From Phenylobacterium sp. (GTDB taxonomy: Bacteria > Pseudomonadota > Alphaproteobacteria > Caulobacterales > Caulobacteraceae): a stretch of 64,000 nucleotides of DNA. A program made the position numbers and the translations under genes. Under the pieces are notes generated by a model. The model worked only from the letters and a program-made list of their open reading frames with translations, was not told where the DNA came from and ran no database searches. The DNA lies in contig NZ_JAUSLG010000038.1 of the NCBI RefSeq assembly GCF_030646615.1, forward strand, positions 62,001 through 126,000, written 5' to 3'. This document shows positions 1-64,000 of the stretch, one piece after another; the stretch's first letter is position 1, and every line of letters begins with the position of its first letter.

Positions 1-225
1 CAGGTCGGGCAGGGTGACCACCACCAGCTGGCGGCCGGTGGCGCTCTCCAGGGCGGCCAGTTGCTGCGTCAGCTGCGCCTCGGTCTGGGGCGACAGCATG
101 TCGGCGCCGTCGACCACGCGGCCGCTCAACGCCGGGAAGGTGGGCGCGGTCTGGGCCTGTCCCGTCCCGGCGATCGCCAGGACGAGACCGAAGGCCAGGG
201 CGCAGGCGGCGCCGAACGACCTCAT
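1..225 (-). CDS. TPM-domain (YgcG-type) secreted protein, N-terminal part
   Basis: The reading frame starts at the ATG at 225 and runs off the left edge, so only about 75 residues are visible and the ORF track omits it. It opens with an export signal (MRSFGAACALAFGLVLAIAGTGQAQ). The first part of a TPM domain follows, with LSGRVVDGADMLSPQTEAQL and then the strand RQLVVVTL. This domain is found in periplasmic or membrane-anchored YgcG-like proteins, whose biochemical role is poorly defined. The ATG overlaps the lemA stop codon by 4 bases (ATGA), so the two are very likely co-transcribed and translationally coupled. LemA-TPM pairing is common in bacteria. Confidence 0.8.
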   Translation of the reverse strand, partial: MRSFGAACALAFGLVLAIAGTGQAQTAPTFPALSGRVVDGADMLSPQTEAQLTQQLAALESATGRQLVVVTLPDL

Positions 226-923
226 TGGGCGGGCGCAGGCTCAACAGCAGGGGCCGGCGCGGGGAGCGGAGCCGGGGCCGGGGCCGGTGTGGGAACCGGT
301 GTGGGCGCAGGCGCCGCCGGCTGCTCGAAGGTCACCGTCGGCGCGGTCTGGGCCGAGGCCGAGGCTTCGAAGGTCTGCATGGGCTCGGCCCAGCCATGGA
401 TCGTGTTAGCCCAGATGGCGCCGGGGAAGGTGCGGATCTCGGTATTGTAGTCGCGCACCGCCTCATTGTAGTCGCGCCGGGCGATGGCGATCCGGTTCTC
501 GGTGCCCTCGAGCTGGCTCTGCAGGGCCAGGAAGTTCTGGTTGGACTTCAGCTCCGGATAGCGCTCCTGGATCATCATCAGCCGGCCGAGCACCCCCGAC
601 AGCTGGTTCTGCGCCTCGGCGAACCGCTGGAACTGCTCGGGATCGGTGACGGTGTCGGCATTGACCTGGACCTGTGTGGCTGAGGCCCGCGCCTCGGTGA
701 CCGCCACCAGGACCTCACGCTCCTGGGCGGCGAAGCCCTGGACGGTGGAGACCAGGTTGGGGATCAGGTCCGAGCGGCGCTGATACTGGGTCTGCACCTC
801 GGCCCAGGCCGCCTTGGCCCGCTCGTCCTTGGTGGGAATGGTGTTGATGCCGCAGCCGGCCAGGGCCAGGGGCACGACGATCAGGACGGCGGCGCGGGCG
901 AGGCGGGCGATCAGTCTGGACAA
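222..923 (-). CDS. lemA: LemA family lipoprotein
   Basis: This 233-residue LemA family protein is predicted to be membrane-anchored with a helical periplasmic domain. The ORF track extends it to 1091, but the added residues are unlike LemA. I chose the TTG at 923, preceded by TTTGGAGCG, because it gives a normal signal with a lipobox (VPLALAGCG). The conserved LemA core follows: RRSDLIPNLVSTVQGFA, then a region resembling the family's FPELKSNQNF motif (YPELKSNQNFLALQSQL) and ENRIAIARRDYNEAVRDYN. The C-terminus is a Pro/Ala tail of about 40 residues ([18 protein letters not shown]), longer than in a typical LemA. It lies immediately upstream of the TPM-domain gene. LemA proteins are widespread but their function is not settled. 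Confidence 0.85.
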   Translation of the reverse strand: MSRLIARLARAAVLIVVPLALAGCGINTIPTKDERAKAAWAEVQTQYQRRSDLIPNLVSTVQGFAAQEREVLVAVTEARASATQVQVNADTVTDPEQFQRFAEAQNQLSGVLGRLMMIQERYPELKSNQNFLALQSQLEGTENRIAIARRDYNEAVRDYNTEIRTFPGAIWANTIHGWAEPMQTFEASASAQTAPTVTFEQPAAPAPTPVPTPAPAPAPLPAPAPAVEPAPAQ

Positions 924-1005
924 GGCGGGCGCTCCAAAGCGGTGATGGCGCAGTTTCGCCGCGAATGTGGGCTGCGCCTTGATCCGGCGCAATGGGCGAC
1001 AGGTT

Positions 1006-1608
1006 CTAGGCGCCGAGCGCCGCCTCCACCTGGTCCAGCCGGTCCTTGCCGAAGAACATCTCCTCGCCCACGAAGAAGGTGGGCACGCCAAAGGCGCCCC
1101 GGGCCGCCGCCGCCTCGGTCCCCGCCAGCAGCTCGGCCTTCACCTCCGGATCCTGCGTCGCCGCCAGCAACGCCTGAGCGTCGAGGCCGGCGGCCGTGAG
1201 CACTTCGGCGACCACGGCGGGATCATCCATCTTCCGCCCAGCCTCCCACATGGCGGCGAGGACGGCCTCCAGATAGGGCGCTTCGACTTCCGCGCGGCGG
1301 GCGGCGACCAGGCCGCGCATGATCAGCAGGGTGTTGACCGGAAAGTGCGGATTCATCTGGAAGGCGGCGAGCCCATGGCGGGCCACAAAGCGCCGGGTCT
1401 CCAGGTTCTCATAGGCGAGCTTGCCCTTGACCTCGGCGAAGGCCTCCACCGGCGAGCGGTTGCCGGTCAGCTTGAAGAGCCCGCCCAGCAGCACCGGCTG
1501 CACCGCCACCACGGCGCCGGTGCGCGCCAGGATCGGCGGCAGGGCGCGCCAGGACAGGTAGGCGTTGGGACTGCCAAAATCGAACAGGAATTCCAGGGTG
1601 GCGGCCAT
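1006..1608 (-). CDS. 2-hydroxychromene-2-carboxylate isomerase family protein (DsbA fold)
   Basis: This 200-residue protein belongs to the DsbA-fold, kappa-GST-like family that includes NahD, the glutathione-dependent 2-hydroxychromene-2-carboxylate isomerase of naphthalene degradation. The N-terminus FLFDFGSPNAYLSWRAL carries the family's Ser in place of a thioredoxin CxxC. LLGGLFKLTGNRSP and the C-terminal GAFGVPTFFVGEEMFFGKDRL are also typical. I moved the start from 1644 to the ATG at 1608, which has AAGGAGA upstream. The adjacent SDR ends 17 bases upstream, so they form a likely operon. No other aromatic-degradation genes are nearby, so the true substrate is unknown. A general thiol-disulfide or isomerase role is possible. 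Confidence 0.8.
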   Translation of the reverse strand: MAATLEFLFDFGSPNAYLSWRALPPILARTGAVVAVQPVLLGGLFKLTGNRSPVEAFAEVKGKLAYENLETRRFVARHGLAAFQMNPHFPVNTLLIMRGLVAARRAEVEAPYLEAVLAAMWEAGRKMDDPAVVAEVLTAAGLDAQALLAATQDPEVKAELLAGTEAAAARGAFGVPTFFVGEEMFFGKDRLDQVEAALGA

Positions 1609-1625
1609 TGGGCGTCTCTCCTTGC

Positions 1626-2366
1626 TCACCAGCTCTCCGACCACGGACGAAGATCGAGCTCATGGGTCCAGGCCGAGCGCGCCTGACGGTGAAGGGCCAC
1701 ATAGGTGGCGGCGATATCGGCGGGCTTGAGGATGGAGTCCTCGGCCAGGCGTTGTTCGATATCGGGCAGGTTTCCCCGGCTGAACACGCCATCGATGGCG
1801 CCGTCCACCACCACATGGGCCACGTGAATCCCCTTCGACCCCAGTTCGCGGGCCAGGCTCTGGGCGATGGCCCGCAGGCCGTGCTTGGCCGCGGCGAAGG
1901 CGGCGAACCCCTCGCGCCCGCGCACCGAGGCCGTGGCGCCGGTGAACAGGATCGTCCCGCGCCCGCGGGGCAGCATCACCCGGGCGGCCTCGCGGCCCGT
2001 GAGGAAGCCGGCGAAACAGGCCATCTCCCAGACCTTGGTGAAGACCCGGCTGGTGGTCTCCAGGATCGAAAAGCGGACATTGGCCCCGATGTTGAACACC
2101 ACCACCTCGATGGGGCCGACCTCGGCCTCGATGCGGTCGAACAGGGCGGCCATCTCGCCCTCCTCCCGAGCGTCGACCCCGTAGGCCCGGGCCTGACCGC
2201 CGGCGGCGATGATCTCGTCGGCCAGGGCCTGGAGCTGATCCCCATGGCGGGGCCTGCGGGTGACGCAGGCCACCAGGCCCTCGGCGGCGAAGGCCCTTGC
2301 GATCGCCCCGCCGACCCCGTCGCCGGCGCCGATGACCACGCAGGCGCCTCTGGGTTCATGGGTCAT
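1626..2366 (-). CDS. short-chain dehydrogenase/reductase (SDR) with Phe at the catalytic Tyr position
   Basis: This is a 246-residue classical-size SDR. The start is ATG 2366 (MTHEPRGA); the longer ORF-track start at 2618 reads back through the divergent regulator. The N-terminal Rossmann region VIGAGDGVGGAIARAF matches the GxxxGxG cofactor site. At the YxxxK motif the sequence is FAAAK, so the catalytic Tyr is Phe while the Lys is kept. The region before it, GATASVRGREGF, holds Ser and Thr but not at the standard spacing. A subgroup of bacterial SDRs shares this feature; their activity is unclear. It is divergent from an HxlR regulator and upstream of the isomerase, and is probably regulated by it. 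Confidence 0.85.
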   Translation of the reverse strand: MTHEPRGACVVIGAGDGVGGAIARAFAAEGLVACVTRRPRHGDQLQALADEIIAAGGQARAYGVDAREEGEMAALFDRIEAEVGPIEVVVFNIGANVRFSILETTSRVFTKVWEMACFAGFLTGREAARVMLPRGRGTILFTGATASVRGREGFAAFAAAKHGLRAIAQSLARELGSKGIHVAHVVVDGAIDGVFSRGNLPDIEQRLAEDSILKPADIAATYVALHRQARSAWTHELDLRPWSESW

Positions 2367-2376
2367 AGGTTGCTCC

Positions 2377-2414
2377 GTTCTGAATTCGAACTCAGGCTCG
2401 TATTGAATTTGAAC
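2377..2414. promoter_or_regulatory. paired TGAATTYGAAC repeats between SDR and HxlR genes (candidate operator)
   Basis: The 91-base divergent gap contains TGAATTCGAAC at 2381-2391 and TGAATTTGAAC at 2404-2414, two direct repeats 23 bases apart (about two helical turns). The first also sits in an imperfect palindrome, GTTCTGAATTCGAAC. HxlR-family proteins usually bind repeats in their own divergent promoter, so this is the likely operator. The role is inferred, not shown. Confidence 0.5.
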
Positions 2415-2457
2415 GGAGTCAATCGCATCATTGGCCGGCAACGGGAGGCCGACCGCG

Positions 2458-2928
2458 ATGAAATGGGATGAGCTGGCGCAGGAGCCCTGTTCGGTGGCCC
2501 GGTCCCTGGCGGTGATCGGCGACCGCTGGACCCTGATGATCCTGCGTGACGCTTTCTTGGGCGTGCGCCGGTTCGAGGCCTTCCAGGCCAGGCTGGGCAT
2601 TTCCCGCAGCATCGTCACCGAGCGGCTGAACCTGCTGGTCGCTGCAGGCGTGATGCAGCGCCGCCTCTATCAGGATCGCCCCGTCCGTCACGAATACCGC
2701 CTGACCGACAAGGGTCTCGACCTGCATCCGGTGATCATGGCCCTCGTCGACTGGGGCGACCGCCACTATGCGGGCGAGGCTGGTCCGCCGATCCTGCGGC
2801 GGCACAAGGGCTGCGGCTGCGACTTCCACGCCGTCCAGGTCTGCTCCGAATGCGGCGAGCCCGTCACCGCCCGCGATGTGGAGGCGAGACCTGGGCCTGC
2901 CGCGGCGACGCTGCGAAGCCCCGCATGA
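2458..2928 (+). CDS. HxlR family winged-helix transcriptional regulator
   Basis: This 156-residue regulator has the HxlR signature near its N-terminus: CSVARSLAVIGDRWTLMILRDAF, then a winged helix-turn-helix (RFEAFQARLGISRSIVTERLNLL) and a wing ending HEYRLTDKGLDL. The C-terminus is Cys-rich (GCGCDFHAVQVCSECGEP), a possible metal site or redox sensor also seen in larger HxlR members. I use the ATG at 2458 with GGGAGG nine bases upstream rather than the track start at 2431. It is divergent from the SDR/isomerase pair and overlaps the downstream VOC gene by 4 bases (ATGA), so it probably controls both sides. The ligand is unknown. Confidence 0.88.
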   Translation: MKWDELAQEPCSVARSLAVIGDRWTLMILRDAFLGVRRFEAFQARLGISRSIVTERLNLLVAAGVMQRRLYQDRPVRHEYRLTDKGLDLHPVIMALVDWGDRHYAGEAGPPILRRHKGCGCDFHAVQVCSECGEPVTARDVEARPGPAAATLRSPA

Positions 2929-3656
2929 TCAGGCTGGATCATATCGCCATCTGGACCGACCAGAGGGATGATCTGCTGAACCTCGTGGCCGACGCCGCCG
3001 GTCTCGGGATCATCGATGGCTACACCCCGGCCGGAAACCTGGTGGCCCGCGGCGTTCGCTTCGCCAATGGGCCGTTCCTCGATGTCCACCAGGTCGAGAA
3101 ACCGTCCCCTGACGACGGCCGGCCCTTTCACCGGCTGGTCGGCCTGAATGGTGATATCGACCAGGTCGAGCGCCGGGCGACAGCGTCCGGCCTGCGCGCC
3201 AAGGCGGCCCGCCGGGCCGAGGCCGCGCAACCGCAACTGGAAGCGCCCTGGGATCTGCTATCATTCCGCAAGGGACAGGGGCTGGCCTCCCAGATGTTTG
3301 TGATCGCCTACCACTCAGGCGCCCCCACCCTGCCGGACTTTGAAAGCCCGCTCTATGATCCGGCAGGGCCGGGCGCCGGTTCGGCTGAGCTGTCCCGGGT
3401 CTGGCTTCCCGAAGCCGATCTCGAGGCGGCGCAGGCGGTGCTCTCGGCCTTGGGCGCCAAGACCGCAGGCCCCGTGCAGTCGCCCCTGCCGCCCTATGAA
3501 GGCATGGCCTTCGACCTGGGCCCCACCCAGCTCGTTCTCGCCAGTCCTTGGGGTCCGCCGAGTGCGTTGCGGCTGGACATCCAAGCCGGCGGCGAAGACC
3601 CGAGAACGCTCTCGCCGCTGCCCGAGATCACCTTCGTGCTCAACGGGGCGGCTTGA
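2925..3656 (+). CDS. VOC-superfamily / glyoxalase-like domain protein
   Basis: This protein of 243 residues begins MIRLDHIAIWTD, the first strand of a VOC (vicinal oxygen chelate) fold with the His often used as a metal ligand. The length and the two-part structure fit the glyoxalase-like group (PF13468 type), which pairs two VOC-type modules. The start at 2925 overlaps the HxlR stop codon in an ATGA arrangement, giving tight coupling. No substrate can be inferred from sequence. Being co-transcribed with a regulator facing an SDR and a GST-like isomerase suggests a small detoxification or catabolic unit. It ends 40 bases before the convergent ABC exporter stop. Confidence 0.7.
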   Translation: MIRLDHIAIWTDQRDDLLNLVADAAGLGIIDGYTPAGNLVARGVRFANGPFLDVHQVEKPSPDDGRPFHRLVGLNGDIDQVERRATASGLRAKAARRAEAAQPQLEAPWDLLSFRKGQGLASQMFVIAYHSGAPTLPDFESPLYDPAGPGAGSAELSRVWLPEADLEAAQAVLSALGAKTAGPVQSPLPPYEGMAFDLGPTQLVLASPWGPPSALRLDIQAGGEDPRTLSPLPEITFVLNGAA

Positions 3657-3696
3657 GCCGTCCGGTCGAGCCCAGCCGCCTATGGCTCGCCCAAGC

Positions 3697-5580
3697 TCAG
3701 GTCCGCGTCGCGAACTCCGCATCGCCGGTGGCGGCCACCTGGGCGTCGTCGAACGAGGCGTGGGCCGAGGTGTAGAGCCGCGAATAGAGCCCCTTATTGG
3801 CCATCAGCGCCTCATGCGGTCCCTGCTCCAGGATGTGGCCCTGCTGCAGCACGATGATCTTGTCGGCGTCGCGGATGGTGGCCAGCCGGTGGGCGATGAC
3901 GATGCAGGTGCGTCCCGCAAACAGCACCTTCAGCGCCTTCTGGATCGCCTGTTCGGTGAAGGAGTCGATATTGGCTGTGGCCTCGTCGAGGATCAGGATC
4001 TGGGGATCGGCCACCAGGGCGCGGGCGAAGGACAACAGCTGTCGCTGTCCCAGCGAGAGGTTGCGGCCCCGCTGACCGAGCTGGGTGTCGTAGCCCTCGG
4101 GCAGGCGCATGATGAAGTCATGGGCCGAGACGGACTTGGCCGCCGAGATCACGTCCTCCCGGGTGGCGCCTTCGGTGTTGTAGCGGATGTTCTCCTCGAT
4201 GGTGCCGCTGAACAGGAAGGGCTCCTGCAGCACCATGCCGATATTGCGGCCCAGGGACTCCAGCGTCACGTCGCGCACGTCGCGGCCGCCGATCAGCACC
4301 TGGCCCTGGTCCACCTCATAGAAGCGGTGGGCGAGCGCGATGATGCTGGTCTTGCCTGAGCCGGTAGGGCCCACCAGGGCGACCACCTGGCGGGGCCGGA
4401 CCTCGAAGCTCACATCGTGCAGGACCGGCCGAGCCGGATCATAGCCAAAGGTGACATTGCGGAACTCCACCGTCGGCTCGAAGTCGGCCAGGGGCTGGGC
4501 GTCGGGCTTGTCGACAATGGTCACCGGCACATCCAGCACCTCGAAGATCCGGTGCCCGGCCGCCATGGCCCGCTGCATGATGGTGTACTGCATGGACAGC
4601 ATGCGCACGGGATCGAAGAACCGCTGCACATAGAAGATGAAGGCGACCATGACGCCGACGTCCAGCCGCCCCCCCAGCACCGCATTGCCGCCGACCACGA
4701 TGACGATGCCCATGGCCAGGCCGGTCAGCACGTCCACCGTCGGCACCATCACCTGGGTCATGGCCGCCGAGTTGTTCTGGGCGACCATGTTCTCCCGGGC
4801 CTTCTCCGAATAGAGCTCGAAGTTCATCGCCTCGCGGCGGCTCTCCTGGACGGTGCGGACCCCCTGGATGTTCTCGGCCAGGGCGCTGTTGGCGGTGGAC
4901 GATGCGTCGCGGGCTTCCCGGAAGGTCTTCTTGGAGAAGGGCAGCCAGATGGCCCGGACCACGATCAGGGCCGGGATCACCGTGAGGGTCAGCAGGCCCA
5001 ACTGCAGGTCCATGCTGAGCAGGGCGACCGTGATGCCGATCAGGAGCGCGATGTCGCCCACTGCGCCTGTGGTGCTCTCCAGGAACTCCTGCAGGGCGTT
5101 CACGTCCCCCTGCAGCCTGGCCATGATCCGGCCCACATGGGTCTTGTCCATGAAGGACAGGGAGACGTCCTGGAAGTGGCTGAACATGGAGCGGCGGACA
5201 TCGAAGATGACCCGCTGGGCCAGCCGCGAACTCATCCACTGTTCGAGGAAGAAGGCGCCGGCGTTCAGGATCACCACGCCGACGAAGACGGCGATGATCA
5301 TGTCCAGGCGCGCATTGTCGCCGCCGCCGACCGCGGCGTTCACCGCCTGGCCGATCATGTAGGGGATGGCGATGGCCGTGGCCGCCGAGATCAGCACGGC
5401 GATCTGCGCCCCGATCACGAACGCCTTGTGCGGCTTCAGATAGGGGATGAACCGCCCCAGGACCTTGGGGTTGATCGAGGCGAAGATCTCCTCGGCGTCG
5501 TCATTGCCCAGGGTGGCCCGGGGCCGGCGGGGCGTTTGCGAGGCGACATCATTGCCGCGGTCGAAGACGAAGTCGCTCAT
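3697..5580 (-). CDS. ABC exporter half-transporter, catalytic-type NBD (subunit 2 of heterodimer)
   Basis: This 627-residue protein fuses an ABC type-1 exporter membrane domain (about residues 50-350, six helices) to a nucleotide-binding domain. Walker A is GPTGSGKTS near residue 403, Walker B is ILILDEAT near 527 with the catalytic Glu intact, and the H-loop is IVIAHRLATI. The signature motif is LSLGQ rather than LSGGQ. Its partner, encoded just upstream with a 4-base overlap, has the reverse arrangement. In heterodimeric exporters such as TM287/288 and BmrCD, a degenerate signature in one subunit pairs with a degenerate Walker B in the other, so the pair is almost certainly one heterodimer. 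Drug or lipid export is likely; the substrate is unknown. Confidence 0.9.
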   Translation of the reverse strand: MSDFVFDRGNDVASQTPRRPRATLGNDDAEEIFASINPKVLGRFIPYLKPHKAFVIGAQIAVLISAATAIAIPYMIGQAVNAAVGGGDNARLDMIIAVFVGVVILNAGAFFLEQWMSSRLAQRVIFDVRRSMFSHFQDVSLSFMDKTHVGRIMARLQGDVNALQEFLESTTGAVGDIALLIGITVALLSMDLQLGLLTLTVIPALIVVRAIWLPFSKKTFREARDASSTANSALAENIQGVRTVQESRREAMNFELYSEKARENMVAQNNSAAMTQVMVPTVDVLTGLAMGIVIVVGGNAVLGGRLDVGVMVAFIFYVQRFFDPVRMLSMQYTIMQRAMAAGHRIFEVLDVPVTIVDKPDAQPLADFEPTVEFRNVTFGYDPARPVLHDVSFEVRPRQVVALVGPTGSGKTSIIALAHRFYEVDQGQVLIGGRDVRDVTLESLGRNIGMVLQEPFLFSGTIEENIRYNTEGATREDVISAAKSVSAHDFIMRLPEGYDTQLGQRGRNLSLGQRQLLSFARALVADPQILILDEATANIDSFTEQAIQKALKVLFAGRTCIVIAHRLATIRDADKIIVLQQGHILEQGPHEALMANKGLYSRLYTSAHASFDDAQVAATGDAEFATRT

Positions 5581-7481
5581 GCCCGCACCCCCTGGATCTG
5601 GTTGGCGACCGCTTCGGGGTCAATGGTCGGCTCCGGCGGCAGGTCTTCGGCCAGCCCCCCCTGATCGGCCCGGGTCTGCAGGGCGTAGAGGTCGGCATAG
5701 ACGCCGCCGGCGGCCACCAGCGTCTGGTGGTCGCCGCGCTCCACCACCCGGCCCTCGTCCAGCACGATGATCTGGTCGGCGTGCATCAGCGAGGACAGGC
5801 GGTGGGCGATGATCACGGTCGCCTTGGCCTTGGTGGCGCTGGCCAGGGCGTCGCGGACCTTGCGCTCGGTGACCGCGTCGATGGCGGCGGTGGAGTCGTC
5901 GAAGATCATGACGCCAGGCCCGGGCACCACGCCCCGGGCGATGGACATCCGCTGGCGCTGGCCGCCCGACAAGGCCACGCCCCGCTCGCCCACCCGGGTG
6001 GTGTAGCCTATGGGCAGGCCGGCGATATAGTCGTGCAGTTGGGCGGTGCGGGCGGCGCCGACGATGCGATCCTCCTCGGCCCAGGGATCGGCATAGGCGA
6101 CATTGTTGGTCACCGTGGTGTCGAACAGGAAGGCCTCCTGCTGCACCAGGCCGACATATTCCCGCAGGGAGGCCAGGCTGACCTCGCGGATGTCCTGGCC
6201 GTCGATGGTGATCCTGCCGCCGGTGACGTCATAGAAACGGGGAATCAGGTTGGCGATGGTCGACTTGCCGCTGCCCGGCGCGCCGACGACGCCCAGGGTC
6301 TGGCCCGGTCGGACCTCGAAACTGACATCGCTCAGCACCGGCCGGCCCACGTCATAGGCGAAGTCCACATGCTCGAAGCGCAGGACTCCTTGCGTCGGCG
6401 CCAGCGGCTGGGCGCCCGGCGCATCGGCGATCTCGGGCTCCAGGTCGAGGACCTCGAACACCCGCCCGCCCGATGAGGTGGCCCGGGCGGCCGAGGCGAA
6501 GATCATGGCGATCTGCCGGATCGGCGCCTGCAGCAGGGTCATATAGGCGAGGAACTCGGTAAGCCGGCCCACCGACATGGCGCCGGCGATCACCTGGTGG
6601 CCGCCGTACCAGAGCAGCAGGGCCATGGAGCCGTAATAGCTCAGCGTCATGGCGGTGATCGCCCGGAAGCGCAGGGTGATGCGCTTGAACGAATACTGCA
6701 GGGCGTTGTCGGCGGCGACGTCGAACTTGCCCATCTCGAAGGCCTTGGCCGAGAAGGCGCGCACCACCCGGATGCCCTGGAGATTTTCCTCCATGGTCAG
6801 GGTCAGCACCGACATCAGCTGCTGAACCCGCAGCCAGGTCACCCGCAGCATGATCCCCATCCGCGCCAGGACCCAGCTGGCGAACGGCACGAAGGCCAGG
6901 GCCAGGAAGGCCATTGTCACGTCGGTGGAGAACATCATGAAGGCCGAGACCGACAGCAGCATGACCAGCGTCAGGGTCTGCATCATGCCGCCCTGGATGA
7001 AGGCCCGCGTGCCCTCCAGGTCCAGCATCCCCCGGGTCACCAGGTCGCCGGAATGGATCTTGTCGTGGAAGCCGAAGGACAGGCGCTGAAGCTGCTGGAA
7101 GAAGGCCAGGCGCAGGTCATAGGCCACCTTCTGGCTGACCTTTTCGGCCACATAGCCCCCATAGCCGGTGAGCAGGCCGCGAAGGCTGGCGGCCCCCAGA
7201 ACCAGCAGCGCCGTGGTGATCAGGGCGCGCTGGACGTCATCGACGCTGGCGTTCTCGCTGGCCAGCAGCAGATGGGCCTGGTCCACCGCCTGGCCGAAGA
7301 GCCGGGGCAGGGTCAGGCTGAACAGGGCCGCGCCAATGGAACAGCCGACGGCCAGGGCGACCAGGCCCGGATAGCGCAGGGCCAATCCCATGATTCTGCG
7401 CAGCACCCGGGGCATGGCCGAGACGTCAATCGACACAGAATCCGCCGCCGCATCCCTGGGGGAGGGGCGTGAATCACTCAT
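5577..7481 (-). CDS. ABC exporter half-transporter, degenerate Walker B (subunit 1 of heterodimer)
   Basis: This 634-residue half-transporter has a membrane domain (about residues 35-330) and a C-terminal NBD with Walker A GAPGSGKST near residue 399, intact signature LSGGQRQ and H-loop VIIAHRLSSL. Walker B reads VMIFDDST, so the catalytic Glu is Asp and the site formed with its own Walker motifs should hydrolyse ATP poorly. Together with the partner's LSLGQ this predicts one degenerate and one working ATP site. The start MSDSRPSPRD at 7481 is the only sensible one. It is the first gene of the pair and shares ATGA with the second. The 143 bases upstream probably hold the promoter. Confidence 0.9.
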   Translation of the reverse strand: MSDSRPSPRDAAADSVSIDVSAMPRVLRRIMGLALRYPGLVALAVGCSIGAALFSLTLPRLFGQAVDQAHLLLASENASVDDVQRALITTALLVLGAASLRGLLTGYGGYVAEKVSQKVAYDLRLAFFQQLQRLSFGFHDKIHSGDLVTRGMLDLEGTRAFIQGGMMQTLTLVMLLSVSAFMMFSTDVTMAFLALAFVPFASWVLARMGIMLRVTWLRVQQLMSVLTLTMEENLQGIRVVRAFSAKAFEMGKFDVAADNALQYSFKRITLRFRAITAMTLSYYGSMALLLWYGGHQVIAGAMSVGRLTEFLAYMTLLQAPIRQIAMIFASAARATSSGGRVFEVLDLEPEIADAPGAQPLAPTQGVLRFEHVDFAYDVGRPVLSDVSFEVRPGQTLGVVGAPGSGKSTIANLIPRFYDVTGGRITIDGQDIREVSLASLREYVGLVQQEAFLFDTTVTNNVAYADPWAEEDRIVGAARTAQLHDYIAGLPIGYTTRVGERGVALSGGQRQRMSIARGVVPGPGVMIFDDSTAAIDAVTERKVRDALASATKAKATVIIAHRLSSLMHADQIIVLDEGRVVERGDHQTLVAAGGVYADLYALQTRADQGGLAEDLPPEPTIDPEAVANQIQGVRA

Positions 7482-7624
7482 CTGAAAATGTCCAATCTTG
7501 GTATGACGCCATCATGCGGCGCCACCAGGGGTCGCGCCACCATCTTTTGACGCGCCCGCCAAATAGTCCGCCCACGTGACATCCATCCCCACGCGGGCGA
7601 CCAGACAGGACAGACAAGTTGGCG

Positions 7625-8431
7625 TCAGGCCGCCGAAGGGTGGGCCTGTGGCGTCAGGGTGACGGGATTTCGCGGCGCCCTGGGTCGGGCGCGAATCCGC
7701 TCGCCCTTCAGCCAGATCTTCAGGGCTTCCCAGTGGATGGCGCCCATGACGCCCAGGGTCATCCAGGGGTGGCCCAACCAGGCGGCCAGCAGGCGCCGGT
7801 CATCCAGCGGCTGGCGCTGACCGGCGAAGCTGGCCGAGAGCAGCGGCCCCTGGGCGTCGGCCACCTCGATGCTGACGGCCAGGCCAGCCGTCTCGCCCTG
7901 TCCCGGCGGACGGACCTTGAAGGCGTAGGTCAGGTCCATGTCCATGAAGGGCGAGACGAAGAACACCTTGTCGGCGCTCTGGCGCACGACCCCGCCCGAC
8001 CCGTCCGCCGCCACCGGGATCAGATAGCTGTGCCGGTCGCCGAAGGTGTTGTTGACCTCATAGAGGATGGCGCTGAGCGCCCCGTCCGGCCGATGGCAGA
8101 AATAGACGCTGATGGGGTTGAAGACGCCGCCCAGCACCCGCGGCATGCAAAGCAGGCGCACCGCCCCGCCGCCCTCTAGGCCCGCCGTCGCCAGGTGTTG
8201 TTCCACCTGGATCTTGAGCGGCGTTTCCGAACCGTCCCCGTGGTCGCAGGTCTGGAAGCTCATCAGACCAGGGCCGTCGAAGCCGAACAGGCGAAGCCCC
8301 CGACCCAGCGCCGGCCCCTCATCCAGGTCCAGCAGCAGCATGAAGATGCGATAGCGCAGGGCGTGCGTCCGCGGCCGCGTCCGCCGATGGCTGACGAGGC
8401 CGGAATACAGCGCGCTGGCGCGCTCGCTCAC
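7625..8431 (-). CDS. DUF1365 family protein (lipid-modification cassette)
   Basis: This 268-residue DUF1365 protein starts at GTG 8431, overlapping the upstream amine-oxidase stop by 4 bases (GTGA). Family features include YSGLVSHRRTRPRTHALRYRIFMLLLDLDE at the N-terminus, RVLGGVFNPISVYFCHR and ILYEVNNTFGDRHSYL in the middle, and KVFFVSPFMDMDLTYAF. DUF1365 genes are habitually next to flavin amine oxidases and Cfa-type methyltransferases, as here. In Rhodobacter sphaeroides a comparable set belongs to the RpoE/ChrR singlet-oxygen response and is tied to methylated and furan fatty acids. The molecular activity of DUF1365 is not established to my knowledge, so a role in phospholipid acyl-chain modification is inferred from context. 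Confidence 0.88.
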   Translation of the reverse strand: MSERASALYSGLVSHRRTRPRTHALRYRIFMLLLDLDEGPALGRGLRLFGFDGPGLMSFQTCDHGDGSETPLKIQVEQHLATAGLEGGGAVRLLCMPRVLGGVFNPISVYFCHRPDGALSAILYEVNNTFGDRHSYLIPVAADGSGGVVRQSADKVFFVSPFMDMDLTYAFKVRPPGQGETAGLAVSIEVADAQGPLLSASFAGQRQPLDDRRLLAAWLGHPWMTLGVMGAIHWEALKIWLKGERIRARPRAPRNPVTLTPQAHPSAA

Positions 8432-9783
8432 GCGGCCGCCTCGGCCAGGGCGGCGGCGGCCGGAGGCGACAGGTGGATGCGGCCGGACTCGTCCTTCACC
8501 GACCAGGGCCGGCGGACGCCCCCCAGCTGCTCGGCGACGGCCAGGCCTGACTGCAGGCCGTCCTCATGGAACCCATGGCCGAAATAGGAGCCGCAGAACC
8601 AGGTCCGCTTCACCCCCTGCAGGCCCCAGAGTTCCTGCTGGGCGGCGATCGCCCCGCCATCGAACAGGGGGTGGTCATAGACATCGGTGCGGATCACCGC
8701 GTCGGGCGCGATCTCCCGGGTCGGATTGAGGGTGACGAACAGCTCGGGCCTGGCCGGCAGGCTCTGGAGCCGGTTCATCCAATAGGTGACACAGCCCTCC
8801 TGCGGGGCGTTGCGCCGGCCGATGTGGTTCCAGCTGGTCCAGGCCGCCCGGCGCCGCGGCATCAGGGCCGGGTCGGTGTGCAGCACCGCCAGGTTGCGGC
8901 TGTAGCGGAAGGCCGACAGAAGCCGCGTCTCCTCGGCCGTCGGATCCTCAAGCAGGGCCAGAGCCTGGTCCCCATGGGTGGCGATCACCACCTCGTCGAA
9001 CCGCTCCACCTGGCCGCTGGCCAGGCGGATATCGACCCCGCCGGCCTCGCGGCGCACGCCGGTGACTCGGACGCCCGTGCGCACCTCGCCCTGAAAGGCC
9101 TGGGCGAGCTTCTCCACATAGGCCCGACTGCCGCCCTCCACCGTCCGCCAGAGGCCGCGGCCGAACACCTGCATCATGCCGTGGTTCTGGAAGAAGCGGA
9201 TCAAGGCCGCGGCCGGATAGTCGCGGATGGCCGCCAGGGGCGTCGACCAGATGGCCGCAGCCTGGGGCAGCAGGTGATCGTCGCGGAAGGCCTGGCAGTA
9301 GCCCTTCTGCTTCAGATAGTCGTCCAGGCTGGTCAGCGGCGAGTCCAGCTCGGCCAGGTCCTTGGGTCCGTTGCGGTAGAAGCGGGTGACATCCCGGAGC
9401 ATGCCCCAGTAGCGGGCGCTGAAGAAGTTGCGCTTCTGGGCGAACAGCGAGCCCGACGAATATTCGAACGCCCCGTCGTCCAGGGAGACGCTGAGCGCCA
9501 TGTCGGCGTCGATGCTGGGGGTCTCCAGGTGCTTCAGCAGGGCGGTGAAGTTGGGATAGTTGTCCTCGTTGAAGACGATGAAGCCCGTATCCACCGGAAT
9601 GACCCCGTCGGGCCCGCCGGGAGCCTCCACCGTATGGGCGTGGCCGCCGAGGCGGCCATCGCCTTCGAACAGGGTCACCTCGTGGCGAGCGCTCAGGAGC
9701 CAGGCGGCGGAGAGTCCGGCGACACCGCCGCCGACAACCGCGATCCGCAACGGCCTGGAAGTGCTCTCTACGCCCACGGGCAT
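8428..9783 (-). CDS. FAD-dependent amine-oxidase-family oxidoreductase (lipid-modification cassette)
   Basis: The protein has 451 residues when started at ATG 9783 (MPVGVESTSR), which has AAGAG at suitable spacing; the ORF track's 10152 start runs through the promoter region. The N-terminal dinucleotide-binding motif is RIAVVGGGVAGLSAAWLL, followed by the acidic EGDGRLGGHAHTV that grips the FAD ribose. NEDNYPNFTALLKHL and the C-terminal WFCGSYFGHGFHEDGLQSG are typical of the subgroup next to DUF1365 and Cfa genes. It probably oxidises or desaturates an acyl chain on phospholipid. It is divergent from the methyltransferase, sharing a 178-base promoter region. Which step it catalyses is inferred only. 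Confidence 0.88.
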   Translation of the reverse strand: MPVGVESTSRPLRIAVVGGGVAGLSAAWLLSARHEVTLFEGDGRLGGHAHTVEAPGGPDGVIPVDTGFIVFNEDNYPNFTALLKHLETPSIDADMALSVSLDDGAFEYSSGSLFAQKRNFFSARYWGMLRDVTRFYRNGPKDLAELDSPLTSLDDYLKQKGYCQAFRDDHLLPQAAAIWSTPLAAIRDYPAAALIRFFQNHGMMQVFGRGLWRTVEGGSRAYVEKLAQAFQGEVRTGVRVTGVRREAGGVDIRLASGQVERFDEVVIATHGDQALALLEDPTAEETRLLSAFRYSRNLAVLHTDPALMPRRRAAWTSWNHIGRRNAPQEGCVTYWMNRLQSLPARPELFVTLNPTREIAPDAVIRTDVYDHPLFDGGAIAAQQELWGLQGVKRTWFCGSYFGHGFHEDGLQSGLAVAEQLGGVRRPWSVKDESGRIHLSPPAAAALAEAAA

Positions 9784-9850
9784 TCCCATCTCTTGGCGGC
9801 GACGCCACAGCGGGTCCCGGCGAGACACGATACGACGCGAGCACCGCGGC

Positions 9851-9874
9851 GGATGCAGCCAAGGTGACGCATCC
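9851..9874. promoter_or_regulatory. inverted repeat GGATGC-N12-GCATCC in the divergent lipid-gene promoter region
   Basis: In the 178-base gap between the divergent FAD oxidoreductase and methyltransferase genes, GGATGC (9851-9856) and GCATCC (9869-9874) form an inverted repeat with a 12-base spacer. The spacing suits a dimeric regulator bound across about 1.5-2 helical turns. No convincing ECF-sigma -35/-10 pair was found. The role is a guess. Confidence 0.3.
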
Positions 9875-9961
9875 GAACCTCCGCCTTGCGCGTATCCATG
9901 GGTGATCTGGCCCCGGCTCTGTTGATCCCCCGGCCGCCACGCCCCAGCGAGGACCGCCCCC

Positions 9962-10990
9962 ATGAGTTTCATCAGTTCGACCGTCCAGGCCTTCGAGGGC
10001 GCGCCCATCCCCGATGTCATGCGGCGCGTGGCGATCGAACTGCTGGTGGCCAACGCCCGTCGGCGCCTGGGCGCTGCAGGGCGAGACGCTGAAACCGCCT
10101 TCGCCCTGGAGATGGCCCAGAGGCCCATCGCCGAGCACGCCGCCGCGGCCAATGACCAGCACTACGAACTGCCGGCCGCCTTCTTCGAGAAGGTGCTGGG
10201 GCCGCAGCTGAAATACTCCTCCTGCCTCTATGGCCCCGGCGTCGAGGATCTGGCGGCGGCCGAGGAAAATGCCCTGTCCGAAACCGCCGATCATGCGGGT
10301 CTGGCGGACGGCCAGGAGATCCTGGAGCTGGGCTGCGGCTGGGGCTCCCTCACCCTGTGGATGGCGCGGGCCCTTCCGAACGCCAGGATCACAGCGGTGT
10401 CCAATTCGGCCAGCCAGGGGGACTTCATCCGCAGCCGGGCCGGCGCCCTTGGGCTGACCAATGTCACGGTGGTGACCGCAGACATGAACGTCTTCGAGGC
10501 GGCCGGCCGCTTCGACCGCGTAGTCTCGGTGGAGATGTTCGAGCACATGGCCAACTGGCGCGCCCTGCTCACGCGGGTGCGCGGCTGGCTGAAGCCCGAG
10601 GGGCGGGCCTTCATCCACGTCTTCACCCATCGCACCACGCCCTATCGGTTCGATGTGGAGGACGAGGCCGACTGGATCGCCCAGCACTTCTTCTCCGGCG
10701 GGGTGATGCCCAGCCACGGCCTGATGGCCCAGTTTCCCGACCTGTTCGAGGTCGAGGCCGACTGGCGCTGGTCGGGCCGCAACTATGAGCGCACCGCCCT
10801 CCATTGGCTGGAGAATTTCGACCGCCATGACGCCGCCCTGCGCGAGGTGCTGGCCGAGGTCTATGGGGACGCGAGCCCCCTTTGGCGCCGCCGCTGGCGG
10901 CTGTTCTTCCTGGCCACGGCCGGCCTGTTCGGTCACCGGGACGGGCAGGAGTGGGGCGTCAGCCACTATCGTCTGAAACCGTCGGCCTGA
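9962..10990 (+). CDS. cyclopropane-fatty-acyl-phospholipid synthase family SAM methyltransferase
   Basis: This 342-residue Cfa-type enzyme acts on unsaturated acyl chains in phospholipids, using S-adenosylmethionine. The family's SSCLYGPG substrate-region motif lies near residue 85, and the SAM motif ILELGCGWGSLTLWMA near 120. VVSVEMFEHMANW and FIHVFTHRTTPYRF follow, as in Cfa enzymes. It lacks the extra N-terminal domain of E. coli Cfa. Start ATG 9962 has GAGGA upstream. It is divergent from the FAD oxidoreductase and DUF1365 genes and 11 bases ahead of a DUF2177 membrane protein. It could form cyclopropane rings or simple methyl branches, the latter being the first step of bacterial furan fatty acid synthesis. 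Confidence 0.9.
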   Translation: MSFISSTVQAFEGAPIPDVMRRVAIELLVANARRRLGAAGRDAETAFALEMAQRPIAEHAAAANDQHYELPAAFFEKVLGPQLKYSSCLYGPGVEDLAAAEENALSETADHAGLADGQEILELGCGWGSLTLWMARALPNARITAVSNSASQGDFIRSRAGALGLTNVTVVTADMNVFEAAGRFDRVVSVEMFEHMANWRALLTRVRGWLKPEGRAFIHVFTHRTTPYRFDVEDEADWIAQHFFSGGVMPSHGLMAQFPDLFEVEADWRWSGRNYERTALHWLENFDRHDAALREVLAEVYGDASPLWRRRWRLFFLATAGLFGHRDGQEWGVSHYRLKPSA

Positions 10991-11001
10991 AGGACTCGAC
11001 C

Positions 11002-11412
11002 ATGCTGAAATATGTCATCGGCTATCTGGGCGCGGGCCTGGCCTTCGCCCTCATCGACGCGGTCTGGCTGACCACGGCGGGGCCCAAGCTCTATCGGCCG
11101 ACCCTGAACGCGGTGCTGGCCGACCAGTTTTCCCTGCCCCCGGCCATCGCCTTCTATCTGATCTATATCGCCGGCATCATGATCCTGGCGGTCAGTCCGG
11201 CGGTGCGCGAGGGCGTCTGGACCCAGGCGCTGACTACCGGCGCCATCCTCGGCTTCCTCTGCTACGCCACCTATGACCTGACCAACCAGGCGACGCTGAA
11301 GGTCTGGGCGACCCACATCACCTTGGCCGACATCGCCTGGGGCACGGTGCTGACCGGCGCCTCGGCCACCGCCGGCTACTTCGTCACCCGTTGGGCCGAG
11401 CGCACCTTCTAG
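11002..11412 (+). CDS. DUF2177 family small integral membrane protein
   Basis: This 136-residue protein is predicted to have four transmembrane helices. Its first segment LGAGLAFALIDAVWLTTAGPKLYRP matches the DUF2177 family, as do FYLIYIAGIMILAV and GFLCYATYDLTNQATLKVW. The start is ATG 11002, moved from the track's 10882, giving an 11-base gap after the methyltransferase, so co-transcription is likely. DUF2177 genes recur beside Cfa-type methyltransferases and flavin amine oxidases in alphaproteobacteria. The function is unknown; a membrane partner for lipid modification is suggested only by that context. Confidence 0.85.
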   Translation: MLKYVIGYLGAGLAFALIDAVWLTTAGPKLYRPTLNAVLADQFSLPPAIAFYLIYIAGIMILAVSPAVREGVWTQALTTGAILGFLCYATYDLTNQATLKVWATHITLADIAWGTVLTGASATAGYFVTRWAERTF

Positions 11413-11478
11413 GCCGCCGATCCCCTCCCATCGCCAGCCCCATCCGACCTCTGTTCGGATTTGGCGGGCGTTGTCGTT

Positions 11479-11490
11479 GCGGAATTCCGC
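11479..11490. promoter_or_regulatory. 12-bp palindrome GCGGAATTCCGC upstream of acyl-CoA ligase
   Basis: A perfect 12-bp palindrome lies in the 220-base gap between the DUF2177 and acyl-CoA ligase genes, about 143 bases upstream of the ligase start. The rest of the gap holds nothing else that I recognise. It may be an operator for the ligase, though a palindrome this short can occur by chance. Confidence 0.25.
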
Positions 11491-11632
11491 TGTCATTGTG
11501 AGCGCCGATGACGGTTCGGCGGGCGGGCAGGCATATTGCGTCTGCGCCCCTCCGATGAACGGCCGTCCGCAACGATAATCAGATGCGACCTGCGTCCCGA
11601 AGCCTCGGACAGCAGGCGCCGGGAGGAATTTG

Positions 11633-13216
11633 ATGGAAGATTTGAAAGAGCGCCTTGGCCTGGAAGATCGCCTGGATCAGGCCGCAGTCAACGGCATGAC
11701 CATGGCCGTCTGGGCCGATGTCCAGCCCGACAAGGCCGCGGTCATCGACGCCTATGGCAAGTCGCGGACCTTCGCCGAGGTCAACGCCAACGCCAACCGG
11801 CTGGCCCGCCTCTTCCGTCAGCATGGGGTTCAGCCCGGCGACAGCCTGGCCCTGGTCTGCTCGAACCGGGCGGAATTCATCGAGGTCCTGGCCGCCACCA
11901 TGCGCGCCGGCGTGCGCATCACCCCGGTCAACTGGCACCTGAACGCCGACGAAATCGCCTACATCATCAATGACTGCGAGGCCAAGGTGCTGGTCGGCGA
12001 CGTCCGCGTCGCCGTGATCGGCGAGGCCGCCACCCACTGCCCGCACCTGACGCTGAAGCTGTCGGTGGGCGGTGAGATCGACGGCTTTGTGGATTATGAC
12101 ACCGCGCTCTCGCCCCTGGACGGCTCCGACATCTCTGACCCCGTCCTGGGCAACCAGATGATGTACACCTCGGGCACCACCGGGCGGCCCAAGGGCGTGT
12201 TCCGCCCCGTCGCCGCGGTCACGCCGGCCAGCATCCTGGCCGGCCGCGGCTATGACGACACCTCGATCCAGCTCTGCGCCGGCCCCGCCTACCACGCCGC
12301 GCCGCTGGCCTTCGATGTCCGGGCCGCCATGGGCACCGGCTCGACCCTGATCTTCATGGACAAGTGGGACTCAGAGCAGATCCTGCGCACCATCAGCGAA
12401 GAGAAGGTCACCCATCTGCACATGGTGCCGATCATGTTCCAGCGCCTGCTGGACCTGCCGGCCGAGGTGAAGGCCAAATATTCCGTCGATCACGTCCGCT
12501 ATATCGTCCACGGCGCAGCGCCCTGCCCGCCCGAGGTCAAGCAGGCGATGATCGAATGGTTCGGCCCGGTGCTCAGCGAGTACTATGCGGGCTCCGAAGG
12601 GGGCGCGGGCTTCGCCATCAGTTCCGAGGAATGGCTGAAGAAGCCCGGCAGCGTCGGCAAGCGTCCGGCCATGCTGCAGGTCCGCATCATCGACGAACAG
12701 GGCAATGACTGCCCCAACGGCGTGCCCGGCACCATCTACCACCAGCTGCCCCCCGGCGGCGGCTTCCAGTACTACAAGGACGAAGCCAAGACCCAGGCCT
12801 CCCGGGTCGGTGAGTTCTTCACCATGGGCGACGTCGGCTATTTCGATGAGGACGACTATCTGTTCCTCACCGGCCGCAGCGCCGAGACCATCATCTCCGG
12901 CGGCGTGAACATCTATCCGCAGGAAATCGACAACGAGCTGATCAAGCATCCGGCCGTGGCCGACTCCTCCACCGTGGGCATCCCCCACGCCGAATGGGGC
13001 GAGCAGGTGAAGGCGGTGATCATGCTCAATGAGGGCTATGAGCCCAGCGACGAACTGGCCCACGAAATCCTCGACTTCGCCCGCAAGGCCCTGCCCGGCT
13101 TCAAGGTCCCCCGCAGCCTGGACTTCGTCACCGAGCTGCCGCGCAGCGAGGCCGGCAAGATCCAGCGCAACAAGGTCCGCGCCCCCTATTGGGAAGGCCG
13201 CGCCCGGCAGATCTGA
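11633..13216 (+). CDS. AMP-forming acyl-CoA ligase / fatty-acid-CoA synthetase
   Basis: This 527-residue ANL-superfamily enzyme adenylates a carboxylic acid and transfers it to CoA. The P-loop is MMYTSGTTGRPKGV near residue 180, the adenine region is EYYAGSEGG, and the hinge is GDVGYFDEDDYLFLTGR. The C-terminal catalytic Lys lies in RSEAGKIQRNKVR. The start is ATG 11633 with GGGAGGAA eight bases upstream; the ORF-track start at 11630 is the TTG just before. It stands alone with a hairpin after it. It probably activates medium- or long-chain fatty acids or another hydrophobic acid. The substrate cannot be read from the sequence. Confidence 0.9.
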   Translation: MEDLKERLGLEDRLDQAAVNGMTMAVWADVQPDKAAVIDAYGKSRTFAEVNANANRLARLFRQHGVQPGDSLALVCSNRAEFIEVLAATMRAGVRITPVNWHLNADEIAYIINDCEAKVLVGDVRVAVIGEAATHCPHLTLKLSVGGEIDGFVDYDTALSPLDGSDISDPVLGNQMMYTSGTTGRPKGVFRPVAAVTPASILAGRGYDDTSIQLCAGPAYHAAPLAFDVRAAMGTGSTLIFMDKWDSEQILRTISEEKVTHLHMVPIMFQRLLDLPAEVKAKYSVDHVRYIVHGAAPCPPEVKQAMIEWFGPVLSEYYAGSEGGAGFAISSEEWLKKPGSVGKRPAMLQVRIIDEQGNDCPNGVPGTIYHQLPPGGGFQYYKDEAKTQASRVGEFFTMGDVGYFDEDDYLFLTGRSAETIISGGVNIYPQEIDNELIKHPAVADSSTVGIPHAEWGEQVKAVIMLNEGYEPSDELAHEILDFARKALPGFKVPRSLDFVTELPRSEAGKIQRNKVRAPYWEGRARQI

Positions 13217-13222
13217 TCGCAG

Positions 13223-13252
13223 CGCCGCGCCGGGACCCGTTCCGGCGCGGCG
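13223..13252 (+). terminator. hairpin after acyl-CoA ligase
   Basis: CGCCGCGCCGG pairs perfectly with CCGGCGCGGCG across an 8-base loop, 7 bases after the ligase stop codon. The tail AAATCTTGCG is only weakly T-rich. It is probably a terminator, given its position. Confidence 0.55.
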
Positions 13253-13336
13253 AAATCTTGCGAAAACATCCGTGTTTGGCGTGACCTCCGGGACCGTGGC
13301 ATGTACCGCCGCCCTCTAGATCCGCGAGTTTCCGCC

Positions 13337-14503
13337 ATGCCGATTCCGTTCATCGACCTGCAGGCCCAGCGCCAGCGCCTCGGCGAGCCCCTGGAGGCGG
13401 CCATCCTCGAGGTGGTGCGCTCCGGCGCCTATGTCATGGGTCCGCAGGTGGCCGCCTTCGAGGCCGCGCTCGCCGAATTTGGCCAGGCGCCGCACGTGCT
13501 GTCCTGCGGCTCGGGGACGGAAGCCCTGATGCTGCCGCTGATGGCCTGGGGGATCGGACCCGGCGACGCGGTCTTCTGCCCGTCCTTCACCTTTGCGGCC
13601 ACCGCCGAGGTCGTGCCCCTGGTGGGCGCCTCGCCGGTCTTCGTCGACATCCTGCCCGACACCTACAATATGGACGCCGTCCACCTGGACGCCGCCATCG
13701 CCGCGGTGAAGGCCGAAGGCAGGCTGACGCCCAGGGCGGTGATCGCCGTGGACCTGTTTGGCCAGCCCGCCGACTATCCCGCGATCAGCGCGGTCTGCCG
13801 CAGGCACGGGCTGAAGCTGATCGCCGATTCCGCCCAAGGCTTCGGCTGCACCCTGGACGGCCATCACCCCCTGCACTGGGCCGATGTGGCCACCACCAGC
13901 TTCTTCCCGGCCAAGCCGCTGGGCTGTTATGGCGACGGCGGGGCGGTGCTGAGCAAAGAAGCGCGCCTGCACGACCTGCTGGTCTCCCTGCGGGTGCACG
14001 GCCAGGCGGTGAAGTCCGACCTCGAGGGCCGCACCTTCGACCACGATCCCAAGTACCTGAACATGCGGATCGGCATGAACGCCCGGATGGACACGATCCA
14101 GGCCGCGGTCCTCTTGCAGAAGCTGTCGATCTTCGCCGACGAGATCGCCGCCCGGAACCGGGTGGCCGATCGCTACGCCCAGGGGCTGGGCGACGTGGTC
14201 CGGACGCCTGACGTGATCGCCGGCGGCGTCTCGGTCTGGGCCCAGTACACCATCGAAACCGACGACCGCGACGGCCTGGCCGGACACCTGAGGGCCGCCG
14301 AAATCCCCACCGCGGTCTATTATCCGATCCCGATCCACAAACAGGGGGTCTATTCGGGCTATCCTGTGGGGCCGGGGGGCCTGCCGGCGACCATGGCCGC
14401 GGCCGAGCGGGTCATCAGCCTGCCCATGCACCCCTATCTGGAGGCCGACGTGCAGGATCAGATCATCGCCGCCATCCGCGCCTTCGCCGGTCGCAACGCA
14501 TGA
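13337..14503 (+). CDS. DegT/DnrJ/EryC1/StrS family sugar aminotransferase
   Basis: This 388-residue PLP-dependent enzyme transfers an amino group to a keto-sugar nucleotide. The family opening IPFIDLQAQRQRL is present, then SGAYVMGPQVAAFE and the cofactor Lys in SFFPAKPLGCYGDGG (about Lys193). RIGMNARMDTIQAAVLL and PTAVYYPIPIHKQGVY match WbpE-like enzymes that make 3-amino-3-deoxy uronic acid nucleotides. The start is ATG 13337; the gene overlaps the following dehydrogenase by 4 bases (ATGA). The pair probably contributes an amino-uronic sugar to O-antigen, capsule or holdfast. The WbpB-type oxidase and acetyltransferase that the full WbpE pathway needs are absent here. Confidence 0.9.
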   Translation: MPIPFIDLQAQRQRLGEPLEAAILEVVRSGAYVMGPQVAAFEAALAEFGQAPHVLSCGSGTEALMLPLMAWGIGPGDAVFCPSFTFAATAEVVPLVGASPVFVDILPDTYNMDAVHLDAAIAAVKAEGRLTPRAVIAVDLFGQPADYPAISAVCRRHGLKLIADSAQGFGCTLDGHHPLHWADVATTSFFPAKPLGCYGDGGAVLSKEARLHDLLVSLRVHGQAVKSDLEGRTFDHDPKYLNMRIGMNARMDTIQAAVLLQKLSIFADEIAARNRVADRYAQGLGDVVRTPDVIAGGVSVWAQYTIETDDRDGLAGHLRAAEIPTAVYYPIPIHKQGVYSGYPVGPGGLPATMAAAERVISLPMHPYLEADVQDQIIAAIRAFAGRNA

Positions 14504-15873
14504 GCGGACCTGCCCTGGACGGGGATCGTCCGACGCCGGATCAGATGGCCGCGGCGTTCGAGGCCCGCGCGGAATCCCGCGACCTGGTCATCGGCGTCAT
14601 CGGCCTGGGCTATGTGGGCCTGCCGCTCGCCGAAGGCTTCATCGGCAAGGGTTTCCGCGTCCTGGCCTATGACCCGGACGCCGCCAAGATCGCCGCCCTG
14701 AGCAGCGGCCACTCCTACATCAAGCACATCTCCGACGCCCGGGTCGCGGCCATGGGGGCCACCGGCCGGCTGGAGGCCACCACAGACGAGGCGCGCCTGG
14801 CCGCCGCCGACGCCCTGCTGATGTGCGTGCCGACGCCGCTGAACGTGCATCGGGAGCCGGACCTCTCCTATGTGGCCGACTGCGCCAAGACCATTTCGCG
14901 GCATCTGCGCCGGGGTCAGCTGGTGGTTCTGGAATCCACCACCTATCCCGGCACCAGCGAGGAGTTGATCCGGCCCATCCTGGAGGCGGCCACCGGCCTG
15001 AAATCGGGCGTCGACTTCGCCATCGCCTACAGCCCCGAGCGCGAGGACCCCGGCAATCTCGACTTCGGGGCCACCACCATCCCCAAGGTGGTTGGGGCCG
15101 ACACCCAGGCCGAGCGGCGGATGGCTATCGCGGTCTATTCGCCGCTCACCCAGGTGGTGCCGGTCAGCGACCTGAAGACGGCCGAGGCGGTGAAGCTGAC
15201 CGAGAACATCTTCCGGCTGGTCAATATCGCCCTGGTCAACGAGCTCAAGGTGGTCTTCGAGAGCATGGACATCGACATCTGGGAGGTGATCGATGCGGCC
15301 AAGACCAAGCCCTTCGGCTACATGCCCTTCTATCCGGGGCCGGGCCTGGGCGGGCACTGCATCGCCATCGACCCCTTCTACCTGACCTGGAAGGCCCGCG
15401 CCCACGGCGAGGCCACCCGTTTCATCGAGCTGGCCGGCGACGTGGTCGCCGCCCTCCCCCGGCGGGTGGTGGAGGCGGTGGCCGAGTCCCTGTCCAGCCG
15501 CGAAGGCAAGGCGGTCAAGGGCGCCCGCATCCTGGTGGTCGGCCTGGCCTACAAGAAGAATGTCGACGACATGCGCGAGAGCCCCTCGCTGCACGTGATC
15601 CGCCTGCTGCGCGAGCGCGGCGCCCTGGTCGACTATTATGACCCGCACATCCCGATTGTTCATGACCATGGCGAGCATCCGGAAGTGGCCGGCATGAGCT
15701 CCATCGCCTGGGACCTCGCCGCCATCGGCGCCTATGACTGCGCGGTCATCTGCACCGACCACGACGCGGTGGACTACGCCGCCCTGACGACGGCGGTCCC
15801 CCTGGTGGTGGACACCCGCAACGCCGTCGGCCGCCTGGCCCCCGACTTCGTGGATCAGATCCGCAAGGCCTGA
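14500..15873 (+). CDS. nucleotide-sugar 6-dehydrogenase (UDP-GlcNAc/UDP-ManNAc dehydrogenase type)
   Basis: This 457-residue UDP-sugar dehydrogenase oxidises C6 to a carboxylate with two NAD+. The N-terminal Rossmann site is VIGVIGLGYVGLPLAEGF. YSPEREDPGN is characteristic of the WbpA/UDP-N-acetylhexosamine group rather than UDP-glucose dehydrogenase. The catalytic Cys is in GPGLGGHCIAIDPFYL (Cys287), and the C-terminal domain carries GLAYKKNVDDMRESPSL. The start overlaps the aminotransferase stop (ATGA). It supplies an N-acetylhexosaminuronic acid nucleotide, the expected upstream substrate for a WbpE-like aminotransferase after a further oxidation. A hairpin 24 bases after the stop may end transcription. 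Confidence 0.9.
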   Translation: MSGPALDGDRPTPDQMAAAFEARAESRDLVIGVIGLGYVGLPLAEGFIGKGFRVLAYDPDAAKIAALSSGHSYIKHISDARVAAMGATGRLEATTDEARLAAADALLMCVPTPLNVHREPDLSYVADCAKTISRHLRRGQLVVLESTTYPGTSEELIRPILEAATGLKSGVDFAIAYSPEREDPGNLDFGATTIPKVVGADTQAERRMAIAVYSPLTQVVPVSDLKTAEAVKLTENIFRLVNIALVNELKVVFESMDIDIWEVIDAAKTKPFGYMPFYPGPGLGGHCIAIDPFYLTWKARAHGEATRFIELAGDVVAALPRRVVEAVAESLSSREGKAVKGARILVVGLAYKKNVDDMRESPSLHVIRLLRERGALVDYYDPHIPIVHDHGEHPEVAGMSSIAWDLAAIGAYDCAVICTDHDAVDYAALTTAVPLVVDTRNAVGRLAPDFVDQIRKA

Positions 15874-15897
15874 GGACAAAGCCGCCCACGCTCGTCA

Positions 15898-15972
15898 CCC
15901 TCGGGCGCGACCCGAGGGCCTATGAACACAGAGCCAGTCCCGTATTCATGGATGGTCGGGTCAAGCCCGACC
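15898..15972. repeat. compound palindromic intergenic element (three nested hairpins)
   Basis: Three consecutive inverted repeats fill this convergent gap. CCCTCGGG/CCCGAGGG (15898-15918) has a 5-base loop. ATGAACAC pairs with GTATTCAT with one mismatch (about 15922-15950). GGTCGGG/CCCGACC (15954-15972) surrounds TCAAG. No T-run follows the first stem. The layout resembles a dispersed REP-type element, although only one copy lies in this window; it may also end transcription from both convergent genes. Confidence 0.5.
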
Positions 15973-15987
15973 AAGACGGTGAAGCCC

Positions 15988-16800
15988 CTACTTGAACCAG
16001 CAGAGCTGCTCGGTGGTGGCCAGCAGGACGCCGTCCCGGGACCAGAGCGCCCCGTGCTGGTCGAAGAAGCCGCTTTCGAACCGGCGGCCCTTGGCTTCGC
16101 CCAGGATGAAGTCGCCGCCCACCGCTTCCAGCTCCGCCGGCGTGGCGTGGAAATAGACGCTCATGCTCACCGTCGAGGCCGGCCGCCGCTCGGCGCTGCG
16201 GTAGAAGATCCGCGGGGCGAAGACGTCGGCCAGACCCGCCAGCAGCACATAGTCCAGCGGTCTCGCCTGGTGGTCGCGCATCCAGTTGCGGGTCAGGCTG
16301 TCGGGGTTTTCCTGCAGCGGCGCCGAGCCCTGGACCGGCCGCTGCTCGAACATGGCGGTGAAGAAGCCCGGACGGGTTGGGACGCTCTCGATATCTTCGG
16401 GACGCTTTACGCCCTCGGGAAAGCTCGCCTCGTGGGTCGAAAAGGTCTCCCGCCGCTGGCCGAGGGTCACCATGGCCATGGCCACCGGGGCGCCGTTCTG
16501 GATGAGCTCAGAGGTCCAGAACTCCACAGACTTGCCCTGGCGGGCCGGCCGCGTGGAGAGCTGCAGCGGACTGTCGTCCAGGCCGCCCATCAGATTGACG
16601 GTCAGGCCCACCGGCGTGCCGCCATGGTCGCTCTCGGCCAGGACGGCCTTCAGCAGCAGGGCGGCGGTCCAGCCGCCCCAGGGGCCGATCATGTTCCAGT
16701 AGCGCTTGTCGATCCGGGAGTCCCACAGGCGGGGACCGGCCGGGCTCAACGGCAGGGCTTCGTCGAAGTCGTGCAGGCGCACGGGCGCGGCGGCGTCCAT
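15988..16800 (-). CDS. acyl-CoA thioesterase family protein (TesB-like double hotdog)
   Basis: This protein of 270 residues fits the two-domain hotdog thioesterase-like group (4HBT_3/TesB type) that hydrolyses acyl-CoA. Recognisable pieces are KRYWNMIGPWGGWTAALLLKAVL in the first hotdog helix, GLTVNLMGGLDDSPLQL and QGKSVEFWTSELIQNG. The second domain includes ARPLDYVLLAGLADVF and SVYFHATPAEL. The start is ATG 16800 with GAGGGA upstream; the longer track start is unlikely. It is convergent with the nucleotide-sugar dehydrogenase. No pathway context is visible, so the acyl substrate is unknown. Confidence 0.8.
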   Translation of the reverse strand: MDAAAPVRLHDFDEALPLSPAGPRLWDSRIDKRYWNMIGPWGGWTAALLLKAVLAESDHGGTPVGLTVNLMGGLDDSPLQLSTRPARQGKSVEFWTSELIQNGAPVAMAMVTLGQRRETFSTHEASFPEGVKRPEDIESVPTRPGFFTAMFEQRPVQGSAPLQENPDSLTRNWMRDHQARPLDYVLLAGLADVFAPRIFYRSAERRPASTVSMSVYFHATPAELEAVGGDFILGEAKGRRFESGFFDQHGALWSRDGVLLATTEQLCWFK

Positions 16801-16894
16801 GGGAAATCCCTCAAAAAATGGCAGGCGCGGCGGGGAGGCCGCGATCAATAAGCCTGCTTCTAGAAAGGGCGCCCTAGGGGAAGGCAAAACGAAT

Positions 16895-16921
16895 GAGAGC
16901 GCAGCCAAGGACTGCGCTCTC
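16895..16921 (-). terminator. intrinsic terminator for the minus-strand secreted-protein pair
   Basis: On the minus strand, GAGAGCGCAG and CTGCGCTCTC form a perfect 10-bp stem with a 7-base loop, followed by ATTCGTTTTGCC. It lies 65 bases past the stop of the 16986 gene and before the thioesterase start, as expected for a terminator. Confidence 0.7.
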
Positions 16922-16985
16922 TCCGTCAGGATGAGGCCGGAACTCCCCCAAGCCCGGCTACGTCACAGCAAGGGATGCGACGCTC

Positions 16986-17507
16986 CTAACAGCCTTTTTC
17001 CCGGTAGAGGCCCAGCAGGTGGTTCATGCGCTGCTGCTGGGGCGAAACGGTCGGGGCGGCGACCTCGCCGCCGGCCGCCACCGCCTGACCGACGGCCTCG
17101 GAGCTGGAATCGGCCACCGCGCTCAAGGCCTGGGCGGCGAAGGGGCTGAAGGCCCCGCCCACCATGCCGCGGGCCAGCCCATAGCGAGCCGCGCCGCCCA
17201 GGACGCCGCTGGCCAGGCCGCCGGCCATGCCCCGGCCCTGCTTGGCGCGCTGGGCCTGCTTGGCGGCTTCCGCCTGCTCGGCCATCAGCTGGGCGTTCAG
17301 CGCGTTGGCTTCGGCGCCGACCCGCTCGCAGCTCATGGCCCGGTCGCCGGGACGCAGCACCTGATAGACGCCGGGGTCGATCATCGGCGCGGCGGGCGGC
17401 AGGCTCTCGGCCGGCGCCGGCGGCAGGGCGGTGACGTCAGGGGTCTGGGCGACCGCGGCGCCGGCGGCCAGCGCCAGGGCGGCCGTGGCGCAGATCAAGC
17501 GCTTCAT
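16986..17507 (-). CDS. secreted protein of unknown function
   Basis: I do not recognise this 173-residue protein. It has a clear export signal (MKRLICATAALALAAGAAVAQ), a Pro/Ala-rich stretch, and a central Gln/Ala/Lys helix (LNAQLMAEQAEAAKQAQRAKQG). A Gly-rich hydrophobic segment follows (GMAGGLASGVLGGAARYG), which could insert in a membrane. The C-terminus MNHLLGLYREKGC ends in a Cys that may pair with the one in MSCERVG. The start is ATG 17507 with GGAGA eight bases upstream. It begins 38 bases after a second secreted protein, so both are probably one transcript, ending at the hairpin near 16900. Confidence 0.6.
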   Translation of the reverse strand: MKRLICATAALALAAGAAVAQTPDVTALPPAPAESLPPAAPMIDPGVYQVLRPGDRAMSCERVGAEANALNAQLMAEQAEAAKQAQRAKQGRGMAGGLASGVLGGAARYGLARGMVGGAFSPFAAQALSAVADSSSEAVGQAVAAGGEVAAPTVSPQQQRMNHLLGLYREKGC

Positions 17508-17545
17508 GGTTTTGGTCTCCATAGGACGGAAGATGGCGGGGAGGA

Positions 17546-18727
17546 TCATTGGCCGCGCGCCTTGCGGATCTCGGCCACCAGGGCGGTATTGAAACCCTGG
17601 ATGGCGGCGCGGCTGAGGGCGGCGTAGCGCTTGGGCGAAACCTCGGCGTCGTAGACGAGGCTCTGGCGGTAGATCGAGCCGAAGCCGACGCTGACCAGGG
17701 CGTTGTGGGTGGCGACGGAGTCCGATCGGTCGGCGGTCTGGGCCAGGATGCCGAAGGGCTGCGGGGTGAAGGCGCCCTTGGTGGTGAACCAGCCGGGCAT
17801 GGCGCCGCCGCTGTCGTTCCCCCAGACGAAGTCCACCCGCGACGTGGGATTGATCCCGAACCGCAGTTCGGCATCCACCGAGGCCGAGCCGCTGTAGGTG
17901 CGCCGGCCCGTGCTCTCCATGTCGATATAGTCGAGCAGCAGCCGCGGCGAGATGATGATGGCGTCCAGATCGCGGCTGGCCCGGCCGAACCGCATGAGGG
18001 CGCCGGAGGCCGCCACCGCCCCCATGCCCGTCTCAAAGGCGTGGCCCTTGATGGGCGGCAGCCCCGTCGGGCCATAGACGACCCAGGCCTTGGTGGCCCG
18101 ACCGTCGATGATCCCCTGCCCGCCGAAACGGGCGCTGTAGCGGGCCAGGCCCTGCATCTGCTCGGACGCCAGCTGGGCGACCGGGTCGACCACCTGGAAG
18201 CCGGCGGCCTCAAGCTGGCGCACCAGGTCGGCATAGGCCTCGTCGGCCAGGTCGCGGGCCATCTCATCGGTGAGGCCCACCAGACGGGTGGCGATCTGGG
18301 TCCGCCGCTGGCTGGGGTCGAGGCCGGCTCCGCCACCGAAGGCGCTGGCGCTGGCGCCCTGGACGAAGGCCAGGGTGTAGCCCGGGATGGCGATCTTCGA
18401 CCGGTTGGCGAGGAACCGGGTGGAATGGCCCTGCAGCGCCACCGGCAGGGGCGGCGCATGGGTCGGCATCATGTCCAGCTGCGCGAGGCTCACCCGACCG
18501 CCGGCCTCGGCGCCCACATAGAAGCGCCCCACCGCGCCGCTGACCGAGGTCGAGCCGGTGCGCCCCGACGAGGCGTCCTGGGCCGGCGGCGCGCCTGCCG
18601 GCGGGGTGTAGAGGGCGCCGAAGGGATCGGACTGGCTCGCAGCCGGACCGCTGAAGGCCAGGGTCAACAGGCTGGCGCAACCCAGGACGCTAAGGCCCTG
18701 GCGGCGACGGCGGATGGTGAGGCGCAT
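17546..18727 (-). CDS. secreted protein of unknown function (about 390 residues)
   Basis: This is a 393-residue exported protein that I do not recognise as a named family. The start is ATG 18727 (MRLTIRRRRQGL) followed by a hydrophobic signal ending AFSGPAASQ. The body is soluble, with VGAEAGGRVSLAQLDMM, a helical LTDEMARDLADEAYADLVRQLEAAGFQVVDP and repeated beta-rich segments. There are no Cys-based or enzyme motifs I can name. The last residues (SRAAIQGFNTALVAEIRK) look helical. It is the first gene of a two-gene unit divergent from a quinone oxidoreductase. A periplasmic or cell-envelope role is the only safe inference. Confidence 0.6.
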   Translation of the reverse strand: MRLTIRRRRQGLSVLGCASLLTLAFSGPAASQSDPFGALYTPPAGAPPAQDASSGRTGSTSVSGAVGRFYVGAEAGGRVSLAQLDMMPTHAPPLPVALQGHSTRFLANRSKIAIPGYTLAFVQGASASAFGGGAGLDPSQRRTQIATRLVGLTDEMARDLADEAYADLVRQLEAAGFQVVDPVAQLASEQMQGLARYSARFGGQGIIDGRATKAWVVYGPTGLPPIKGHAFETGMGAVAASGALMRFGRASRDLDAIIISPRLLLDYIDMESTGRRTYSGSASVDAELRFGINPTSRVDFVWGNDSGGAMPGWFTTKGAFTPQPFGILAQTADRSDSVATHNALVSVGFGSIYRQSLVYDAEVSPKRYAALSRAAIQGFNTALVAEIRKARGQ

Positions 18728-18881
18728 GGGGGAATGGCCTTGGCGAAAACAGACGGAGGCGTGTCGTCCCCTTCCTGCGGCCTGCGACGGGACCGCCGCA
18801 TGATCCAAACGGACTAGGCTGGCCGACTTCGGCGCGCCGGGCGCCTTGCGATCATCGCCCCGGCATGGGAAGGCTTGGCGT

Positions 18882-18891
18882 CAAACGTTTG
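18882..18891. promoter_or_regulatory. CAAACGTTTG palindrome upstream of quinone oxidoreductase
   Basis: A 10-bp perfect palindrome lies 26 bases before the ATG of the oxidoreductase, in the 189-base divergent gap. The position would let a TetR-like repressor block transcription. No regulator gene is adjacent, so the assignment is tentative. Nothing else was recognised in the gap. Confidence 0.35.
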
Positions 18892-18916
18892 TTTTAAGTC
18901 ATTAGGGAGACGGCCC

Positions 18917-19882
18917 ATGAAGGCTGCGGTCTATTACGAGAACGGCGGTCCTGAAGTCCTCAAATACGAGGAAATTCCGGACCCGACCTGCCACCCCAAG
19001 GGGGTGATCATCCGCGTCGAAGCCATCGCCATCGAGGGCGGCGACACCTTGAATCGCTGGCGCGGCCCGCTGATGACCAACCCGCATGTGGTCGGCTATC
19101 AGGCGGCCGGCGAAATCATCGAGATCGGCTCGGAAGTCACCAATGTCCGGGTCGGCCAGAAGGTCGCCACGGTGAACAACTGGGGCAGCCATGCCGAGCT
19201 GCGCTCGGTTCCGGCGCGCAACTGCTGGCCTGTTCCCGACGGCTTCGACCTGCGCAAGGCCGCGGCCATTCCGGTGACCTTCGGCACGGCCCATGACTGC
19301 CTGTTCGAGTTCGGCCGCATGAAGAAGGGCGAAACCGTCCTGGTCCAGGCCGGCGCGTCGGGCGTCGGCGTGGCAGCCATCCAGCTGGCCAAGCGGGCCG
19401 GGGCCGGCCTGATCCTGGCTACCGCCTCGTCCGACGAGCGGCTGGAGAAGCTCAAGCGCCTCGGCCTCGATCACGGCATCAACTACACCCGCGACGACGT
19501 GGTGAAGGAGGTCAAGCGCCTGACCGACAACAAGGGCGTCGACGTGGTGGTCGATTCCGTCGGCGGCTCGACCCTGCAGGGCTCGATCAATTCGCTGGCC
19601 TATCGCGGCCGGGTCTCCATGGTCGGCGCGGCCGGGCGCGAGCCCATGGTGGTCGATGTCGGCACCATGATGGGCGGCAACCGGGCGCTGTCGGGCGTCT
19701 TCCTGGGCGCCGAGATCGGCACCGACCGGGTGCATGACAACATCCAGCAACTGATCGAAGACGCCGCCAAGGGCGAGCTGGAAGTGATCATCGACAAGGA
19801 ATTCCCCCTGTCGGACGCCGCCGGGGCGCATGCCTATATCGAGAGCCGCCAGGCTGTCGGCCGGGTGGTGCTGGTCCCCTGA
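18917..19882 (+). CDS. NADPH:quinone oxidoreductase / MDR family zinc-independent reductase
   Basis: This 321-residue medium-chain reductase is of the quinone oxidoreductase (QOR, zeta-crystallin) type. The N-terminal GroES-like domain includes GYQAAGEIIEIGSEV, and the cofactor motif is VLVQAGASGVGVAAIQLAKRAG. The zinc-ligand pattern of alcohol dehydrogenases is absent. The C-terminal IDKEFPLSDAAGAHAYIESRQAVGRVVL is characteristic. The start is ATG 18917, with AGGGAG upstream. It probably reduces quinones or enones with NADPH. A 9-bp-stem terminator follows, so it may be monocistronic although same-strand genes lie close downstream. Confidence 0.88.
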   Translation: MKAAVYYENGGPEVLKYEEIPDPTCHPKGVIIRVEAIAIEGGDTLNRWRGPLMTNPHVVGYQAAGEIIEIGSEVTNVRVGQKVATVNNWGSHAELRSVPARNCWPVPDGFDLRKAAAIPVTFGTAHDCLFEFGRMKKGETVLVQAGASGVGVAAIQLAKRAGAGLILATASSDERLEKLKRLGLDHGINYTRDDVVKEVKRLTDNKGVDVVVDSVGGSTLQGSINSLAYRGRVSMVGAAGREPMVVDVGTMMGGNRALSGVFLGAEIGTDRVHDNIQQLIEDAAKGELEVIIDKEFPLSDAAGAHAYIESRQAVGRVVLVP

Positions 19883-19895
19883 TCGCCCCATGATC

Positions 19896-19925
19896 GGACG
19901 GCGCGGGCGCAGGCCTGCGCCGTCC
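19896..19925 (+). terminator. terminator-like hairpin after quinone oxidoreductase
   Basis: GGACGGCGC pairs with GCGCCGTCC, and an inner palindrome GGCGCAGGCCTGCGCC can form instead. The tail is GCAATCCTTTTCC. The hairpin lies between the oxidoreductase stop and the hydrolase ribosome-binding site, so transcription may be partly separated. Confidence 0.6.
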
Positions 19926-19955
19926 GCAATCCTTTTCCTATACCGGGAGGCCGCC

Positions 19956-20792
19956 ATGCCCCGCGCCGCCGTCAACGGCATCGAGATCGAGTACGAGACC
20001 TTCGGCCCGGATGACGCCCCGCCCGTGCTGCTGATCAACGGCCTGGGGTCGCAGATGACCCGCTGGCCCGTCGCCTTCTGCGAGAAGCTGGTCGCCCGGG
20101 GCTATCGCGCCATCCGCTTCGACAACCGCGATGTGGGCCGCTCCACCTGGTTCCAGTCCGGCGACCGCTACACCCTGTCGGACATGGCCGCCGACGCCTC
20201 AGGCCTGCTGGACTGCCTGAAGATCGACAAGGCCCATGTGGCTGGCGTCTCCATGGGCGGCATGATCGCCCAGACCGTGGCCATCGAGCATCCGGGCCGC
20301 GTGCGCTCGCTCACCTCGATCATGTCGGCCACCGGCGCGCCGGGAACCATGGACTCCACCCCGGAAGCCGCCGCCGTGCTCACCCAGGTGGCGCCAGATC
20401 CCACCGTGGACGAAGAGGCCTTCGTCGCCCACGGCATGAGGAACGCCCGCATCATCGGCAGCCCGGCCTATCCGTGGACCGACGAGGCCCTGCGCGAGCG
20501 TGTGCTGTCGGAAATGCGCCGCGCCTTCAATCCCAAGGGCGTGCAACGCCAGCGCGGCGCCATCGGGGCCAGTGGCGATCGCACGGAGAAGCTCTCCAAG
20601 CTCGACGTGCCCACCGTCGTCCTGCACGGCGAGGTCGATCCGCTGATCCCCAAGGCCGGCGGCGAGGCCACGGCCAAGGCGATCCCCGGCGCGGAGTTGC
20701 GCATCATTCCGGGCATGGGCCACGACCTGCCCGAAGCCCTCTACGACACAATTATCGACGCCATCGTCGCCGCCGCCGAACGGGCGCGCTGA
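19956..20792 (+). CDS. alpha/beta hydrolase
   Basis: This 278-residue alpha/beta-hydrolase fold protein has the nucleophile elbow GVSMGGMIAQ, a probable catalytic Asp in LHGEVDPLIPK and a His in IPGMGHDLPEAL. LLINGLGSQMTRWP supplies the oxyanion loop, and FDNRDVGRSTWF is typical of lactone or ester hydrolases in this group. The start is ATG 19956 with GGGAGG upstream. An SDR follows after 23 bases, so both probably form an operon. The substrate is unknown. Confidence 0.88.
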   Translation: MPRAAVNGIEIEYETFGPDDAPPVLLINGLGSQMTRWPVAFCEKLVARGYRAIRFDNRDVGRSTWFQSGDRYTLSDMAADASGLLDCLKIDKAHVAGVSMGGMIAQTVAIEHPGRVRSLTSIMSATGAPGTMDSTPEAAAVLTQVAPDPTVDEEAFVAHGMRNARIIGSPAYPWTDEALRERVLSEMRRAFNPKGVQRQRGAIGASGDRTEKLSKLDVPTVVLHGEVDPLIPKAGGEATAKAIPGAELRIIPGMGHDLPEALYDTIIDAIVAAAERAR

Positions 20793-20815
20793 CGCCTTTA
20801 TCGCAGGAGAACTAC

Positions 20816-21607
20816 ATGGGACGTCTCGAGGGCTTTTCGGCCGTGGTCACCGGCGCGGCCAGCGGCATCGGCCGCGCCAGCGCCAGCCTGTTCGCCAAGG
20901 AGGGCGCCCGGGTGGTCTGCGTCGACCGCGCCGAGGCCGTGGAAGAGACCGCCGCGTCCATCCAGGCCCACGGGGGCCAGGCGATCGCCATGACCGGCGA
21001 CGCCGGGGATGAGGCCTTCGTCCAGTCCTACATCCAGCGCGCGGTGGACGAATTCGGCGGCCTGGACGCCGTCTACGCCAATGCCGGGATCACCGGCGGC
21101 CCCACCCCCTTCTTCGAGCTGACGCCGGAGATCTGGACCGAGGTGCTGCGGATCAACCTGATCGGCCCGTTCCTGGCCATCAAGCACGCCAGCAAGGTGA
21201 TGATCCCCAAGGGCAAGGGCTCCATCGTCTGCACGGCTTCCGTGGCCGGCATCCGCTCTGGCGCTGGGCCGGCCTCCTATTCGGCCTCCAAGGCCGGGGT
21301 CATCAACCTGGCCACCACGGCGGCCAACGAGCTCTATGGCACGGGCGTGCGGGTCAACGCCGTCTGCCCGGGCCTGATCGAGACCGGCATGACCCAGAGC
21401 GTCTTCGACTATGCCCGATCCCGCGGCAGCGAGGACAGGATCGGCCAGCTCAATCCGCTGAAGCGCGCCGGCGTCCCCGACGAGATCGCCCACATGGCCC
21501 TGTTCCTGGCCAGCGACGAGGCCTCCTATGTCAACGGCCAGGCCATCGCCGTGGACGGCGGTCTCTCGTCCTCACATCCCGTGGGCAAGCGCGGCGGCCC
21601 CCGATAG
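20816..21607 (+). CDS. short-chain dehydrogenase/reductase
   Basis: This 263-residue classical SDR has the cofactor motif VVTGAASGIGRASASLF, an NAG motif (VYANAGITGG), the active-site Ser in IVCTASVAG and YSASK as YxxxK. The C-terminus FLASDEASYVNGQAIAVDGG is characteristic. An Asp in VVCVDRAEAV suggests NAD+ preference. The start is ATG 20816 with AGGAGA upstream; the ORF track fuses an out-of-frame leader from the hydrolase. It sits 23 bases after the hydrolase gene. The substrate cannot be told from sequence. Confidence 0.9.
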   Translation: MGRLEGFSAVVTGAASGIGRASASLFAKEGARVVCVDRAEAVEETAASIQAHGGQAIAMTGDAGDEAFVQSYIQRAVDEFGGLDAVYANAGITGGPTPFFELTPEIWTEVLRINLIGPFLAIKHASKVMIPKGKGSIVCTASVAGIRSGAGPASYSASKAGVINLATTAANELYGTGVRVNAVCPGLIETGMTQSVFDYARSRGSEDRIGQLNPLKRAGVPDEIAHMALFLASDEASYVNGQAIAVDGGLSSSHPVGKRGGPR

Positions 21608-21621
21608 GCGCAACCTTCGAA

Positions 21622-21648
21622 GGGGCGCAGGGTTTTGCCTTGCGCCCC
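21622..21648 (+). terminator. hairpin after SDR
   Basis: GGGGCGCA pairs with TGCGCCCC around an 11-base loop beginning 14 bases after the SDR stop. No T-run follows, so it is a possible terminator only. Confidence 0.4.
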
Positions 21649-21706
21649 GGCGGGCGCTAGAAGCGGCGCTCACACGCTGCAGACCAGACGAAGACCTCCA
21701 GGACCC

Positions 21707-22453
21707 ATGGCCGGACATTCAAAGTTCAAGAACATCATGCACCGCAAGGGCCGCGCCGATGCGGTGCGGTCCAAGCTGTTCTCCAAACTCAGCCGCGAGA
21801 TCACGGTGGCCGCCAAGTCGGGCATGCCTGACCCGGCGATGAATTCCCGCCTGCGCCTGGCGGTGGCCAACGCCAAGGCCGAGTCCATGCCCAAGGACAA
21901 TATCGACCGGGCGATCAAGAAGGCCTCAGGCGCCGACGCCGAGGCCTATGAAGAAATCCGCTATGAGGGCTTCGGCCCGGGCGGGGTCGGCCTGATCATC
22001 GAGGCCCTGACCGACAACAGAAACCGTGCGGCGGCCAATGTGCGGGCCATCTTCGCCAAGAACGGCGGCAATCTGGGGGAGACCGGCGCGGTGTCCTTCA
22101 TGTTCGACCGGGTCGGCCAGATCGTCTATCCGGCCAGCGTCGGCACCGAAGACAAGGTGATGGAAGCCGCCATCGAGGCCGGCGCCGAGGACGTGGAATC
22201 CGACGAGGACACCCACACCATCTACACCGCTTTTGAAGGCCTGTCCGAGGTCGCCCAGACCCTGGAAGCCTCGCTCGGCGAGCCCAAGTCCACCACCATC
22301 GCCTGGCGCCCCAAGACCCTGACGCCCGTTGAGGGCGAGCCCGTCGCCACCCTGATGAAGCTGATCGACGCCCTGGAAGACGATGACGACGTCCAGAACG
22401 TCTATGGCAATTACGACATCTCCGACGAGGACCTGGAGACCTACGCCGGCTGA
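21707..22453 (+). CDS. yebC: YebC/PmpR family transcription or translation factor
   Basis: This 248-residue YebC family protein starts at the standard [19 protein letters not shown]. Conserved blocks include [52 protein letters not shown] and [11 protein letters not shown]. The C-terminus [18 protein letters not shown] is also conserved. YebC proteins have been described as DNA-binding regulators and more recently as ribosome-associated factors helping difficult peptide-bond formation. Its position before ruvC is a common bacterial arrangement. The start at 21707 is set by family alignment. Confidence 0.95.
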
Positions 22454-22494
22454 GCGCCCGTGAAGCTCCCGCGCGCCTCGCGCGTTGGAGGTCC

Positions 22495-23196
22495 ATGGAG
22501 TGGTTCGCCGCCTATGTGCTGCCCGTTGCGGGCGCCGTCATCGCCGGCGGGCTGATCGGGTTCGAGCGGGAGTACCGCGGCCGGCCGGCCGGCTTCCGCA
22601 CCCACATCCTGGTCAGCCTGGCCTCGGCCCTGCTCATGCTGGCCGCCGTCCACCAGGTCGAGTGGATGGGCGATGTCTCGGCCGAGATCATCCGCATCGA
22701 TCCGGTGCGCATGGCCCACGGCATCCTGACCGGGATCGGCTTTCTCTGCGGCGGCGTGATCTTCCGCCATGGCCTCAGTGTGCACGGCCTGACGACGGCG
22801 GCCTCCCTCTGGATCACCTCGGCGCTCGGCACCCTCTATGGCGTCGGCTTCTACGGCCTGGCGATCGGCGGCACGGCAGTGACGGTGCTGGTCCTGGGGG
22901 TCCTGCGGTGGGCCGACCGGCACATGCCCCAGCTCAATATCATCGACGTCCGGGTCTGTTACCGTCGCGCCGAAGCCCTGGACGAAAGCGCCTTTCGCGA
23001 GCTGATGGGCGAGTTCGGCCTGCACGCCGGCGCCATCAGCCAACGGCTCTGGGCCGGCGCCGGGGACCGGCTGGGCCGGGTGGAATACAGCGCCACCCTG
23101 CACGGCAGCGGCCAGCTCAAGGTGGAGCGCCTGGCCAGGCGTCTGCGCGATGATCCCCTGGTGGTGGAGTACAGGCTTGCGCCCCGAAAGGACTGA
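22495..23196 (+). CDS. MgtC/SapB family membrane protein
   Basis: This 233-residue protein has an N-terminal MgtC domain with four or five hydrophobic helices: AGAVIAGGLIGFEREYRGRPAGFRTHILVSLASALLML matches the MgtC/SapB core, and GILTGIGFLCGGVIFRHG and LTTAASLWITSALGTLYG follow. The C-terminal part (after about residue 145) is a soluble ACT-like domain. Start ATG 22495 has TTGGAGGT upstream. The family is linked to magnesium limitation, acid adaptation and F-ATPase control in pathogens, but the function here is unproven. It follows yebC by 41 bases. Confidence 0.88.
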   Translation: MEWFAAYVLPVAGAVIAGGLIGFEREYRGRPAGFRTHILVSLASALLMLAAVHQVEWMGDVSAEIIRIDPVRMAHGILTGIGFLCGGVIFRHGLSVHGLTTAASLWITSALGTLYGVGFYGLAIGGTAVTVLVLGVLRWADRHMPQLNIIDVRVCYRRAEALDESAFRELMGEFGLHAGAISQRLWAGAGDRLGRVEYSATLHGSGQLKVERLARRLRDDPLVVEYRLAPRKD

Positions 23197-23241
23197 GCCA
23201 GGCGACAGGGCCATGCCTGCGGTGCTAGAAGCCGCGCCCTC

Positions 23242-23730
23242 ATGACCTTGCGAATCTGGATCGAAACCAATCATCAGGCCCCCTACCGCACCGGCGGCTG
23301 GGCCTGGCTCCGTCAGACCGGCAAGGCCGTTTCCGGCGCCGCCGGCGGCGACCGGGACCTGGACGCCGAAGGCTTCTGCATCCGCGCCCTGCAGGCGGCG
23401 CTGATCGATCTGCCGGCCGACGAGGGGGTCGCCCTGCACCTCTCCGACCCCCTGCTGATCGACGGCGTGCGCACCATGTCGGCGAGGCGGGCGGCCGGCT
23501 GGCTGGATGAGGCCGGCGCGCCCGATCCGGAAGCCAAAGGCTGGGAAGGGGTGGCCCAGGCCCTGGCCGGGCGGACCCTCAGCCTGGTCCGCACCCAGCC
23601 CACCGACCCCCACACGCCGGCCGGCTTTGCGGCCGCCTGGGCCGAGCTCGCCCGGGACAAGGCCAAGACCAAGGGGACGTTCAAGAACCCGATCCCCCGC
23701 CCGAACCTGACCAAGGTCCGCGGCCTCTAG
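23242..23730 (+). CDS. RNase H-like fold protein (divergent)
   Basis: This small protein of 162 residues looks like a diverged RNase HI. GWAWLRQTGKAVSGAAGG resembles the second and third strands, EGFCIRALQAAL resembles the helix bearing the catalytic Glu, and LHLSDPLLIDGV contains a possible catalytic Asp. A C-terminal helix with AAAWAELARDKAK resembles the terminal RNase HI helix. The first catalytic Asp appears as Glu in IWIETNH, so activity is uncertain. The start at 23242 follows family-like spacing. It lies directly upstream of ruvCAB, pointing to nucleic-acid work, but the assignment rests on pattern reading only. Confidence 0.55.
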   Translation: MTLRIWIETNHQAPYRTGGWAWLRQTGKAVSGAAGGDRDLDAEGFCIRALQAALIDLPADEGVALHLSDPLLIDGVRTMSARRAAGWLDEAGAPDPEAKGWEGVAQALAGRTLSLVRTQPTDPHTPAGFAAAWAELARDKAKTKGTFKNPIPRPNLTKVRGL

Positions 23731-23812
23731 GCAAGCGTAAACGCCGCCTTAACCCCGTGGCGGGCTAATCGGCCGGTAGGAACAATCCCCGAACACGCCT
23801 ATAGAGTCGCCC

Positions 23813-24331
23813 ATGGCCGCCGTGCGAATCCTTGGACTGGACCCCGGCCTCCGCCGCACCGGCTGGGGGGTGATCACCATCGAGGGCGCACGTCTGACCC
23901 ACGTGGCCCATGGGGTCATTGCGCCCAAGGACTCCCTGCCCTTTTCCGAGCGCCTCCTGGTTCTGTTCGAGGCCATCAGCGCCATCGTCGCCGAGCACGG
24001 GCCCGACGAGGCCGCGGTGGAGGAGACCTTCATGAACAACAACGCCGCCTCCGCCCTGAAGCTGGGCCACGCCCGGGCCATGGCCCTGGTGGCGCCGGCC
24101 CGCGCCGGTCTGCCGGTGGCCGAATACGCCGCCACCGTGGTCAAGAAGGCGGTGGTGGGCACCGGTGGCGCCGACAAGGACCAGGTCGCCTTCATGATCG
24201 CCCGGCTGCTGCCGGCCGCCGGCGGCGTCACCGCCGACGCCGCCGACGCCCTGGCCGTGGCCATCGCCCACGCGCATGCCCGCACAGCCCGCAGCCTTGC
24301 GGCGCGGATACCGTCGAGGAAGGTGGCGTGA
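23813..24331 (+). CDS. ruvC: crossover junction endodeoxyribonuclease RuvC
   Basis: This 172-residue Holliday-junction resolvase cuts four-way junctions during recombination repair. The first catalytic Asp is in [16 protein letters not shown], a Glu in [14 protein letters not shown], and Asp residues in the C-terminal helix [14 protein letters not shown]. It acts with RuvA and RuvB, encoded immediately downstream. The stop codon overlaps the ruvA ATG by one base (TGATG), showing an operon. No LexA-box was recognised upstream. Confidence 0.97.
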
Positions 24332-24948
24332 TGATCGGCCGGCTGCGGGGAACGGTCGCCGAGATCGGCGAGGAGGACGCCCTGATCGATGTCCTGGGCG
24401 TCGGCTATGTGGTCCGCTGCGGCGCCCGCACCCTGGCCCGGCTGCCGCCGGTGGGCGAGGAGGCGGTGCTGCACATCGAGACCCAGTGGAGCGAGCAGGC
24501 GGGCATGCGCCTCTATGGCTTCCTCACCCGGGACGAGCGCCGCACCTTCCTGATCCTCAAGGAGATCCAGGGGGTGGGCCCCAAGGCCGCGCTCGCGGTG
24601 CTGGACGTGCTGCCGCCGGCCGAGCTGGCCGCCGCCGCCGGGCGTCAGGACAAGGCGGCCATCGCCCGCGCCCAAGGGGTGGGGCCCAAGCTCGCCCTGC
24701 GCATCGCCACCGAGCTGAAGGACAAGCCGCTGACCGACCTGCCGATCAGCGCCTTTGCGCCCGGCGCCGGGGCGGCTGAACCGTCCGTGACGCCTTCAGC
24801 CTCCGGCGAAGCGGTCGCGGCCATGATGGGCTTGGGCGTCGCCGAGCCCCAGGCCCGCCGACTGGTCGAGGCCGCGGCCGCGCGCCTGGGCGAAGAGGCG
24901 CAGGCGCCCGCCCTGATCAAGGCGGCCCTGCAGGAGCTCGGCCGGTGA
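24331..24948 (+). CDS. ruvA: Holliday junction branch-migration protein RuvA
   Basis: RuvA (205 residues here) binds four-way junctions as a tetramer and loads the RuvB motor. The start MIGRLRGTV is standard; a GTG three bases upstream is less likely. The helix-hairpin-helix region reads [16 protein letters not shown] and [17 protein letters not shown]. Domain III, which contacts RuvB, is at the end ([18 protein letters not shown]). It overlaps ruvC by one base and ruvB by four (GTGA), so the three genes are one translationally coupled unit. Confidence 0.97.
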
Positions 24949-25976
24949 GTCGGCTGGTCAGCGGCGAGGCGGCCCCAGCCGAGGGGACCGACCGGGCCTA
25001 TCGCCCCCAGACGCTCGCGGAATTCGTCGGCCAGGAGCAGTCCAAGGCCAATCTGCGGATCTTCATCCAGGCCGCCCGCGACCGCGGCGACACCCTCGAC
25101 CACGTCCTGCTGTTCGGGCCGCCGGGGCTGGGCAAGACGACGCTGGCCCAGATCATCGCCCGGGAGATGGGGGTGAACTTCCGCGCCACCTCCGGCCCGG
25201 TCCTGGCCAAGGCCGGGGACCTGGCCGCCATCCTGACCAATCTGGAGGCCGGCGACGTCCTCTTCATTGACGAGATCCACCGCCTGGCGGCCAATGTGGA
25301 GGAGATCCTCTATCCCGCCATGGAGGACCATGTGCTGGACCTGATCATAGGCGAGGGCCCCTCGGCCCGGTCGATCCGCATCGATCTGTCGCCCTTCACC
25401 CTGGTGGCCGCCACCACGCGGGCGGGCCTGTTGGCCACGCCGCTGCGCGACCGGTTCGGCATCCCCGTCCGCCTGGAATTCTACACCCCGGCCGAGCTCA
25501 TCAAGGTCCTGGCCCATGCGGCGGGCAAGATGGGGGTGAGCCTGACCAAGGACGGCGCCGCCGAGATCGCCGCCCGCGCCCGGGGCACGCCGCGGGTGGC
25601 CGGCCGGCTGCTGCGCCGGGTGCGGGACTTCGCCGCCGCAGAGGGCGCCGCCGAGATCGACCGTGGCGCCGCCGGCCGGGGCCTGGCGCGTCTCGAGGTG
25701 GATGAGGTGGGTCTGGACTCCCTCGACCGCCGCTATCTGCGCGCCCTGATCGACAACTATGGCGGCGGGCCGGCCGGGGTCGAAACCCTGGCCTACGCCA
25801 TCGCCGAGGCCCGCGACGCCGTCGAGGACGTGATCGAACCGTATCTGATGCAGCAAGGCTTCATCCAGCGCACCCCCCGGGGTCGCGTGGCCTGCGCCAA
25901 GGCCTACGCCCATCTGGGCCTGACCCCGCCGCCCCAGCCGCCGGGGGCGGGCCAGGCGACCCTGTTCGACGAATAG
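24945..25976 (+). CDS. ruvB: Holliday junction DNA helicase RuvB
   Basis: The 343-residue AAA+ motor drives branch migration with RuvA. It starts with a GTG overlapping the ruvA stop. Walker A is [15 protein letters not shown], Walker B is [10 protein letters not shown], sensor 1 lies in [12 protein letters not shown], and the arginine finger region is [15 protein letters not shown]. The C-terminal winged helix includes [17 protein letters not shown]. Length and motifs are typical. ybgC follows after 17 bases, so the DNA-repair and Tol genes may be partly co-transcribed. Confidence 0.97.
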
Positions 25977-25993
25977 ACGAAAGGCCCGACGCG

Positions 25994-26464
25994 ATGACGC
26001 CTGCCCCTGGCGAGCCTTCCGCCGGCTGGATCGACGGCCGCGAACACGTCCTGCCGGTCAGAATCTATTACGAGGACACCGACTTCACCGGCGTCGTCTA
26101 TCACGGCAACTATCTCCGCTATTTCGAGCGCGGCCGGTCGGACTTCCTGCGGCTGGCGGGTGTGCGCCACGCCGAACTGCTGGCGCAGGAGACCCCGGCG
26201 GCCTTCACCATCGTGCGCATGGAGCTGGATTTCAAAGCCCCGGCCCGCATCGACGACGCCCTGCAGGTGCGCACCACCTATGACCGGGTCAAAGGCCCCC
26301 GCCTGTTCATCAGCCAGAGGATCGTGCGGGGCGAGACCCTGATCGCCCAGGCGGCGGTCCTGGCCGCCTGCATCGGCCTGGATGGCCGGCCCCGCAAGCC
26401 ACCGCCGGGGATGGCGGCCGCGCTCATCCCCTTCTTCGCCCACGAGCCATCAGCCTCCTCATAA
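25994..26464 (+). CDS. ybgC: Tol-Pal system-associated acyl-CoA thioesterase YbgC
   Basis: This 156-residue single-hotdog thioesterase is the usual first gene of tol-pal clusters. The active-site motif is VRIYYEDTDFTGVVYHGNYLRYFERGR with the catalytic Asp. IVRMELDFKAPARIDDALQVRT and ETLIAQAAVLAACIG fit the 4HBT fold. YbgC hydrolyses acyl-CoA or acyl-ACP and is thought to link phospholipid synthesis to the Tol system. It precedes tolQ by 223 bases, a gap probably holding the tolQ promoter; I found no clear terminator in that gap. Confidence 0.95.
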   Translation: MTPAPGEPSAGWIDGREHVLPVRIYYEDTDFTGVVYHGNYLRYFERGRSDFLRLAGVRHAELLAQETPAAFTIVRMELDFKAPARIDDALQVRTTYDRVKGPRLFISQRIVRGETLIAQAAVLAACIGLDGRPRKPPPGMAAALIPFFAHEPSASS

Positions 26465-26687
26465 GGCCCGGGCAGGTGACGACGAGCGCACGGTGATTCA
26501 ACTTTGCTGCGATCGATTCGAGGCGTGTGGCGTTTCTGCGCGTTAGGCAGGATTCGGTAAGGTTATTGCTGTTCCAGTGTCTCGTTAAGGACGTGGTCAT
26601 CACCGACCGGCGCCTTAAGTTCGCCACCGCCACGTTCCAAGCCACCCCTGGGCGCAATCTCGCCCTCGCCAACGGAGCCCAGACCGC

Positions 26688-27398
26688 ATGGACCCCGCCG
26701 CCTCCGGCACATTGACGGCCGAAAGCTTTTCCCTGATCGCGCTGTTCCTGCGCGCCGACTGGGTCGTGAAGGCCGTGATGATCGGCCTCGGCCTCGCCTC
26801 CCTGTTCTCCTGGGCGGTGATCATCGACAAGCTGCTGCGGTTCAGCGCGCTCAACCGCCATGCCGACCAGTTCGAGGACCAGGTGTCGTCGGGCCGGTCC
26901 CTGGAGGAAATCGCCAACGAGGCCGGCGAACGCCCCCGCCACGCCCTGCCCCGCATGCTGCAGGCCGCCCTGCGGGAATGGCGCGAGGCCCGAACCAAGG
27001 GCCTGTCCAGCGACACCCAGGCCGGCTTCCTGATCCAGCGCATCGACCGGGTGCAGGACGCCATCATCGCCCGCGAAGCCTCCCGCGTGGAGGAAGGCCT
27101 GCCCCTGCTGGCCATCGTGGCCACCGCCTCGCCCTTCGTCGGCCTGTTCGGCACGGTCTGGGGGATCATGGGCGCCTTCCAGGCCATCGCCATCCAGCAG
27201 AACACCAACCTGACCGTGGTGGCCCCGGCCATCGCCGAGGCGCTGTTCGCCACCGCCATCGGCCTGGCCGCCGCCATCCCGGCCTATATCGCCTACAACA
27301 AGTTCTCCTCCGACGCCGCGCGCTACTCCGGACGCCTGGAGGGCTTCGCCGACGACCTGGCCACCGCAATCCAGCGGCGGCTGAGCGATCGGGCCTAA
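26688..27398 (+). CDS. tolQ: Tol-Pal system protein TolQ
   Basis: TolQ (236 residues) is the inner-membrane proton-channel subunit that with TolR energises TolA to pull the outer membrane at division. There are three transmembrane helices: one near residues 25-45 ([20 protein letters not shown]), and two after residue 140 containing [22 protein letters not shown] and [21 protein letters not shown]. The family's conserved Thr and Gly-rich regions are present. The ATG start at 26688 yields a normal length. tolR starts 6 bases downstream. Confidence 0.96.
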
Positions 27399-27404
27399 GT
27401 CCCC

Positions 27405-27884
27405 ATGGCGCTCTCCTCCCACGACGCCTATTCGGCCGGCGGCGGCCGGCGGCGACGGCGGTCCAGCCGCCGCGGCGCCCTGTCGGAAATCAACGTCACG
27501 CCCCTGGTGGACGTGATGCTGGTGCTGCTGATCGTCTTCATGATCTCGGCGCCGCTCCTCACCGTCGGCGTGCCCCTGGAGCTACCCAAGACCGAGGCCA
27601 GCGCCATCCCCGACCAGTCCGAGCCCCTGACCGTCTCGGTGCGCGCCGACGGCGCGGTCTTCATCGACGAGGAGGAGACGCCCTTCGACAGCCTGTCGCC
27701 CCGCCTGATCGCCATGGCCGACGGCTCCACCGAGCGCCCGATCTATGTGCGCGCCGACGGCCGGGCCACCTACGCCCTCGTCGCCCAGGTCATGGCCGCC
27801 CTGGCCAGCTCGGGCTTCACCTCGATCAACCTGCTCACCGAGACCGGCGGCCCCTCTTCGGGCGCGGATCAGACGGCGCGCTGA
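27405..27884 (+). CDS. tolR: Tol-Pal system protein TolR
   Basis: TolR (159 residues) has one transmembrane helix containing the conserved proton-carrying Asp in [18 protein letters not shown], and a periplasmic ExbD-like domain. The N-terminal cytoplasmic tail is basic ([14 protein letters not shown]). The C-terminal domain includes [20 protein letters not shown], typical of ExbD/TolR. It starts 6 bases after tolQ and precedes tolA by 9 bases. Forms the TolQR motor. Confidence 0.96.
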
Positions 27885-27893
27885 GGCCAGCGC

Positions 27894-28829
27894 ATGCGCG
27901 ATGAGCGGTCGAATCTGAGCTCAGCCCTCATAATCTCGGCGATCCTGCACGTCGCCGTCGTCGGCGCGGCCCTGATTCCCTGGCCCTGGGCGCGGGAGCT
28001 GACCGTCGGGGCGGTAGTCCCGATCAAGGTTGTGAGCTCGATCCCAGACAATCCTCGCCCCGCCGTCCAGGGGCCGGAAGATCAGGCCGCCCAGACCGAG
28101 ACGCCGGAGCCCGAGGCGCCGCTTGATGCGCCGGCTGCGGCGCCAGAGCCACAACCTGAGCCGCAACCACAACCTCAGCCTCAGCCTCAGCCTCAGCCTG
28201 CGCCGCAACCCACGCCCAAGACGCCGACGCCCAAACCTGCGCCGACGCCCAAACCCGCGCCGACGCCGAAGCCGACGCCCACCCCGCCTCCCAAACCGGC
28301 GCCGGCGCCCAAGCCCGCGCCCACGCCTGCGCCTGCGCCGGCTCCGTCTCAACCGGCCCCGAAGCCGCCCGCCCCCAAGCCTGCCGCCCCGGCCAAGAAG
28401 GACAGCGGCCTGGACCTGGACGCCCTGGCTGACAGCCTCAAGGGCTCTCGCAGTTCCGCCGCCAAGGGACCCAGTCGCCCCGAAACCGCGACCCAACCCC
28501 GCGCGACCACCGGCAGCGGCATCTCCGGAGCCGCCATGTCAGGCCTGTCCGAAGAACTTCAGCGCCGCTGGAATCCCAATTGCGAGGTCGAGGCGGCGCG
28601 CAACGTCCGCGTGCGTGTCACCTTCCGCCTGGGGAGCGACGGCCGGGTGGTCGGCAATGTTCAGGCCGGCGGACAGGAAAACTCTTCGGACCCCGTCGTC
28701 CGCGCCGCCGCCGAACGCGCCATTCGCGCGGTCTATAGCGCCGCCCCCTTCACCACCCTGCCCCGCGAGTTCTACGGTGACCAGATCGCCGTGAGCTTCA
28801 ACGCCGCCCAGGCGTGCGCCGACAATTAA
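27894..28829 (+). CDS. tolA: Tol-Pal system protein TolA
   Basis: TolA (311 residues) connects the TolQR motor to Pal at the outer membrane. A membrane anchor lies at residues 8-27 ([20 protein letters not shown]), followed by a long linker from about 60 to 170 made of PQ, TPKPAP and APAP repeats instead of the Ala/Lys helix of E. coli. The C-terminal domain III (after 190) has [18 protein letters not shown] and [23 protein letters not shown], the TonB-like beta fold contacting Pal and TolB. The linker gives heavy low-complexity DNA but no true tandem repeat of fixed unit. Confidence 0.94.
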
Positions 28830-28844
28830 GGAGCATTCGAGCCC

Positions 28845-30143
28845 ATGCGTCTAAGGACCCTGTTCGTCGCCCTGACGGCGGCCCTGCTGTCGGCCGCGAC
28901 CCTCGCCAGCCCTGCGCGCGCCCAGATCGAGGTGGACGTCAACCGCGGCGATATCCAACCCCTGCCCGTCGCCGTACCCGCCTTCACCGGCGAGCGGGGC
29001 GCGGAAATCGCCCAGGTGATCACCAGCAATCTCGAGCGCTCGGGTCTGTTCCGCCCCATCGACCCGGCCGCCTTCATCGAGCGCGACCTGGACATCCGCT
29101 ACCAGCCACGCTTCGCCGACTGGAAGACGATCAACGCCCAGGGCCTGGTCAATGGCGAGGTGACGGTGGACGCCACCGGCCGCCTGACCGTCAACTTCCG
29201 CCTATGGGACGTCTTCTCCGAACAACAGCTGCTGGGCATGCAGTTCACCTCGACTTCGGAGAACTGGCGCCGGGTGGCGCACAAGATTTCTGACGCCGTC
29301 TATGAGCGCCTGACCGGGGAAAAGGGCTATTTCGACACCCGCGTGGTGTTCGTGGCCGAGAGCGGCGGCCGCGTGGACCGGATCAAGCGCCTGGCCATCA
29401 TGGACCAGGACGGCGCCAATCCCAGCTATCTGACCGACGGCTCCTACATCGTCATGACGCCGCGGTTCTCCTCCACCAGCCAGGAGATCACCTACATGGC
29501 CCTGCGGCCGGACGGGTCGTCGATCTACCTGTTCAATCTGGAGACCGGCCGCCGGGAGTCCCTGGGCAATTTCAGCGGCATGGTGTTCGCTCCGCGCTTT
29601 TCACACGATGGCGGCAAGGTCGCCTTCTCGGTGGAGCGAGGCGGCAATACCGATGTCCACGTCATGGACCTGCGGAGCCGCTCCACCAGCCGCCTGACCA
29701 GTGATCCCTCCATCGACACCTCGCCCTCCTTCTCGCCGGACGGGGGGCGGATCACCTTCAACTCTGACCGGGGCGGCTCCCCGCAAATCTACGTGATGAA
29801 CGCCGATGGATCAGGCGCCATGCGGATCTCCCGGGGGAGCGGCCGATACATGACCCCGGTGTGGAGCCCAACGGGCGAATACATCGCCTTTACCAAACAG
29901 GCCGGCGGCCAATTCCATATCGGCATCATGCGCCCCGATGGCTCAGGGGAGCGCCTTTTGACCACCAGCTATCTGGATGAGGGTCCTACCTGGGCGCCCA
30001 ATGGCAGAGTTTTGATGTTCTCCCGTGAAACATCTGGCGGACCTTCGCGTTTGTGGACGGTTGACGTGACGGGCCGGGTAGTCCGGCCGGCGCCCTACCC
30101 TCAGTCAGGGTCGGACCCGGCTTGGTCGCCTCTGCTCAACTGA
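28845..30143 (+). CDS. tolB: Tol-Pal system protein TolB
   Basis: TolB (432 residues) is a periplasmic protein exchanging contacts between Pal and TolA. A signal peptide ([27 protein letters not shown]) precedes the N-terminal TolA-binding segment and domain I. The C-terminal six-blade beta propeller carries repeats such as [18 protein letters not shown] and [18 protein letters not shown] and [15 protein letters not shown]. It follows tolA after 15 bases. It is one gene of the standard tolQRAB-pal order. Confidence 0.95.
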
Positions 30144-30275
30144 ATGTGAATGCAGGAAAAGAGTTTTGAAGTTGTTAGGCTAGCTTGACTTCAGCATGTA
30201 CAACCGCCTTCGCAAGTGTGACTGGCCCCGGGCGCGCCCCGCTATTATAACTCTTTTATAAGGAAAGACTGCGTG

Positions 30276-30827
30276 ATGACCACCAGCTCCATGACCAAGC
30301 GCGCCGCAAAGTTTGCGGTTATCGCGCTCGCCGCCGCCTCCGTCACTGCCTGTGCTTCACGTCCCAAGCCGGAAGCCGTAGGCCCCACGCCTCCGCCCCC
30401 GCCGCCTGCGACGTCCCAGCCGGGTACGACGCCGCCGCCCGTGAGCCAAGGCGCTCTGCCGGGCACCCAGCAAGACTTCGTCATCAATGTTGGCGACCGG
30501 GTCTACTTTGACTTCGACGCCTATTCGGTTCGTGGCGACGCCGCCCAAATCCTGGAAGCCCAGGCCGCCTGGCTGAACCGCTATCCGTCGGTGATGATCC
30601 GCATCGAAGGCAATGCCGACGAACGCGGCACCCGCGAATACAACCTCGCCCTGGGCGCCCGTCGCGCCAACGCCGTGCGCGACTTCCTGGTCGGCCGCGG
30701 CGTGTCGTCGAGCCGCATCAACACCGTGTCCTACGGCAAGGAACGCCCGATCGATCCGGGCACCAGCGAGGACGCCTACCAGCGCAACCGGAACGCCCAC
30801 ACGGCGATCACCTCCGGCGCCAACTAG
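30276..30827 (+). CDS. pal: peptidoglycan-associated lipoprotein Pal
   Basis: Pal (183 residues) tethers the outer membrane to peptidoglycan. The signal ends in a lipobox (AAASVTACAS), then a Pro/Thr-rich linker and an OmpA-like domain with VGDRVYFDFDAYSVRGDA and the diaminopimelate-binding region EGNADERGTREYNLALGARRANAVRDFL. The ATG at 30276 follows AAGGAAAG; a GTG three bases earlier and an ATG at 30291 are alternatives. The 130-base gap before it contains an AT-rich CTATTATAACTCTTTTATAAGG, unusual for this DNA and perhaps a separate promoter. A strong terminator follows. Confidence 0.95.
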   Translation: MTTSSMTKRAAKFAVIALAAASVTACASRPKPEAVGPTPPPPPPATSQPGTTPPPVSQGALPGTQQDFVINVGDRVYFDFDAYSVRGDAAQILEAQAAWLNRYPSVMIRIEGNADERGTREYNLALGARRANAVRDFLVGRGVSSSRINTVSYGKERPIDPGTSEDAYQRNRNAHTAITSGAN

Positions 30828-30853
30828 GCCTGAGCTCAAGCTATGAACTGGCG

Positions 30854-30882
30854 GAGGGGACCCCTGGCGGGTCCCCTCTTTG
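30854..30882 (+). terminator. intrinsic terminator after pal
   Basis: GAGGGGACCC and GGGTCCCCTC form a perfect 10-bp stem with a CTGGC loop, followed by TTTGCT. It lies 26 bases past the pal stop, ending the main tol-pal transcript and setting cpoB apart. Confidence 0.85.
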
Positions 30883-30981
30883 CTGTCAGCTTCCCATGAC
30901 CCTTGGCGCCGATGGCTTCGCTGGCCCATGGTGGCGCCAACGCCGCAATTTCGGCCCTTCGGCCCCATAGATGATTTGACC

Positions 30982-31863
30982 ATGACGCATCGCAGCCGCA
31001 TCGCCCTGCCCGCCGCCCTGGCCCTGTCTCTGATGACCCTGGGGCCGGCCTTCTCACCGCCGGCCCTGGCCCAGACGTCCATGAGCGACCCCCTGGACGC
31101 CCGCGACGCCCGGCGGGTCGAGCGCATGGAGCAGGTGGTGCGCGAACTCCGCGCCATCGTCTTCCAGGGCCGCGACACCGGCCGCCCCGTGGTCGTCCAG
31201 CCCGCCGAGACCGATTACCGCCTCGCCGACCTGGACCGGCGGCTGAGCGATCTGGAGACGGTGCTGACCCGGATCAACGGTCAGATCGAGACCAGCAGCT
31301 TCGACCTTCGCCAAGCCACCGAGCGCAACGCCGCCCTGGAGGCCCAGATCCAGGCGCTCAGCGAACGTATCGCCACGCTGGAAGCCTATACCGGGGCGCC
31401 CATCGGCGGCGGGGGCGGCGGCACACCCCCCGGCTTCGGCGCCACCCCCGCGCCCGGTGCGAGCAGCGGCGCCGGCGGTTCGCCGCAGGCGGAGTTTGAC
31501 CGCGCCCGCGGCCTGATGCTCAGCGGCGACTATGACGCCGCCGAGGCCGCCTTCGAGGGCTTCACGGCGAACCATGGCGGCTCCAATCTGGCGCCCGAGG
31601 CCAACTACTGGCTGGGCAAGACCCTGGTGGTTCGCGGCGCCGACGGCGAGGCGGCCAGCGCCTTCATCGCCGCCATCCGCGGCTGGCCGACGACGGCCTG
31701 GGCGCCGGACGCTGTGCTCGAGCTGTCCCGGTCGCTGATCGCCCTGGAGCGCAACGCCGAGGCCTGCCAGACCCTGGGCGAGCTTTCCCGCCGCTATCCC
31801 AACGCCGCGCCGTCGATCAAGTCCCGGGCGACGGCGGCCCGGACCCAGGCGCGGTGCGGCTAG
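30982..31863 (+). CDS. cpoB: Tol-Pal system protein CpoB/YbgF (TPR, coiled coil)
   Basis: CpoB (293 residues) coordinates the Tol system with peptidoglycan synthesis at division. The signal MTHRSRIALPAALALSLMTLGPAFSPPALAQ precedes a coiled-coil region (about 40-150: RRVERMEQVVRELRAIV and LDRRLSDLETVLTRI). A Gly-rich linker follows, then TPR repeats beginning AEFDRARGLMLSGDYDAAEAAFEGF. The start ATG 30982 was chosen over 30880 because the latter adds residues unlike a signal. Its end overlaps the tilS GTG by 10 bases. A terminator separates it from pal. Confidence 0.93.
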   Translation: MTHRSRIALPAALALSLMTLGPAFSPPALAQTSMSDPLDARDARRVERMEQVVRELRAIVFQGRDTGRPVVVQPAETDYRLADLDRRLSDLETVLTRINGQIETSSFDLRQATERNAALEAQIQALSERIATLEAYTGAPIGGGGGGTPPGFGATPAPGASSGAGGSPQAEFDRARGLMLSGDYDAAEAAFEGFTANHGGSNLAPEANYWLGKTLVVRGADGEAASAFIAAIRGWPTTAWAPDAVLELSRSLIALERNAEACQTLGELSRRYPNAAPSIKSRATAARTQARCG

Positions 31864-33131
31864 CCGAGGCCGCGCCGGCCGAGAGCCACCCCGGACAGGA
31901 CGCCCTGTCGCGGCGTCTGCGGCCTGACTCGCCAGCCCCCCTGGCCGTGGCCTATTCCGGCGGCGGCGACAGCCTGGCCCTCCTACTGAGCGTCCGGGCC
32001 TGGGGGCGAGCCCATCAGCGCCAGGTGGTGGCGCTTCATGTGGACCATCAACTGCAGGCCGCCTCCGACGCCTGGGCGCGCCATTGCGCTGACGTGGCCG
32101 AGCGCCTGGGCGTACCTTTCCTCAGGCTGACATGGACGGGACCAAAGCCGAACACCGGCCTGCCGGCCGCCGCCCGCGCAGCCCGCCATCGTCTGTTGGC
32201 GCAGGCCGCGCGAGACCTCGGCGCCCGGGTTCTGCTGCTGGGGCATACGGCTGATGATGTCGAGGAGGCCCGCCTGATGCGGGCGGACGGCGCCTCCGTC
32301 CCGGAGCCTCGGAGCTGGACGCCCAGTCCCGTCTGGCCCGAGGGTCGCGACCTCTTCATCCTTCGCCCCTTGCTCGGTGAGCGCAGAGCCGCCTTGCGCG
32401 CCTGGCTGGCCGATCAGGCGCTCACCTGGATCGACGATCCGGCCAATGAGAACCTGACCTATGCGCGGGCTCGGGCGAGAACAGCCCTGGCCGATGGACA
32501 GGTTCGCGACCTGCCGACGCCGCGCCATATCGACACCCGAGCGCTCGCGGCGACCGCCCGCATCCATGCTCTGGGGCTCGTTGCATGGCCGCGGGGCGAA
32601 CTGGCCGCTCAACCGGTCGCCGTGGCCCAGCGGGCGCTCGCCATCGCCTGCCTGTGTGCGGCCGGCGCTGTGCAGCCACCGCGAACGGCGGCGCTGGCGA
32701 GTCTGCTGGCCCGCATCGGAACGCCGGAGGCCTTCACGGCTACCCTGGCCGGCGCCCGGATCGAGGCTGAGGCCCAGGACGTCACGATCCTGCGGGAGGC
32801 GGGCGAGGCGGCCCGGGGCGGCCTGACGGAGCAGGCGCTGATCCCGGACAGGGCTCAGGTCTGGGACGGACGTTTCGAGATCACGACCACTCGACCAGGC
32901 TTGCGGGTCCGCGCCCTCGCGGGGCTTGCGTCCAGGCTGGAGCCATCGGCGCGGCAGGAGCTCGCCGCCCTGCCCGCCCGTCTGCGCCCCGTCCTGCCGG
33001 CGGTGATCAAGGCGGACGGTCAGGTTGCCTGCCCCGTCTTGGCCCCGATCAAAGGCGTCGAAATCCGCAGCCTGATCGCCGGCCGCCTTGAGGCCGCCGC
33101 CGGCCTCGTGGAGCGAGAGCCGGCCGCCTAG
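31854..33131 (+). CDS. tilS: tRNA(Ile)-lysidine synthetase TilS
   Basis: TilS (425 residues) adds lysine to C34 of the isoleucine tRNA with CAU anticodon, an essential step in decoding AUA. The ATP-pyrophosphatase motif is AVAYSGGGDSLALLL. LLLGHTADDVEEARLMR supplies the N-terminal domain's conserved GHxxDD and ITWIDDPANENLTYARARAR the C-side motif. It starts at GTG 31854, inside the cpoB end (10-base overlap). The C-terminal domain is divergent. Its TAG stop overlaps the stop of the convergent pntB across CTAG. Confidence 0.93.
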   Translation: MRLAEAAPAESHPGQDALSRRLRPDSPAPLAVAYSGGGDSLALLLSVRAWGRAHQRQVVALHVDHQLQAASDAWARHCADVAERLGVPFLRLTWTGPKPNTGLPAAARAARHRLLAQAARDLGARVLLLGHTADDVEEARLMRADGASVPEPRSWTPSPVWPEGRDLFILRPLLGERRAALRAWLADQALTWIDDPANENLTYARARARTALADGQVRDLPTPRHIDTRALAATARIHALGLVAWPRGELAAQPVAVAQRALAIACLCAAGAVQPPRTAALASLLARIGTPEAFTATLAGARIEAEAQDVTILREAGEAARGGLTEQALIPDRAQVWDGRFEITTTRPGLRVRALAGLASRLEPSARQELAALPARLRPVLPAVIKADGQVACPVLAPIKGVEIRSLIAGRLEAAAGLVEREPAA

Positions 33132-34543
33132 AGCGACTTGAGGATGCCCTCGACCATCTTCTTGGCGTCGCCGAACAGCATCATGGTGTTGTCCCGGAAG
33201 AAGAGCTCGTTATCGACGCCGGCATAGCCCGAACTCATGCCGCGCTTCACGAACAGCACGGTGCGGGCCTTCTCCACGTCCAGGATCGGCATGCCGTAGA
33301 TGGCCGAGGTCGGGTCGGTCTTGGCCGCCGGATTGGTGACGTCATTGGCCCCGATGACGAAGGCCACGTCGGCGGTGGAGAATTCCGAATTGATGTCCTC
33401 CAGCTCGAACACCTCATCATAGGAGACCCGGGCTTCGGCCAGCAGGACGTTCATATGGCCGGGCATCCGGCCAGCCACGGGGTGGATGGCGTATTTCACA
33501 TCCACGCCCTCGGCCTTGAGCACGTCGCCCATCTCGCGCAGGGCGTGCTGGGCCTGGGAGACGGCCATGCCGTAGCCGGGCACGATGATCACCTTGCTGG
33601 CGTTCTTCATGATGAAGGCCGCATCCTCGGCCGAGCCCTGCTTAACCGGCCGGGTCTCCACATGGCCGCCGGCCGCGGCCGCGGAATCGTCGGCGCCGAA
33701 GCCCCCCAGGATCACCGAGACGAAGGACCGGTTCATGCCCTTACACATGATGTAGGACAGGATCGCGCCCGACGAGCCCACCAGGGCGCCGGTGATGATC
33801 AGAGTCGTGTTCTCCAGCGTGAAGCCGAGCGCCGCGGCGGCCCAGCCGGAATAGGAGTTCAGCATCGAGACGACGACGGGCATGTCGGCGCCGCCAATGG
33901 GGATGATCAGGGTGACGCCGATCAGCAGGGCGAGCGCAAAGATGCCCCAGAAGGCCCAGACCGCCGCGCCGCCGCTGGCCACCAGCACCACCACCAGGGC
34001 GACGATCCCGGCGGCGATGGCCAGGTTCAGCAGGTGGCGGGCCGGCAGCAGGATCGGCGCGCCGGACATGTTGCCGTTCAGCTTGGCGAAGGCGATCACC
34101 GAGCCGGTGAAGGTCACCGCCCCGATGGCCAGGCCGAGGGACAGCTCGATCAGCGAGATCAGGTGGATCTCGCCGGTGATGCCGATGCCATAGGCCTCGG
34201 GGGTATAGATCGCCGCCACCGCCACCAGGCAGGCGGCCATGCCCACCAGACTGTGGAAGGCCGCCACCAGCTGGGGCATGGAGGTCATCGGCACCTTGCG
34301 GGCGATGACCGCGCCGACCCCGCCGCCGATGGCGACGCCGCCGATGATCAGGGCCAGGGTCAGGGCGTCCAGCGCCCCTTGGCCCAGCAGGGTGGCCATG
34401 GCCGTGCCGACGGCGATGGCCATGCCGATCATGCCGTTGCGATTGCCCGCCCGGCTGGTCTCAGGACTGGACAGGCCCCGCAGCGCCAGGATGAACAGCA
34501 CCCCGGAGACGAGATAGAGAATGGCCGCGAGATTGGCGTTCAT
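33128..34543 (-). CDS. pntB: NAD(P) transhydrogenase subunit beta
   Basis: PntB (471 residues) holds most of the membrane channel and the NADP(H)-binding domain III of the proton-translocating transhydrogenase, which makes NADPH from NADH using the proton gradient. Nine or so hydrophobic segments occupy the first 270 residues (for example TFTGSVIAFAKLNGNMSGAP). Domain III contains VIIVPGYGMAVSQAQHAL and YAIHPVAGRMPGHMNVLLAEA, then ANDVTNPAAKTDPTSAIYGMP. It is the last gene of the pnt operon; the three-subunit split is common in alphaproteobacteria. Confidence 0.97.
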   Translation of the reverse strand: MNANLAAILYLVSGVLFILALRGLSSPETSRAGNRNGMIGMAIAVGTAMATLLGQGALDALTLALIIGGVAIGGGVGAVIARKVPMTSMPQLVAAFHSLVGMAACLVAVAAIYTPEAYGIGITGEIHLISLIELSLGLAIGAVTFTGSVIAFAKLNGNMSGAPILLPARHLLNLAIAAGIVALVVVLVASGGAAVWAFWGIFALALLIGVTLIIPIGGADMPVVVSMLNSYSGWAAAALGFTLENTTLIITGALVGSSGAILSYIMCKGMNRSFVSVILGGFGADDSAAAAGGHVETRPVKQGSAEDAAFIMKNASKVIIVPGYGMAVSQAQHALREMGDVLKAEGVDVKYAIHPVAGRMPGHMNVLLAEARVSYDEVFELEDINSEFSTADVAFVIGANDVTNPAAKTDPTSAIYGMPILDVEKARTVLFVKRGMSSGYAGVDNELFFRDNTMMLFGDAKKMVEGILKSL

Positions 34544-34565
34544 GGTTGTGCCCCCTGAGCCCGCT

Positions 34566-34886
34566 CTACTTCTGCTTCTTCTTGTACATGGCGAGCATGC
34601 GCTGGGTGACCAGGAAGCCGCCGAAGATGTTCACCGCCGCCAAGGCCGCAGCCAAGGCTCCAGCGCCCTTGGAGACCATCACGCTGCCGCTCAAGGCGGC
34701 GCCCTCGGCCCCATGGGCGGCGGCGGCCAGCAGGGCGCCGACGATGATCACCGAGGAGATGGCGTTGGTCACGGCCATCAGCGGCGTGTGCAGGGCCGGC
34801 GTCACGCTCCAGACCACATAGTAGCCCACGAAGATGGCGAGCACGAAGATCGCCAGGCGGAAGACGGTGGGATCGACGGATTCCAT
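34566..34886 (-). CDS. pntAB: NAD(P) transhydrogenase subunit alpha part 2 (membrane)
   Basis: This 106-residue protein corresponds to the membrane segment at the C-terminal end of single-chain PntA. It carries three or four transmembrane helices: [39 protein letters not shown] and [19 protein letters not shown]. Its size and location between pntAA and pntB fit the split form. It is 22 bases from pntB and 24 from pntAA. The C-terminus is basic (YKKKQK). Confidence 0.95.
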
Positions 34887-34910
34887 GGGGGTCGTCCTCT
34901 CTTGATGGGG

Positions 34911-36041
34911 TCAGCCGGCCAGGGCGGGGTGGACCACGGCGCCGCCCCGGGTCACCAGGGCCGCCTTCAGGATCTCGTCCTCATAGTCGGGGGCGAAGGC
35001 GCCTTCCTTGTCGAGGAACAGGCCCGCAAAGGCGAACAGGTTGCGGGCATAGAGGGCCGAGGCGTCGGCGGCGATGCGGCCAGGCAGATTGGCATAGCCG
35101 ACGATCTTCACGCCCCCGGTCTCCACCACCTGACCCGATACCGAGCCCTCGACATTGCCGCCCTGCTCCACGGCCAGGTCGACGAGGACCGAGCCCGGCC
35201 GCATGGAGGCCACCTGGCCGGCGCTGACCAGCCGCGGCGCCGGACGCCCCGGAATCAGGGCGGTGGTGATCACCATGTCCTGCTTACGGATGTGTTCTGA
35301 GACCAGGGCCGCCTGCTTGGCCTGGTACTCGGCGCTCATTTCCTTGGCGTAGCCCGCGGCGGTCTCGGCGGCCTTGAACTCCTCGTCCTCGACGGCGACG
35401 AACTTGGCGCCGAGGCTTTCGACCTGTTCCTTGGCGGCGGGGCGCACATCGGTGGCGGTGACCACCGCGCCCAGGCGCCGCGCCGTGGCGATGGCCTGCA
35501 GGCCGGCGACCCCCGCCCCCATGACGAAGACCTTGGCGGCGGCGACGGTGCCGGCCGCGGTCATCATCATCGGCATGACCTTGCCATAGGCGTTGGCCGC
35601 CTCCAGCACCGCCCGGTAGCCGGCCAGATTGGCCTGGGAGGACAGCACGTCCATCACCTGGGCCCGGGTGATCCGCGGCACGAACTCCATGGAAAAGGCG
35701 CTGACGCCCTTGGCCGCCAGGGCCTGCAGGGTCGCCTTGTCCTGGTGCGGATTGAGCATGCCGACCACCAGGGCGTCGGCCTTCAGGCCTGCGATCTCCT
35801 CAGGGACGGGACTACGGACCTTGAACAGGATGTCGGCCTTGGCCAGGGCTGCAGCCAGGTCGGGCGCGATCTCCGCGCCGGCCGCCTCGTAATCGCCATC
35901 GGGATAAGACGAAGCCGCCCCGGCCCCGGCCTCGACCACCACGGCGAAGCCGGCGGCGATCAGTTTCTTGACCGTATCCGGCGTGGCGGCGACGCGGGTT
36001 TCCCCGTCGCGGCGTTCCTTGGTGACGGCGATGACGGCCAT
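34911..36041 (-). CDS. pntAA: NAD(P) transhydrogenase subunit alpha part 1 (soluble, NAD-binding)
   Basis: This 376-residue soluble NAD(H)-binding domain I is homologous to alanine dehydrogenase. The start MAVIAVTKERRDGETRVA at 36041 is the family's standard N-terminus and has GGGGGGAACC upstream. The nucleotide-binding site is VFVMGAGVAGLQAIATARRLGAVVTATDVRP, and the mobile loop region is ISMEFVPRITRAQ-like. It lacks the membrane part, encoded by pntAB. The 182 bases upstream to the cytochrome oxidase gene stop probably hold the promoter. Confidence 0.95.
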   Translation of the reverse strand: MAVIAVTKERRDGETRVAATPDTVKKLIAAGFAVVVEAGAGAASSYPDGDYEAAGAEIAPDLAAALAKADILFKVRSPVPEEIAGLKADALVVGMLNPHQDKATLQALAAKGVSAFSMEFVPRITRAQVMDVLSSQANLAGYRAVLEAANAYGKVMPMMMTAAGTVAAAKVFVMGAGVAGLQAIATARRLGAVVTATDVRPAAKEQVESLGAKFVAVEDEEFKAAETAAGYAKEMSAEYQAKQAALVSEHIRKQDMVITTALIPGRPAPRLVSAGQVASMRPGSVLVDLAVEQGGNVEGSVSGQVVETGGVKIVGYANLPGRIAADASALYARNLFAFAGLFLDKEGAFAPDYEDEILKAALVTRGGAVVHPALAG

Positions 36042-36223
36042 GCCTGTGGTTCCCCCCGGGTCGGTCAAGCCGGCGGACCTTAGGGACGTCACAGGGGCCT
36101 TGTCCAGACGTCGATCAGCGATCTCTAAACGCGCGTTTGAATCGTTGTCGCCCGTCGCGGGCAGGCGGAGGCGCGGCCGGACCACGGCCCGCGCCGACGC
36201 CTCGGTAGGCGACAGGGGTGTGG

Positions 36224-36463
36224 CTAGTGCGCCGCGCCCGGCTTTTCGCGCAGGAGCACGAAGCCGACCGCCGCCAGGACCACGGCGCTGATCAGGCCGG
36301 CGAGGAAGCCGCCCGGCGTGCAGAACCAGACCGTGAACAGCAGCAGGGCGCTGGCGATCGCCAGGGAGCCCCATTTGGTCATGCCCATGAACAGGTTGTA
36401 GGTGGCCACCTGCTCCTGGATTTCCATTTCGCCGCGGTGATAGTCGGAAGCCTGTTCGCCCAT
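36224..36463 (-). CDS. aa3-type cytochrome c oxidase subunit IV
   Basis: This 79-residue protein matches the bacterial aa3 oxidase subunit IV (COX4_pro_2). The motif ASDYHRGEMEIQEQVATYNLFMGMTKWGS at the N-terminus is typical, and two hydrophobic helices follow (LAIASALLLFTVWFCTPGGFLAGLISAVVLAAVGFVLL). Other cytochrome oxidase genes are not in the window. It is located 66 bases downstream of the hydrolase, so it could be read from that transcript. It is a small, structural, non-catalytic subunit of the respiratory oxidase. Confidence 0.9.
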   Translation of the reverse strand: MGEQASDYHRGEMEIQEQVATYNLFMGMTKWGSLAIASALLLFTVWFCTPGGFLAGLISAVVLAAVGFVLLREKPGAAH

Positions 36464-36529
36464 GGCGGCCGGGTCTCTCTTCTTACGGAACCAGTTCGAG
36501 TGCGGTGCTACACGAGAGCGCGCGCCGGC

Positions 36530-37588
36530 TCAAGATGGCCAGACGGCCAGCAGGGCGCGCAGGGCGGCGATCAGGGCCAGGGGCTGATCCACCATGACGT
36601 GATGGTTGGAGTCCGGGATGGCGATCTCGATCATATCCTTGGGCAGCGGATTGGCCCGGCCGTCATGGCGCCGCGCGATCACCGGGGAAAGCTCGCCATA
36701 GATGTGGGCGATGGGGACCTCGACCTTGGGCGGCCCCTCGGTGACCAGGGCGTTCATGGCGCTGCGGTCCAGCTTGTTCCACATGGCCGGGTCGAACATC
36801 CAGGCCCAGCCCTCGCCGGAGCCATCCTCCAGCGGCGCGCGCTTCAGCGAGCGGCGGGCGATGAAGTCGGCGACGAACAGATGGCCCGGTTCCTGGGGCG
36901 GCATGAAGCGGAAGCGGGCGAGCGCGGCCTCGAGGGTCGCATAGACCCGCTTGGGTCGGTCGGTGGTGGGGATATTGCGCACCTGCTCCATGCGGCGCGC
37001 CATCTCCTCCTGCTCCCGCGGCGGCGGGCCGCCAAAGCCGGTGTCCACCAGGATGGCGGCGTGCATGCGGTCCGGATAACGGCTGGCGGCGTAGAACACC
37101 TGCGAGCCGCCGAAGGAGTGGCCGATATAGATGGGCTTGCGGCCGCCGTCATAGAGGCCGGTCGCCTTCGCCACCGCCTCGGCGTCTTCGGCGAAGTCCT
37201 GAAAGGCGTAGGACTCCCGCCAGTCCGAGGCGCCCATGCCGGCCAGCGACATCGAGGCCACCCGATAGTCCTCCGCCAGATAGGGGGCGATGAAGCTCCA
37301 CCAGTCGGCATGCGCGCTGTTGCCGTGCACCAGCAGCAGGCCGGGCTTGCCCACCTCGCCCCAGGTCAGCACTTCGATCTGGCTGCCCATCGAGGTGACG
37401 AAGCTGCGCTGCGGCGCCTTGGCGATGGCGGCCTCGAACCAGGGCGGGGCCGGCGGCTTCTCGCCCTTGAACGGGGCCAGCGGCGCCTGGACCTCCGGCG
37501 GCAGTTCGCCGGGCTTGGTCTGGATGGGCCGGTCGTCGTCGAACTCGGCGGCGGCCACGGCCGGCGGCGTCTTGGTCTGGTCGGTCAT
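36530..37588 (-). CDS. alpha/beta hydrolase
   Basis: This 352-residue alpha/beta hydrolase has an unusually long N-terminal extension of about 70 residues rich in Pro and acidic residues, then the fold (GLLLVHGNSAHADWWSFIAPYL). The nucleophile is in PIYIGHSFGGSQVFYA, and the C-terminal His in IPDSNHHVMVDQPLALI. An Asp-containing strand precedes it. The start MTDQTKTPPA lies 4 bases after the thioesterase stop, so the two are coupled. It might hydrolyse acyl esters; the specificity is unknown. Confidence 0.85.
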   Translation of the reverse strand: MTDQTKTPPAVAAAEFDDDRPIQTKPGELPPEVQAPLAPFKGEKPPAPPWFEAAIAKAPQRSFVTSMGSQIEVLTWGEVGKPGLLLVHGNSAHADWWSFIAPYLAEDYRVASMSLAGMGASDWRESYAFQDFAEDAEAVAKATGLYDGGRKPIYIGHSFGGSQVFYAASRYPDRMHAAILVDTGFGGPPPREQEEMARRMEQVRNIPTTDRPKRVYATLEAALARFRFMPPQEPGHLFVADFIARRSLKRAPLEDGSGEGWAWMFDPAMWNKLDRSAMNALVTEGPPKVEVPIAHIYGELSPVIARRHDGRANPLPKDMIEIAIPDSNHHVMVDQPLALIAALRALLAVWPS

Positions 37589-37592
37589 GGGA

Positions 37593-38063
37593 TCAGGCCC
37601 TCTGCGCCTGGCGGTCGCCGGGCTTGCGCTTGATGTGGCGCATCCCCTTGAACACGCCGGTGCCGGTCATCAGGGTCCGCTCGCCGCACCAGATCTTGCC
37701 GCGAACCGTGAAGATATCGTCCTGCTCGGAGATGATCTCGCTGCCGCCCTCGACCCAGTCGCCCATCTGGGCGCCGGAGAGGAAGTCGGTGGTCAGGCGC
37801 ACCGTGACCCAGCCGATCTCCCGCTGGTTGGAGATCACCCGCCCCCAGGCCATGTCGGCGAAGCTCATCAGCATGCCGCCGTGGCAGTTGTTCATGCCGT
37901 TGGCGTGATGCTCCTCCACCCGGAAGGCCATGATCTCGTTATTGGCCTCGTCCCGCTTGGAATAGAAGGGGCCGACCGTGCGGCCAAAGCCACGCTGCCA
38001 GAGGTTGATCACATAGCCGTCCGGAATGACGGCGGTCTGGACGGGGGTCAGATCATCGGACAT
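37593..38063 (-). CDS. PaaI-like hotdog thioesterase
   Basis: This 156-residue hotdog thioesterase of the PaaI type contains [25 protein letters not shown], the family's central helix with conserved Asn, His, Gly and Asp/Glu positions. [25 protein letters not shown] forms the hotdog strands. The start ATG 38063 is natural. It lies upstream of an alpha/beta hydrolase (4-base gap) and 68 bases downstream of a GH3 gene stop. It likely cleaves acyl-CoA thioesters in fatty-acid or aromatic-acid metabolism. Confidence 0.88.
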
Positions 38064-38131
38064 GCCCTGCTGACTAACGCCCGTTTGAAAAATGACAAGG
38101 CTTCAGGCGAGATTAGGCCGCTCCCGCGCGA

Positions 38132-40306
38132 TCAGGGCGCCAGGGTGCGAGCCTCCAGTTCAGCCTCGCCCGAAAGCGTCACAGTCTGGGCGTCCGACTG
38201 CAGGCTGACGGCCACCGCGCCCCCGTCGATCCGCCAGCCGGGCAGGCTCACATCATAGGCCGCCAGCAGACGCGGATCGGCGGTGATCTCCACCTCCCGC
38301 CGCTCGCCAGGCGCCAGGGCGACCCGGGTCCAGCCGATGAGCCGCAGGCCAGACTGACCATCCGCGCCTTTGACCCGCGCATAGAGCTGGGGTGTGTCCA
38401 CCCCGGCGCGATCGCCGACATTGGCCACGCTGAACCGCGCCCGCACGCTCGCCCCGCCCTGCAGGCGCAGGTTCTCATGGGCGAAGCGCGTGTAGGAGAG
38501 CCCGAAGCCGAACGGAAACAGCGGCGACGTCTGCTGGCGGTCGAACCAGCGGTAGCCGACGGCCGCGCCTTCGGGATGGGGCACGGAGAACCGCCCCTTG
38601 TGCTGCTGCACGTCCGGATAGGAGGTGGGGATGGTGGCCCCCTCCACCGGCGGACCGAAGATCATGCCGGGGATTTCGGGCCGCACGAGGTCGTCTGTAG
38701 AACGGGGGAAGCTGATCGGCAGGCGCCCCGAAGGCTCGGCCTCGCCAAACAGCAACCGGGCGATGGCCTCGCCGCCGCGGGCGCCGGGATACCAGGCCTG
38801 AAGGACGGCGGCGGCGTCATCGAGCCAGGGCATGGTGACCGGGCCGCCGGTCTCCAGCACCACGACGGTCTTTTCGTTGGCCGAGGCGACGGCGGCGATC
38901 AGGGTGTGCTGGTCGCCGGGCAGGGCCAGGGTCGGCAAGTCCTCGGCCTCGGTGGTCCATTGCTCGGCGAAGACCACCGCGACATCGGCGTCGGCGGCGA
39001 TGGCCATGGCGGCGGCGAGGTCGCGCCCGTCGGCATAGGTCACCAGGCCCGCGCGCCGGCCGATGGCCGCGAGCGGCGAGGAGGGATGATAGGTGATCCG
39101 CGAAAAGGCCGAGGACGGGCCGATGGTCACCGGGATCTCCAGGGCTGCGCCCCCCACCGGGATCACCTGGGACGAGCCGCCGCCCGACAGTACGCCCACA
39201 TCGGCATGGCCGCCGATCACCGCCACCTTCAGACGGGGCGCCAGGGGCAGCAGGCCCTGGTTCCTGAGCAGGACGAGGCCGGCCTCGGCGGCGGCCTGGG
39301 CCACCTGCGCATGGGCCTCATAGTCGATCTCTTCCCGCTCGACCGGCCGGTCGAGAACGCCGTGGGCGATCAGGCTGCGCAGGATCCGGCGGACCATGTC
39401 GGTCAGCCGCTCGAAGGACACCTCGCCCTCCTGCACCGCGGTCTTCAGGAGGTCGCCGAAATAGACCTGTTTATCCAGCTGCTCGCCGGACTCCTGGTCC
39501 AGGCCGCCGAGCGCCGCCTTGGTCGTGGAATGGCAGCCGCCCCAGTCCGACATCACCCAGCCGGGATAGGCCCAGTCGCCCTTCAGGACGCGGTTCAGCA
39601 GGAAGTCGTTCTCGCCGCACCAGTCGCCGCCCAGGCGGTTATAGGCGCTCATCACCGAGCCCGGCTGGCCCCGCTCGATGCCGATCTGGAAGGCCAGCAG
39701 GTCGCTTTCGCGCAAGCCCCCCTCGTCGATCTGCACATCGACCACGTGGCGGCAGGTCTCCTGGTCGTTGATCGCGAAGTGCTTGATCGTGCAGACGATG
39801 TCATTGGACTGGGCGCCGGCGATGGCCTCGCCCGCCAGGACGCCGGCCAGCAGCGGGTCTTCGCCGAGATATTCGAAATTCCGGCCGCAGCGGGGGTCCC
39901 GCGTCAGGTTGACCCCGCCGCCCAGCAGGATATTGAACCCCTTGGCCCGGGCCTCGGCCCCGACCATGGCGCCGGCCCGGCGGGCGAGATCGGGGTCCCA
40001 GGTGGAGGCGAGCGCCAGGCCCGACGGCAGGGCGGTGGCGCCGTCGCCTGCACGCACCTTGCGAGGGTTGGCCACGCCCAGGCTGGCGTCGGTGGCGTTC
40101 TGCGGGGGAATCCCCAGGCGCGCCACGCCCGGCACATAGCCGGCCCCTCGCGCCGCGTCGGCCGGAACCTCGTCCAGCAGGTTGGGCATCGGCCCATGAA
40201 CCAGGCCGATCATCTCGTCCAGGGTCAGCTCGGCGATCAGCAGGTCAGCCCGCTCGTCGGGCGAGCGGGCGGCGTCCATCCACGGCCGGGTGTCGGCTTG
40301 GCTCAT
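38132..40306 (-). CDS. glycoside hydrolase family 3 beta-glucosidase
   Basis: This 724-residue GH3 enzyme has the N-terminal TIM barrel (about 30-330), the alpha/beta sandwich (about 350-580) and a C-terminal FnIII-like domain (620-700). The nucleophile Asp is in GWVMSDWGGCHS (near residue 252) and the K-H/R-H substrate motif is CTIKHFAINDQETCRH. FEYLGEDPLLAG is also typical. There is no signal peptide in the chosen start (ATG 40306), so it probably acts in the cytoplasm on imported oligosaccharides. No transporter or TonB receptor for sugar is adjacent. Confidence 0.92.
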   Translation of the reverse strand: MSQADTRPWMDAARSPDERADLLIAELTLDEMIGLVHGPMPNLLDEVPADAARGAGYVPGVARLGIPPQNATDASLGVANPRKVRAGDGATALPSGLALASTWDPDLARRAGAMVGAEARAKGFNILLGGGVNLTRDPRCGRNFEYLGEDPLLAGVLAGEAIAGAQSNDIVCTIKHFAINDQETCRHVVDVQIDEGGLRESDLLAFQIGIERGQPGSVMSAYNRLGGDWCGENDFLLNRVLKGDWAYPGWVMSDWGGCHSTTKAALGGLDQESGEQLDKQVYFGDLLKTAVQEGEVSFERLTDMVRRILRSLIAHGVLDRPVEREEIDYEAHAQVAQAAAEAGLVLLRNQGLLPLAPRLKVAVIGGHADVGVLSGGGSSQVIPVGGAALEIPVTIGPSSAFSRITYHPSSPLAAIGRRAGLVTYADGRDLAAAMAIAADADVAVVFAEQWTTEAEDLPTLALPGDQHTLIAAVASANEKTVVVLETGGPVTMPWLDDAAAVLQAWYPGARGGEAIARLLFGEAEPSGRLPISFPRSTDDLVRPEIPGMIFGPPVEGATIPTSYPDVQQHKGRFSVPHPEGAAVGYRWFDRQQTSPLFPFGFGLSYTRFAHENLRLQGGASVRARFSVANVGDRAGVDTPQLYARVKGADGQSGLRLIGWTRVALAPGERREVEITADPRLLAAYDVSLPGWRIDGGAVAVSLQSDAQTVTLSGEAELEARTLAP

Positions 40307-40379
40307 CTTCAGGTTCCTCCCCACGCGCGGGTCTTCCCGTCGCGCTGCTTTAAGTCCCGGACGTCAAGGCCGGCTGGCC

Positions 40380-42170
40380 TCAGACCAGGGCTTCGAACTC
40401 GTCCACCAGCCGCTCCATCTGGGTCATGCCCGCCGCCCAGAAGGCCTTTTCCCGCGGGTTGAGGCCGAACGGCGCCAGGGCCTCCACATAGGTCCGCGAG
40501 CCGCCGGCGGCGAGCAGGTCCTCATAGAGGGGCGCAAAGCCCTTAGGGTCCTCCCGGCGCTTCTCCATCAGGCCCCGCACCAGCAGGTCGCCGAAGGCGT
40601 AGGCGTAGACATAGAAGGGCGCGTGGGCGAAGTGGCTGACATAGGCCCACTAGTGCTCATAGCCGGCGTTCAGCTTGATGGCCGGCCCCAGGCTTTCGCC
40701 CATCACCTCCATCCAGATCGCCGAGATCTCGTCGGTGGAGACCTCGCCCTGCTGGCGGGCGGCGTGGAAGCGGGTCTCGAACTTGTGGAAGGCGATCTGC
40801 CGGACCACCGTGTTCAGCCCGTCCTCGATCTTGCCGGCCAGTAGGCCGCGGCGCTCCTCGTCGGTGGCGCCGGCCATCAGGCGTTCGAACACCAGGCCTT
40901 CGCCAAAGATCGAGGCGGTCTCGGCCAGGGTCAGGGGCGTGTCGGCCAGCAGGGTGCCGAGCGGCGCGCACAGGGTCTGGTGCACCGCATGGCCGAGCTC
41001 ATGGGCCAGGGTGAGCACGTCGCGGCGCTCGCCCATATAGTTCATGAACACATAGGGATGGCGGTCGGCGCTGACCGGGTGGGAATAGGCGCCCGACTGC
41101 TTGCCGGCCCGGGGGCGGGCGTCGATCCAGGGCTGGGTGAAGAAGGTCTGGGCGGTGTCGGCGAACCGCGGCGCGAGCGCCGAGAAGGACTCCAGCACTA
41201 TCTCCTGGGCCTGCGGCCATGTGTAGGTTCGCGGCGCGCTGGCGTCCAAGGGGGCGTTGCGGTCCCAGTAGTCCAGGGTCTTGCGGCCCATGACCTTGGC
41301 CTTCAGGGCGTAGTAGCGATGACTGACGGTGGGATAGGCCTCGGTGACCGCCTCCACCAGGGCTTCAACCGCGTCGGCGTCCACCTCATTGGCCATATGG
41401 CGCGAGGCGGCCGGCTGCGGATACTTCCGCCAGCGATCCTCCACCTGCTTCTCATAGGCCAGGGTGTTGAGGCAGAGGGCCAGGGTCGAGGTGCGGTCCT
41501 CCAGCGCCTTGGCCAGACCCTGGGCGGCCTGCTTTCGCCGGGCGCCGTCGGGGTCCGACAGCCGGTTCAGGGTCTCGGGCAGGGTCAGGGTCTCTGACCC
41601 CACCTTGGCGGTCAGCTTGGCCAGGGTTTCGTCGAACAGGCGCATCCAGTTGGCGACGCCCGGCCCCCGGTCGATCATCAGCCGTTCGAGGTCGGCGCTC
41701 AGCTCATGTGGTCGCGACAGGCGCACCCGCCGCAGCCAGGGCAGCCAGCGCTTGGCCGGGGCGTGGGCGGCCAGGGCGGCGTCCAGCTCGGCCTCGTCCA
41801 GTTCGTTGATCTCGAGGGTGAAGAACAGGGTCTCGGCGCCGATCTGGGCGGCCTTGCCCCGGAAGTCGGCCTCGAACTTCGACCAGGCCGGATTGTCCCG
41901 CGCCGTGCTGGCCGACAGGGAGGCATAGGCGCCGACCCCATAGAGGGCGTTGGTTCCCACCTCATAGAGGGCGATGGTCTCGTCCAGACGACGCCCCAGG
42001 GTTTCCGGCTCGCCGCGGGCGGCCACCAGCTGGCCCTTATAGGCCAGCAGATCGGCGGCCGCCTTGCGGGCCTTGTCCAGGTCAGCCTCGATCTGCGGAT
42101 CGTCGCGACCGGCATAGAGGTCGTCGAGGCGCCATTCGGGCAGGGTGTCGGTCTTCACGGGTGCGTTCAT
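40380..42170 (-). pseudogene. oligoendopeptidase F (M3B), interrupted by an in-frame amber codon
   Basis: An M3 family zinc metallopeptidase reads from ATG 42170, with the zinc motif LAHELGHAVHQ near residue 390. At codon 507 (40650-40652) the frame has TAG, directly followed in the same frame by WAYVSHFAHAPFYVYAYAFGDLL and about 80 further residues ending EFEALV at 40380. The downstream part matches the normal family C-terminus, which contains conserved Tyr residues of the active-site region. The sequence around the break, YEH-stop-WAYV, fits a TGG to TAG change of one Trp codon. The two ORFs in the track are thus halves of a 597-codon gene. It may be a recent pseudogene, a sequencing error, or a case of readthrough. 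Confidence 0.85.
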
Positions 42171-42225
42171 GGGGGCGATCTAAGCACGCCCAGGGCCCGC
42201 CGCCACCTCCCCTTGGCCCAAGAAT

Positions 42226-42648
42226 CTACAGGCGGGTGGTCGCCAGCAGGATCGAGGTCTCGGTGGCGGCGATGCCGGGGATGCGGCGGATCTCATCCAG
42301 GGCGGCGCTGAAGGCGGCCAGGCTGTCGGTGTCCAGCTCGGCCACCAGGTCCCAGCGGCCGTTGGTGGTGTGGACCGCCACCACCTCGGCGAAGCCCTGC
42401 AGGGCGCGCACGACCCGCGGGCCGCCCTCCCCTTCCACCGAGATGGTCATGACCGCCCGCACCCTCTGGGCCTCCACATCTGGGCGAGTGCGCACGGTGA
42501 AGCCCTGGATCACCCCGCGCTGGCGCATCTTGTCGATCCGGTTCTGCACCGTGCCACGGGAGACCTTCAGGCGCTCGGCCAGGGCCGCCACCGAGGTCCG
42601 GGCGTCGGCGCGCAGCAGGGCCAGGAGCTGGCGGTCGATCTCATCCAT
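42226..42648 (-). CDS. Lrp/AsnC family transcriptional regulator
   Basis: This 140-residue Lrp/AsnC regulator has an N-terminal helix-turn-helix (MDEIDRQLLALLRADARTSVAALAERLKVSRGTVQNRIDKM) and a C-terminal RAM/ligand domain (VMTISVEGEGG, AVHTTNGRWDLVAELDTDS). Lrp proteins bind amino acids and form octamers. It is divergent from the arginine/citrulline hydrolase-like gene by 128 bases, whose product feeds an ornithine aminotransferase. Control of that pair by arginine or ornithine is the natural inference. The shared gap is locally AT-rich (GCATATACTACAAG). Confidence 0.92.
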   Translation of the reverse strand: MDEIDRQLLALLRADARTSVAALAERLKVSRGTVQNRIDKMRQRGVIQGFTVRTRPDVEAQRVRAVMTISVEGEGGPRVVRALQGFAEVVAVHTTNGRWDLVAELDTDSLAAFSAALDEIRRIPGIAATETSILLATTRL

Positions 42649-42776
42649 CTCAGATCGCCACCTTGAGCTGTCAAATCGGCAGAATTCTCCGCATATACTA
42701 CAAGTCCTGCGCCTTTTCGCTAGCGCCGCCGTGTCCCACCCTTCGTCGCACCCACGACATTCTGAGGGAGGCGCGC

Positions 42777-43652
42777 ATGGCGACCCCGCACTATCTGATG
42801 ACCGATCCGGCGCATTTCGAGGTGTGCTACCAGATCAATCCCTGGATGGACCCCGCCGTCTGGCGGGCCGACGCCAGCGCCTGCGCCCGGGCCGCCGCCG
42901 GCTCCGACGCCCTGCGCCACGCCATCGAGGCGGCCGGCGGCAAGGTCGAGATGATCCCCGCCGAGGCCGGCCTGCCCGACCTCGTCTTCCCCGCCAATGC
43001 GGCCACCGTGCTGGACGGCCGCGCCCTGATGGCCCGCTTCGCCCATTCCGAGCGCCGCGGTGAGGAAGCGCCCTTCCTGGCCGCCTTCCACGCCCTGCGC
43101 GACCGGGGCGTGCTGCGCGAGGTGGCCGAGCTTCCCCCCGGGGTCATCCACGAAGGCGCCGGCGACGCCCTGTGGGACGCCGCCCGCGGCTGGTTCTGGG
43201 GCGGCCATGGGCAGCGCTCGACCCTGGCGGGCCTCGAGGCCCATGCGGATTTCTTCGGCCAGGAGGTGGTGGCCCTGGAGCTCGCCACCCCGCACTTCTA
43301 CCACCTCGACACCTGCATGCGCCCGCTGGACGGCGGCCACATCCTCTATTACCCGCCGGCCTTCACCGATCAGGCCCTGAAGACCCTGCGCGAGCGGGTG
43401 GCGCCCGACCTGCTGATCGAGGCCGACCGGGCGGCGGCCGAGGCGCTCTGCGTCAATGCGGTGAACCTGGGCGACACCGTGATCATGGCCAAGGCCCCGC
43501 CGACCCTGCGCGCGGCCCTGGAGGCGCGCGGTTATCGCCTCGTCGAGGTCGATCTCTCCCCCTTCATCATGTCCGGCGGCGCGGCCTTCTGCATGAGCCT
43601 GCGCCTGGACCTTTCCTCTCACCCCAAACCCGCCCTCGCGGCGGCCGAATGA
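42777..43652 (+). CDS. arginine deiminase/DDAH-superfamily amidinohydrolase
   Basis: This 291-residue protein shares features with the amidinotransferase-fold hydrolases (dimethylargininase, arginine/citrulline hydrolases). [11 protein letters not shown] at the N-terminus, [21 protein letters not shown], then [12 protein letters not shown] with a catalytic His, and the Cys in [14 protein letters not shown] (near Cys272). The start is ATG 42777 with GAGGGAGG upstream. rocD is encoded 8 bases downstream, so the most plausible product is ornithine, from arginine or citrulline (as in ArgZ or CtlX). A true dimethylargininase producing citrulline is an alternative. Confidence 0.8.
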
Positions 43653-43660
43653 GGCTTCCC

Positions 43661-44902
43661 ATGACCGACCACGCCGTTCTCGACCGTCCCGCCCTGTCCA
43701 CCCCGCAGGACTATATCGCCGCCGAGGCGCGCCTGGGCGCGCGCAACTACAAGCCGCTCGACGTGGTGCTGAGCCGCGGCGAGGGGGTCTATGTCTGGGA
43801 CGTCGAGGGCAAGCGCTACCTGGACGGGCTCTCGGCCTATTCGGCGGTCAACCAGGGCCATTGCCACCCGAAGATCCTGGCCGCCATGACCGAGCAGGCC
43901 GGCAAGCTGACCCTGACCAGCCGGGCCTTTCGCAACGACCAGCTGGCCCTCTTCTATGAGGAAATCTGCGCCCTGACCGGCTCCCATCGCGCCCTGCCGA
44001 TGAACTCCGGCGCCGAGGCCGTGGAAAGCGCCCTGAAGGTGGCCCGCAAGTGGGGCTATGAGGTCAAGGGCGTGCCGGCCGGCCAGGCCGAGATCATCGT
44101 CTGTTCGGAGAACTTCCACGGCCGGACCCTGGCGATCGTCGGCTTCTCCACCGACGCGCAGGCCCGCGGCGGCTTTGGCCCCTTCGCGCCGGGCTTCAAG
44201 GTCGTGCCCTTCGGCGATGCGGCGGCCCTGGAGGCGGCCATCACCCCCAACACCGTCGCCTTCCTGGTGGAGCCGATCCAGGGCGAGGCCGGCGTCATCA
44301 TCCCGCCGGCCGGCTATCTGAAGACCGCCCGGGAGCTCTGCACCCGCCATAACGTCGTCCTGATCCTGGATGAGATCCAGACCGGCCTGGGCCGCACCGG
44401 CAAGCTGCTGGCCGAGGAGCATGAGGGGATCGAGGCCGACCTCACCCTGGTGGGCAAGGCCCTGTCGGGCGGCTTCTATCCGGTCTCGGCCGTGCTTTCG
44501 AACGACGCGGTCCTGGGCGTGCTGAAGCCCGGCGAGCACGGCTCCACCTTCGGCGGCAATCCGCTGGCCTGCGCGGTGGCCCGCGCCGCCCTGAAGGTGC
44601 TGGTGGAAGAGGACATGATCGGCAACGCCGCCCGTGTCGGCGATCGCCTGCAGGCGTCCCTGGCCTCCATCCGCCACGACGCCATCAAGCAGGTCCGCGG
44701 CCGGGGCCTGATGCTGGCGGTCGAGCTGCATGCCGAGGCCGGCGGCGCCCGGCGGGTCTGCGAGAACCTCCAGCGCCGCGGCCTGCTGTGCAAGGAGACC
44801 CACGAGCACACCATCCGCATCGCCCCGCCCCTGGTGCTGACGCCGGCCCAGGCCGACTGGATCGCCGAGCAGTTCGAGGCCGCCCTGCGCGACCCGGCCT
44901 AA
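43661..44902 (+). CDS. rocD: ornithine--oxo-acid transaminase
   Basis: The 413-residue PLP enzyme transfers the delta-amino group of ornithine to an oxo acid, giving glutamate semialdehyde. The family N-terminus [43 protein letters not shown] is intact. [22 protein letters not shown] and [16 protein letters not shown] are the PLP pocket; the Lys is in [14 protein letters not shown] (Lys266). The start is ATG 43661 with GAGG upstream. It is 8 bases behind the amidinohydrolase and probably in the same transcript. The divergent Lrp regulator probably controls it. Confidence 0.95.
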
Positions 44903-44919
44903 CGGCAGGGCGTCCCAAC

Positions 44920-44949
44920 GCGATCCTGGGTCAAGGCGCCCAGGATCGC
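44920..44949. terminator. bidirectional hairpin between rocD and PQQ dehydrogenase
   Basis: GCGATCCTGGG and CCCAGGATCGC form a perfect 11-bp stem with an 8-base loop in the 56-base gap between two convergent genes. No T-run is evident on either side. The position favours a shared terminator. Confidence 0.55.
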
Positions 44950-44958
44950 AGGCTCCCT

Positions 44959-47070
44959 CTATTTCGCGCCGGCCGCGACCTTGGGCGGTGTCGCCCCCTT
45001 GCGGGCCTCGGTCAGCACATAGGCGCGGATGTTCTCGGCGTCGACGTCCGACAGGTAGCGCGAGAAGCCGACCATGCCCCGGGAGGCGAGCGCCCCATAG
45101 AGCACCACCGAGGACCAGTTCTCGTCTGAGAGCAGCATCTGCGAGCGCTTCAGGTCCGGCAGGTAGCGGCCCGAGGCGTTGGCGCCGTGGCAGACCTGGC
45201 AGTACTGCTGGAAGCTGGCGAAGCCCGCCGTCGCATTCCCCCGTGAGCTCACCCCCGTCAGGTCCAGCGGCTCGACCTGTGGCAGGTCATAGGCCGGCGC
45301 GGTCGCCGCGCCCCCGAGCTTGAAGACCAGAAGCCGGCCGGGCAGGCGCGAGCGGTCGGGCAGCAGGGCCGGCGAGGACAGGGCGCCGGCCCCGCCATAG
45401 CCCACCATCAGGGCCACATACTGCTCGCCGTCGATCTCATAAGTGGACGGCGGGGCGATCACCCCGTTCACCGTCTCATAGGACCAGAGCTTGGCGCCGG
45501 TGGCCGCGTCATAGGCCGAGAAGGTCCCCTCGGCGGCGCCTTGGAAGACCAGGCCTCCGGCCGTGGTCAGGACGCCCGCATTCCAGAAGAAGGGATGCTC
45601 GACGGTCCAGCGCGCCTTCTGGGCCACCGGGTCCCAGGCGATCAGCTGGCCCTTCACCATGGCCTTCAGCCCCGCCAGCTGGGCGGCGTCATCGGGCAGG
45701 GCGTTGGCCAGGAAGTCCGTGCCGACATTCCAGGCGCCGGGCTGATGGCGGTAGCCGGCCTCGTTCACATAGGCGAAGGGCACGACCTGAGCCGGGATAT
45801 AGACCAGCCCCGTCTGCGGATTGAACGCCATGGGGTGCCAGTTGTGCGCCCCGAACGGCGCGGGGATCTGCAGGGAGGGGGCGTCGCGATAGCGGGCGCC
45901 CGGCGCCTCGATGGGTCGGCCGGTGGCCTTGTCGACGCCGGTGGCCCAGGTGATCGGCACATAGGGTTCGGCCGAGATCAGCTCGCCGGTCGCCCGGTCC
46001 AGCACATAGAAGAAGCCGTTCTTGGGCGCCTGCATCAGCACCTGGCGCGTCTGGCCCTCGATGGTCAGGTCCGACAGGATGATGTGCTGGGTGGCCGTAT
46101 AGTCCCAGCTCTCGCCCGGCGTGGTCTGATAGTGCCAGACGTACTGGCCGGTGTCGGGCTTCAGGGCGAGGATGGACGAGACAAACAGGTTGTCGCCCTT
46201 GCCGTCCGAGCGCTTCCCGTGGTTCCAGGGCGTGCCGTTGCCGACCCCCACATAGAGGAGGTCGAGCTTGGGGTCATAGGCCATGGCGTCCCAGACCGTG
46301 GCGCCGCCGCCGGTGGCCTTCCAGCCCTCGCCAAACCAGGTGCCGGCCGCCTTCTCCGCCAGGATGGCGTCCGAAGCCGCCCCGTCGGGCTGGCCATCGG
46401 GATTGGGGGCGGTGAAGAAGCGCCAGATCAGGGCCCCGGTTTCGGCGTCATAGGCCGACAGATAGCCGCGCACCCCGTATTCCGCGCCGCCATTGCCGAT
46501 CAGCACCTTGCCCTTGATGACCCGCGGCGCGCCGGTGATGGTGTAGGGCTTGGCGGTATCGGTGGTCTGGACCGACCAGGCCTCGGCGCCGGTGTCGGCG
46601 TCGAGCGCGATCAGGCGACCGTCGAGGGCGCCCACATAGACCTTGCCGCCCCAGACCGCGACCCCACGATTGACCACGTCGCAGCAGGCGTCGAAGGCCT
46701 TTTCGCCGGCGACCTTGGGGTCATAGGACCATTTCAGCGCACCCGTGGCGGCGTCAAAGGCGTAGACCTTGGACCAGGCCGTGGTGGTGTAGAGCACCCC
46801 GTCCTTGACGATGGGGGTCGCCTCCTGGCCGCGGTCGGTGTCGAATTCGTAGGACCAGGCCAAGCCCAGCTCGCGCACCGACTCGGTGTTGATCTGGGTC
46901 AGCGGGCTGAACCGCTGCTCTGAATAGGACCGGCCATAGGACAGCCACTCGGCGTTGGTCTCGGCGGCCTCGAGCCGCGCCTGATCGACGTCCCGAGGGC
47001 CGGCCGCCTCCTGGCAGGCGCTGAGCAGACCCACGCAGGCGAGCGCGATCAGGGTGAACTTGAATGTCAT
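44959..47070 (-). CDS. PQQ-dependent quinohaemoprotein dehydrogenase (alcohol type)
   Basis: This 703-residue periplasmic dehydrogenase has a lipoprotein-like signal (LIALACVGLLSACQE), an eight-blade PQQ propeller (about 40-580), and a C-terminal cytochrome c domain with one CQVCH haem motif. The vicinal disulfide pair is in KAFDACCDVVNRG, and the family's Trp-docking repeats (DADTGAEAW, DAATGALKW, DAATGAKLW) are visible. It oxidises alcohols or similar substrates and passes electrons via haem c to the chain. PQQ synthesis genes are not in the window. It is convergent with rocD and divergent from tacA by 244 bases. Confidence 0.93.
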   Translation of the reverse strand: MTFKFTLIALACVGLLSACQEAAGPRDVDQARLEAAETNAEWLSYGRSYSEQRFSPLTQINTESVRELGLAWSYEFDTDRGQEATPIVKDGVLYTTTAWSKVYAFDAATGALKWSYDPKVAGEKAFDACCDVVNRGVAVWGGKVYVGALDGRLIALDADTGAEAWSVQTTDTAKPYTITGAPRVIKGKVLIGNGGAEYGVRGYLSAYDAETGALIWRFFTAPNPDGQPDGAASDAILAEKAAGTWFGEGWKATGGGATVWDAMAYDPKLDLLYVGVGNGTPWNHGKRSDGKGDNLFVSSILALKPDTGQYVWHYQTTPGESWDYTATQHIILSDLTIEGQTRQVLMQAPKNGFFYVLDRATGELISAEPYVPITWATGVDKATGRPIEAPGARYRDAPSLQIPAPFGAHNWHPMAFNPQTGLVYIPAQVVPFAYVNEAGYRHQPGAWNVGTDFLANALPDDAAQLAGLKAMVKGQLIAWDPVAQKARWTVEHPFFWNAGVLTTAGGLVFQGAAEGTFSAYDAATGAKLWSYETVNGVIAPPSTYEIDGEQYVALMVGYGGAGALSSPALLPDRSRLPGRLLVFKLGGAATAPAYDLPQVEPLDLTGVSSRGNATAGFASFQQYCQVCHGANASGRYLPDLKRSQMLLSDENWSSVVLYGALASRGMVGFSRYLSDVDAENIRAYVLTEARKGATPPKVAAGAK

Positions 47071-47314
47071 GTCGGCCCTCCCCGGCCTGGCCGCGTCTCC
47101 GGCCTTCAGGCTTCACTATGGCGCGCTCTCGACCTCAGGCAATCCCGCAGCCGATCTTGGTCGGCCAGGGCCCGCCTCCGGCCAGGATCAAGGCTCGCCC
47201 GTTAACCCCTGACTCAGGTCTGCGAAACCCCGCCTTTACCGGCGACCTGTATCAATCCGCGACAAGTGAGCCCCGCCCGAAGAGGTGGGCGTCCAGTACA
47301 GGTGGTGTCTTCAG

Positions 47315-48814
47315 ATGACCAAAACGGTCCTTGTCGTCGATGATGATCCGACCCAGCGCAGGCTGATCCAGGCCGTGCTGGAGCGGGAAGGCTTCGCCGT
47401 GGCCCACGCCGAATCCGGCGACGCGGCCATCGAGCACCTGATGGCCGGCGCCAAGGTCGATCTGATCCTGCTGGACCTGGTCATGCCCAGGCTCTCGGGC
47501 CAGGACGCCCTGAAGGAGATGCGCGCCCGCGGCTTCCACCAGCCGGTGATCGTGGTCACCGCCCAGGGCAGCATCGACACCGTCGTCCTGGCCATGCAGG
47601 CGGGCGCCGGCGATTTCTTCGTCAAGCCGGCCAGCCCCGAGCGGATCATGGTCTCGATCCGCAACGCCCTGTCCATGGGCGACCTGCGCGGCGAGGTGGA
47701 TCGCCTGAAGAAGCACAAGACCGGCCGCTTCACCTTCGCCGACATGGTCGGCGGCTCCGCGCCGATGACGCTCGTCAAGCGCATGGGCGAGCGGGCGGCC
47801 AAGTCGACCATTCCGATCCTGATCACCGGCGAGAGCGGCGTTGGCAAGGAGGTCATCGCCCGCGCCCTGCACGGATCGTCGGATCGCTCGGGCAAGGCCT
47901 TTGTCGCCGTCAACTGCGGCGCCCTGCCCGAGAACCTGGTGGAATCCATCCTGTTCGGCCACGAGAAGGGCAGCTTCACCGGCGCCACGGACAAGCACCT
48001 GGGCAAGTTCCAGGAGGCCAATGGCGGCACCCTGTTCCTCGACGAGGTGGGGGAGCTGCCGCTGGACATGCAGGTCAAGCTGCTGCGGGCCCTGCAGGAG
48101 AGTGAGATCGATCCGGTGGGGTCCAAGCGCTCGGTGAAGGTCGATGTGCGCATCGTCTCGGCCACCAATCGCGACCTGTCGCTCGCCGTGGCCGAGGGCC
48201 GGTTCCGCGAGGACCTCTTCTATCGGCTCAACGTCTTCCCCATCGAGGCTCCGGCCCTGCGCACGCGCAAGGACGACATCCCGGCCCTGGTCGAGCACTT
48301 CATCCGCCGCTTCAATGTGGAGGAGGGCAAGAAGGTGGTCGGCTGCGCGCCCGAAACCCTGCAGCACCTGCTGGCCTTCGACTGGCCCGGCAATGTCCGG
48401 CAACTGGAGAATGCGGTCTATCGGGCCATCGTCCTGTCGGACTCGCCCTATCTGCAGCCCTTCGACTTCCCCGCCATCTCCGGGATGGTGGCTCCGCCGC
48501 CAGAGGTCGCCTCGGCTCCGGCCGCCCAGGTCCCGTCGTCGAGCCCCATTTCGCCGGACGCCGCCCGGGAGCTGATGGCCGAGCTGCCCAAGGACGCCCC
48601 GGTGCGCATCCTCGACGAGCGCGGCCACCTGCGCACGCTCGAGGATATCGAGCGCGACCTGATCCAGCTGGCCATCGAAATCTATGCCGGCCACATGAGC
48701 GAGGTGGCGAGGCGCCTAGGCATCGGCCGCTCCACCCTCTACCGCAAGGTCCGCGAACAGGGCCTGGACGGGGTGATCGGCGGCGCCGACGACGGTGAGA
48801 CCGAAGCGGCCTGA
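47315..48814 (+). CDS. tacA: sigma-54-dependent response regulator, TacA-like
   Basis: The 499-residue NtrC-type regulator has a receiver domain (phospho-acceptor Asp54 in LILLDLVMP), an AAA+ domain (Walker [16 protein letters not shown], loop GSFTGA, Walker [14 protein letters not shown]) and a Fis helix-turn-helix ([20 protein letters not shown]). The loop has GSFTGA rather than the usual GAFTGA, but keeps the Phe that contacts sigma-54. The start is ATG 47315. In Caulobacter crescentus TacA (phosphorylated by ShpA, activating stalk genes) and gapR are close neighbours, and the same gene order here supports TacA, though sequence identity alone is not proof. A half-site TTAACC lies about 110 bases upstream. 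Confidence 0.78.
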
Positions 48815-48828
48815 GGGCGCCATCCAAG

Positions 48829-48936
48829 CGCGTCAGCGCAAGATAAATAGGGGACACAAAGGACACGAAGAAGGCGCGAAGGGCACGAAGAGGCCTTGGT
48901 GTCCTTCGTGTCCCATCTTCATTGCGCCTGCGGCGC
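48829..48936. repeat. palindromic intergenic repeat, copy A
   Basis: GGGACACAAAGGACAC (48851-48866) and GTGTCCTTCGTGTCCC (48899-48914) form an inverted repeat with one mismatch and a 32-base loop of GAAGG-type units. GCGCCTGCGGCGC (48924-48936) follows 9 bases later. GCGCGTCAGCGC precedes it. The same order of parts recurs at 50262-50377, so it is a dispersed element. It fills the gap between tacA and the small 48952 gene. Confidence 0.75.
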
Positions 48937-48951
48937 CGAAAACTGCAGGCC

Positions 48952-49266
48952 CTAGTCCTCGACCTCGCGCGGTTTGCGGCCGAAGCCGCGGCGGGCCATG
49001 GGCTTCTTCTCGCCCTTGGCCTTGGCCGAGATTTCCTTGAGCTTGCGGTGCTGCAGGGCCGAAAGCGCCTGGCCCGGCGCGCCCTTTTCGGGATCGCCGA
49101 AGGCCCGGCCATAGGTCTTCACCCGGTCCTCCACCGAACCCAGGAACTCGCCCTCCCATTCGGAGAGCTCCACGCCGGTGCGCACGGCCTCACGCTGAAC
49201 ACGCTTGAGCGCGTTCAGCGCGGCCCGCTTGGCCTGGGCCCTGGGATCTGGCGCCTTACGCTTCAA
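48952..49266 (-). CDS. small basic protein encoded after gapR
   Basis: The 104-residue frame starts with TTG 49266, which overlaps the gapR stop codon (TTGA). A GGAG lies 4 bases before it, so translation coupled to gapR is plausible. The sequence is basic and helical ([46 protein letters not shown]), ending [19 protein letters not shown] do not recognise a named domain. Association with gapR suggests a nucleic-acid or chromosome role, but this is an inference. A repeat follows its end. Confidence 0.6.
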
Positions 49267-49529
49267 ATCTCTCCGAGCGCCGAGAGATAGAGGTCGAGGA
49301 TGGCCTCTTCCTCCTGCCGCTTGGCGCGGTCCTGTTTGCGCAGGCGGACCACCTTGCGCAGCACCTTGACGTCGAAGCCGTTGCCCTTGGCCTCGGCGAA
49401 GACTTCCTTGATCTGCTCGGCGATCTCGGACTTTTCCAGCTCCAGGCGCTCGATGCGCTCGATGATGCTCTTCAGCTGCCCCTGGGCGGTGGTGTTCAGA
49501 ATGTCGATGTGGGCGCTGTCGTCAGCCAT
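49263..49529 (-). CDS. gapR: nucleoid-associated protein GapR (DUF2312)
   Basis: GapR (88 residues) is an essential DNA-binding protein of alphaproteobacteria that accumulates on over-twisted, AT-rich DNA ahead of replication and transcription. The protein is a two-part coiled coil: [68 protein letters not shown]. The length and the C-terminal LYLSALG match GapR/DUF2312 (UPF0335). Start ATG 49529. A TTG-started gene overlaps its end. It is divergent from folE by 137 bases. Confidence 0.93.
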
Positions 49530-49666
49530 GGAAACGCGTCTTCCGAGTCGAGGGTGGTTTGAAGCGCCGGACCCTACCTCGCATCGTCGCCGAACGAAAT
49601 CCGTCTGGAGGTCACAGGCTGAACTCCCCTAGGGTTGTCGCTCGTCATTCGCCAGCGGAGGCCGCC

Positions 49667-50254
49667 ATGACCGACACCCCACGCCACCGACCCACCAAGG
49701 AAGAGGCCGAGGCCGCCGTGCGCACCCTCATCGAGTGGGCCGGGGACGATCCCGACCGGGAGGGCCTGACCGAGACGCCGGGCCGCGTCACCCGCTCCTA
49801 TCGCGAGCTGTTCGCCGGCTATGAGACCGACCCGCGGGAGTATCTGGAGCGCACCTTCGAGGAGGTCGGCGGCTATGACGAGATGGTCGTGCTGCGTGAC
49901 ATCCGGGTGGTCAGCTTCTGCGAGCATCACATGCTGCCGGTGATCGGCCGGGCCCATGTGGGCTATCTGCCCACCAACCGGGTGGTCGGCATCTCCAAGC
50001 TCGCCCGGGTGGTCCATGGCTTCGCCCGTCGGCTGCAGATCCAGGAGAAGCTCACCGCCGAGATCGCCGGCGCCATCCAGGACATCCTGCGCCCCAAGGG
50101 AGTGGGCGTGCTGATCGAGGCCGAGCACTCCTGCATGACCATGCGCGGGGTGAATACGCCCGGCTCGACGCTCACCACCTCGACCCTGCTGGGCGAACTG
50201 CGCGACGACCCCCGCACCCGCCAGGAATTCCTGGAGCTGGTCCGCGGCCGGTGA
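49667..50254 (+). CDS. folE: GTP cyclohydrolase I
   Basis: FolE (195 residues) converts GTP to dihydroneopterin triphosphate, the first step of folate synthesis. Zinc ligands are in [22 protein letters not shown] and in [43 protein letters not shown] is the conserved N-terminal region and [20 protein letters not shown] the helix beside the active site. The start ATG 49667 was chosen because the family begins close to it. It stands alone, divergent from gapR, with a repeat element after its stop. Confidence 0.96.
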
Positions 50255-50261
50255 GGCGCGG

Positions 50262-50377
50262 CGCGCAGCGCGACAAAGATGAACCACGAAGGACACAAAG
50301 GGCGCGAAGGCTCAGCACCGCCGCCCCTTTGTGGTCTTCGTGTCCTTCGTGGTTGAACAGGAAGGCGCCTGCGGCGC
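50262..50377. repeat. palindromic intergenic repeat, copy B
   Basis: AACCACGAAGGACAC (50282-50296) and GTGTCCTTCGTGGTT (50340-50354) pair perfectly over 15 bases. CACAAAGGG and CCCTTTGTG form a second, alternative inner stem. GCGCCTGCGGCGC (50365-50377) follows, as in copy A. It lies between folE and the convergent HAD gene and may act as a terminator for both. The upstream part (GGCGCGCAGCGCG) also resembles copy A. Confidence 0.75.
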
Positions 50378-50386
50378 GCCAGGTCT

Positions 50387-50989
50387 CTAAAGGAGGCCGT
50401 GGGCCTCGAGGGCGGGGCGCAGGGCCGCCGGGTCGGTGAAGTGGTGGGTGTTCAGGCCAAAGGCCTTGGCCGCGGCGATATTGGCCGCGCTGTCGTCCAC
50501 GAACAGGATGTCGCCGGCCGCATGGCCGAACCGCTCGCAGGCGATGGCGTAGATGCGCGGGTCGGGCTTGATCAGCTTCTCTTCGGCCGAGACCACATAG
50601 CCCTCCAGGCGGGCAAAGGCCGGGCTCATGGCGATGACCCCGTCAAACACCTCATGGGACATGTTGGTCAGGCCAAACTGCGGCACGCCGGCCGCGTGCA
50701 GGGCCTCGATGGCGTCTTCGGTCTCGGCGATGGTTCCGGAAAACATCTCCCACCACCGCGCCTCCCAGGCGAGGATCTGCGCCGCGTATTCCGGGAAGCG
50801 CGCGACCAGGGCCTTGCGGTTGTCTTCGAAGGTGACGCCCAGGTCGTGGTTCACATGCCAGACCATGGTGCAGACATGCGAAAGGAACCGGTCGCGTTCG
50901 ACCGGCTCCGGAAAGATTTTGGAATAGAGCGTCTTCGGGTCCCAGCGGACCACGACATTGCCGATATCCCAGAGGACCGCCTTGGCCAT
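50387..50989 (-). CDS. HAD-superfamily phosphatase
   Basis: This 200-residue HAD-IA hydrolase starts AVLWDIGNVVVRWDP; the nucleophile Asp is present while the second position is Gly, as in YihX-like glucose-1-phosphate phosphatases. FGLTNMSHEVFDGV is motif II and EEKLIKPDPRIYAIACERFG is motif III; DILFVDDSAANIAAAKAFG is motif IV. It is likely cytoplasmic. The ribosomal protein L36 gene ends 19 bases upstream on the same strand. The exact substrate is not predictable. Confidence 0.88.
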   Translation of the reverse strand: MAKAVLWDIGNVVVRWDPKTLYSKIFPEPVERDRFLSHVCTMVWHVNHDLGVTFEDNRKALVARFPEYAAQILAWEARWWEMFSGTIAETEDAIEALHAAGVPQFGLTNMSHEVFDGVIAMSPAFARLEGYVVSAEEKLIKPDPRIYAIACERFGHAAGDILFVDDSAANIAAAKAFGLNTHHFTDPAALRPALEAHGLL

Positions 50990-51008
50990 CTCCGGGAGCC
51001 GGCCGCGC

Positions 51009-51134
51009 TTAGCCCTGCTTGGCTTTGAAGCGCGGGTCCGTCTTGTTGATGACGTAGACCACGCCCTTGCGGCGAACGAGCTTGCAGTCGCGGTGACGCG
51101 TCTTCAGCGACTTCAGCGAGCTTCTGACCTTCAT
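51009..51134 (-). CDS. rpmJ: 50S ribosomal protein L36, zinc-free form
   Basis: This gene is too short for the ORF track. It encodes 41 residues: it begins [18 protein letters not shown] and continues with [23 protein letters not shown]. It matches ribosomal L36, but only one Cys remains, so the zinc ribbon seen in E. coli L36 is lost (the C- form common in alphaproteobacteria). It lies upstream of the HAD phosphatase on the same strand. The 195 bases between it and the next gene probably hold its promoter; nothing else was seen there. Confidence 0.92.
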
Positions 51135-51329
51135 GAGCTTGTCTTCGCGCGTCGCCGCGCGCCGTCTTCCAGAGGGTTACCAACAGAGCGGGCGCATATA
51201 CGGGGCGAGGCCTTGGGAGTCAACGGGGCGTCGCATCCGGGCCCTGCCGCCCCTGGTCTGGCTTGCGGCGCCGGCCCAAAGGCGCGAGGCTTCTCCCATA
51301 AGAATTAAGTCATGGGAGGATCATTCATT

Positions 51330-52145
51330 ATGTCTGCGACCATTAATCCGAACGGAACCCTGAAGGGCAAGACCGCCCTGGTCACCGGCGCCAGCCGCGG
51401 CATCGGCGAGGCCATCGCCGCGCGCCTGGCCATGGAAGGCGCCAAGGTCGTCGTCTCGGCCCGCACCGCCCAGGAGGGCGAGAGCCGCCTGCCCGGGACG
51501 CTCGCCCACACGGTCGAGCGCCTGAAGGCGGCCGGCGCCGAGGCCGTCCTGGTCAAGGCCGACCTCGCCCAGGCGTCTGAGCGCGAGCGGCTGGTCGAGG
51601 AGGCCGAAGCCGCCTTTGGCCCCATCGACATCCTGATCAACAACGCCGCCATCACTTATTTCATGCCGGTCCAGGACTTCACCGAGAAGCGCTTCAAGCT
51701 GATGATGGAGGTGCAGGTCTATGCGCCCTTCCATCTGGCCCAGCTGGTCATGCCCGGCATGCGCCAGAAGGGCTGGGGCTCGATCGTCAACATCTCCTCG
51801 CCGGCCGGCATCCATCCCAAACAGCCCTATTCCGGCGGCCGCGGCGGCACGGTCTATGGCCTGTGCAAGGCGGCCCTGGAGCGGTTCACGACAGGCCTGG
51901 CGTCCGAGGTCCAGGGCGACGGGATCGCGGTCAATGTGGTCTCGCCGGGCCTGGTCGACACCCCCGGCGTGGCGGTGCACGGCCTGATCAATGAGCAGAC
52001 CAAGGACCGGGTGCAGCCCATCGAGTTCATCGCCGAGGCCGTCTATCAGCTGGCCAAGGCCGATGCGAAATCCATGACCGGACGGGTGGACTATGCCGAG
52101 CCCCTGCTCAAGGAGCTGGGGATCAAGCCGTCCGAACTGGTCTGA
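51330..52145 (+). CDS. short-chain dehydrogenase/reductase
   Basis: This 271-residue SDR has the cofactor motif ALVTGASRGIGEAIAARL, DILINNAAITYF, an active-site Ser in IVNISSPAGIHP and the catalytic YGLCK. An Arg after the second strand (VVVSARTAQEG) suggests NADP preference. The start ATG 51330 (MSATINPNG) has GGGAGG ten bases upstream; the track start at 51312 is less likely. It ends 5 bases from the convergent apbE stop and has no other same-strand partner. The substrate is unknown. Confidence 0.88.
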   Translation: MSATINPNGTLKGKTALVTGASRGIGEAIAARLAMEGAKVVVSARTAQEGESRLPGTLAHTVERLKAAGAEAVLVKADLAQASERERLVEEAEAAFGPIDILINNAAITYFMPVQDFTEKRFKLMMEVQVYAPFHLAQLVMPGMRQKGWGSIVNISSPAGIHPKQPYSGGRGGTVYGLCKAALERFTTGLASEVQGDGIAVNVVSPGLVDTPGVAVHGLINEQTKDRVQPIEFIAEAVYQLAKADAKSMTGRVDYAEPLLKELGIKPSELV

Positions 52146-52150
52146 GGAAT

Positions 52151-53140
52151 CTAGTCTTCAAGGAGGGCCTGGAAGGCTGGCGAGAGCCGCTCTTCCAGGC
52201 CCTTTTTCGTGTGGATGAGGAAGCGGGCGGGGATGTCGTGGGCCGCGCAGAGCGCCAGGCCCTCGTCCGCCCCCGCCACCGACAGCAGGGTGCACCAGGC
52301 GTCGGCGACCATGGCCTGGGGGTGCAGCACGCTGACGCAGCCTACGCCGCTCTCGCTGGGCCGGCCGGTGCGGGGATCGAGGGTATGGGCGAGGCGCCGG
52401 CCCTCATGGATCATATAGCGGCGGTAGTCGCCCGAGGTGGCCACTGACAGGCCGCACAGGGCCAGCAGGATCGGCGTCTGGCTTTCGACCTCGCCCTCCA
52501 GCCGCTCCAGGGCCACCCACCAGGGCTGGCCGTCGGGCTTGAGCCCCTCGCCGCGCAACTCGCCGCCGACCTCCAGCAGGAAGTCACGCACCCCAAGACG
52601 CAGGAGCGCGCGGGCCGCCTCATCGACCCCGAACCCCTTGGCGACGCCTGACAGGTCCAGGCTAAGGCCCCCCGGCTGGCGCAGCCGGCGACCGACGGGA
52701 TCGAAGTCGAGTCGCGCCCAGCCGGCCCCAGCCAGGGCGTCGGCGACCATCTCGTCCGTCGGCGGCGTGGCCACCGGTCCCGGCGGCCCGAATCCCCAGA
52801 GATCCGTCAGGCGCCCGACCGTGGGGTCGAAGGCCCCCCGGCCCAGGGCCGCCATCCCCAGGGCGCAGGCCATCACCTGGGCGAAGCCTTGGGGCAGGTC
52901 CTGCCAGGCGCCGGCCGGGGCGCGGTTGAAGGCGCTGATATGGGAGGCCGGCTCCCAGGTGCTCATCTCCGCGACCACACGGTCCAGGCGGTCCTGGACC
53001 GTGCGGGCCAGGACCTGGGCGCCAAGGCCCGGCAGGGTGATCGCCCGGAGCGTCCAGGTCACGCCCATGGCGACGCCGGAGGCTTCCACCTCCAGCCCGC
53101 CGGCCTGGGGCGCCAGATCCTCAGGCAGGGTCAGGGGCAC
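52151..53140 (-). CDS. apbE: FAD:protein FMN transferase (ApbE)
   Basis: ApbE splits FAD and attaches FMN through a phosphoester bond to Thr/Ser of extracytoplasmic proteins. VEASGVAMGVTWTL at the N-terminus, EMSTWEPASHISAFNRA, then GLSLDLSGVAKGFGVDEAARALLRLGVRDFLLEVGGELRG and HTLDPRTGRPS and VLHPQAMVADAWCTLLSVAG are standard. The start is uncertain: GTG 53140 (329 residues), GTG 53170 or TTG 53194 (6 bases after the upstream gene). It is the last gene of the TonB-receptor operon, whose DUF2271 protein carries a fitting acceptor motif. No classical signal peptide is seen in the chosen start. Confidence 0.9.
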   Translation of the reverse strand: MPLTLPEDLAPQAGGLEVEASGVAMGVTWTLRAITLPGLGAQVLARTVQDRLDRVVAEMSTWEPASHISAFNRAPAGAWQDLPQGFAQVMACALGMAALGRGAFDPTVGRLTDLWGFGPPGPVATPPTDEMVADALAGAGWARLDFDPVGRRLRQPGGLSLDLSGVAKGFGVDEAARALLRLGVRDFLLEVGGELRGEGLKPDGQPWWVALERLEGEVESQTPILLALCGLSVATSGDYRRYMIHEGRRLAHTLDPRTGRPSESGVGCVSVLHPQAMVADAWCTLLSVAGADEGLALCAAHDIPARFLIHTKKGLEERLSPAFQALLED

Positions 53141-53199
53141 GGCGACCCGGTGTTCAGGGCCGGCGCGCACCGATGAGGGAGCCTGGGAAGCCAACCGGC

Positions 53200-54018
53200 C
53201 TATTCCGGCAGGACTTCCAGGGTGCCGACATAGACCGCCATGCGCTCGGCGCCCTCGATCGGGCTCTTGCCGCCCCGCACCTCGGCCTCCATCCAGTACA
53301 TGCCCGGCTCCGCCCAATTGATCTCCAGCAGGCCGTCGGCGGCGGTGGTGAGCTTCATCTCGCCCGGATCGTCGCGATAGCGGCCGGCGCCGCGGATTAC
53401 GGTGACCTCGACGCCCGGAGCCGGCTGACCGTCGAGCAGCAGGCGGAACTGCGCCGTCTCGCCAGCGAACAGGTCGTTGGGATGGGTGACCGGGGCCAGC
53501 TCCAGGCCCTTGCCGGTCGGCGCCAGGGCCTCGGTGGTGGGCTCGCCCACGGTGGCGAAGGTTTCGATACGGCGCTGGGAGTGGGTGATCTTGATGTCGG
53601 TGGCCTCGGCCGGGATGGCGGTGGGCAGATCAGCGGCCGCCCCGCGCCAGCGCTTCTGCTCGCCGGCCAGCTTGTAGGAGGCCATGACGCCATCGCCGAC
53701 GCTGGCGATGCGATAGGTGCCGGGCTTGGAAAGCTGGACATCGAAGGTCGAGCGATACTTGCCGGTCGCCGCATTCTGGTGGGGCACAGCGGCACCGTCA
53801 GGGCCGGTGATGACCAGGCCGTCCAGGCGCATGGGCACATGCTCGAAGACGAACAGGTCGTTGGACACCGCCGCATCGACGGTCACCCAGGGATCGGTCC
53901 CCGACAGCACGGTCATGGAGGGCAGCATCCACTGCCGGTGGGCCTGGGCGGCCATGGGGGCGGCCAGCATGGCGGTGAGCGCCGCAGCGGCGCAAAGAGG
54001 GCGAAGCAGGGTCTTCAT
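53200..54018 (-). CDS. DUF4198 periplasmic protein with predicted N-terminal His
   Basis: This 272-residue exported protein has a signal (MKTLLRPLCAAAALTAMLAAPMAAQA) followed by HRQWMLPSMTVLSG, so signal cleavage after AQA would leave a His at the mature N-terminus. DUF4198 proteins are beta-sandwich, related to nickel/cobalt-transport accessory proteins. Later segments include YRSTFDVQLSKPGTYRIASVGDG and LRADGLLEINWAEPGMYWMEAEVRGG-like strands. It is 34 bases from the DUF2271 gene and just upstream of apbE. The job in the system may be metal or ligand binding; this is inferred. Confidence 0.85.
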   Translation of the reverse strand: MKTLLRPLCAAAALTAMLAAPMAAQAHRQWMLPSMTVLSGTDPWVTVDAAVSNDLFVFEHVPMRLDGLVITGPDGAAVPHQNAATGKYRSTFDVQLSKPGTYRIASVGDGVMASYKLAGEQKRWRGAAADLPTAIPAEATDIKITHSQRRIETFATVGEPTTEALAPTGKGLELAPVTHPNDLFAGETAQFRLLLDGQPAPGVEVTVIRGAGRYRDDPGEMKLTTAADGLLEINWAEPGMYWMEAEVRGGKSPIEGAERMAVYVGTLEVLPE

Positions 54019-54052
54019 GGCGCGTCTCTCCGGAATTCTGTTGAAAGGGGGA

Positions 54053-54568
54053 TCAGGGCTTGAGGCTGAGGCTGACGACGCCGAGCTCGGTCTCGCCCTT
54101 GGCCTGGCCGCTGGCGGCGGCCTGGGGCGGCCACTGGAAGGGGATGCGGACCATTTCGCGGCCGCCGACCTCGCGGGCGGCTTCCACCACCAGATTGTAC
54201 TGGCCGGCCGGAAGCGTGCCGAGCGGCGCCTTGCCGCCGACGAACTTTACCTGATGACGGCCCGGCGCCTTGGTGGCGCCGCTGACGCCGTCGGCCGGCA
54301 GGGTCATGGCCCGCCCCGCCCGGCGCCACCACTGGCGCATGTCCTTCAGCCAGGTCTCGCCTTCGCTGTTCCTGAGCTTGATGTCGTACCAGACCGCCAG
54401 GGTCTTCACCGCGCTCTGGTCCGGCTTCTCGACCCAGATGGCCACATAGGGATTGTGGTACTCGGCCACCGACATGCGCGGGATTTCCACACTGAGGTTC
54501 AGCTCGGCGGCGGCGGCCGGGGCGGCCATCAGACCGGTAAGAACGGCGGCGGAGGCAAGTCGGCGCAT
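54053..54568 (-). CDS. DUF2271 protein with ApbE-type flavinylation motif
   Basis: This 171-residue secreted protein has a signal (MRRLASAAVLTGLMAAPAAAA) and a beta-rich body (YHNPYVAIWVEKPDQSAVKTLAVWYD). At residues 93-99 (54272-54292) it reads DGVSGAT, matching the DxxSGAT-type acceptor recognised by ApbE, so Thr99 is the predicted FMN site. DUF2271 proteins have been reported as ApbE substrates in extracytoplasmic electron-transfer systems. It starts 14 bases after the PepSY gene and is followed by DUF4198 and apbE. ATG 54568 is well placed; the ORF track adds an upstream tail. Confidence 0.88.
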   Translation of the reverse strand: MRRLASAAVLTGLMAAPAAAAELNLSVEIPRMSVAEYHNPYVAIWVEKPDQSAVKTLAVWYDIKLRNSEGETWLKDMRQWWRRAGRAMTLPADGVSGATKAPGRHQVKFVGGKAPLGTLPAGQYNLVVEAAREVGGREMVRIPFQWPPQAAASGQAKGETELGVVSLSLKP

Positions 54569-54582
54569 GGGCGAAGATCCGT

Positions 54583-55269
54583 TCAGTGAATGAAGAGCAG
54601 GGCGAGCAGCAGGGGAATGATCAGGCCCGCCCCCACCAGGGGCCAGGTGGAGCGGCGGGCGTGAGAGTGCAGTTGCAGCAGGATCAGGCCGGTGACGCAG
54701 AAGACCACGCACCCGACGGCGAAGATGTCGAGGAACCACATCCAGGCCACCCCGGTGTTGCGGCCCTTGTGCAGATCATTGAGGTAGGCGACCACGCCGC
54801 GATCGGTGCGCTCATAGATGACCTCGCCCACCTCCGTGTCGAGGCTCAGCCAGGCGTCGCCGCCAGGCCGCGGCAGGGCGAGATAGGCCTCGCCCGCCGA
54901 CCATTCCGGCGCAGCGTCGGCCGGCAGGCTCACCTTCAATTGGTCGCCGATCCAGGCGCGTACGGGCTCGGGCAGAGGAGCCTCCTGCGCCTCCGCAGCC
55001 TGCGCCAGGGCCAGGAGATCGGCCGGCAGCTCGGCCGTCCGCTCGCTCACCCGCGGCGTGGCCGGGATGGAGCCCGCATGGTTGAGCGTAATGCCCGTGA
55101 TGGCGAACAGCAGCATGCCGATCAGGCAGATGGCCGCGCTGATCCAGTGCCAGCGCAGGGTCTGGCGCAGGAAGCCAGCTCTCCGTTGCGCCTGACGCTT
55201 GGCCCGGGCGCGCGCCTCGGCGGCGTCAGGGGCCGCTGAGGCTGCGCCTAGCCGTTCAGAAGTCGACAT
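54583..55269 (-). CDS. PepSY-associated transmembrane protein
   Basis: This 228-residue inner-membrane protein has a cytoplasmic basic N-terminus, a first helix near residues 40-60 (RWHWISAAICLIGMLLFAITGITL), a periplasmic PepSY-like domain (AWLSLDTEVGEVIYERTDRGVVAYLNDLHKGRNTG) and C-terminal helices (FLDIFAVGCVVFCVTGLILLQL). His residues at HW, NH, LH and HSH lie at helix ends and could bind haem b. The protein overlaps the TonB receptor by 14 bases and leads directly to the flavinylated DUF2271 gene. It likely passes electrons from the cytoplasmic side to the periplasm. Confidence 0.88.
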   Translation of the reverse strand: MSTSERLGAASAAPDAAEARARAKRQAQRRAGFLRQTLRWHWISAAICLIGMLLFAITGITLNHAGSIPATPRVSERTAELPADLLALAQAAEAQEAPLPEPVRAWIGDQLKVSLPADAAPEWSAGEAYLALPRPGGDAWLSLDTEVGEVIYERTDRGVVAYLNDLHKGRNTGVAWMWFLDIFAVGCVVFCVTGLILLQLHSHARRSTWPLVGAGLIIPLLLALLFIH

Positions 55270-57409
55270 TCACCGAAACCCACAGCCGCCGCGGCTCCTG
55301 GTTGATGGCGTACTCGCCCGCATAGGCCGTGGTCGCGCCGTTCGCATAGGGCAGATAAGACACGAAGTCCTTGTCGAACAGGTTGTAGATGGTGGCGTTC
55401 ACCCGGACATTTTCCGCCACCTGGTAGCTGCCGCCCAGATGGAAGAGGCTGTAGCCCTTGTAGTCGCCCAGGGCGTCCTGAGCGGCGCCGGCGCCACGAT
55501 AGCGCTCGGAGCGCACCTCGGTCCGCACCCAGGCGTTCAGCTTGTCCGTGGCGCGCCAACGGACGCTGCCGTTCAGCATGTGCTCGGGCGTATTCACCAG
55601 GGGCTCGCCCGCCGAGGGGCCGCTTTTCTGCTCGCTGTCGGTGTAGGTGTAGTTGCCCGAGACCGTCCAATCGGGGCTGAAGGCGTAGCGGGCCGCTACC
55701 TCGGCCCCGCGGGTCACCGCCTCGTCGATGTTCACCGTCTGGCCATAGAGATCGACCCGGGGGAAGGCGCCATAGTCCACGCAACCGGGGCGATTGGGGC
55801 TGCCGGCGAAGGAACAGTTGGGCAGGCCGGGGCCTGAGGCGATCTTGTCCTCGAACTCGCTGTTGAACAGGGTCAGGTTGGCGTCAAAGCCGGCGCCATT
55901 GTCGAAATAGACCCCGACCTCGGCGGTCGTGCTGGTTTCCGGCTGCAGGGTCGGCGTGCCGATGGTCGGCACTGTGCCCTGGGCGGTGAAGCCCGTGATG
56001 CCCGAGGCGATCTGGTCCAGGCGCGGGGTCTTGAAGCCGCGGCTGACCCCGCCCTTCACCGTCCAGGCGTCGTTAGCCGTCCAGACCAGATAGGCCCGGG
56101 GGCTGGTCTGGCCGCCGAACTTGGAATGGTCGTCGTGCCGGACGCCGACCGTGAGGGCGAGATTGTCCAGCAGGCGCCATTCGTCCTCGGCGAACACCGC
56201 CCATTGGGTGTGCTCATAGGTGTCGACGGCCACCCCATCGACCATCTCGGCCTCCCACCACTGGCCGCCCACGGTGAAGGCGTGCGCCCCCATCTCCGTG
56301 GCCAGACGGGTGTTGAAGATGGTGTTGGTGGCCTCCAGCGTGCGCGGGTCGCCGGCGGTCTTGCCGGGCGTGCCCGGCGGGATGGTCCGCCCGATCGTCG
56401 TGGTGGTGTTGCGCACCACGTCCGAGGTGATCAGGCCGATGGGCGAGCGCCAGTCATGGGCCAGGCCGTATTGCTCGCGCTCGAAGCGCAGCTCGGGACC
56501 GTAGCCCCCCTGGACCGTGCCGGTGCCGAGCTGGCTGTCGGAATTGTCATAGGATTGTTCGGCCACATCGACATCCAGCCACAGGTCGTGGTCGGCGGCG
56601 GGCGTGAAGCTCAGCCGGCCGCCCAGGGTCCAGATGTCGGCCTCCACCGGGCTGGGCCCGCGCTTGGACACCTCGACCGGCTGGCCGTTGGCGTCCACAT
56701 AGGCGAGATCGGAGGCGTCGCGCTTGAAGAGGCTGCCGCGCAGCGCCAGGCCCAGCAGGTCCGGGATGATCGGGCCATCGACATAGGCCTCGGCGCCATA
56801 GCTGGCGCCGAACTGGTCATCGCTCTGCAAGGTCCCCTGCACGGTCGTCGCCGCCCGCCAGCGGTCGCCGACCCGGCGGGTGATGATGTTGACCACGCCG
56901 CCCATGGCGTCGGAGCCATAGAGGGTCGACATCGGCCCGCGGACCACCTCGATCCGCTCGATGGCCGAGGTGGGCGGCATGAAGCTGGTGGAGGTTTCGC
57001 CAAAGCCATTGGGCGTCACATTGCCCGCCGCGTTCTGACGGCGGCCGTCGATCAGCACCAGGGTATAGTCGCTGGGCATGCCGCGGATCGAGATGTTCAG
57101 GCCGCCGGTCTTGCCGACGCCATCGCCCACATCGACGCCTTCGACGTCCGCCAGGGCCTCGGCGAGGCTCGAGAATCGCTTGGTCTGCAGGGCTTCGCGG
57201 GTGATCACGCTGACCGATGCGGGCGCCTCGACCAGCTTGCGTTCGAAGGCCGAGGCGGTGACCACCAGCTGCTCGACTTCGGCGGCGTCATTGGCGGAGT
57301 CCAGCGCGCTGGGGGCCTGGGCGACAGCGGCGCTCCCGGCGGCGATCCCGAGGCTGACGACGGAGCAAAAGAGACTGCGGCGAAGGCCACTGCGACGGAA
57401 ACCGGACAT
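55256..57409 (-). CDS. TonB-dependent outer-membrane receptor (siderophore type)
   Basis: This 717-residue receptor has a signal (GFRRSGLRRSLFCSVVSLGIAAGSAAVAQ), a probable TonB box (VEQLVVTASAF), a plug domain (SVITREALQTKRFSSLAEALADVEGVDVG, SIRGMPSDYTLVLIDGRRQN) and a beta barrel ending in Phe (RLWVSVNVDF). The plug resembles the catecholate/colicin-I receptor group (CirA/FepA). The start at 57409 is preferred to 57472. A candidate Fur site is about 70 bases upstream. It begins the operon that also encodes PepSY, DUF2271, DUF4198 and ApbE proteins. The exact ligand is unknown. Confidence 0.92.
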   Translation of the reverse strand: MSGFRRSGLRRSLFCSVVSLGIAAGSAAVAQAPSALDSANDAAEVEQLVVTASAFERKLVEAPASVSVITREALQTKRFSSLAEALADVEGVDVGDGVGKTGGLNISIRGMPSDYTLVLIDGRRQNAAGNVTPNGFGETSTSFMPPTSAIERIEVVRGPMSTLYGSDAMGGVVNIITRRVGDRWRAATTVQGTLQSDDQFGASYGAEAYVDGPIIPDLLGLALRGSLFKRDASDLAYVDANGQPVEVSKRGPSPVEADIWTLGGRLSFTPAADHDLWLDVDVAEQSYDNSDSQLGTGTVQGGYGPELRFEREQYGLAHDWRSPIGLITSDVVRNTTTTIGRTIPPGTPGKTAGDPRTLEATNTIFNTRLATEMGAHAFTVGGQWWEAEMVDGVAVDTYEHTQWAVFAEDEWRLLDNLALTVGVRHDDHSKFGGQTSPRAYLVWTANDAWTVKGGVSRGFKTPRLDQIASGITGFTAQGTVPTIGTPTLQPETSTTAEVGVYFDNGAGFDANLTLFNSEFEDKIASGPGLPNCSFAGSPNRPGCVDYGAFPRVDLYGQTVNIDEAVTRGAEVAARYAFSPDWTVSGNYTYTDSEQKSGPSAGEPLVNTPEHMLNGSVRWRATDKLNAWVRTEVRSERYRGAGAAQDALGDYKGYSLFHLGGSYQVAENVRVNATIYNLFDKDFVSYLPYANGATTAYAGEYAINQEPRRLWVSVNVDF

Positions 57410-57477
57410 AAACGAGACGACCCTACTGACTTGCGACTGGCTCGCACTAGCAAGGCCTTTCCGAGGCCACAAGTTTT

Positions 57478-57493
57478 TTGCGATTAATTCTCA
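57478..57493. promoter_or_regulatory. candidate Fur box upstream of the TonB receptor operon
   Basis: TTGCGATTAATTCTCA (plus strand) reads TGAGAATTAATCGCAA on the receptor's strand, similar to the TTGCGAATCATTCTCA-like sites described for alphaproteobacterial Fur. It lies about 70 bases ahead of the receptor ATG, in a gap otherwise GC-rich. This would explain iron control of the operon. Inferred from sequence only. Confidence 0.5.
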
Positions 57494-57605
57494 CCCTCGC
57501 GGCAAGATTTCCTCGCCGCCGCGCGGAACCCGCAGGGTCCTTCAGGCTTTCATTGTCCGCAGGCGAGGTTGTGATCCCCCCCACCAATCTCGCCTAGCGT
57601 CCTGA

Positions 57606-57633
57606 AGCCCCGGGCCTGCAAAGGCCCGGGGCT
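57606..57633. terminator. 12-bp perfect hairpin with GCAA tetraloop
   Basis: AGCCCCGGGCCT and AGGCCCGGGGCT pair perfectly around GCAA, a stable GNRA loop. It lies in the 290-base divergent gap between the TonB receptor and the transglycosylase, with no T-run on either side. It may be a 5' leader structure of the transglycosylase mRNA, part of a small RNA, or a terminator. The type is uncertain. Confidence 0.45.
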
Positions 57634-57648
57634 CTCCATATCGGCCCC

Positions 57649-57666
57649 ATCACGCGATCGCGTGAT
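57649..57666. promoter_or_regulatory. 18-bp perfect palindrome ATCACGCGATCGCGTGAT
   Basis: A perfect 18-bp palindrome lies 33 bases before the transglycosylase ATG and 15 after the tetraloop hairpin. Its length and position fit a repressor or activator operator. Its centre (GCGATCGC) is a common eight-base sequence, but the flanking symmetry extends further. Confidence 0.45.
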
Positions 57667-57699
57667 TGAGGCGTAGGCCAAGGAGACCTAGGATTGGCC

Positions 57700-58977
57700 A
57701 TGGATCGACGCTCCTTTCTTGTGCTGCTTGTCGCCGGTTGCGCTGACCCCGCCGCCAACCTCGGCCCTCAACTGGCCCTGGGCCCTGGCGCGCCGACGCC
57801 TTACCGGCCTGAGCCCACCGTCGATCTGCCGCCCTCGGGCAGCCCGACCTTCGACGCCTGGCTGAAGGAATTCTACGTCAAGGCGGTCAAGGCTGGCCTG
57901 CCTTCCGATCTGGTGGACCGGGAGCTCCGCGGCCTGACGCCCAACGACCGGATTTCAGCGCTGGATTCCCGGCAGCCCGAGTTCTCTCGCCCCGTCAGCG
58001 ACTACATCCGCGGCGTGGTGACCGAAGATCGAATCGCCATTGGCGCGCGGCGCCGCGACGCCCTGCCGGCCCTGAGCGACATCGAGACGCGCTTTGGCGT
58101 GCCGCGCAATGTGCTGGTGGCCATCTGGGGCCTCGAGTCCGGGTTCGGCGCCATCCTGGGCGACTTCGACGTAGTCCGCGCCATGGCCACCCTGGCCGCC
58201 GATGGCCGCCGACGGGAATTCGCCGAAGACCAGCTGATGGCCGCGCTCAAGATCATCGGCTCCGGGGAATTCCCCCGGTCGCGCCTGGTCGGCTCCTGGG
58301 CCGGCGCCATGGGCCAGACCCAATTCATCCCCACCACCTTCCTGGCCACCGCCATCGATGGCGACGGCGACGGCCGCCGCGACCTCTGGGGATCCTCGGC
58401 CGACGCCCTGGCCTCGGCCGCCAACCTGCTGTCCAAGGCCGGCTGGCGCCGAGGCGAGAGCTGGCACCGGGAAGTCACCGTGCCGGCCAGCTTCGACTAC
58501 GCGCTGACCGAGGGCCCTCGGGAGATCCCGGCCTGGTGGGCGCAGCGCGGCGTCGTCCCGGCCGATGGTCGCCCCATAGCGGCCGCCGATCAGAACGCCC
58601 CGGCCGAACTGATCGCCCCCTCCGGCGCCGGCGGGCCGATGTTCCTGATCTTCCACAACCACTTCATGATCCGCCGCTACAATAATTCGACGGCCTATGC
58701 CTTGGGCGTCGGACTGCTGGCCCAGCGCCTAGGCGGCGAAGGGCGGCTGGTCCGCGACTGGCCGCAGGAGACGCCGCTGGCGCTCTCCGACCGCACGGCG
58801 GCCCAGACCGCCCTCAACCAGCTCGGCTTCGACGCCGGCGCCCCGGACGGCATTGTGGGCGTCAACACCCGCAAGGCCCTGCGCGCCTATCAACAGGCCC
58901 GCGGCCTGGTGGCTGACGGCTACCTGTCGCTGGAAATGGTCCGTCGCCTCCGCTCAGAGACCGGCGCCCCGAACTGA
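57700..58977 (+). CDS. lytic murein transglycosylase (MltB type) with peptidoglycan-binding domain
   Basis: This 425-residue protein has a lipobox-like signal (FLVLLVAGCADP), an MltB/SLT_2 domain (about 55-345) with the catalytic Glu in LVAIWGLESGFGAILGDFDV, and SWAGAMGQTQFIPTTFL. A C-terminal PG_binding_1 repeat follows (AAQTALNQLGFDAGAPDGIVGVNTRKALRAYQQARGLVADGYL). It cuts the glycan chain to form 1,6-anhydromuramic ends. ATG 57700 is preferred; a TTG six bases earlier sits nearer to AAGGAGA and is also possible. It is divergent from the TonB receptor. Confidence 0.9.
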   Translation: MDRRSFLVLLVAGCADPAANLGPQLALGPGAPTPYRPEPTVDLPPSGSPTFDAWLKEFYVKAVKAGLPSDLVDRELRGLTPNDRISALDSRQPEFSRPVSDYIRGVVTEDRIAIGARRRDALPALSDIETRFGVPRNVLVAIWGLESGFGAILGDFDVVRAMATLAADGRRREFAEDQLMAALKIIGSGEFPRSRLVGSWAGAMGQTQFIPTTFLATAIDGDGDGRRDLWGSSADALASAANLLSKAGWRRGESWHREVTVPASFDYALTEGPREIPAWWAQRGVVPADGRPIAAADQNAPAELIAPSGAGGPMFLIFHNHFMIRRYNNSTAYALGVGLLAQRLGGEGRLVRDWPQETPLALSDRTAAQTALNQLGFDAGAPDGIVGVNTRKALRAYQQARGLVADGYLSLEMVRRLRSETGAPN

Positions 58978-58998
58978 GCTTCACCCGACGCCGGGCCG

Positions 58999-60327
58999 CT
59001 ACTGGCCGGACTCGTCCCGGCGCTCGAGGGTGGCCATGGCCGCGTCGGCCCGCGTCGCCGGCTCGGGGTCGGCGTTCCGAAGCTGGGGATTGCGGAAGGC
59101 GTAGTAGAGCAGGCCCACCATAATCGCGGCGTTCAGCGCAAACGGCGCCCAGGCGATCAGCTGGTAGAGCCACACGAAGAACGGGGCCAACACCACATTG
59201 ACGCCGTTCACGGCGGCGATGGCGCCGGCCACCCGGGCCTGTTCGCCCATGTTCACCGCCAGGGACGACCCCGCCGTGAAACCCGGGCGGGCGAAGCCAA
59301 AGCCGAGGCTAGCGATCGCATAGCCCATGACCACCGCCCAGTAGTTGGGCGACAGGGCGACGATCACATTGCCCACCGCGGCCACGGCGACGCCCCAGCG
59401 CAGCAGTTGGCGCGGAGTCATCTCGAACATGCGGATGATGCCCCACTGGGCCAGCAGGCCAGCCATGGCCCCGAACATCATGGCGATGGCGATGAAGCCC
59501 TGGGCGGCGGCCGGCGACAGGGCCAGCTTGTCGATGATCAGAAAGCCCAGGGTCTGACCCTGGGCCGTCTGGCAGGCGGCGACCAGGAAGCCATAGATCA
59601 GGAAGGGCGTGATCCGCGGGTCCCGCCACATGGGCGTTTCCTTGACCCCGGGATTGGCCTTGCGGGTCTCGGCCTCTGCGTCGGTGCGCGCGCGGGTTTC
59701 GCCGGCGAAGGGGCTCTCGGGCAGGAAGCGATAGACGACGAACAACATGACCGCGGCGATCAGGGCGAAGCCGAACAGCGGCCCCGACAGGCCCAGGAAG
59801 GGCAGGATCAGCAGCGGCGCGAGAAAGGGGCCGATCACCGTCCCCAGGCCGAAGGCGCCGGCCAGGCTGGACATGGCCTGGGTGCGCTTCTCGGGCGCGG
59901 TATGCTCGGCCACATAGGCCTGGGTCGCCGGGTTCGAGGCGGCCCCGAACAGGCCGAACAGGGCTCGGGCGAACAGGAAGAAGACGAAGATCACCATGGG
60001 CGTCGCCCAGTGGCGCAGGCCCGCATTCACCACCAGGCCGCAGCAGACCATCGAGACCATGAAGCCGGTCAGGCCGACCAGCATCAGCGGCTTGCGCCCA
60101 TACCGGTCCGAGGCCCGGGCCCAGAAGGGCGAGGAAAACGCCCACAGAAGCGCCGAGAGCGAAAAGACCGCCGCCACCAGGGGGTCGGGGATGCCAATCG
60201 AGCGGCCAATGGCCGGCAGCACCGAGATCAGCCCCGTATTGCCCATGGCCGTGGCCAGGGACACCCCGAAGATGATCGCGAATGAACGCTTGGGAAGCAC
60301 CACGGGGAGCGCGGGAGATCCGGACAT
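58999..60327 (-). CDS. MFS transporter (TetA-like drug:H+ antiporter group)
   Basis: This 442-residue protein has 12 transmembrane helices and the MFS motif in the first cytoplasmic loop (FWARASDRYGRKPLMLVGL). FGLFGAASNPATQAYVAEHTAPEKRTQAMSSLAGAFGLGTVIGP is typical of the TCR/Tet family of exporters. A central cytoplasmic loop (GETRARTDAEAETRKANPG) divides the halves. The start ATG 60327 was chosen because the sequence before it is unlike a transporter. It is 112 bases divergent from motA. The substrate is unknown. Confidence 0.88.
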   Translation of the reverse strand: MSGSPALPVVLPKRSFAIIFGVSLATAMGNTGLISVLPAIGRSIGIPDPLVAAVFSLSALLWAFSSPFWARASDRYGRKPLMLVGLTGFMVSMVCCGLVVNAGLRHWATPMVIFVFFLFARALFGLFGAASNPATQAYVAEHTAPEKRTQAMSSLAGAFGLGTVIGPFLAPLLILPFLGLSGPLFGFALIAAVMLFVVYRFLPESPFAGETRARTDAEAETRKANPGVKETPMWRDPRITPFLIYGFLVAACQTAQGQTLGFLIIDKLALSPAAAQGFIAIAMMFGAMAGLLAQWGIIRMFEMTPRQLLRWGVAVAAVGNVIVALSPNYWAVVMGYAIASLGFGFARPGFTAGSSLAVNMGEQARVAGAIAAVNGVNVVLAPFFVWLYQLIAWAPFALNAAIMVGLLYYAFRNPQLRNADPEPATRADAAMATLERRDESGQ

Positions 60328-60439
60328 GTGACCGCTGTTAATGCGGCGCGTCACCGCAGGCAATTGCGATTACCGCACACCGGCCATTAAGCATTAACCC
60401 CGATGCTCCCGCAGGATTAGCCGGGGGCCAAACGTCGTC

Positions 60440-61309
60440 ATGTTCCAGATCATCGGGATCGTTCTGCTGTTCGCCATGGTGTTCGGCAGCTACATCATGG
60501 CCGGCGGCAATATGGGGATCATCCTCCACGCCCTGCCCCACGAGATGATGGCGATCGGCGGCGCCGCGGTGGCCGCCTTCCTGATCAGCCACTCGATGAC
60601 CGTGATCAAGGGCGTCGGCGGCGGCCTGGCCAAGGCCTTCGCCGGCCCCAAGTGGAAGGCGTCGGACTACCGCGACCTCTTGTCCCTGCTGTTCCTGTTG
60701 ACCAAGACCATGAAGTCCAAGGGCGTCATCGCCCTGGAAAGCCACATCGAAAACCCGGGCGAGAGCACGATCTTCTCCCGCTATCCGAAGATCACCAAGG
60801 ACCACTTCGCCGTGGATTTCATCTGCGACACCCTGCGGATGATGACCATGAACCTGGAAGATCCCCACCAGGTCGAAGACGCCATGGAAAAGCAGCTCGA
60901 AAAGCACCATCACGAGGCCCTGGCGCCGGCCCACGCCCTGCAGAACACCGCCGACGCCCTTCCGGCCCTGGGCATCGTCGCCGCCGTGCTCGGCGTGGTG
61001 AAGACCATGGGCTCGATCTCCGAGCCTCCCGAGGTCCTGGGCGGCATGATCGGCGGCGCCCTGGTCGGCACCTTCCTGGGCGTGTTCCTGGCCTATGGCC
61101 TGGTAGGACCGCTGTCGTCGCGACTCAGCGCCGTGGTCGAGGAGGAGGCCTCCTTCTACAAGATCATCCAGGCCGTCCTGGTGGCCCACCTGCATGGCAA
61201 CGCCGCGCAGATCTCCGTCGAGATCGGCCGTGGTCATGTGCCCAGCGGCGCTCAGCCGAGCTTCCTGGAGTTGGAAGAGGCCCTTTCGGCCATCCCGGCC
61301 GAGGCCTGA
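60440..61309 (+). CDS. motA: flagellar motor stator protein MotA
   Basis: MotA (289 residues) forms the proton channel stator with MotB. Four transmembrane segments are evident: IIGIVLLFAMVFGSYIMAGG, MMAIGGAAVAAFLISH, ALPALGIVAAVLGVVKTMG and ALVGTFLGVFLAYGLVGPL. The cytoplasmic loop contains conserved charged residues contacting FliG (ESHIENPGESTIFSRYP). motB is not next to it here, as in Caulobacter where motA stands alone. The upstream gap has CATTAAGCATTAACC, in which two TTAA units are too close for a standard CtrA site. Confidence 0.95.
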   Translation: MFQIIGIVLLFAMVFGSYIMAGGNMGIILHALPHEMMAIGGAAVAAFLISHSMTVIKGVGGGLAKAFAGPKWKASDYRDLLSLLFLLTKTMKSKGVIALESHIENPGESTIFSRYPKITKDHFAVDFICDTLRMMTMNLEDPHQVEDAMEKQLEKHHHEALAPAHALQNTADALPALGIVAAVLGVVKTMGSISEPPEVLGGMIGGALVGTFLGVFLAYGLVGPLSSRLSAVVEEEASFYKIIQAVLVAHLHGNAAQISVEIGRGHVPSGAQPSFLELEEALSAIPAEA

Positions 61310-61449
61310 TCGGACCGGCTTTGCCGGCAAAAACGGGGGGCGAGGCGGCGTCGGCGAAAAAAGTGATCACAGCCGCGTGATTTACCCCCTTGCCCCCGCA
61401 CCAAACACCGGCATATTCCTGCACTGCGCAGCGATGCTGAAGCTTCTGG

Positions 61450-61466
61450 CCCCCGGGCCGGGGGCG
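61450..61466 (+). terminator. GC-rich hairpin after motA
   Basis: GCCCCC and GGGGGC pair around GGGCC about 140 bases past motA and 48 before the lipoprotein start. No T-run follows. It may be a weak terminator or leader structure. The remaining part of the 204-base gap shows no gene. Confidence 0.3.
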
Positions 61467-61513
61467 ACAGTCGCGCCAGGCGCAATCAACCTCCATTCCA
61501 GGGGACCAGGGAC

Positions 61514-61792
61514 ATGACCTCCGAGATTCTTCGCAAGCTGCTCGTGGCCGGCGCCGCCGTCGCCGCTCTCTCCGTCGCCGCCTGCGGCCAGCCCGCTGAA
61601 ACCGCCGACGAAGCCGCCGCGGAAGCCACCACCGAAGCCGCGACCGCCGAAGCCGCCGCCGACACGGCCGTTGACGCCGCCGCGACCGCCGACGCCGCTG
61701 CTGACGCCGCCACCGACGCCGCCACCGACGCCATGGCGCCGGCCGCGGAAGCCCCGGCTGCTGACGCCGCTGTGGAAGCTCCGGCTCACTAA
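61514..61792 (+). CDS. small Ala/Glu-rich lipoprotein
   Basis: This 92-residue protein has a signal and lipobox (LLVAGAAVAALSVAACGQ) followed by a repetitive Ala/Glu/Asp/Thr tail (EAAAEATTEAATAEAAADTAVDAAATADAAADAA). The tail has no identifiable domain and is probably unstructured or helical. Upstream AGGGAC serves as ribosome-binding site. It is cut off by a strong terminator, suggesting a highly transcribed single gene. Function is unknown; an envelope spacer role is a guess. Confidence 0.75.
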   Translation: MTSEILRKLLVAGAAVAALSVAACGQPAETADEAAAEATTEAATAEAAADTAVDAAATADAAADAATDAATDAMAPAAEAPAADAAVEAPAH

Positions 61793-61823
61793 GCCATTCG
61801 CGAACGCCTCGGCGTTTTCGATG

Positions 61824-61851
61824 AAGGGCCGCCCTCCGGGGCGGCCCTTTT
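61824..61851 (+). terminator. intrinsic terminator after Ala-rich lipoprotein
   Basis: AAGGGCCGCCC and GGGCGGCCCTT form an 11-bp perfect stem around TCCG, followed by TTTT. It lies 32 bases past the lipoprotein stop and before mnmC. Confidence 0.9.
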
Positions 61852-61906
61852 GCTATGGGCGAACGATAGGTCTTGAAGCGATCGTCCGCTGGCCGCCAAT
61901 GGAGCG

Positions 61907-63736
61907 ATGCTCCCGCCCGCCGCCCCGCCCGATTCCCGTTCGGATGAGTCGCCCCTGATTCTCGACGATCAGGGCCAACCGCGCTCGCGCCTCTATGGCG
62001 ACGTCTATTTCTCCACCGAAGACGGCCTGGCCGAATCGCGGACCGTGTTCCTGCAGGGGTGCGGCCTGCCGGAGCGGTGGGCCGCTCGCCGGCGGTTCAC
62101 CGTCGCCGAACTTGGCTTCGGCACCGGGCTCAACATCCTGGCCCTGCTCGACCTGTGGCGTGAGACGCGGCCCCCCGGCGGGCGGCTTCACATCTTCACC
62201 GTCGAAGCCCATCCCCTGCGCGCCGAGGCGGCCGCCGCCGTGCTGGCCGCCTGGCCGGAGGTTGCAGACCTCGCCCGCCTGCTGACCGACCGCTGGCCAG
62301 GTCAGGCGCGGGGCTTTCACCGGGTGGATCTGCCCGAATTCCACGCCACCCTGGATGTGGCCGTAATGGAAGTCGCAGCGGCGCTGCGATCCTGGACGGG
62401 TCAGGCCGACGCCTGGTTCCTGGATGGTTTCTCGCCGGCGCTCAATCCGCAGATGTGGCGGGACGAGGTGTTTGCAGGGGTGGCGGCGCGCACAGCGCCA
62501 GGGGGCCGCCTCGCCACCTTCACCGTGGCCGGCGCCGTCCGCCGGGGCCTTCAGGCGCAGGGCTTCGAGGTGGCCAAGCGGCCGGGCCACGGCCGCAAGC
62601 GTGAACGTCTGGAAGCCTGGAAGACCGACGCTGTCATTCCAGCCCCACCGCCGTCGCAGGTGGCGGTGATCGGCGCGGGCGTGGCCGGCGCCGCCCTGGC
62701 CCGCGCGTTGCGGCAAGGCGGAGCCGAGGTCCAGGTGTTCGACGCCGGCGGTCCGGGCCACGGCGCGTCAGGCAATCCTGCCGCCCTCGTCACCCCCCGT
62801 CTCGACGCCGGGCTCGGCCCCCTCGCCGGCCTCTTCGCCCAGGCTCTGACGCGCGCCCGAACCCTGTATGAAGCGATCCCCGGCGCGGTGCTCGACCGCG
62901 GCGTGCTGCAACTGGCCCATCAGCCCAAGGACGGCGACCGATTCGCCCGGATCGCAGCGTCTGACCTGTTTGAGTCCTGGTCCTTGGAGGTCATAGGCGG
63001 CCAGGCCGTAGGTCAGTGGACGGGAGAGGCGACTGAGGGCGCCGGTCTCGCCCAGCACGGCGCCCTGGTGGTCAGGCCGAGCGCCATCCTGTCGGCCTGG
63101 CTCGGCGAGGTCAGCCAAGGCGCGGTCTCGGCCCTGGCGCGCCGGGACGACCGGTGGGTCGTGCTGGGGGCGGCGGGGCAAGAGCTCTGGCGCGGCGACG
63201 CCGTGGCGGTCTGCGCCGGGGCGGGCGCCGGCGAACTGCTGGCCCAGGCGCCCCTGCAGGCCGTTCGGGGACAGATCTCCCTGGCGCCTGGCCTGGATGC
63301 GCGGGCCGCCGCCTGGGGAGGCTACGTCGCCCCGTCTCCGGATGGCCTGGTGTTTGGGGCCACCCACGACCGCGACGACCATGGCTCCGAGGTCCGCGCC
63401 TCCGACCACGGACGCAACTTGGAGACTTTGGCCCAAGCCCTTCCCCAGCTGGCCGCCCGCGCCGGCGCCGTCGCGCTTGCAGGGCGCGCATCGCTGCGGG
63501 CGGTGACGCCCGATCGCCTGCCGCTGGCCGGACCAGGCCCGGGGGGCGAGAAAGGCCTGTTCGTCCTGTCCGGCCTGGGTTCCCGGGGCTTTTGCCTGGC
63601 GCCCCTCCTGGCCGAGCATGTGGCCGCCCAGCTCCTCGGCGCCCCCTCGCCCCTGCCCGGCGAAATGATCGACCTGATCGACCCCGACCGTTTCCGTCGC
63701 CGGGCGCAGCGACGAGCGGGATTGGCGCCCGATTGA
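61907..63736 (+). CDS. mnmC: bifunctional tRNA mnm5s2U biosynthesis protein MnmC
   Basis: MnmC (609 residues) finishes the 5-methylaminomethyl-2-thiouridine at the wobble position of certain tRNAs. The N-terminal MnmD methyltransferase includes VAELGFGTGLNILALLDLW and WFLDGFSPALNPQMW. The C-terminal FAD oxidoreductase opens with VAVIGAGVAGAALARALRQGGAEVQVFDAGG and contains GASGNPAALVTPRL, and LFVLSGLGSRGFCLAPLLAEHVAAQL at the end. The order and length fit the fused form. The start is ATG 61907. It has no obvious partner; a small lipoprotein gene follows. Confidence 0.94.
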   Translation: MLPPAAPPDSRSDESPLILDDQGQPRSRLYGDVYFSTEDGLAESRTVFLQGCGLPERWAARRRFTVAELGFGTGLNILALLDLWRETRPPGGRLHIFTVEAHPLRAEAAAAVLAAWPEVADLARLLTDRWPGQARGFHRVDLPEFHATLDVAVMEVAAALRSWTGQADAWFLDGFSPALNPQMWRDEVFAGVAARTAPGGRLATFTVAGAVRRGLQAQGFEVAKRPGHGRKRERLEAWKTDAVIPAPPPSQVAVIGAGVAGAALARALRQGGAEVQVFDAGGPGHGASGNPAALVTPRLDAGLGPLAGLFAQALTRARTLYEAIPGAVLDRGVLQLAHQPKDGDRFARIAASDLFESWSLEVIGGQAVGQWTGEATEGAGLAQHGALVVRPSAILSAWLGEVSQGAVSALARRDDRWVVLGAAGQELWRGDAVAVCAGAGAGELLAQAPLQAVRGQISLAPGLDARAAAWGGYVAPSPDGLVFGATHDRDDHGSEVRASDHGRNLETLAQALPQLAARAGAVALAGRASLRAVTPDRLPLAGPGPGGEKGLFVLSGLGSRGFCLAPLLAEHVAAQLLGAPSPLPGEMIDLIDPDRFRRRAQRRAGLAPD

Positions 63737-63812
63737 AACCACGATCCTGGGCTACCGTCCGGCCATCAGAAGCGCCTTGGCGGCGGCCTGACCAGAATTG
63801 AGGAGGCTCTCC

Positions 63813-64000
63813 ATGCGTACGTCCATTCTCGCCCTGGCCGCGCTGGCGACCGCCGCCTGCGCCCCGACCACCGGCTCCAATGACCTGGAGACCACGACGA
63901 ACGCCCCGGACAGTCGGGAGTGCTTCTTCACCCGCAACGTCAACGGGTTCAGCGCGCCAGATGACGAGACCCTCTATCTGAGGGTCGGGGTGCGCGACGT
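63813..64000 (+). CDS. DUF6491-like small lipoprotein, partial
   Basis: A frame opens at ATG 63813 with GAGGAGG upstream and continues past the window edge. It encodes a lipoprotein signal (MRTSILALAALATAACAP), then ECFFTRNVNGFSAPDDETLYLRVGVRD. The CFxxxxVNGFxxxDDxTxxxRVG pattern resembles the DUF6491 group of small Caulobacterales/Sphingomonad lipoproteins. Only about 62 residues are visible and the function is unknown. Confidence 0.7.
   Translation, partial: MRTSILALAALATAACAPTTGSNDLETTTNAPDSRECFFTRNVNGFSAPDDETLYLRVGVRD

Follow-up and report, generated by a model that had tools for sequence, protein, structure and literature searches.

The window is a 64,000-nucleotide stretch of a Phenylobacterium contig. 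On its minus strand, at 57409-52151, are five genes, which encode in order a Cir-like TonB receptor, a PepSY protein, a DUF2271 protein, a DUF4198 protein, and an ApbE. The initial annotation had claimed five same-strand genes here; all were found at that place, and their Pfam domains agree. The tight packing it described is also seen in the refined coordinates. The receptor and PepSY genes overlap by 14 bases, and the gaps that follow are 14 bases (PepSY-DUF2271), 34 bases (DUF2271-DUF4198), and 5 bases (DUF4198-ApbE).

The TonB-dependent receptor (55256..57409, minus strand; 717 aa) has a TonB plug and barrel (Pfam, E values of 3e-28 and 6e-57). Its nearest solved relative is Cir (2hdf), and it is closest to Cir and the enterobactin receptors. 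It scores 360 bits against the curated CirA model, below the cutoff of 745. Its ligand is probably a ferric chelate of the catecholate type. The next gene (54583..55269, minus strand) encodes a 228-aa PepSY_TM_like_2 membrane protein (PF16357, 4e-78; a weaker match to PF03929), with three membrane helices in the predicted model. Among relatives, His41, His64, and His167 are invariant, and His201 and His228 are mostly conserved, in keeping with the histidine-bearing membrane protein first annotated here. His64 and His167 lie on the outer side of the membrane; the inner partner, His201, is replaced by Tyr or Met in some relatives. Compared with PDB structures at an E threshold of 0.001, the model matched neither FoxB nor any other solved protein significantly, and a PDB sequence search was also empty. 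We therefore dropped a FoxB-like fold for this protein.

The secreted DUF2271 protein (54053..54568, minus strand; 171 aa; PF10029, 4e-51) is the predicted FMN acceptor. Its N terminus is hydrophobic and ends in AxA, a predicted Sec-type export signal as judged by hydropathy and alignment. It contains the ApbE motif DGVSGATKAPG (54260..54292, minus strand), which is of the [ST]GA[ST] type and has Thr99 as the predicted FMN site. Export and an acceptor motif were both part of the earlier reading. The motif is kept in 66 operons of this type, save for single-position departures in two, and flavinylation of DUF2271 has been shown for a homologue (PMC8238504). The DUF2271 signal peptide is less hydrophobic than that of DUF4198 in 63 of the same 66 operons, as expected if export is posttranslational. 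Tat export, which would explain loading before export, was considered and rejected: RR-x-phi-phi was absent from 72 DUF2271 sequences, and any RR occurred in only 11.

The DUF4198 gene (53200..54018, minus strand) encodes a 272-aa secreted protein (PF10670, 7e-60), a predicted metal-binding beta-sandwich. The signal-peptide junction AQA^HRQW makes His27 (codon at 53938..53940, minus strand) the first residue of the mature protein, matching the N-terminal His of the initial annotation. A His is the predicted first mature residue in all 66 operons of this type (66/66). The DUF4198 model matches metal-bound Zcp (Foldseek, E 1e-14), whose structures include Cu- and Zn-bound forms, and the Ni-bound DUF4198 9gcb (Foldseek, E 2.4e-8; TM 0.52/0.63). 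His60 (mature 34) and His179 are nearly invariant and are candidate second ligands (His18 in 9gcb). The protein is thus a predicted metal binder, from a family in which an N-terminal-His metal site has been solved. The one characterized DUF4198 prefers Ni, with an affinity of 18 nM, and not iron (PMC12537917).

The last gene (52151..53194, minus strand; TTG start; 347 aa) encodes the ApbE FAD:protein FMN transferase that had been proposed (PF02424, 3e-71). Its domain aligns over the whole length to solved FMN transferases, and the catalytic T-fold domain with the SGDYR and H-x-x-DP-x-TG motifs is present. The genome has one ApbE, one DUF2271, and no FMN_bind protein, that is, no other FMN_bind-type ApbE substrate. 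Judged from this gene content, ApbE and DUF2271 are a dedicated pair.

Two Fur-like boxes precede the operon. The first, TGAGAATTAATCGCA (57479..57493, minus strand), has 2 mismatches to TGCGAATNATTCGCA. The second is a palindrome, TGCGAGCCAGTCGCA (57432..57446, minus strand), located 37 bases before the receptor start and conserved in the Phenylobacterium clade. A Fur-like box with ≤3 mismatches is found upstream of 48 of the 67 related operons, versus 0.44 expected from shuffles. At ≤2 mismatches, such boxes occur at only 8 places in the 3.85-Mb genome (reversed-pattern control, 0). One of the 8 is just upstream of a cciT-cciO homologue, recognized by sequence and layout; cciT-cciO is a known Fur target (PMC3751524). 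In addition, the Caulobacter homologue of the operon, CC3059-3063, is repressed by Fur, and Fur bound in an electrophoretic mobility shift assay (PMC3751524). The predicted Fur boxes in the operon promoter are consistent with Fur regulon membership, and they and the Caulobacter result fit the iron regulation claimed in the initial annotation.

A genome search for the same gene order, proposed with that annotation, found PepSY-DUF2271-DUF4198-ApbE at almost every one of some 70 loci from alphaproteobacteria, and other classes have it too. This recurrence is far above chance. The conserved core is these four genes, with the receptor as an extra. Since most relatives have the same core yet lack the receptor, the latter cannot be an obligate partner. 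Within the family, a receptor beside the core is confined to one Phenylobacterium clade. The same receptor type adjoins the core in other classes too, lying directly upstream in genomes G140 and G410, divergent in G416, and nearby in G311; the association holds for 5 of the 8 best receptor matches, the window included. In locus L062, only the final bases of the receptor gene remain, joined to the promoter, and the core is kept. The receptor was apparently lost again there, a single time. Loci L063 and L067 have no receptor trace, which fits either loss or never having gained it. These loci are from metagenome assemblies, and L062 may be misassembled.

In many relatives, the sixth operon gene encodes a membrane-anchored diflavin reductase on the cytosolic side, which points to electron flow from cytosol to periplasm in those operons. 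This reductase is absent from the genome that contains the window: a search with a verified query and positive controls found none in G000, G059, G006, G039, or G098, and found it in G088 and in other genera. Because the genome lacks it, the diflavin reductase of related operons is not the donor here, and the candidates that remain are quinol and an unlinked reductase.

We consider it likely that this operon responds to iron starvation and takes up iron reductively, under Fur control and through an FMN redox chain. Imported ferric iron is most likely reduced by a periplasmic protein that carries flavin and receives its electrons via the membrane protein. In this scenario, Fur would repress the operon when iron is plentiful, as the conserved boxes suggest. 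Under starvation, the receptor would import a ferric, probably catecholate-type, chelate. Haem bound by the paired PepSY histidines would carry electrons across the inner membrane to the FMN on Thr99 of DUF2271, and Fe(III) in the periplasm would thereby be reduced to Fe(II). At its N-terminal-His site, DUF4198 may then bind the Fe(II), or some other divalent metal, and pass it to an inner-membrane transporter; this is the weakest step. ApbE would supply the FMN, probably to cytosolic DUF2271 that has yet to be exported by Sec. The initial annotation had drawn the route from PepSY haem through DUF2271 FMN to the imported chelate. The dedicated ApbE-acceptor pair, the conserved histidines, and the published homologues are consistent with it; the three-helix PepSY without a FoxB structural match is not in its favor. 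The idea is also not new. It was proposed in 2021 (PMC8238504), and Fur repression (PMC3751524) and a requirement for fitness with EDTA (PMC12004947) have been published for the Caulobacter homologue. Four points had been passed over: the dispensable receptor, the absent diflavin reductase, the N-terminal-His metal family of DUF4198, and the lack of an ApbE signal peptide.

This ApbE has no signal peptide or lipobox. In about 60 related operons, no signal peptide precedes the ApbE catalytic domain, whichever start is chosen, and the alphaproteobacterial proteins begin instead with a short conserved R-V-x-(V/I)-P. ApbE thus lacks a signal and its acceptor bears one of the Sec type, a pattern that suggests flavinylation before export. 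We put the chances at about even that ApbE attaches FMN to DUF2271 in the cytosol and that the flavinylated chain is then exported via Sec, with no flavin export needed. It is possible, if doubtful, that ApbE is periplasmic after all, through signal-peptide-free export or release there, and that flavinylation is conventional. Nearly all characterized bacterial ApbE proteins are periplasmic lipoproteins (reviewed in PMC12052999), and ApbE is secreted at L057 and L058, which have a related gene arrangement. However, the uniform lack of a signal and the conserved alphaproteobacterial start argue against this. An ApbE tree, built to see whether the signal-less forms make up one clade, had too little support to be of use on this point. 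If loading does precede export, the compartment order would be the reverse of textbook periplasmic ApbE: cells could fit envelope proteins with covalent flavin and need no exporter for it, and a chain bearing FMN would have to go through the Sec channel. When we searched the literature for a signal-less ApbE paired with an exported acceptor, nothing turned up beyond the Klebsiella and kinetoplastid cases in PMC12052999. The ApbE of Klebsiella pneumoniae is signal-less like ours; however, it modifies a cytosolic fumarate reductase, whereas the window acceptor has an export signal. A signal-less ApbE beside a signal-bearing acceptor is an unremarked twist of a known operon type.

The same redox chain might instead serve a metal other than iron: copper uptake, on the pattern of the CrtA/CrpH operons, or nickel uptake, in line with the Ni-binding DUF4198. 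We regard this as unlikely. Copper operons, too, are defined by a PepSY_TM gene that comes after a TonB receptor (PMC12914433, PMC13038864), and the solved proteins that match the DUF4198 model include Ni-, Cu-, and Zn-bound forms. However, Fur-like boxes lie upstream in most relatives, the Caulobacter homologue is Fur repressed, the receptor is nearest to Cir and enterobactin receptors, and the Bordetella copper operon has no Fur site (PMC12914433). It is very unlikely that the core serves as a reductase in respiration or detoxification and that the receptor is a chance neighbor sharing its promoter: most relatives, and apparently L062, have the core without a receptor, but receptor homologues stand beside the core in other classes and the whole unit is behind one iron-type promoter.

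Systems of this type are widespread and linked to iron nutrition. The clade offers natural comparisons: on the same promoter, some operons have the receptor and others do not, and the cytosolic reductase is likewise present in some and absent from others, so that both parts are testable in culturable relatives. Among the closest known systems are the PepSY-like flavinylation gene clusters of Meheust et al., for which a role in iron reduction was proposed (PMC8238504). These share PepSY (PF16357/PF03929), DUF2271 with an ApbE motif, DUF4198, and ApbE with the window, where the PF16357 protein, the [ST]GA[ST]-type motif, and the export signal that mark this system were all found. A TonB receptor occurs in a minority of those clusters (231/3220). 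Unlike them, the window PepSY has no fused NAD-binding domain and no adjoining diflavin reductase. That study built its searches on predicted export signals, and its text does not discuss signal-less cluster ApbE. Caulobacter crescentus CC3059-3063 (CCNA_03155-03159) has the same core genes; however, it ends in a flavoprotein reductase and has no receptor, whereas in the window a receptor gene comes first and the reductase is missing. The Ni-binding DUF4198 of Ideonella sakaiensis (9gcb) and Zcp (9mhi-9mho) share the overall fold (Foldseek) and the mature N-terminal His with the window DUF4198, which is only 16-17% identical to them and sits in an iron-type operon. The ferrisiderophore reductases FoxB and HiuB have in common with the window protein the PepSY_TM superfamily, conserved membrane histidines, and a partner TonB receptor (PMC12424826). 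However, these larger proteins have a pair of PepSY domains and four or more membrane helices (PMC13038864), whereas the 228-aa PepSY falls outside this FoxB type, with three helices, one small periplasmic domain, and a flavin-protein partner.

The operon runs on the minus strand from 57409 to 52151, and its five genes overlap or lie at most 34 bases apart. Pfam names all five, as a TonB receptor, PepSY_TM_like_2, DUF2271, DUF4198 and ApbE (the last four at E values of 1e-51 to 1e-78). The closely packed same-strand genes of the initial annotation are real. The neighbors, an upstream lytic transglycosylase in the opposite direction and a downstream convergent short-chain dehydrogenase, are unrelated to the operon. 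The window genome comprises 3.85 Mb in 105 contigs; metagenome assemblies of Phenylobacterium are closely related to it. The initial interpretation, an iron-regulated flavin electron-transfer system, largely holds, but this type of system, the iron link and the N-terminal His of DUF4198 are already published. That leaves a good new example that includes a receptor, the missing donor, and the unremarked question of where the flavin is attached.

The window ApbE has MASQAPSSVRAGPEHRVAVPLTLPEDL at its N terminus and nothing resembling a signal peptide. In about 60 related alphaproteobacterial operons, ApbE lacks a signal peptide under any choice of start codon, and most carry R-V-x-(V/I)-P close to the start. 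ApbE in most loci from other classes likewise has none. Hydropathy alone flagged 4 of 61 ApbE proteins, three of them within the R-V-x-P stretch. Unlike these signal-less proteins, the ApbE of two distant relatives (L057 and L058, with the order DUF4198-ApbE-DUF2271-PepSY) has a clear signal peptide and is secreted. In the operons with signal-less ApbE, DUF2271 has a Sec-type signal with no twin-arginine motif. In 63 of 66 operons, DUF2271 has a weaker hydrophobic stretch than DUF4198 (p 3e-12, with the operons related to one another). A recent review names cytosolic ApbE for soluble fumarate reductases only (PMC12052999), and we found no paper among open-access full texts that describes an exported acceptor served by a signal-less ApbE. 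FMN loading in the cytosol is chemically possible, because signal-free DUF2271 and ApbE were shown to react with each other in the cytosol of E. coli (PMC8238504). The simplest reading is that DUF2271 would be loaded with FMN before export.

A single ApbE and a single DUF2271 are encoded in the window genome, which has no FMN_bind proteins. Therefore, ApbE probably has DUF2271 as its one acceptor; an acceptor from an undescribed family is possible. The acceptor motif noticed initially on DUF2271, DGVSGATKAPG, is kept across the 66 operons of the window type, with single-position departures in two. The entire ApbE catalytic domain, including the SGDYR and HTLDPRTG stretches, aligns with FMN transferases of solved structure, for example 5mgy.

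Mature DUF4198 begins with His in 66 of 66 window-type operons, as had been predicted, but this N-terminal-His metal site is no longer new (published October 2025; PMC12537917). His60 and His179 are nearly invariant. The predicted structure (pLDDT 90) matches both the Ni-bound DUF4198 9gcb and Zcp in its Cu-, Zn- or Co-bound forms. Beside a ferric reductase, DUF4198 would accept Fe(II). A second, partial DUF4198 match lies away from the operon (L033/L116; contig C9:29593-29790 of the window genome); it covers the C-terminal part only and is barely above the cut-off.

Upstream of the receptor are a Fur-like box, TGAGAATTAATCGCA (57479-57493), and a Fur-like palindrome, TGCGAGCCAGTCGCA (57432-57446). 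The palindrome TGCGAATNATTCGCA, with at most two mismatches, occurs at eight places in the whole genome, and its reversed-pattern control at none. One further site of the eight is directly upstream of a receptor-plus-hydroxylase gene pair that we take, by sequence and layout, for cciT-cciO, which are Fur targets in Caulobacter (PMC3751524). The palindrome was derived from these very sites and from what is generally known of Fur boxes; therefore, the independent test that counts is the one on the upstream regions of 67 related operons. In 48 of these 67, the best site had at most three mismatches, versus 0.44 in shuffled sequences, a comparison that is not a probability because the regions are mutually related and the shuffle preserves base composition only. 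Box sequences vary between genera while the palindrome stays. Two Fur-like palindromes, 38 bases apart, also occur at L115:6935-6989 (contig C8:12934-12988). They precede a short open reading frame (L115:7034-7285; 83 aa) whose product resembles a membrane protein with a single helix and is possibly an undescribed iron-regulated small protein.

Of about 70 alphaproteobacterial loci searched for the same gene order, nearly all have PepSY-DUF2271-DUF4198-ApbE, which also occurs in other classes, but within the family the receptor precedes this core in one Phenylobacterium clade only (the window, L040, L060, L061 and L064-L066). No receptor stands before the core in L063 and L067. Locus L062, with a DUF4198 93% identical to the window's, has the core without a full receptor gene. 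Compared with window positions 55256-57409, its start has the same promoter fused to the receptor gene's final bases, which looks like excision or deletion of that gene with the core kept. The receptor's closest relatives are in other classes, with none of the best among sampled genomes of the same genus or family, and five of the eight best matches (window counted) adjoin a PepSY-DUF2271 core. Therefore, the receptor was probably acquired, and this receptor type and this core have been paired on more than one occasion. Among solved proteins, Cir is the closest to the receptor, suggesting that the ligand is a catecholate; the receptor's score against the CirA model was below the CirA cut-off.

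In many relatives (L045-L056, L075, L107 and L135-L142), the gene after ApbE encodes a membrane-anchored reductase that combines flavodoxin and NAD-binding parts, which sets the direction of electron flow as cytosol to periplasm. In Caulobacter, the operon likewise closes with a flavoprotein reductase (PMC3751524). In contrast, a search that included positive controls gave no homologue of the relatives' reductase in the window genome or in four of the five further Phenylobacterium genomes covered. The window organism must use a different donor; quinol is no more than a guess.

The PepSY protein is predicted to have three helices and a small periplasmic domain. Even distant relatives keep His41, His64 and His167 without exception, and His201 and His228 are mostly conserved. 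The model and the positive N terminus would place His64 and His167 at the outer face and His41 and His201 at the inner face. Elsewhere in the genome (contigs C61, C92, C36, C99 and C1; L130-L134 and L034-L038) are five full-length PepSY_TM proteins, at least three encoded beside or near receptor-like genes, and several ferrisiderophore reductase systems may coexist. The histidine pattern of the operon's PepSY fits haem carriage as in the ferrisiderophore reductase FoxB. We do not claim membership of the FoxB type, because a fold search with this protein gave no match, to FoxB or otherwise. Proteins of the FoxB type combine two PepSY domains with a large siderophore cavity (PMC13038864), whereas the periplasmic domain here is small. 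This small domain would make sense if the flavin protein, rather than PepSY, meets the substrate.
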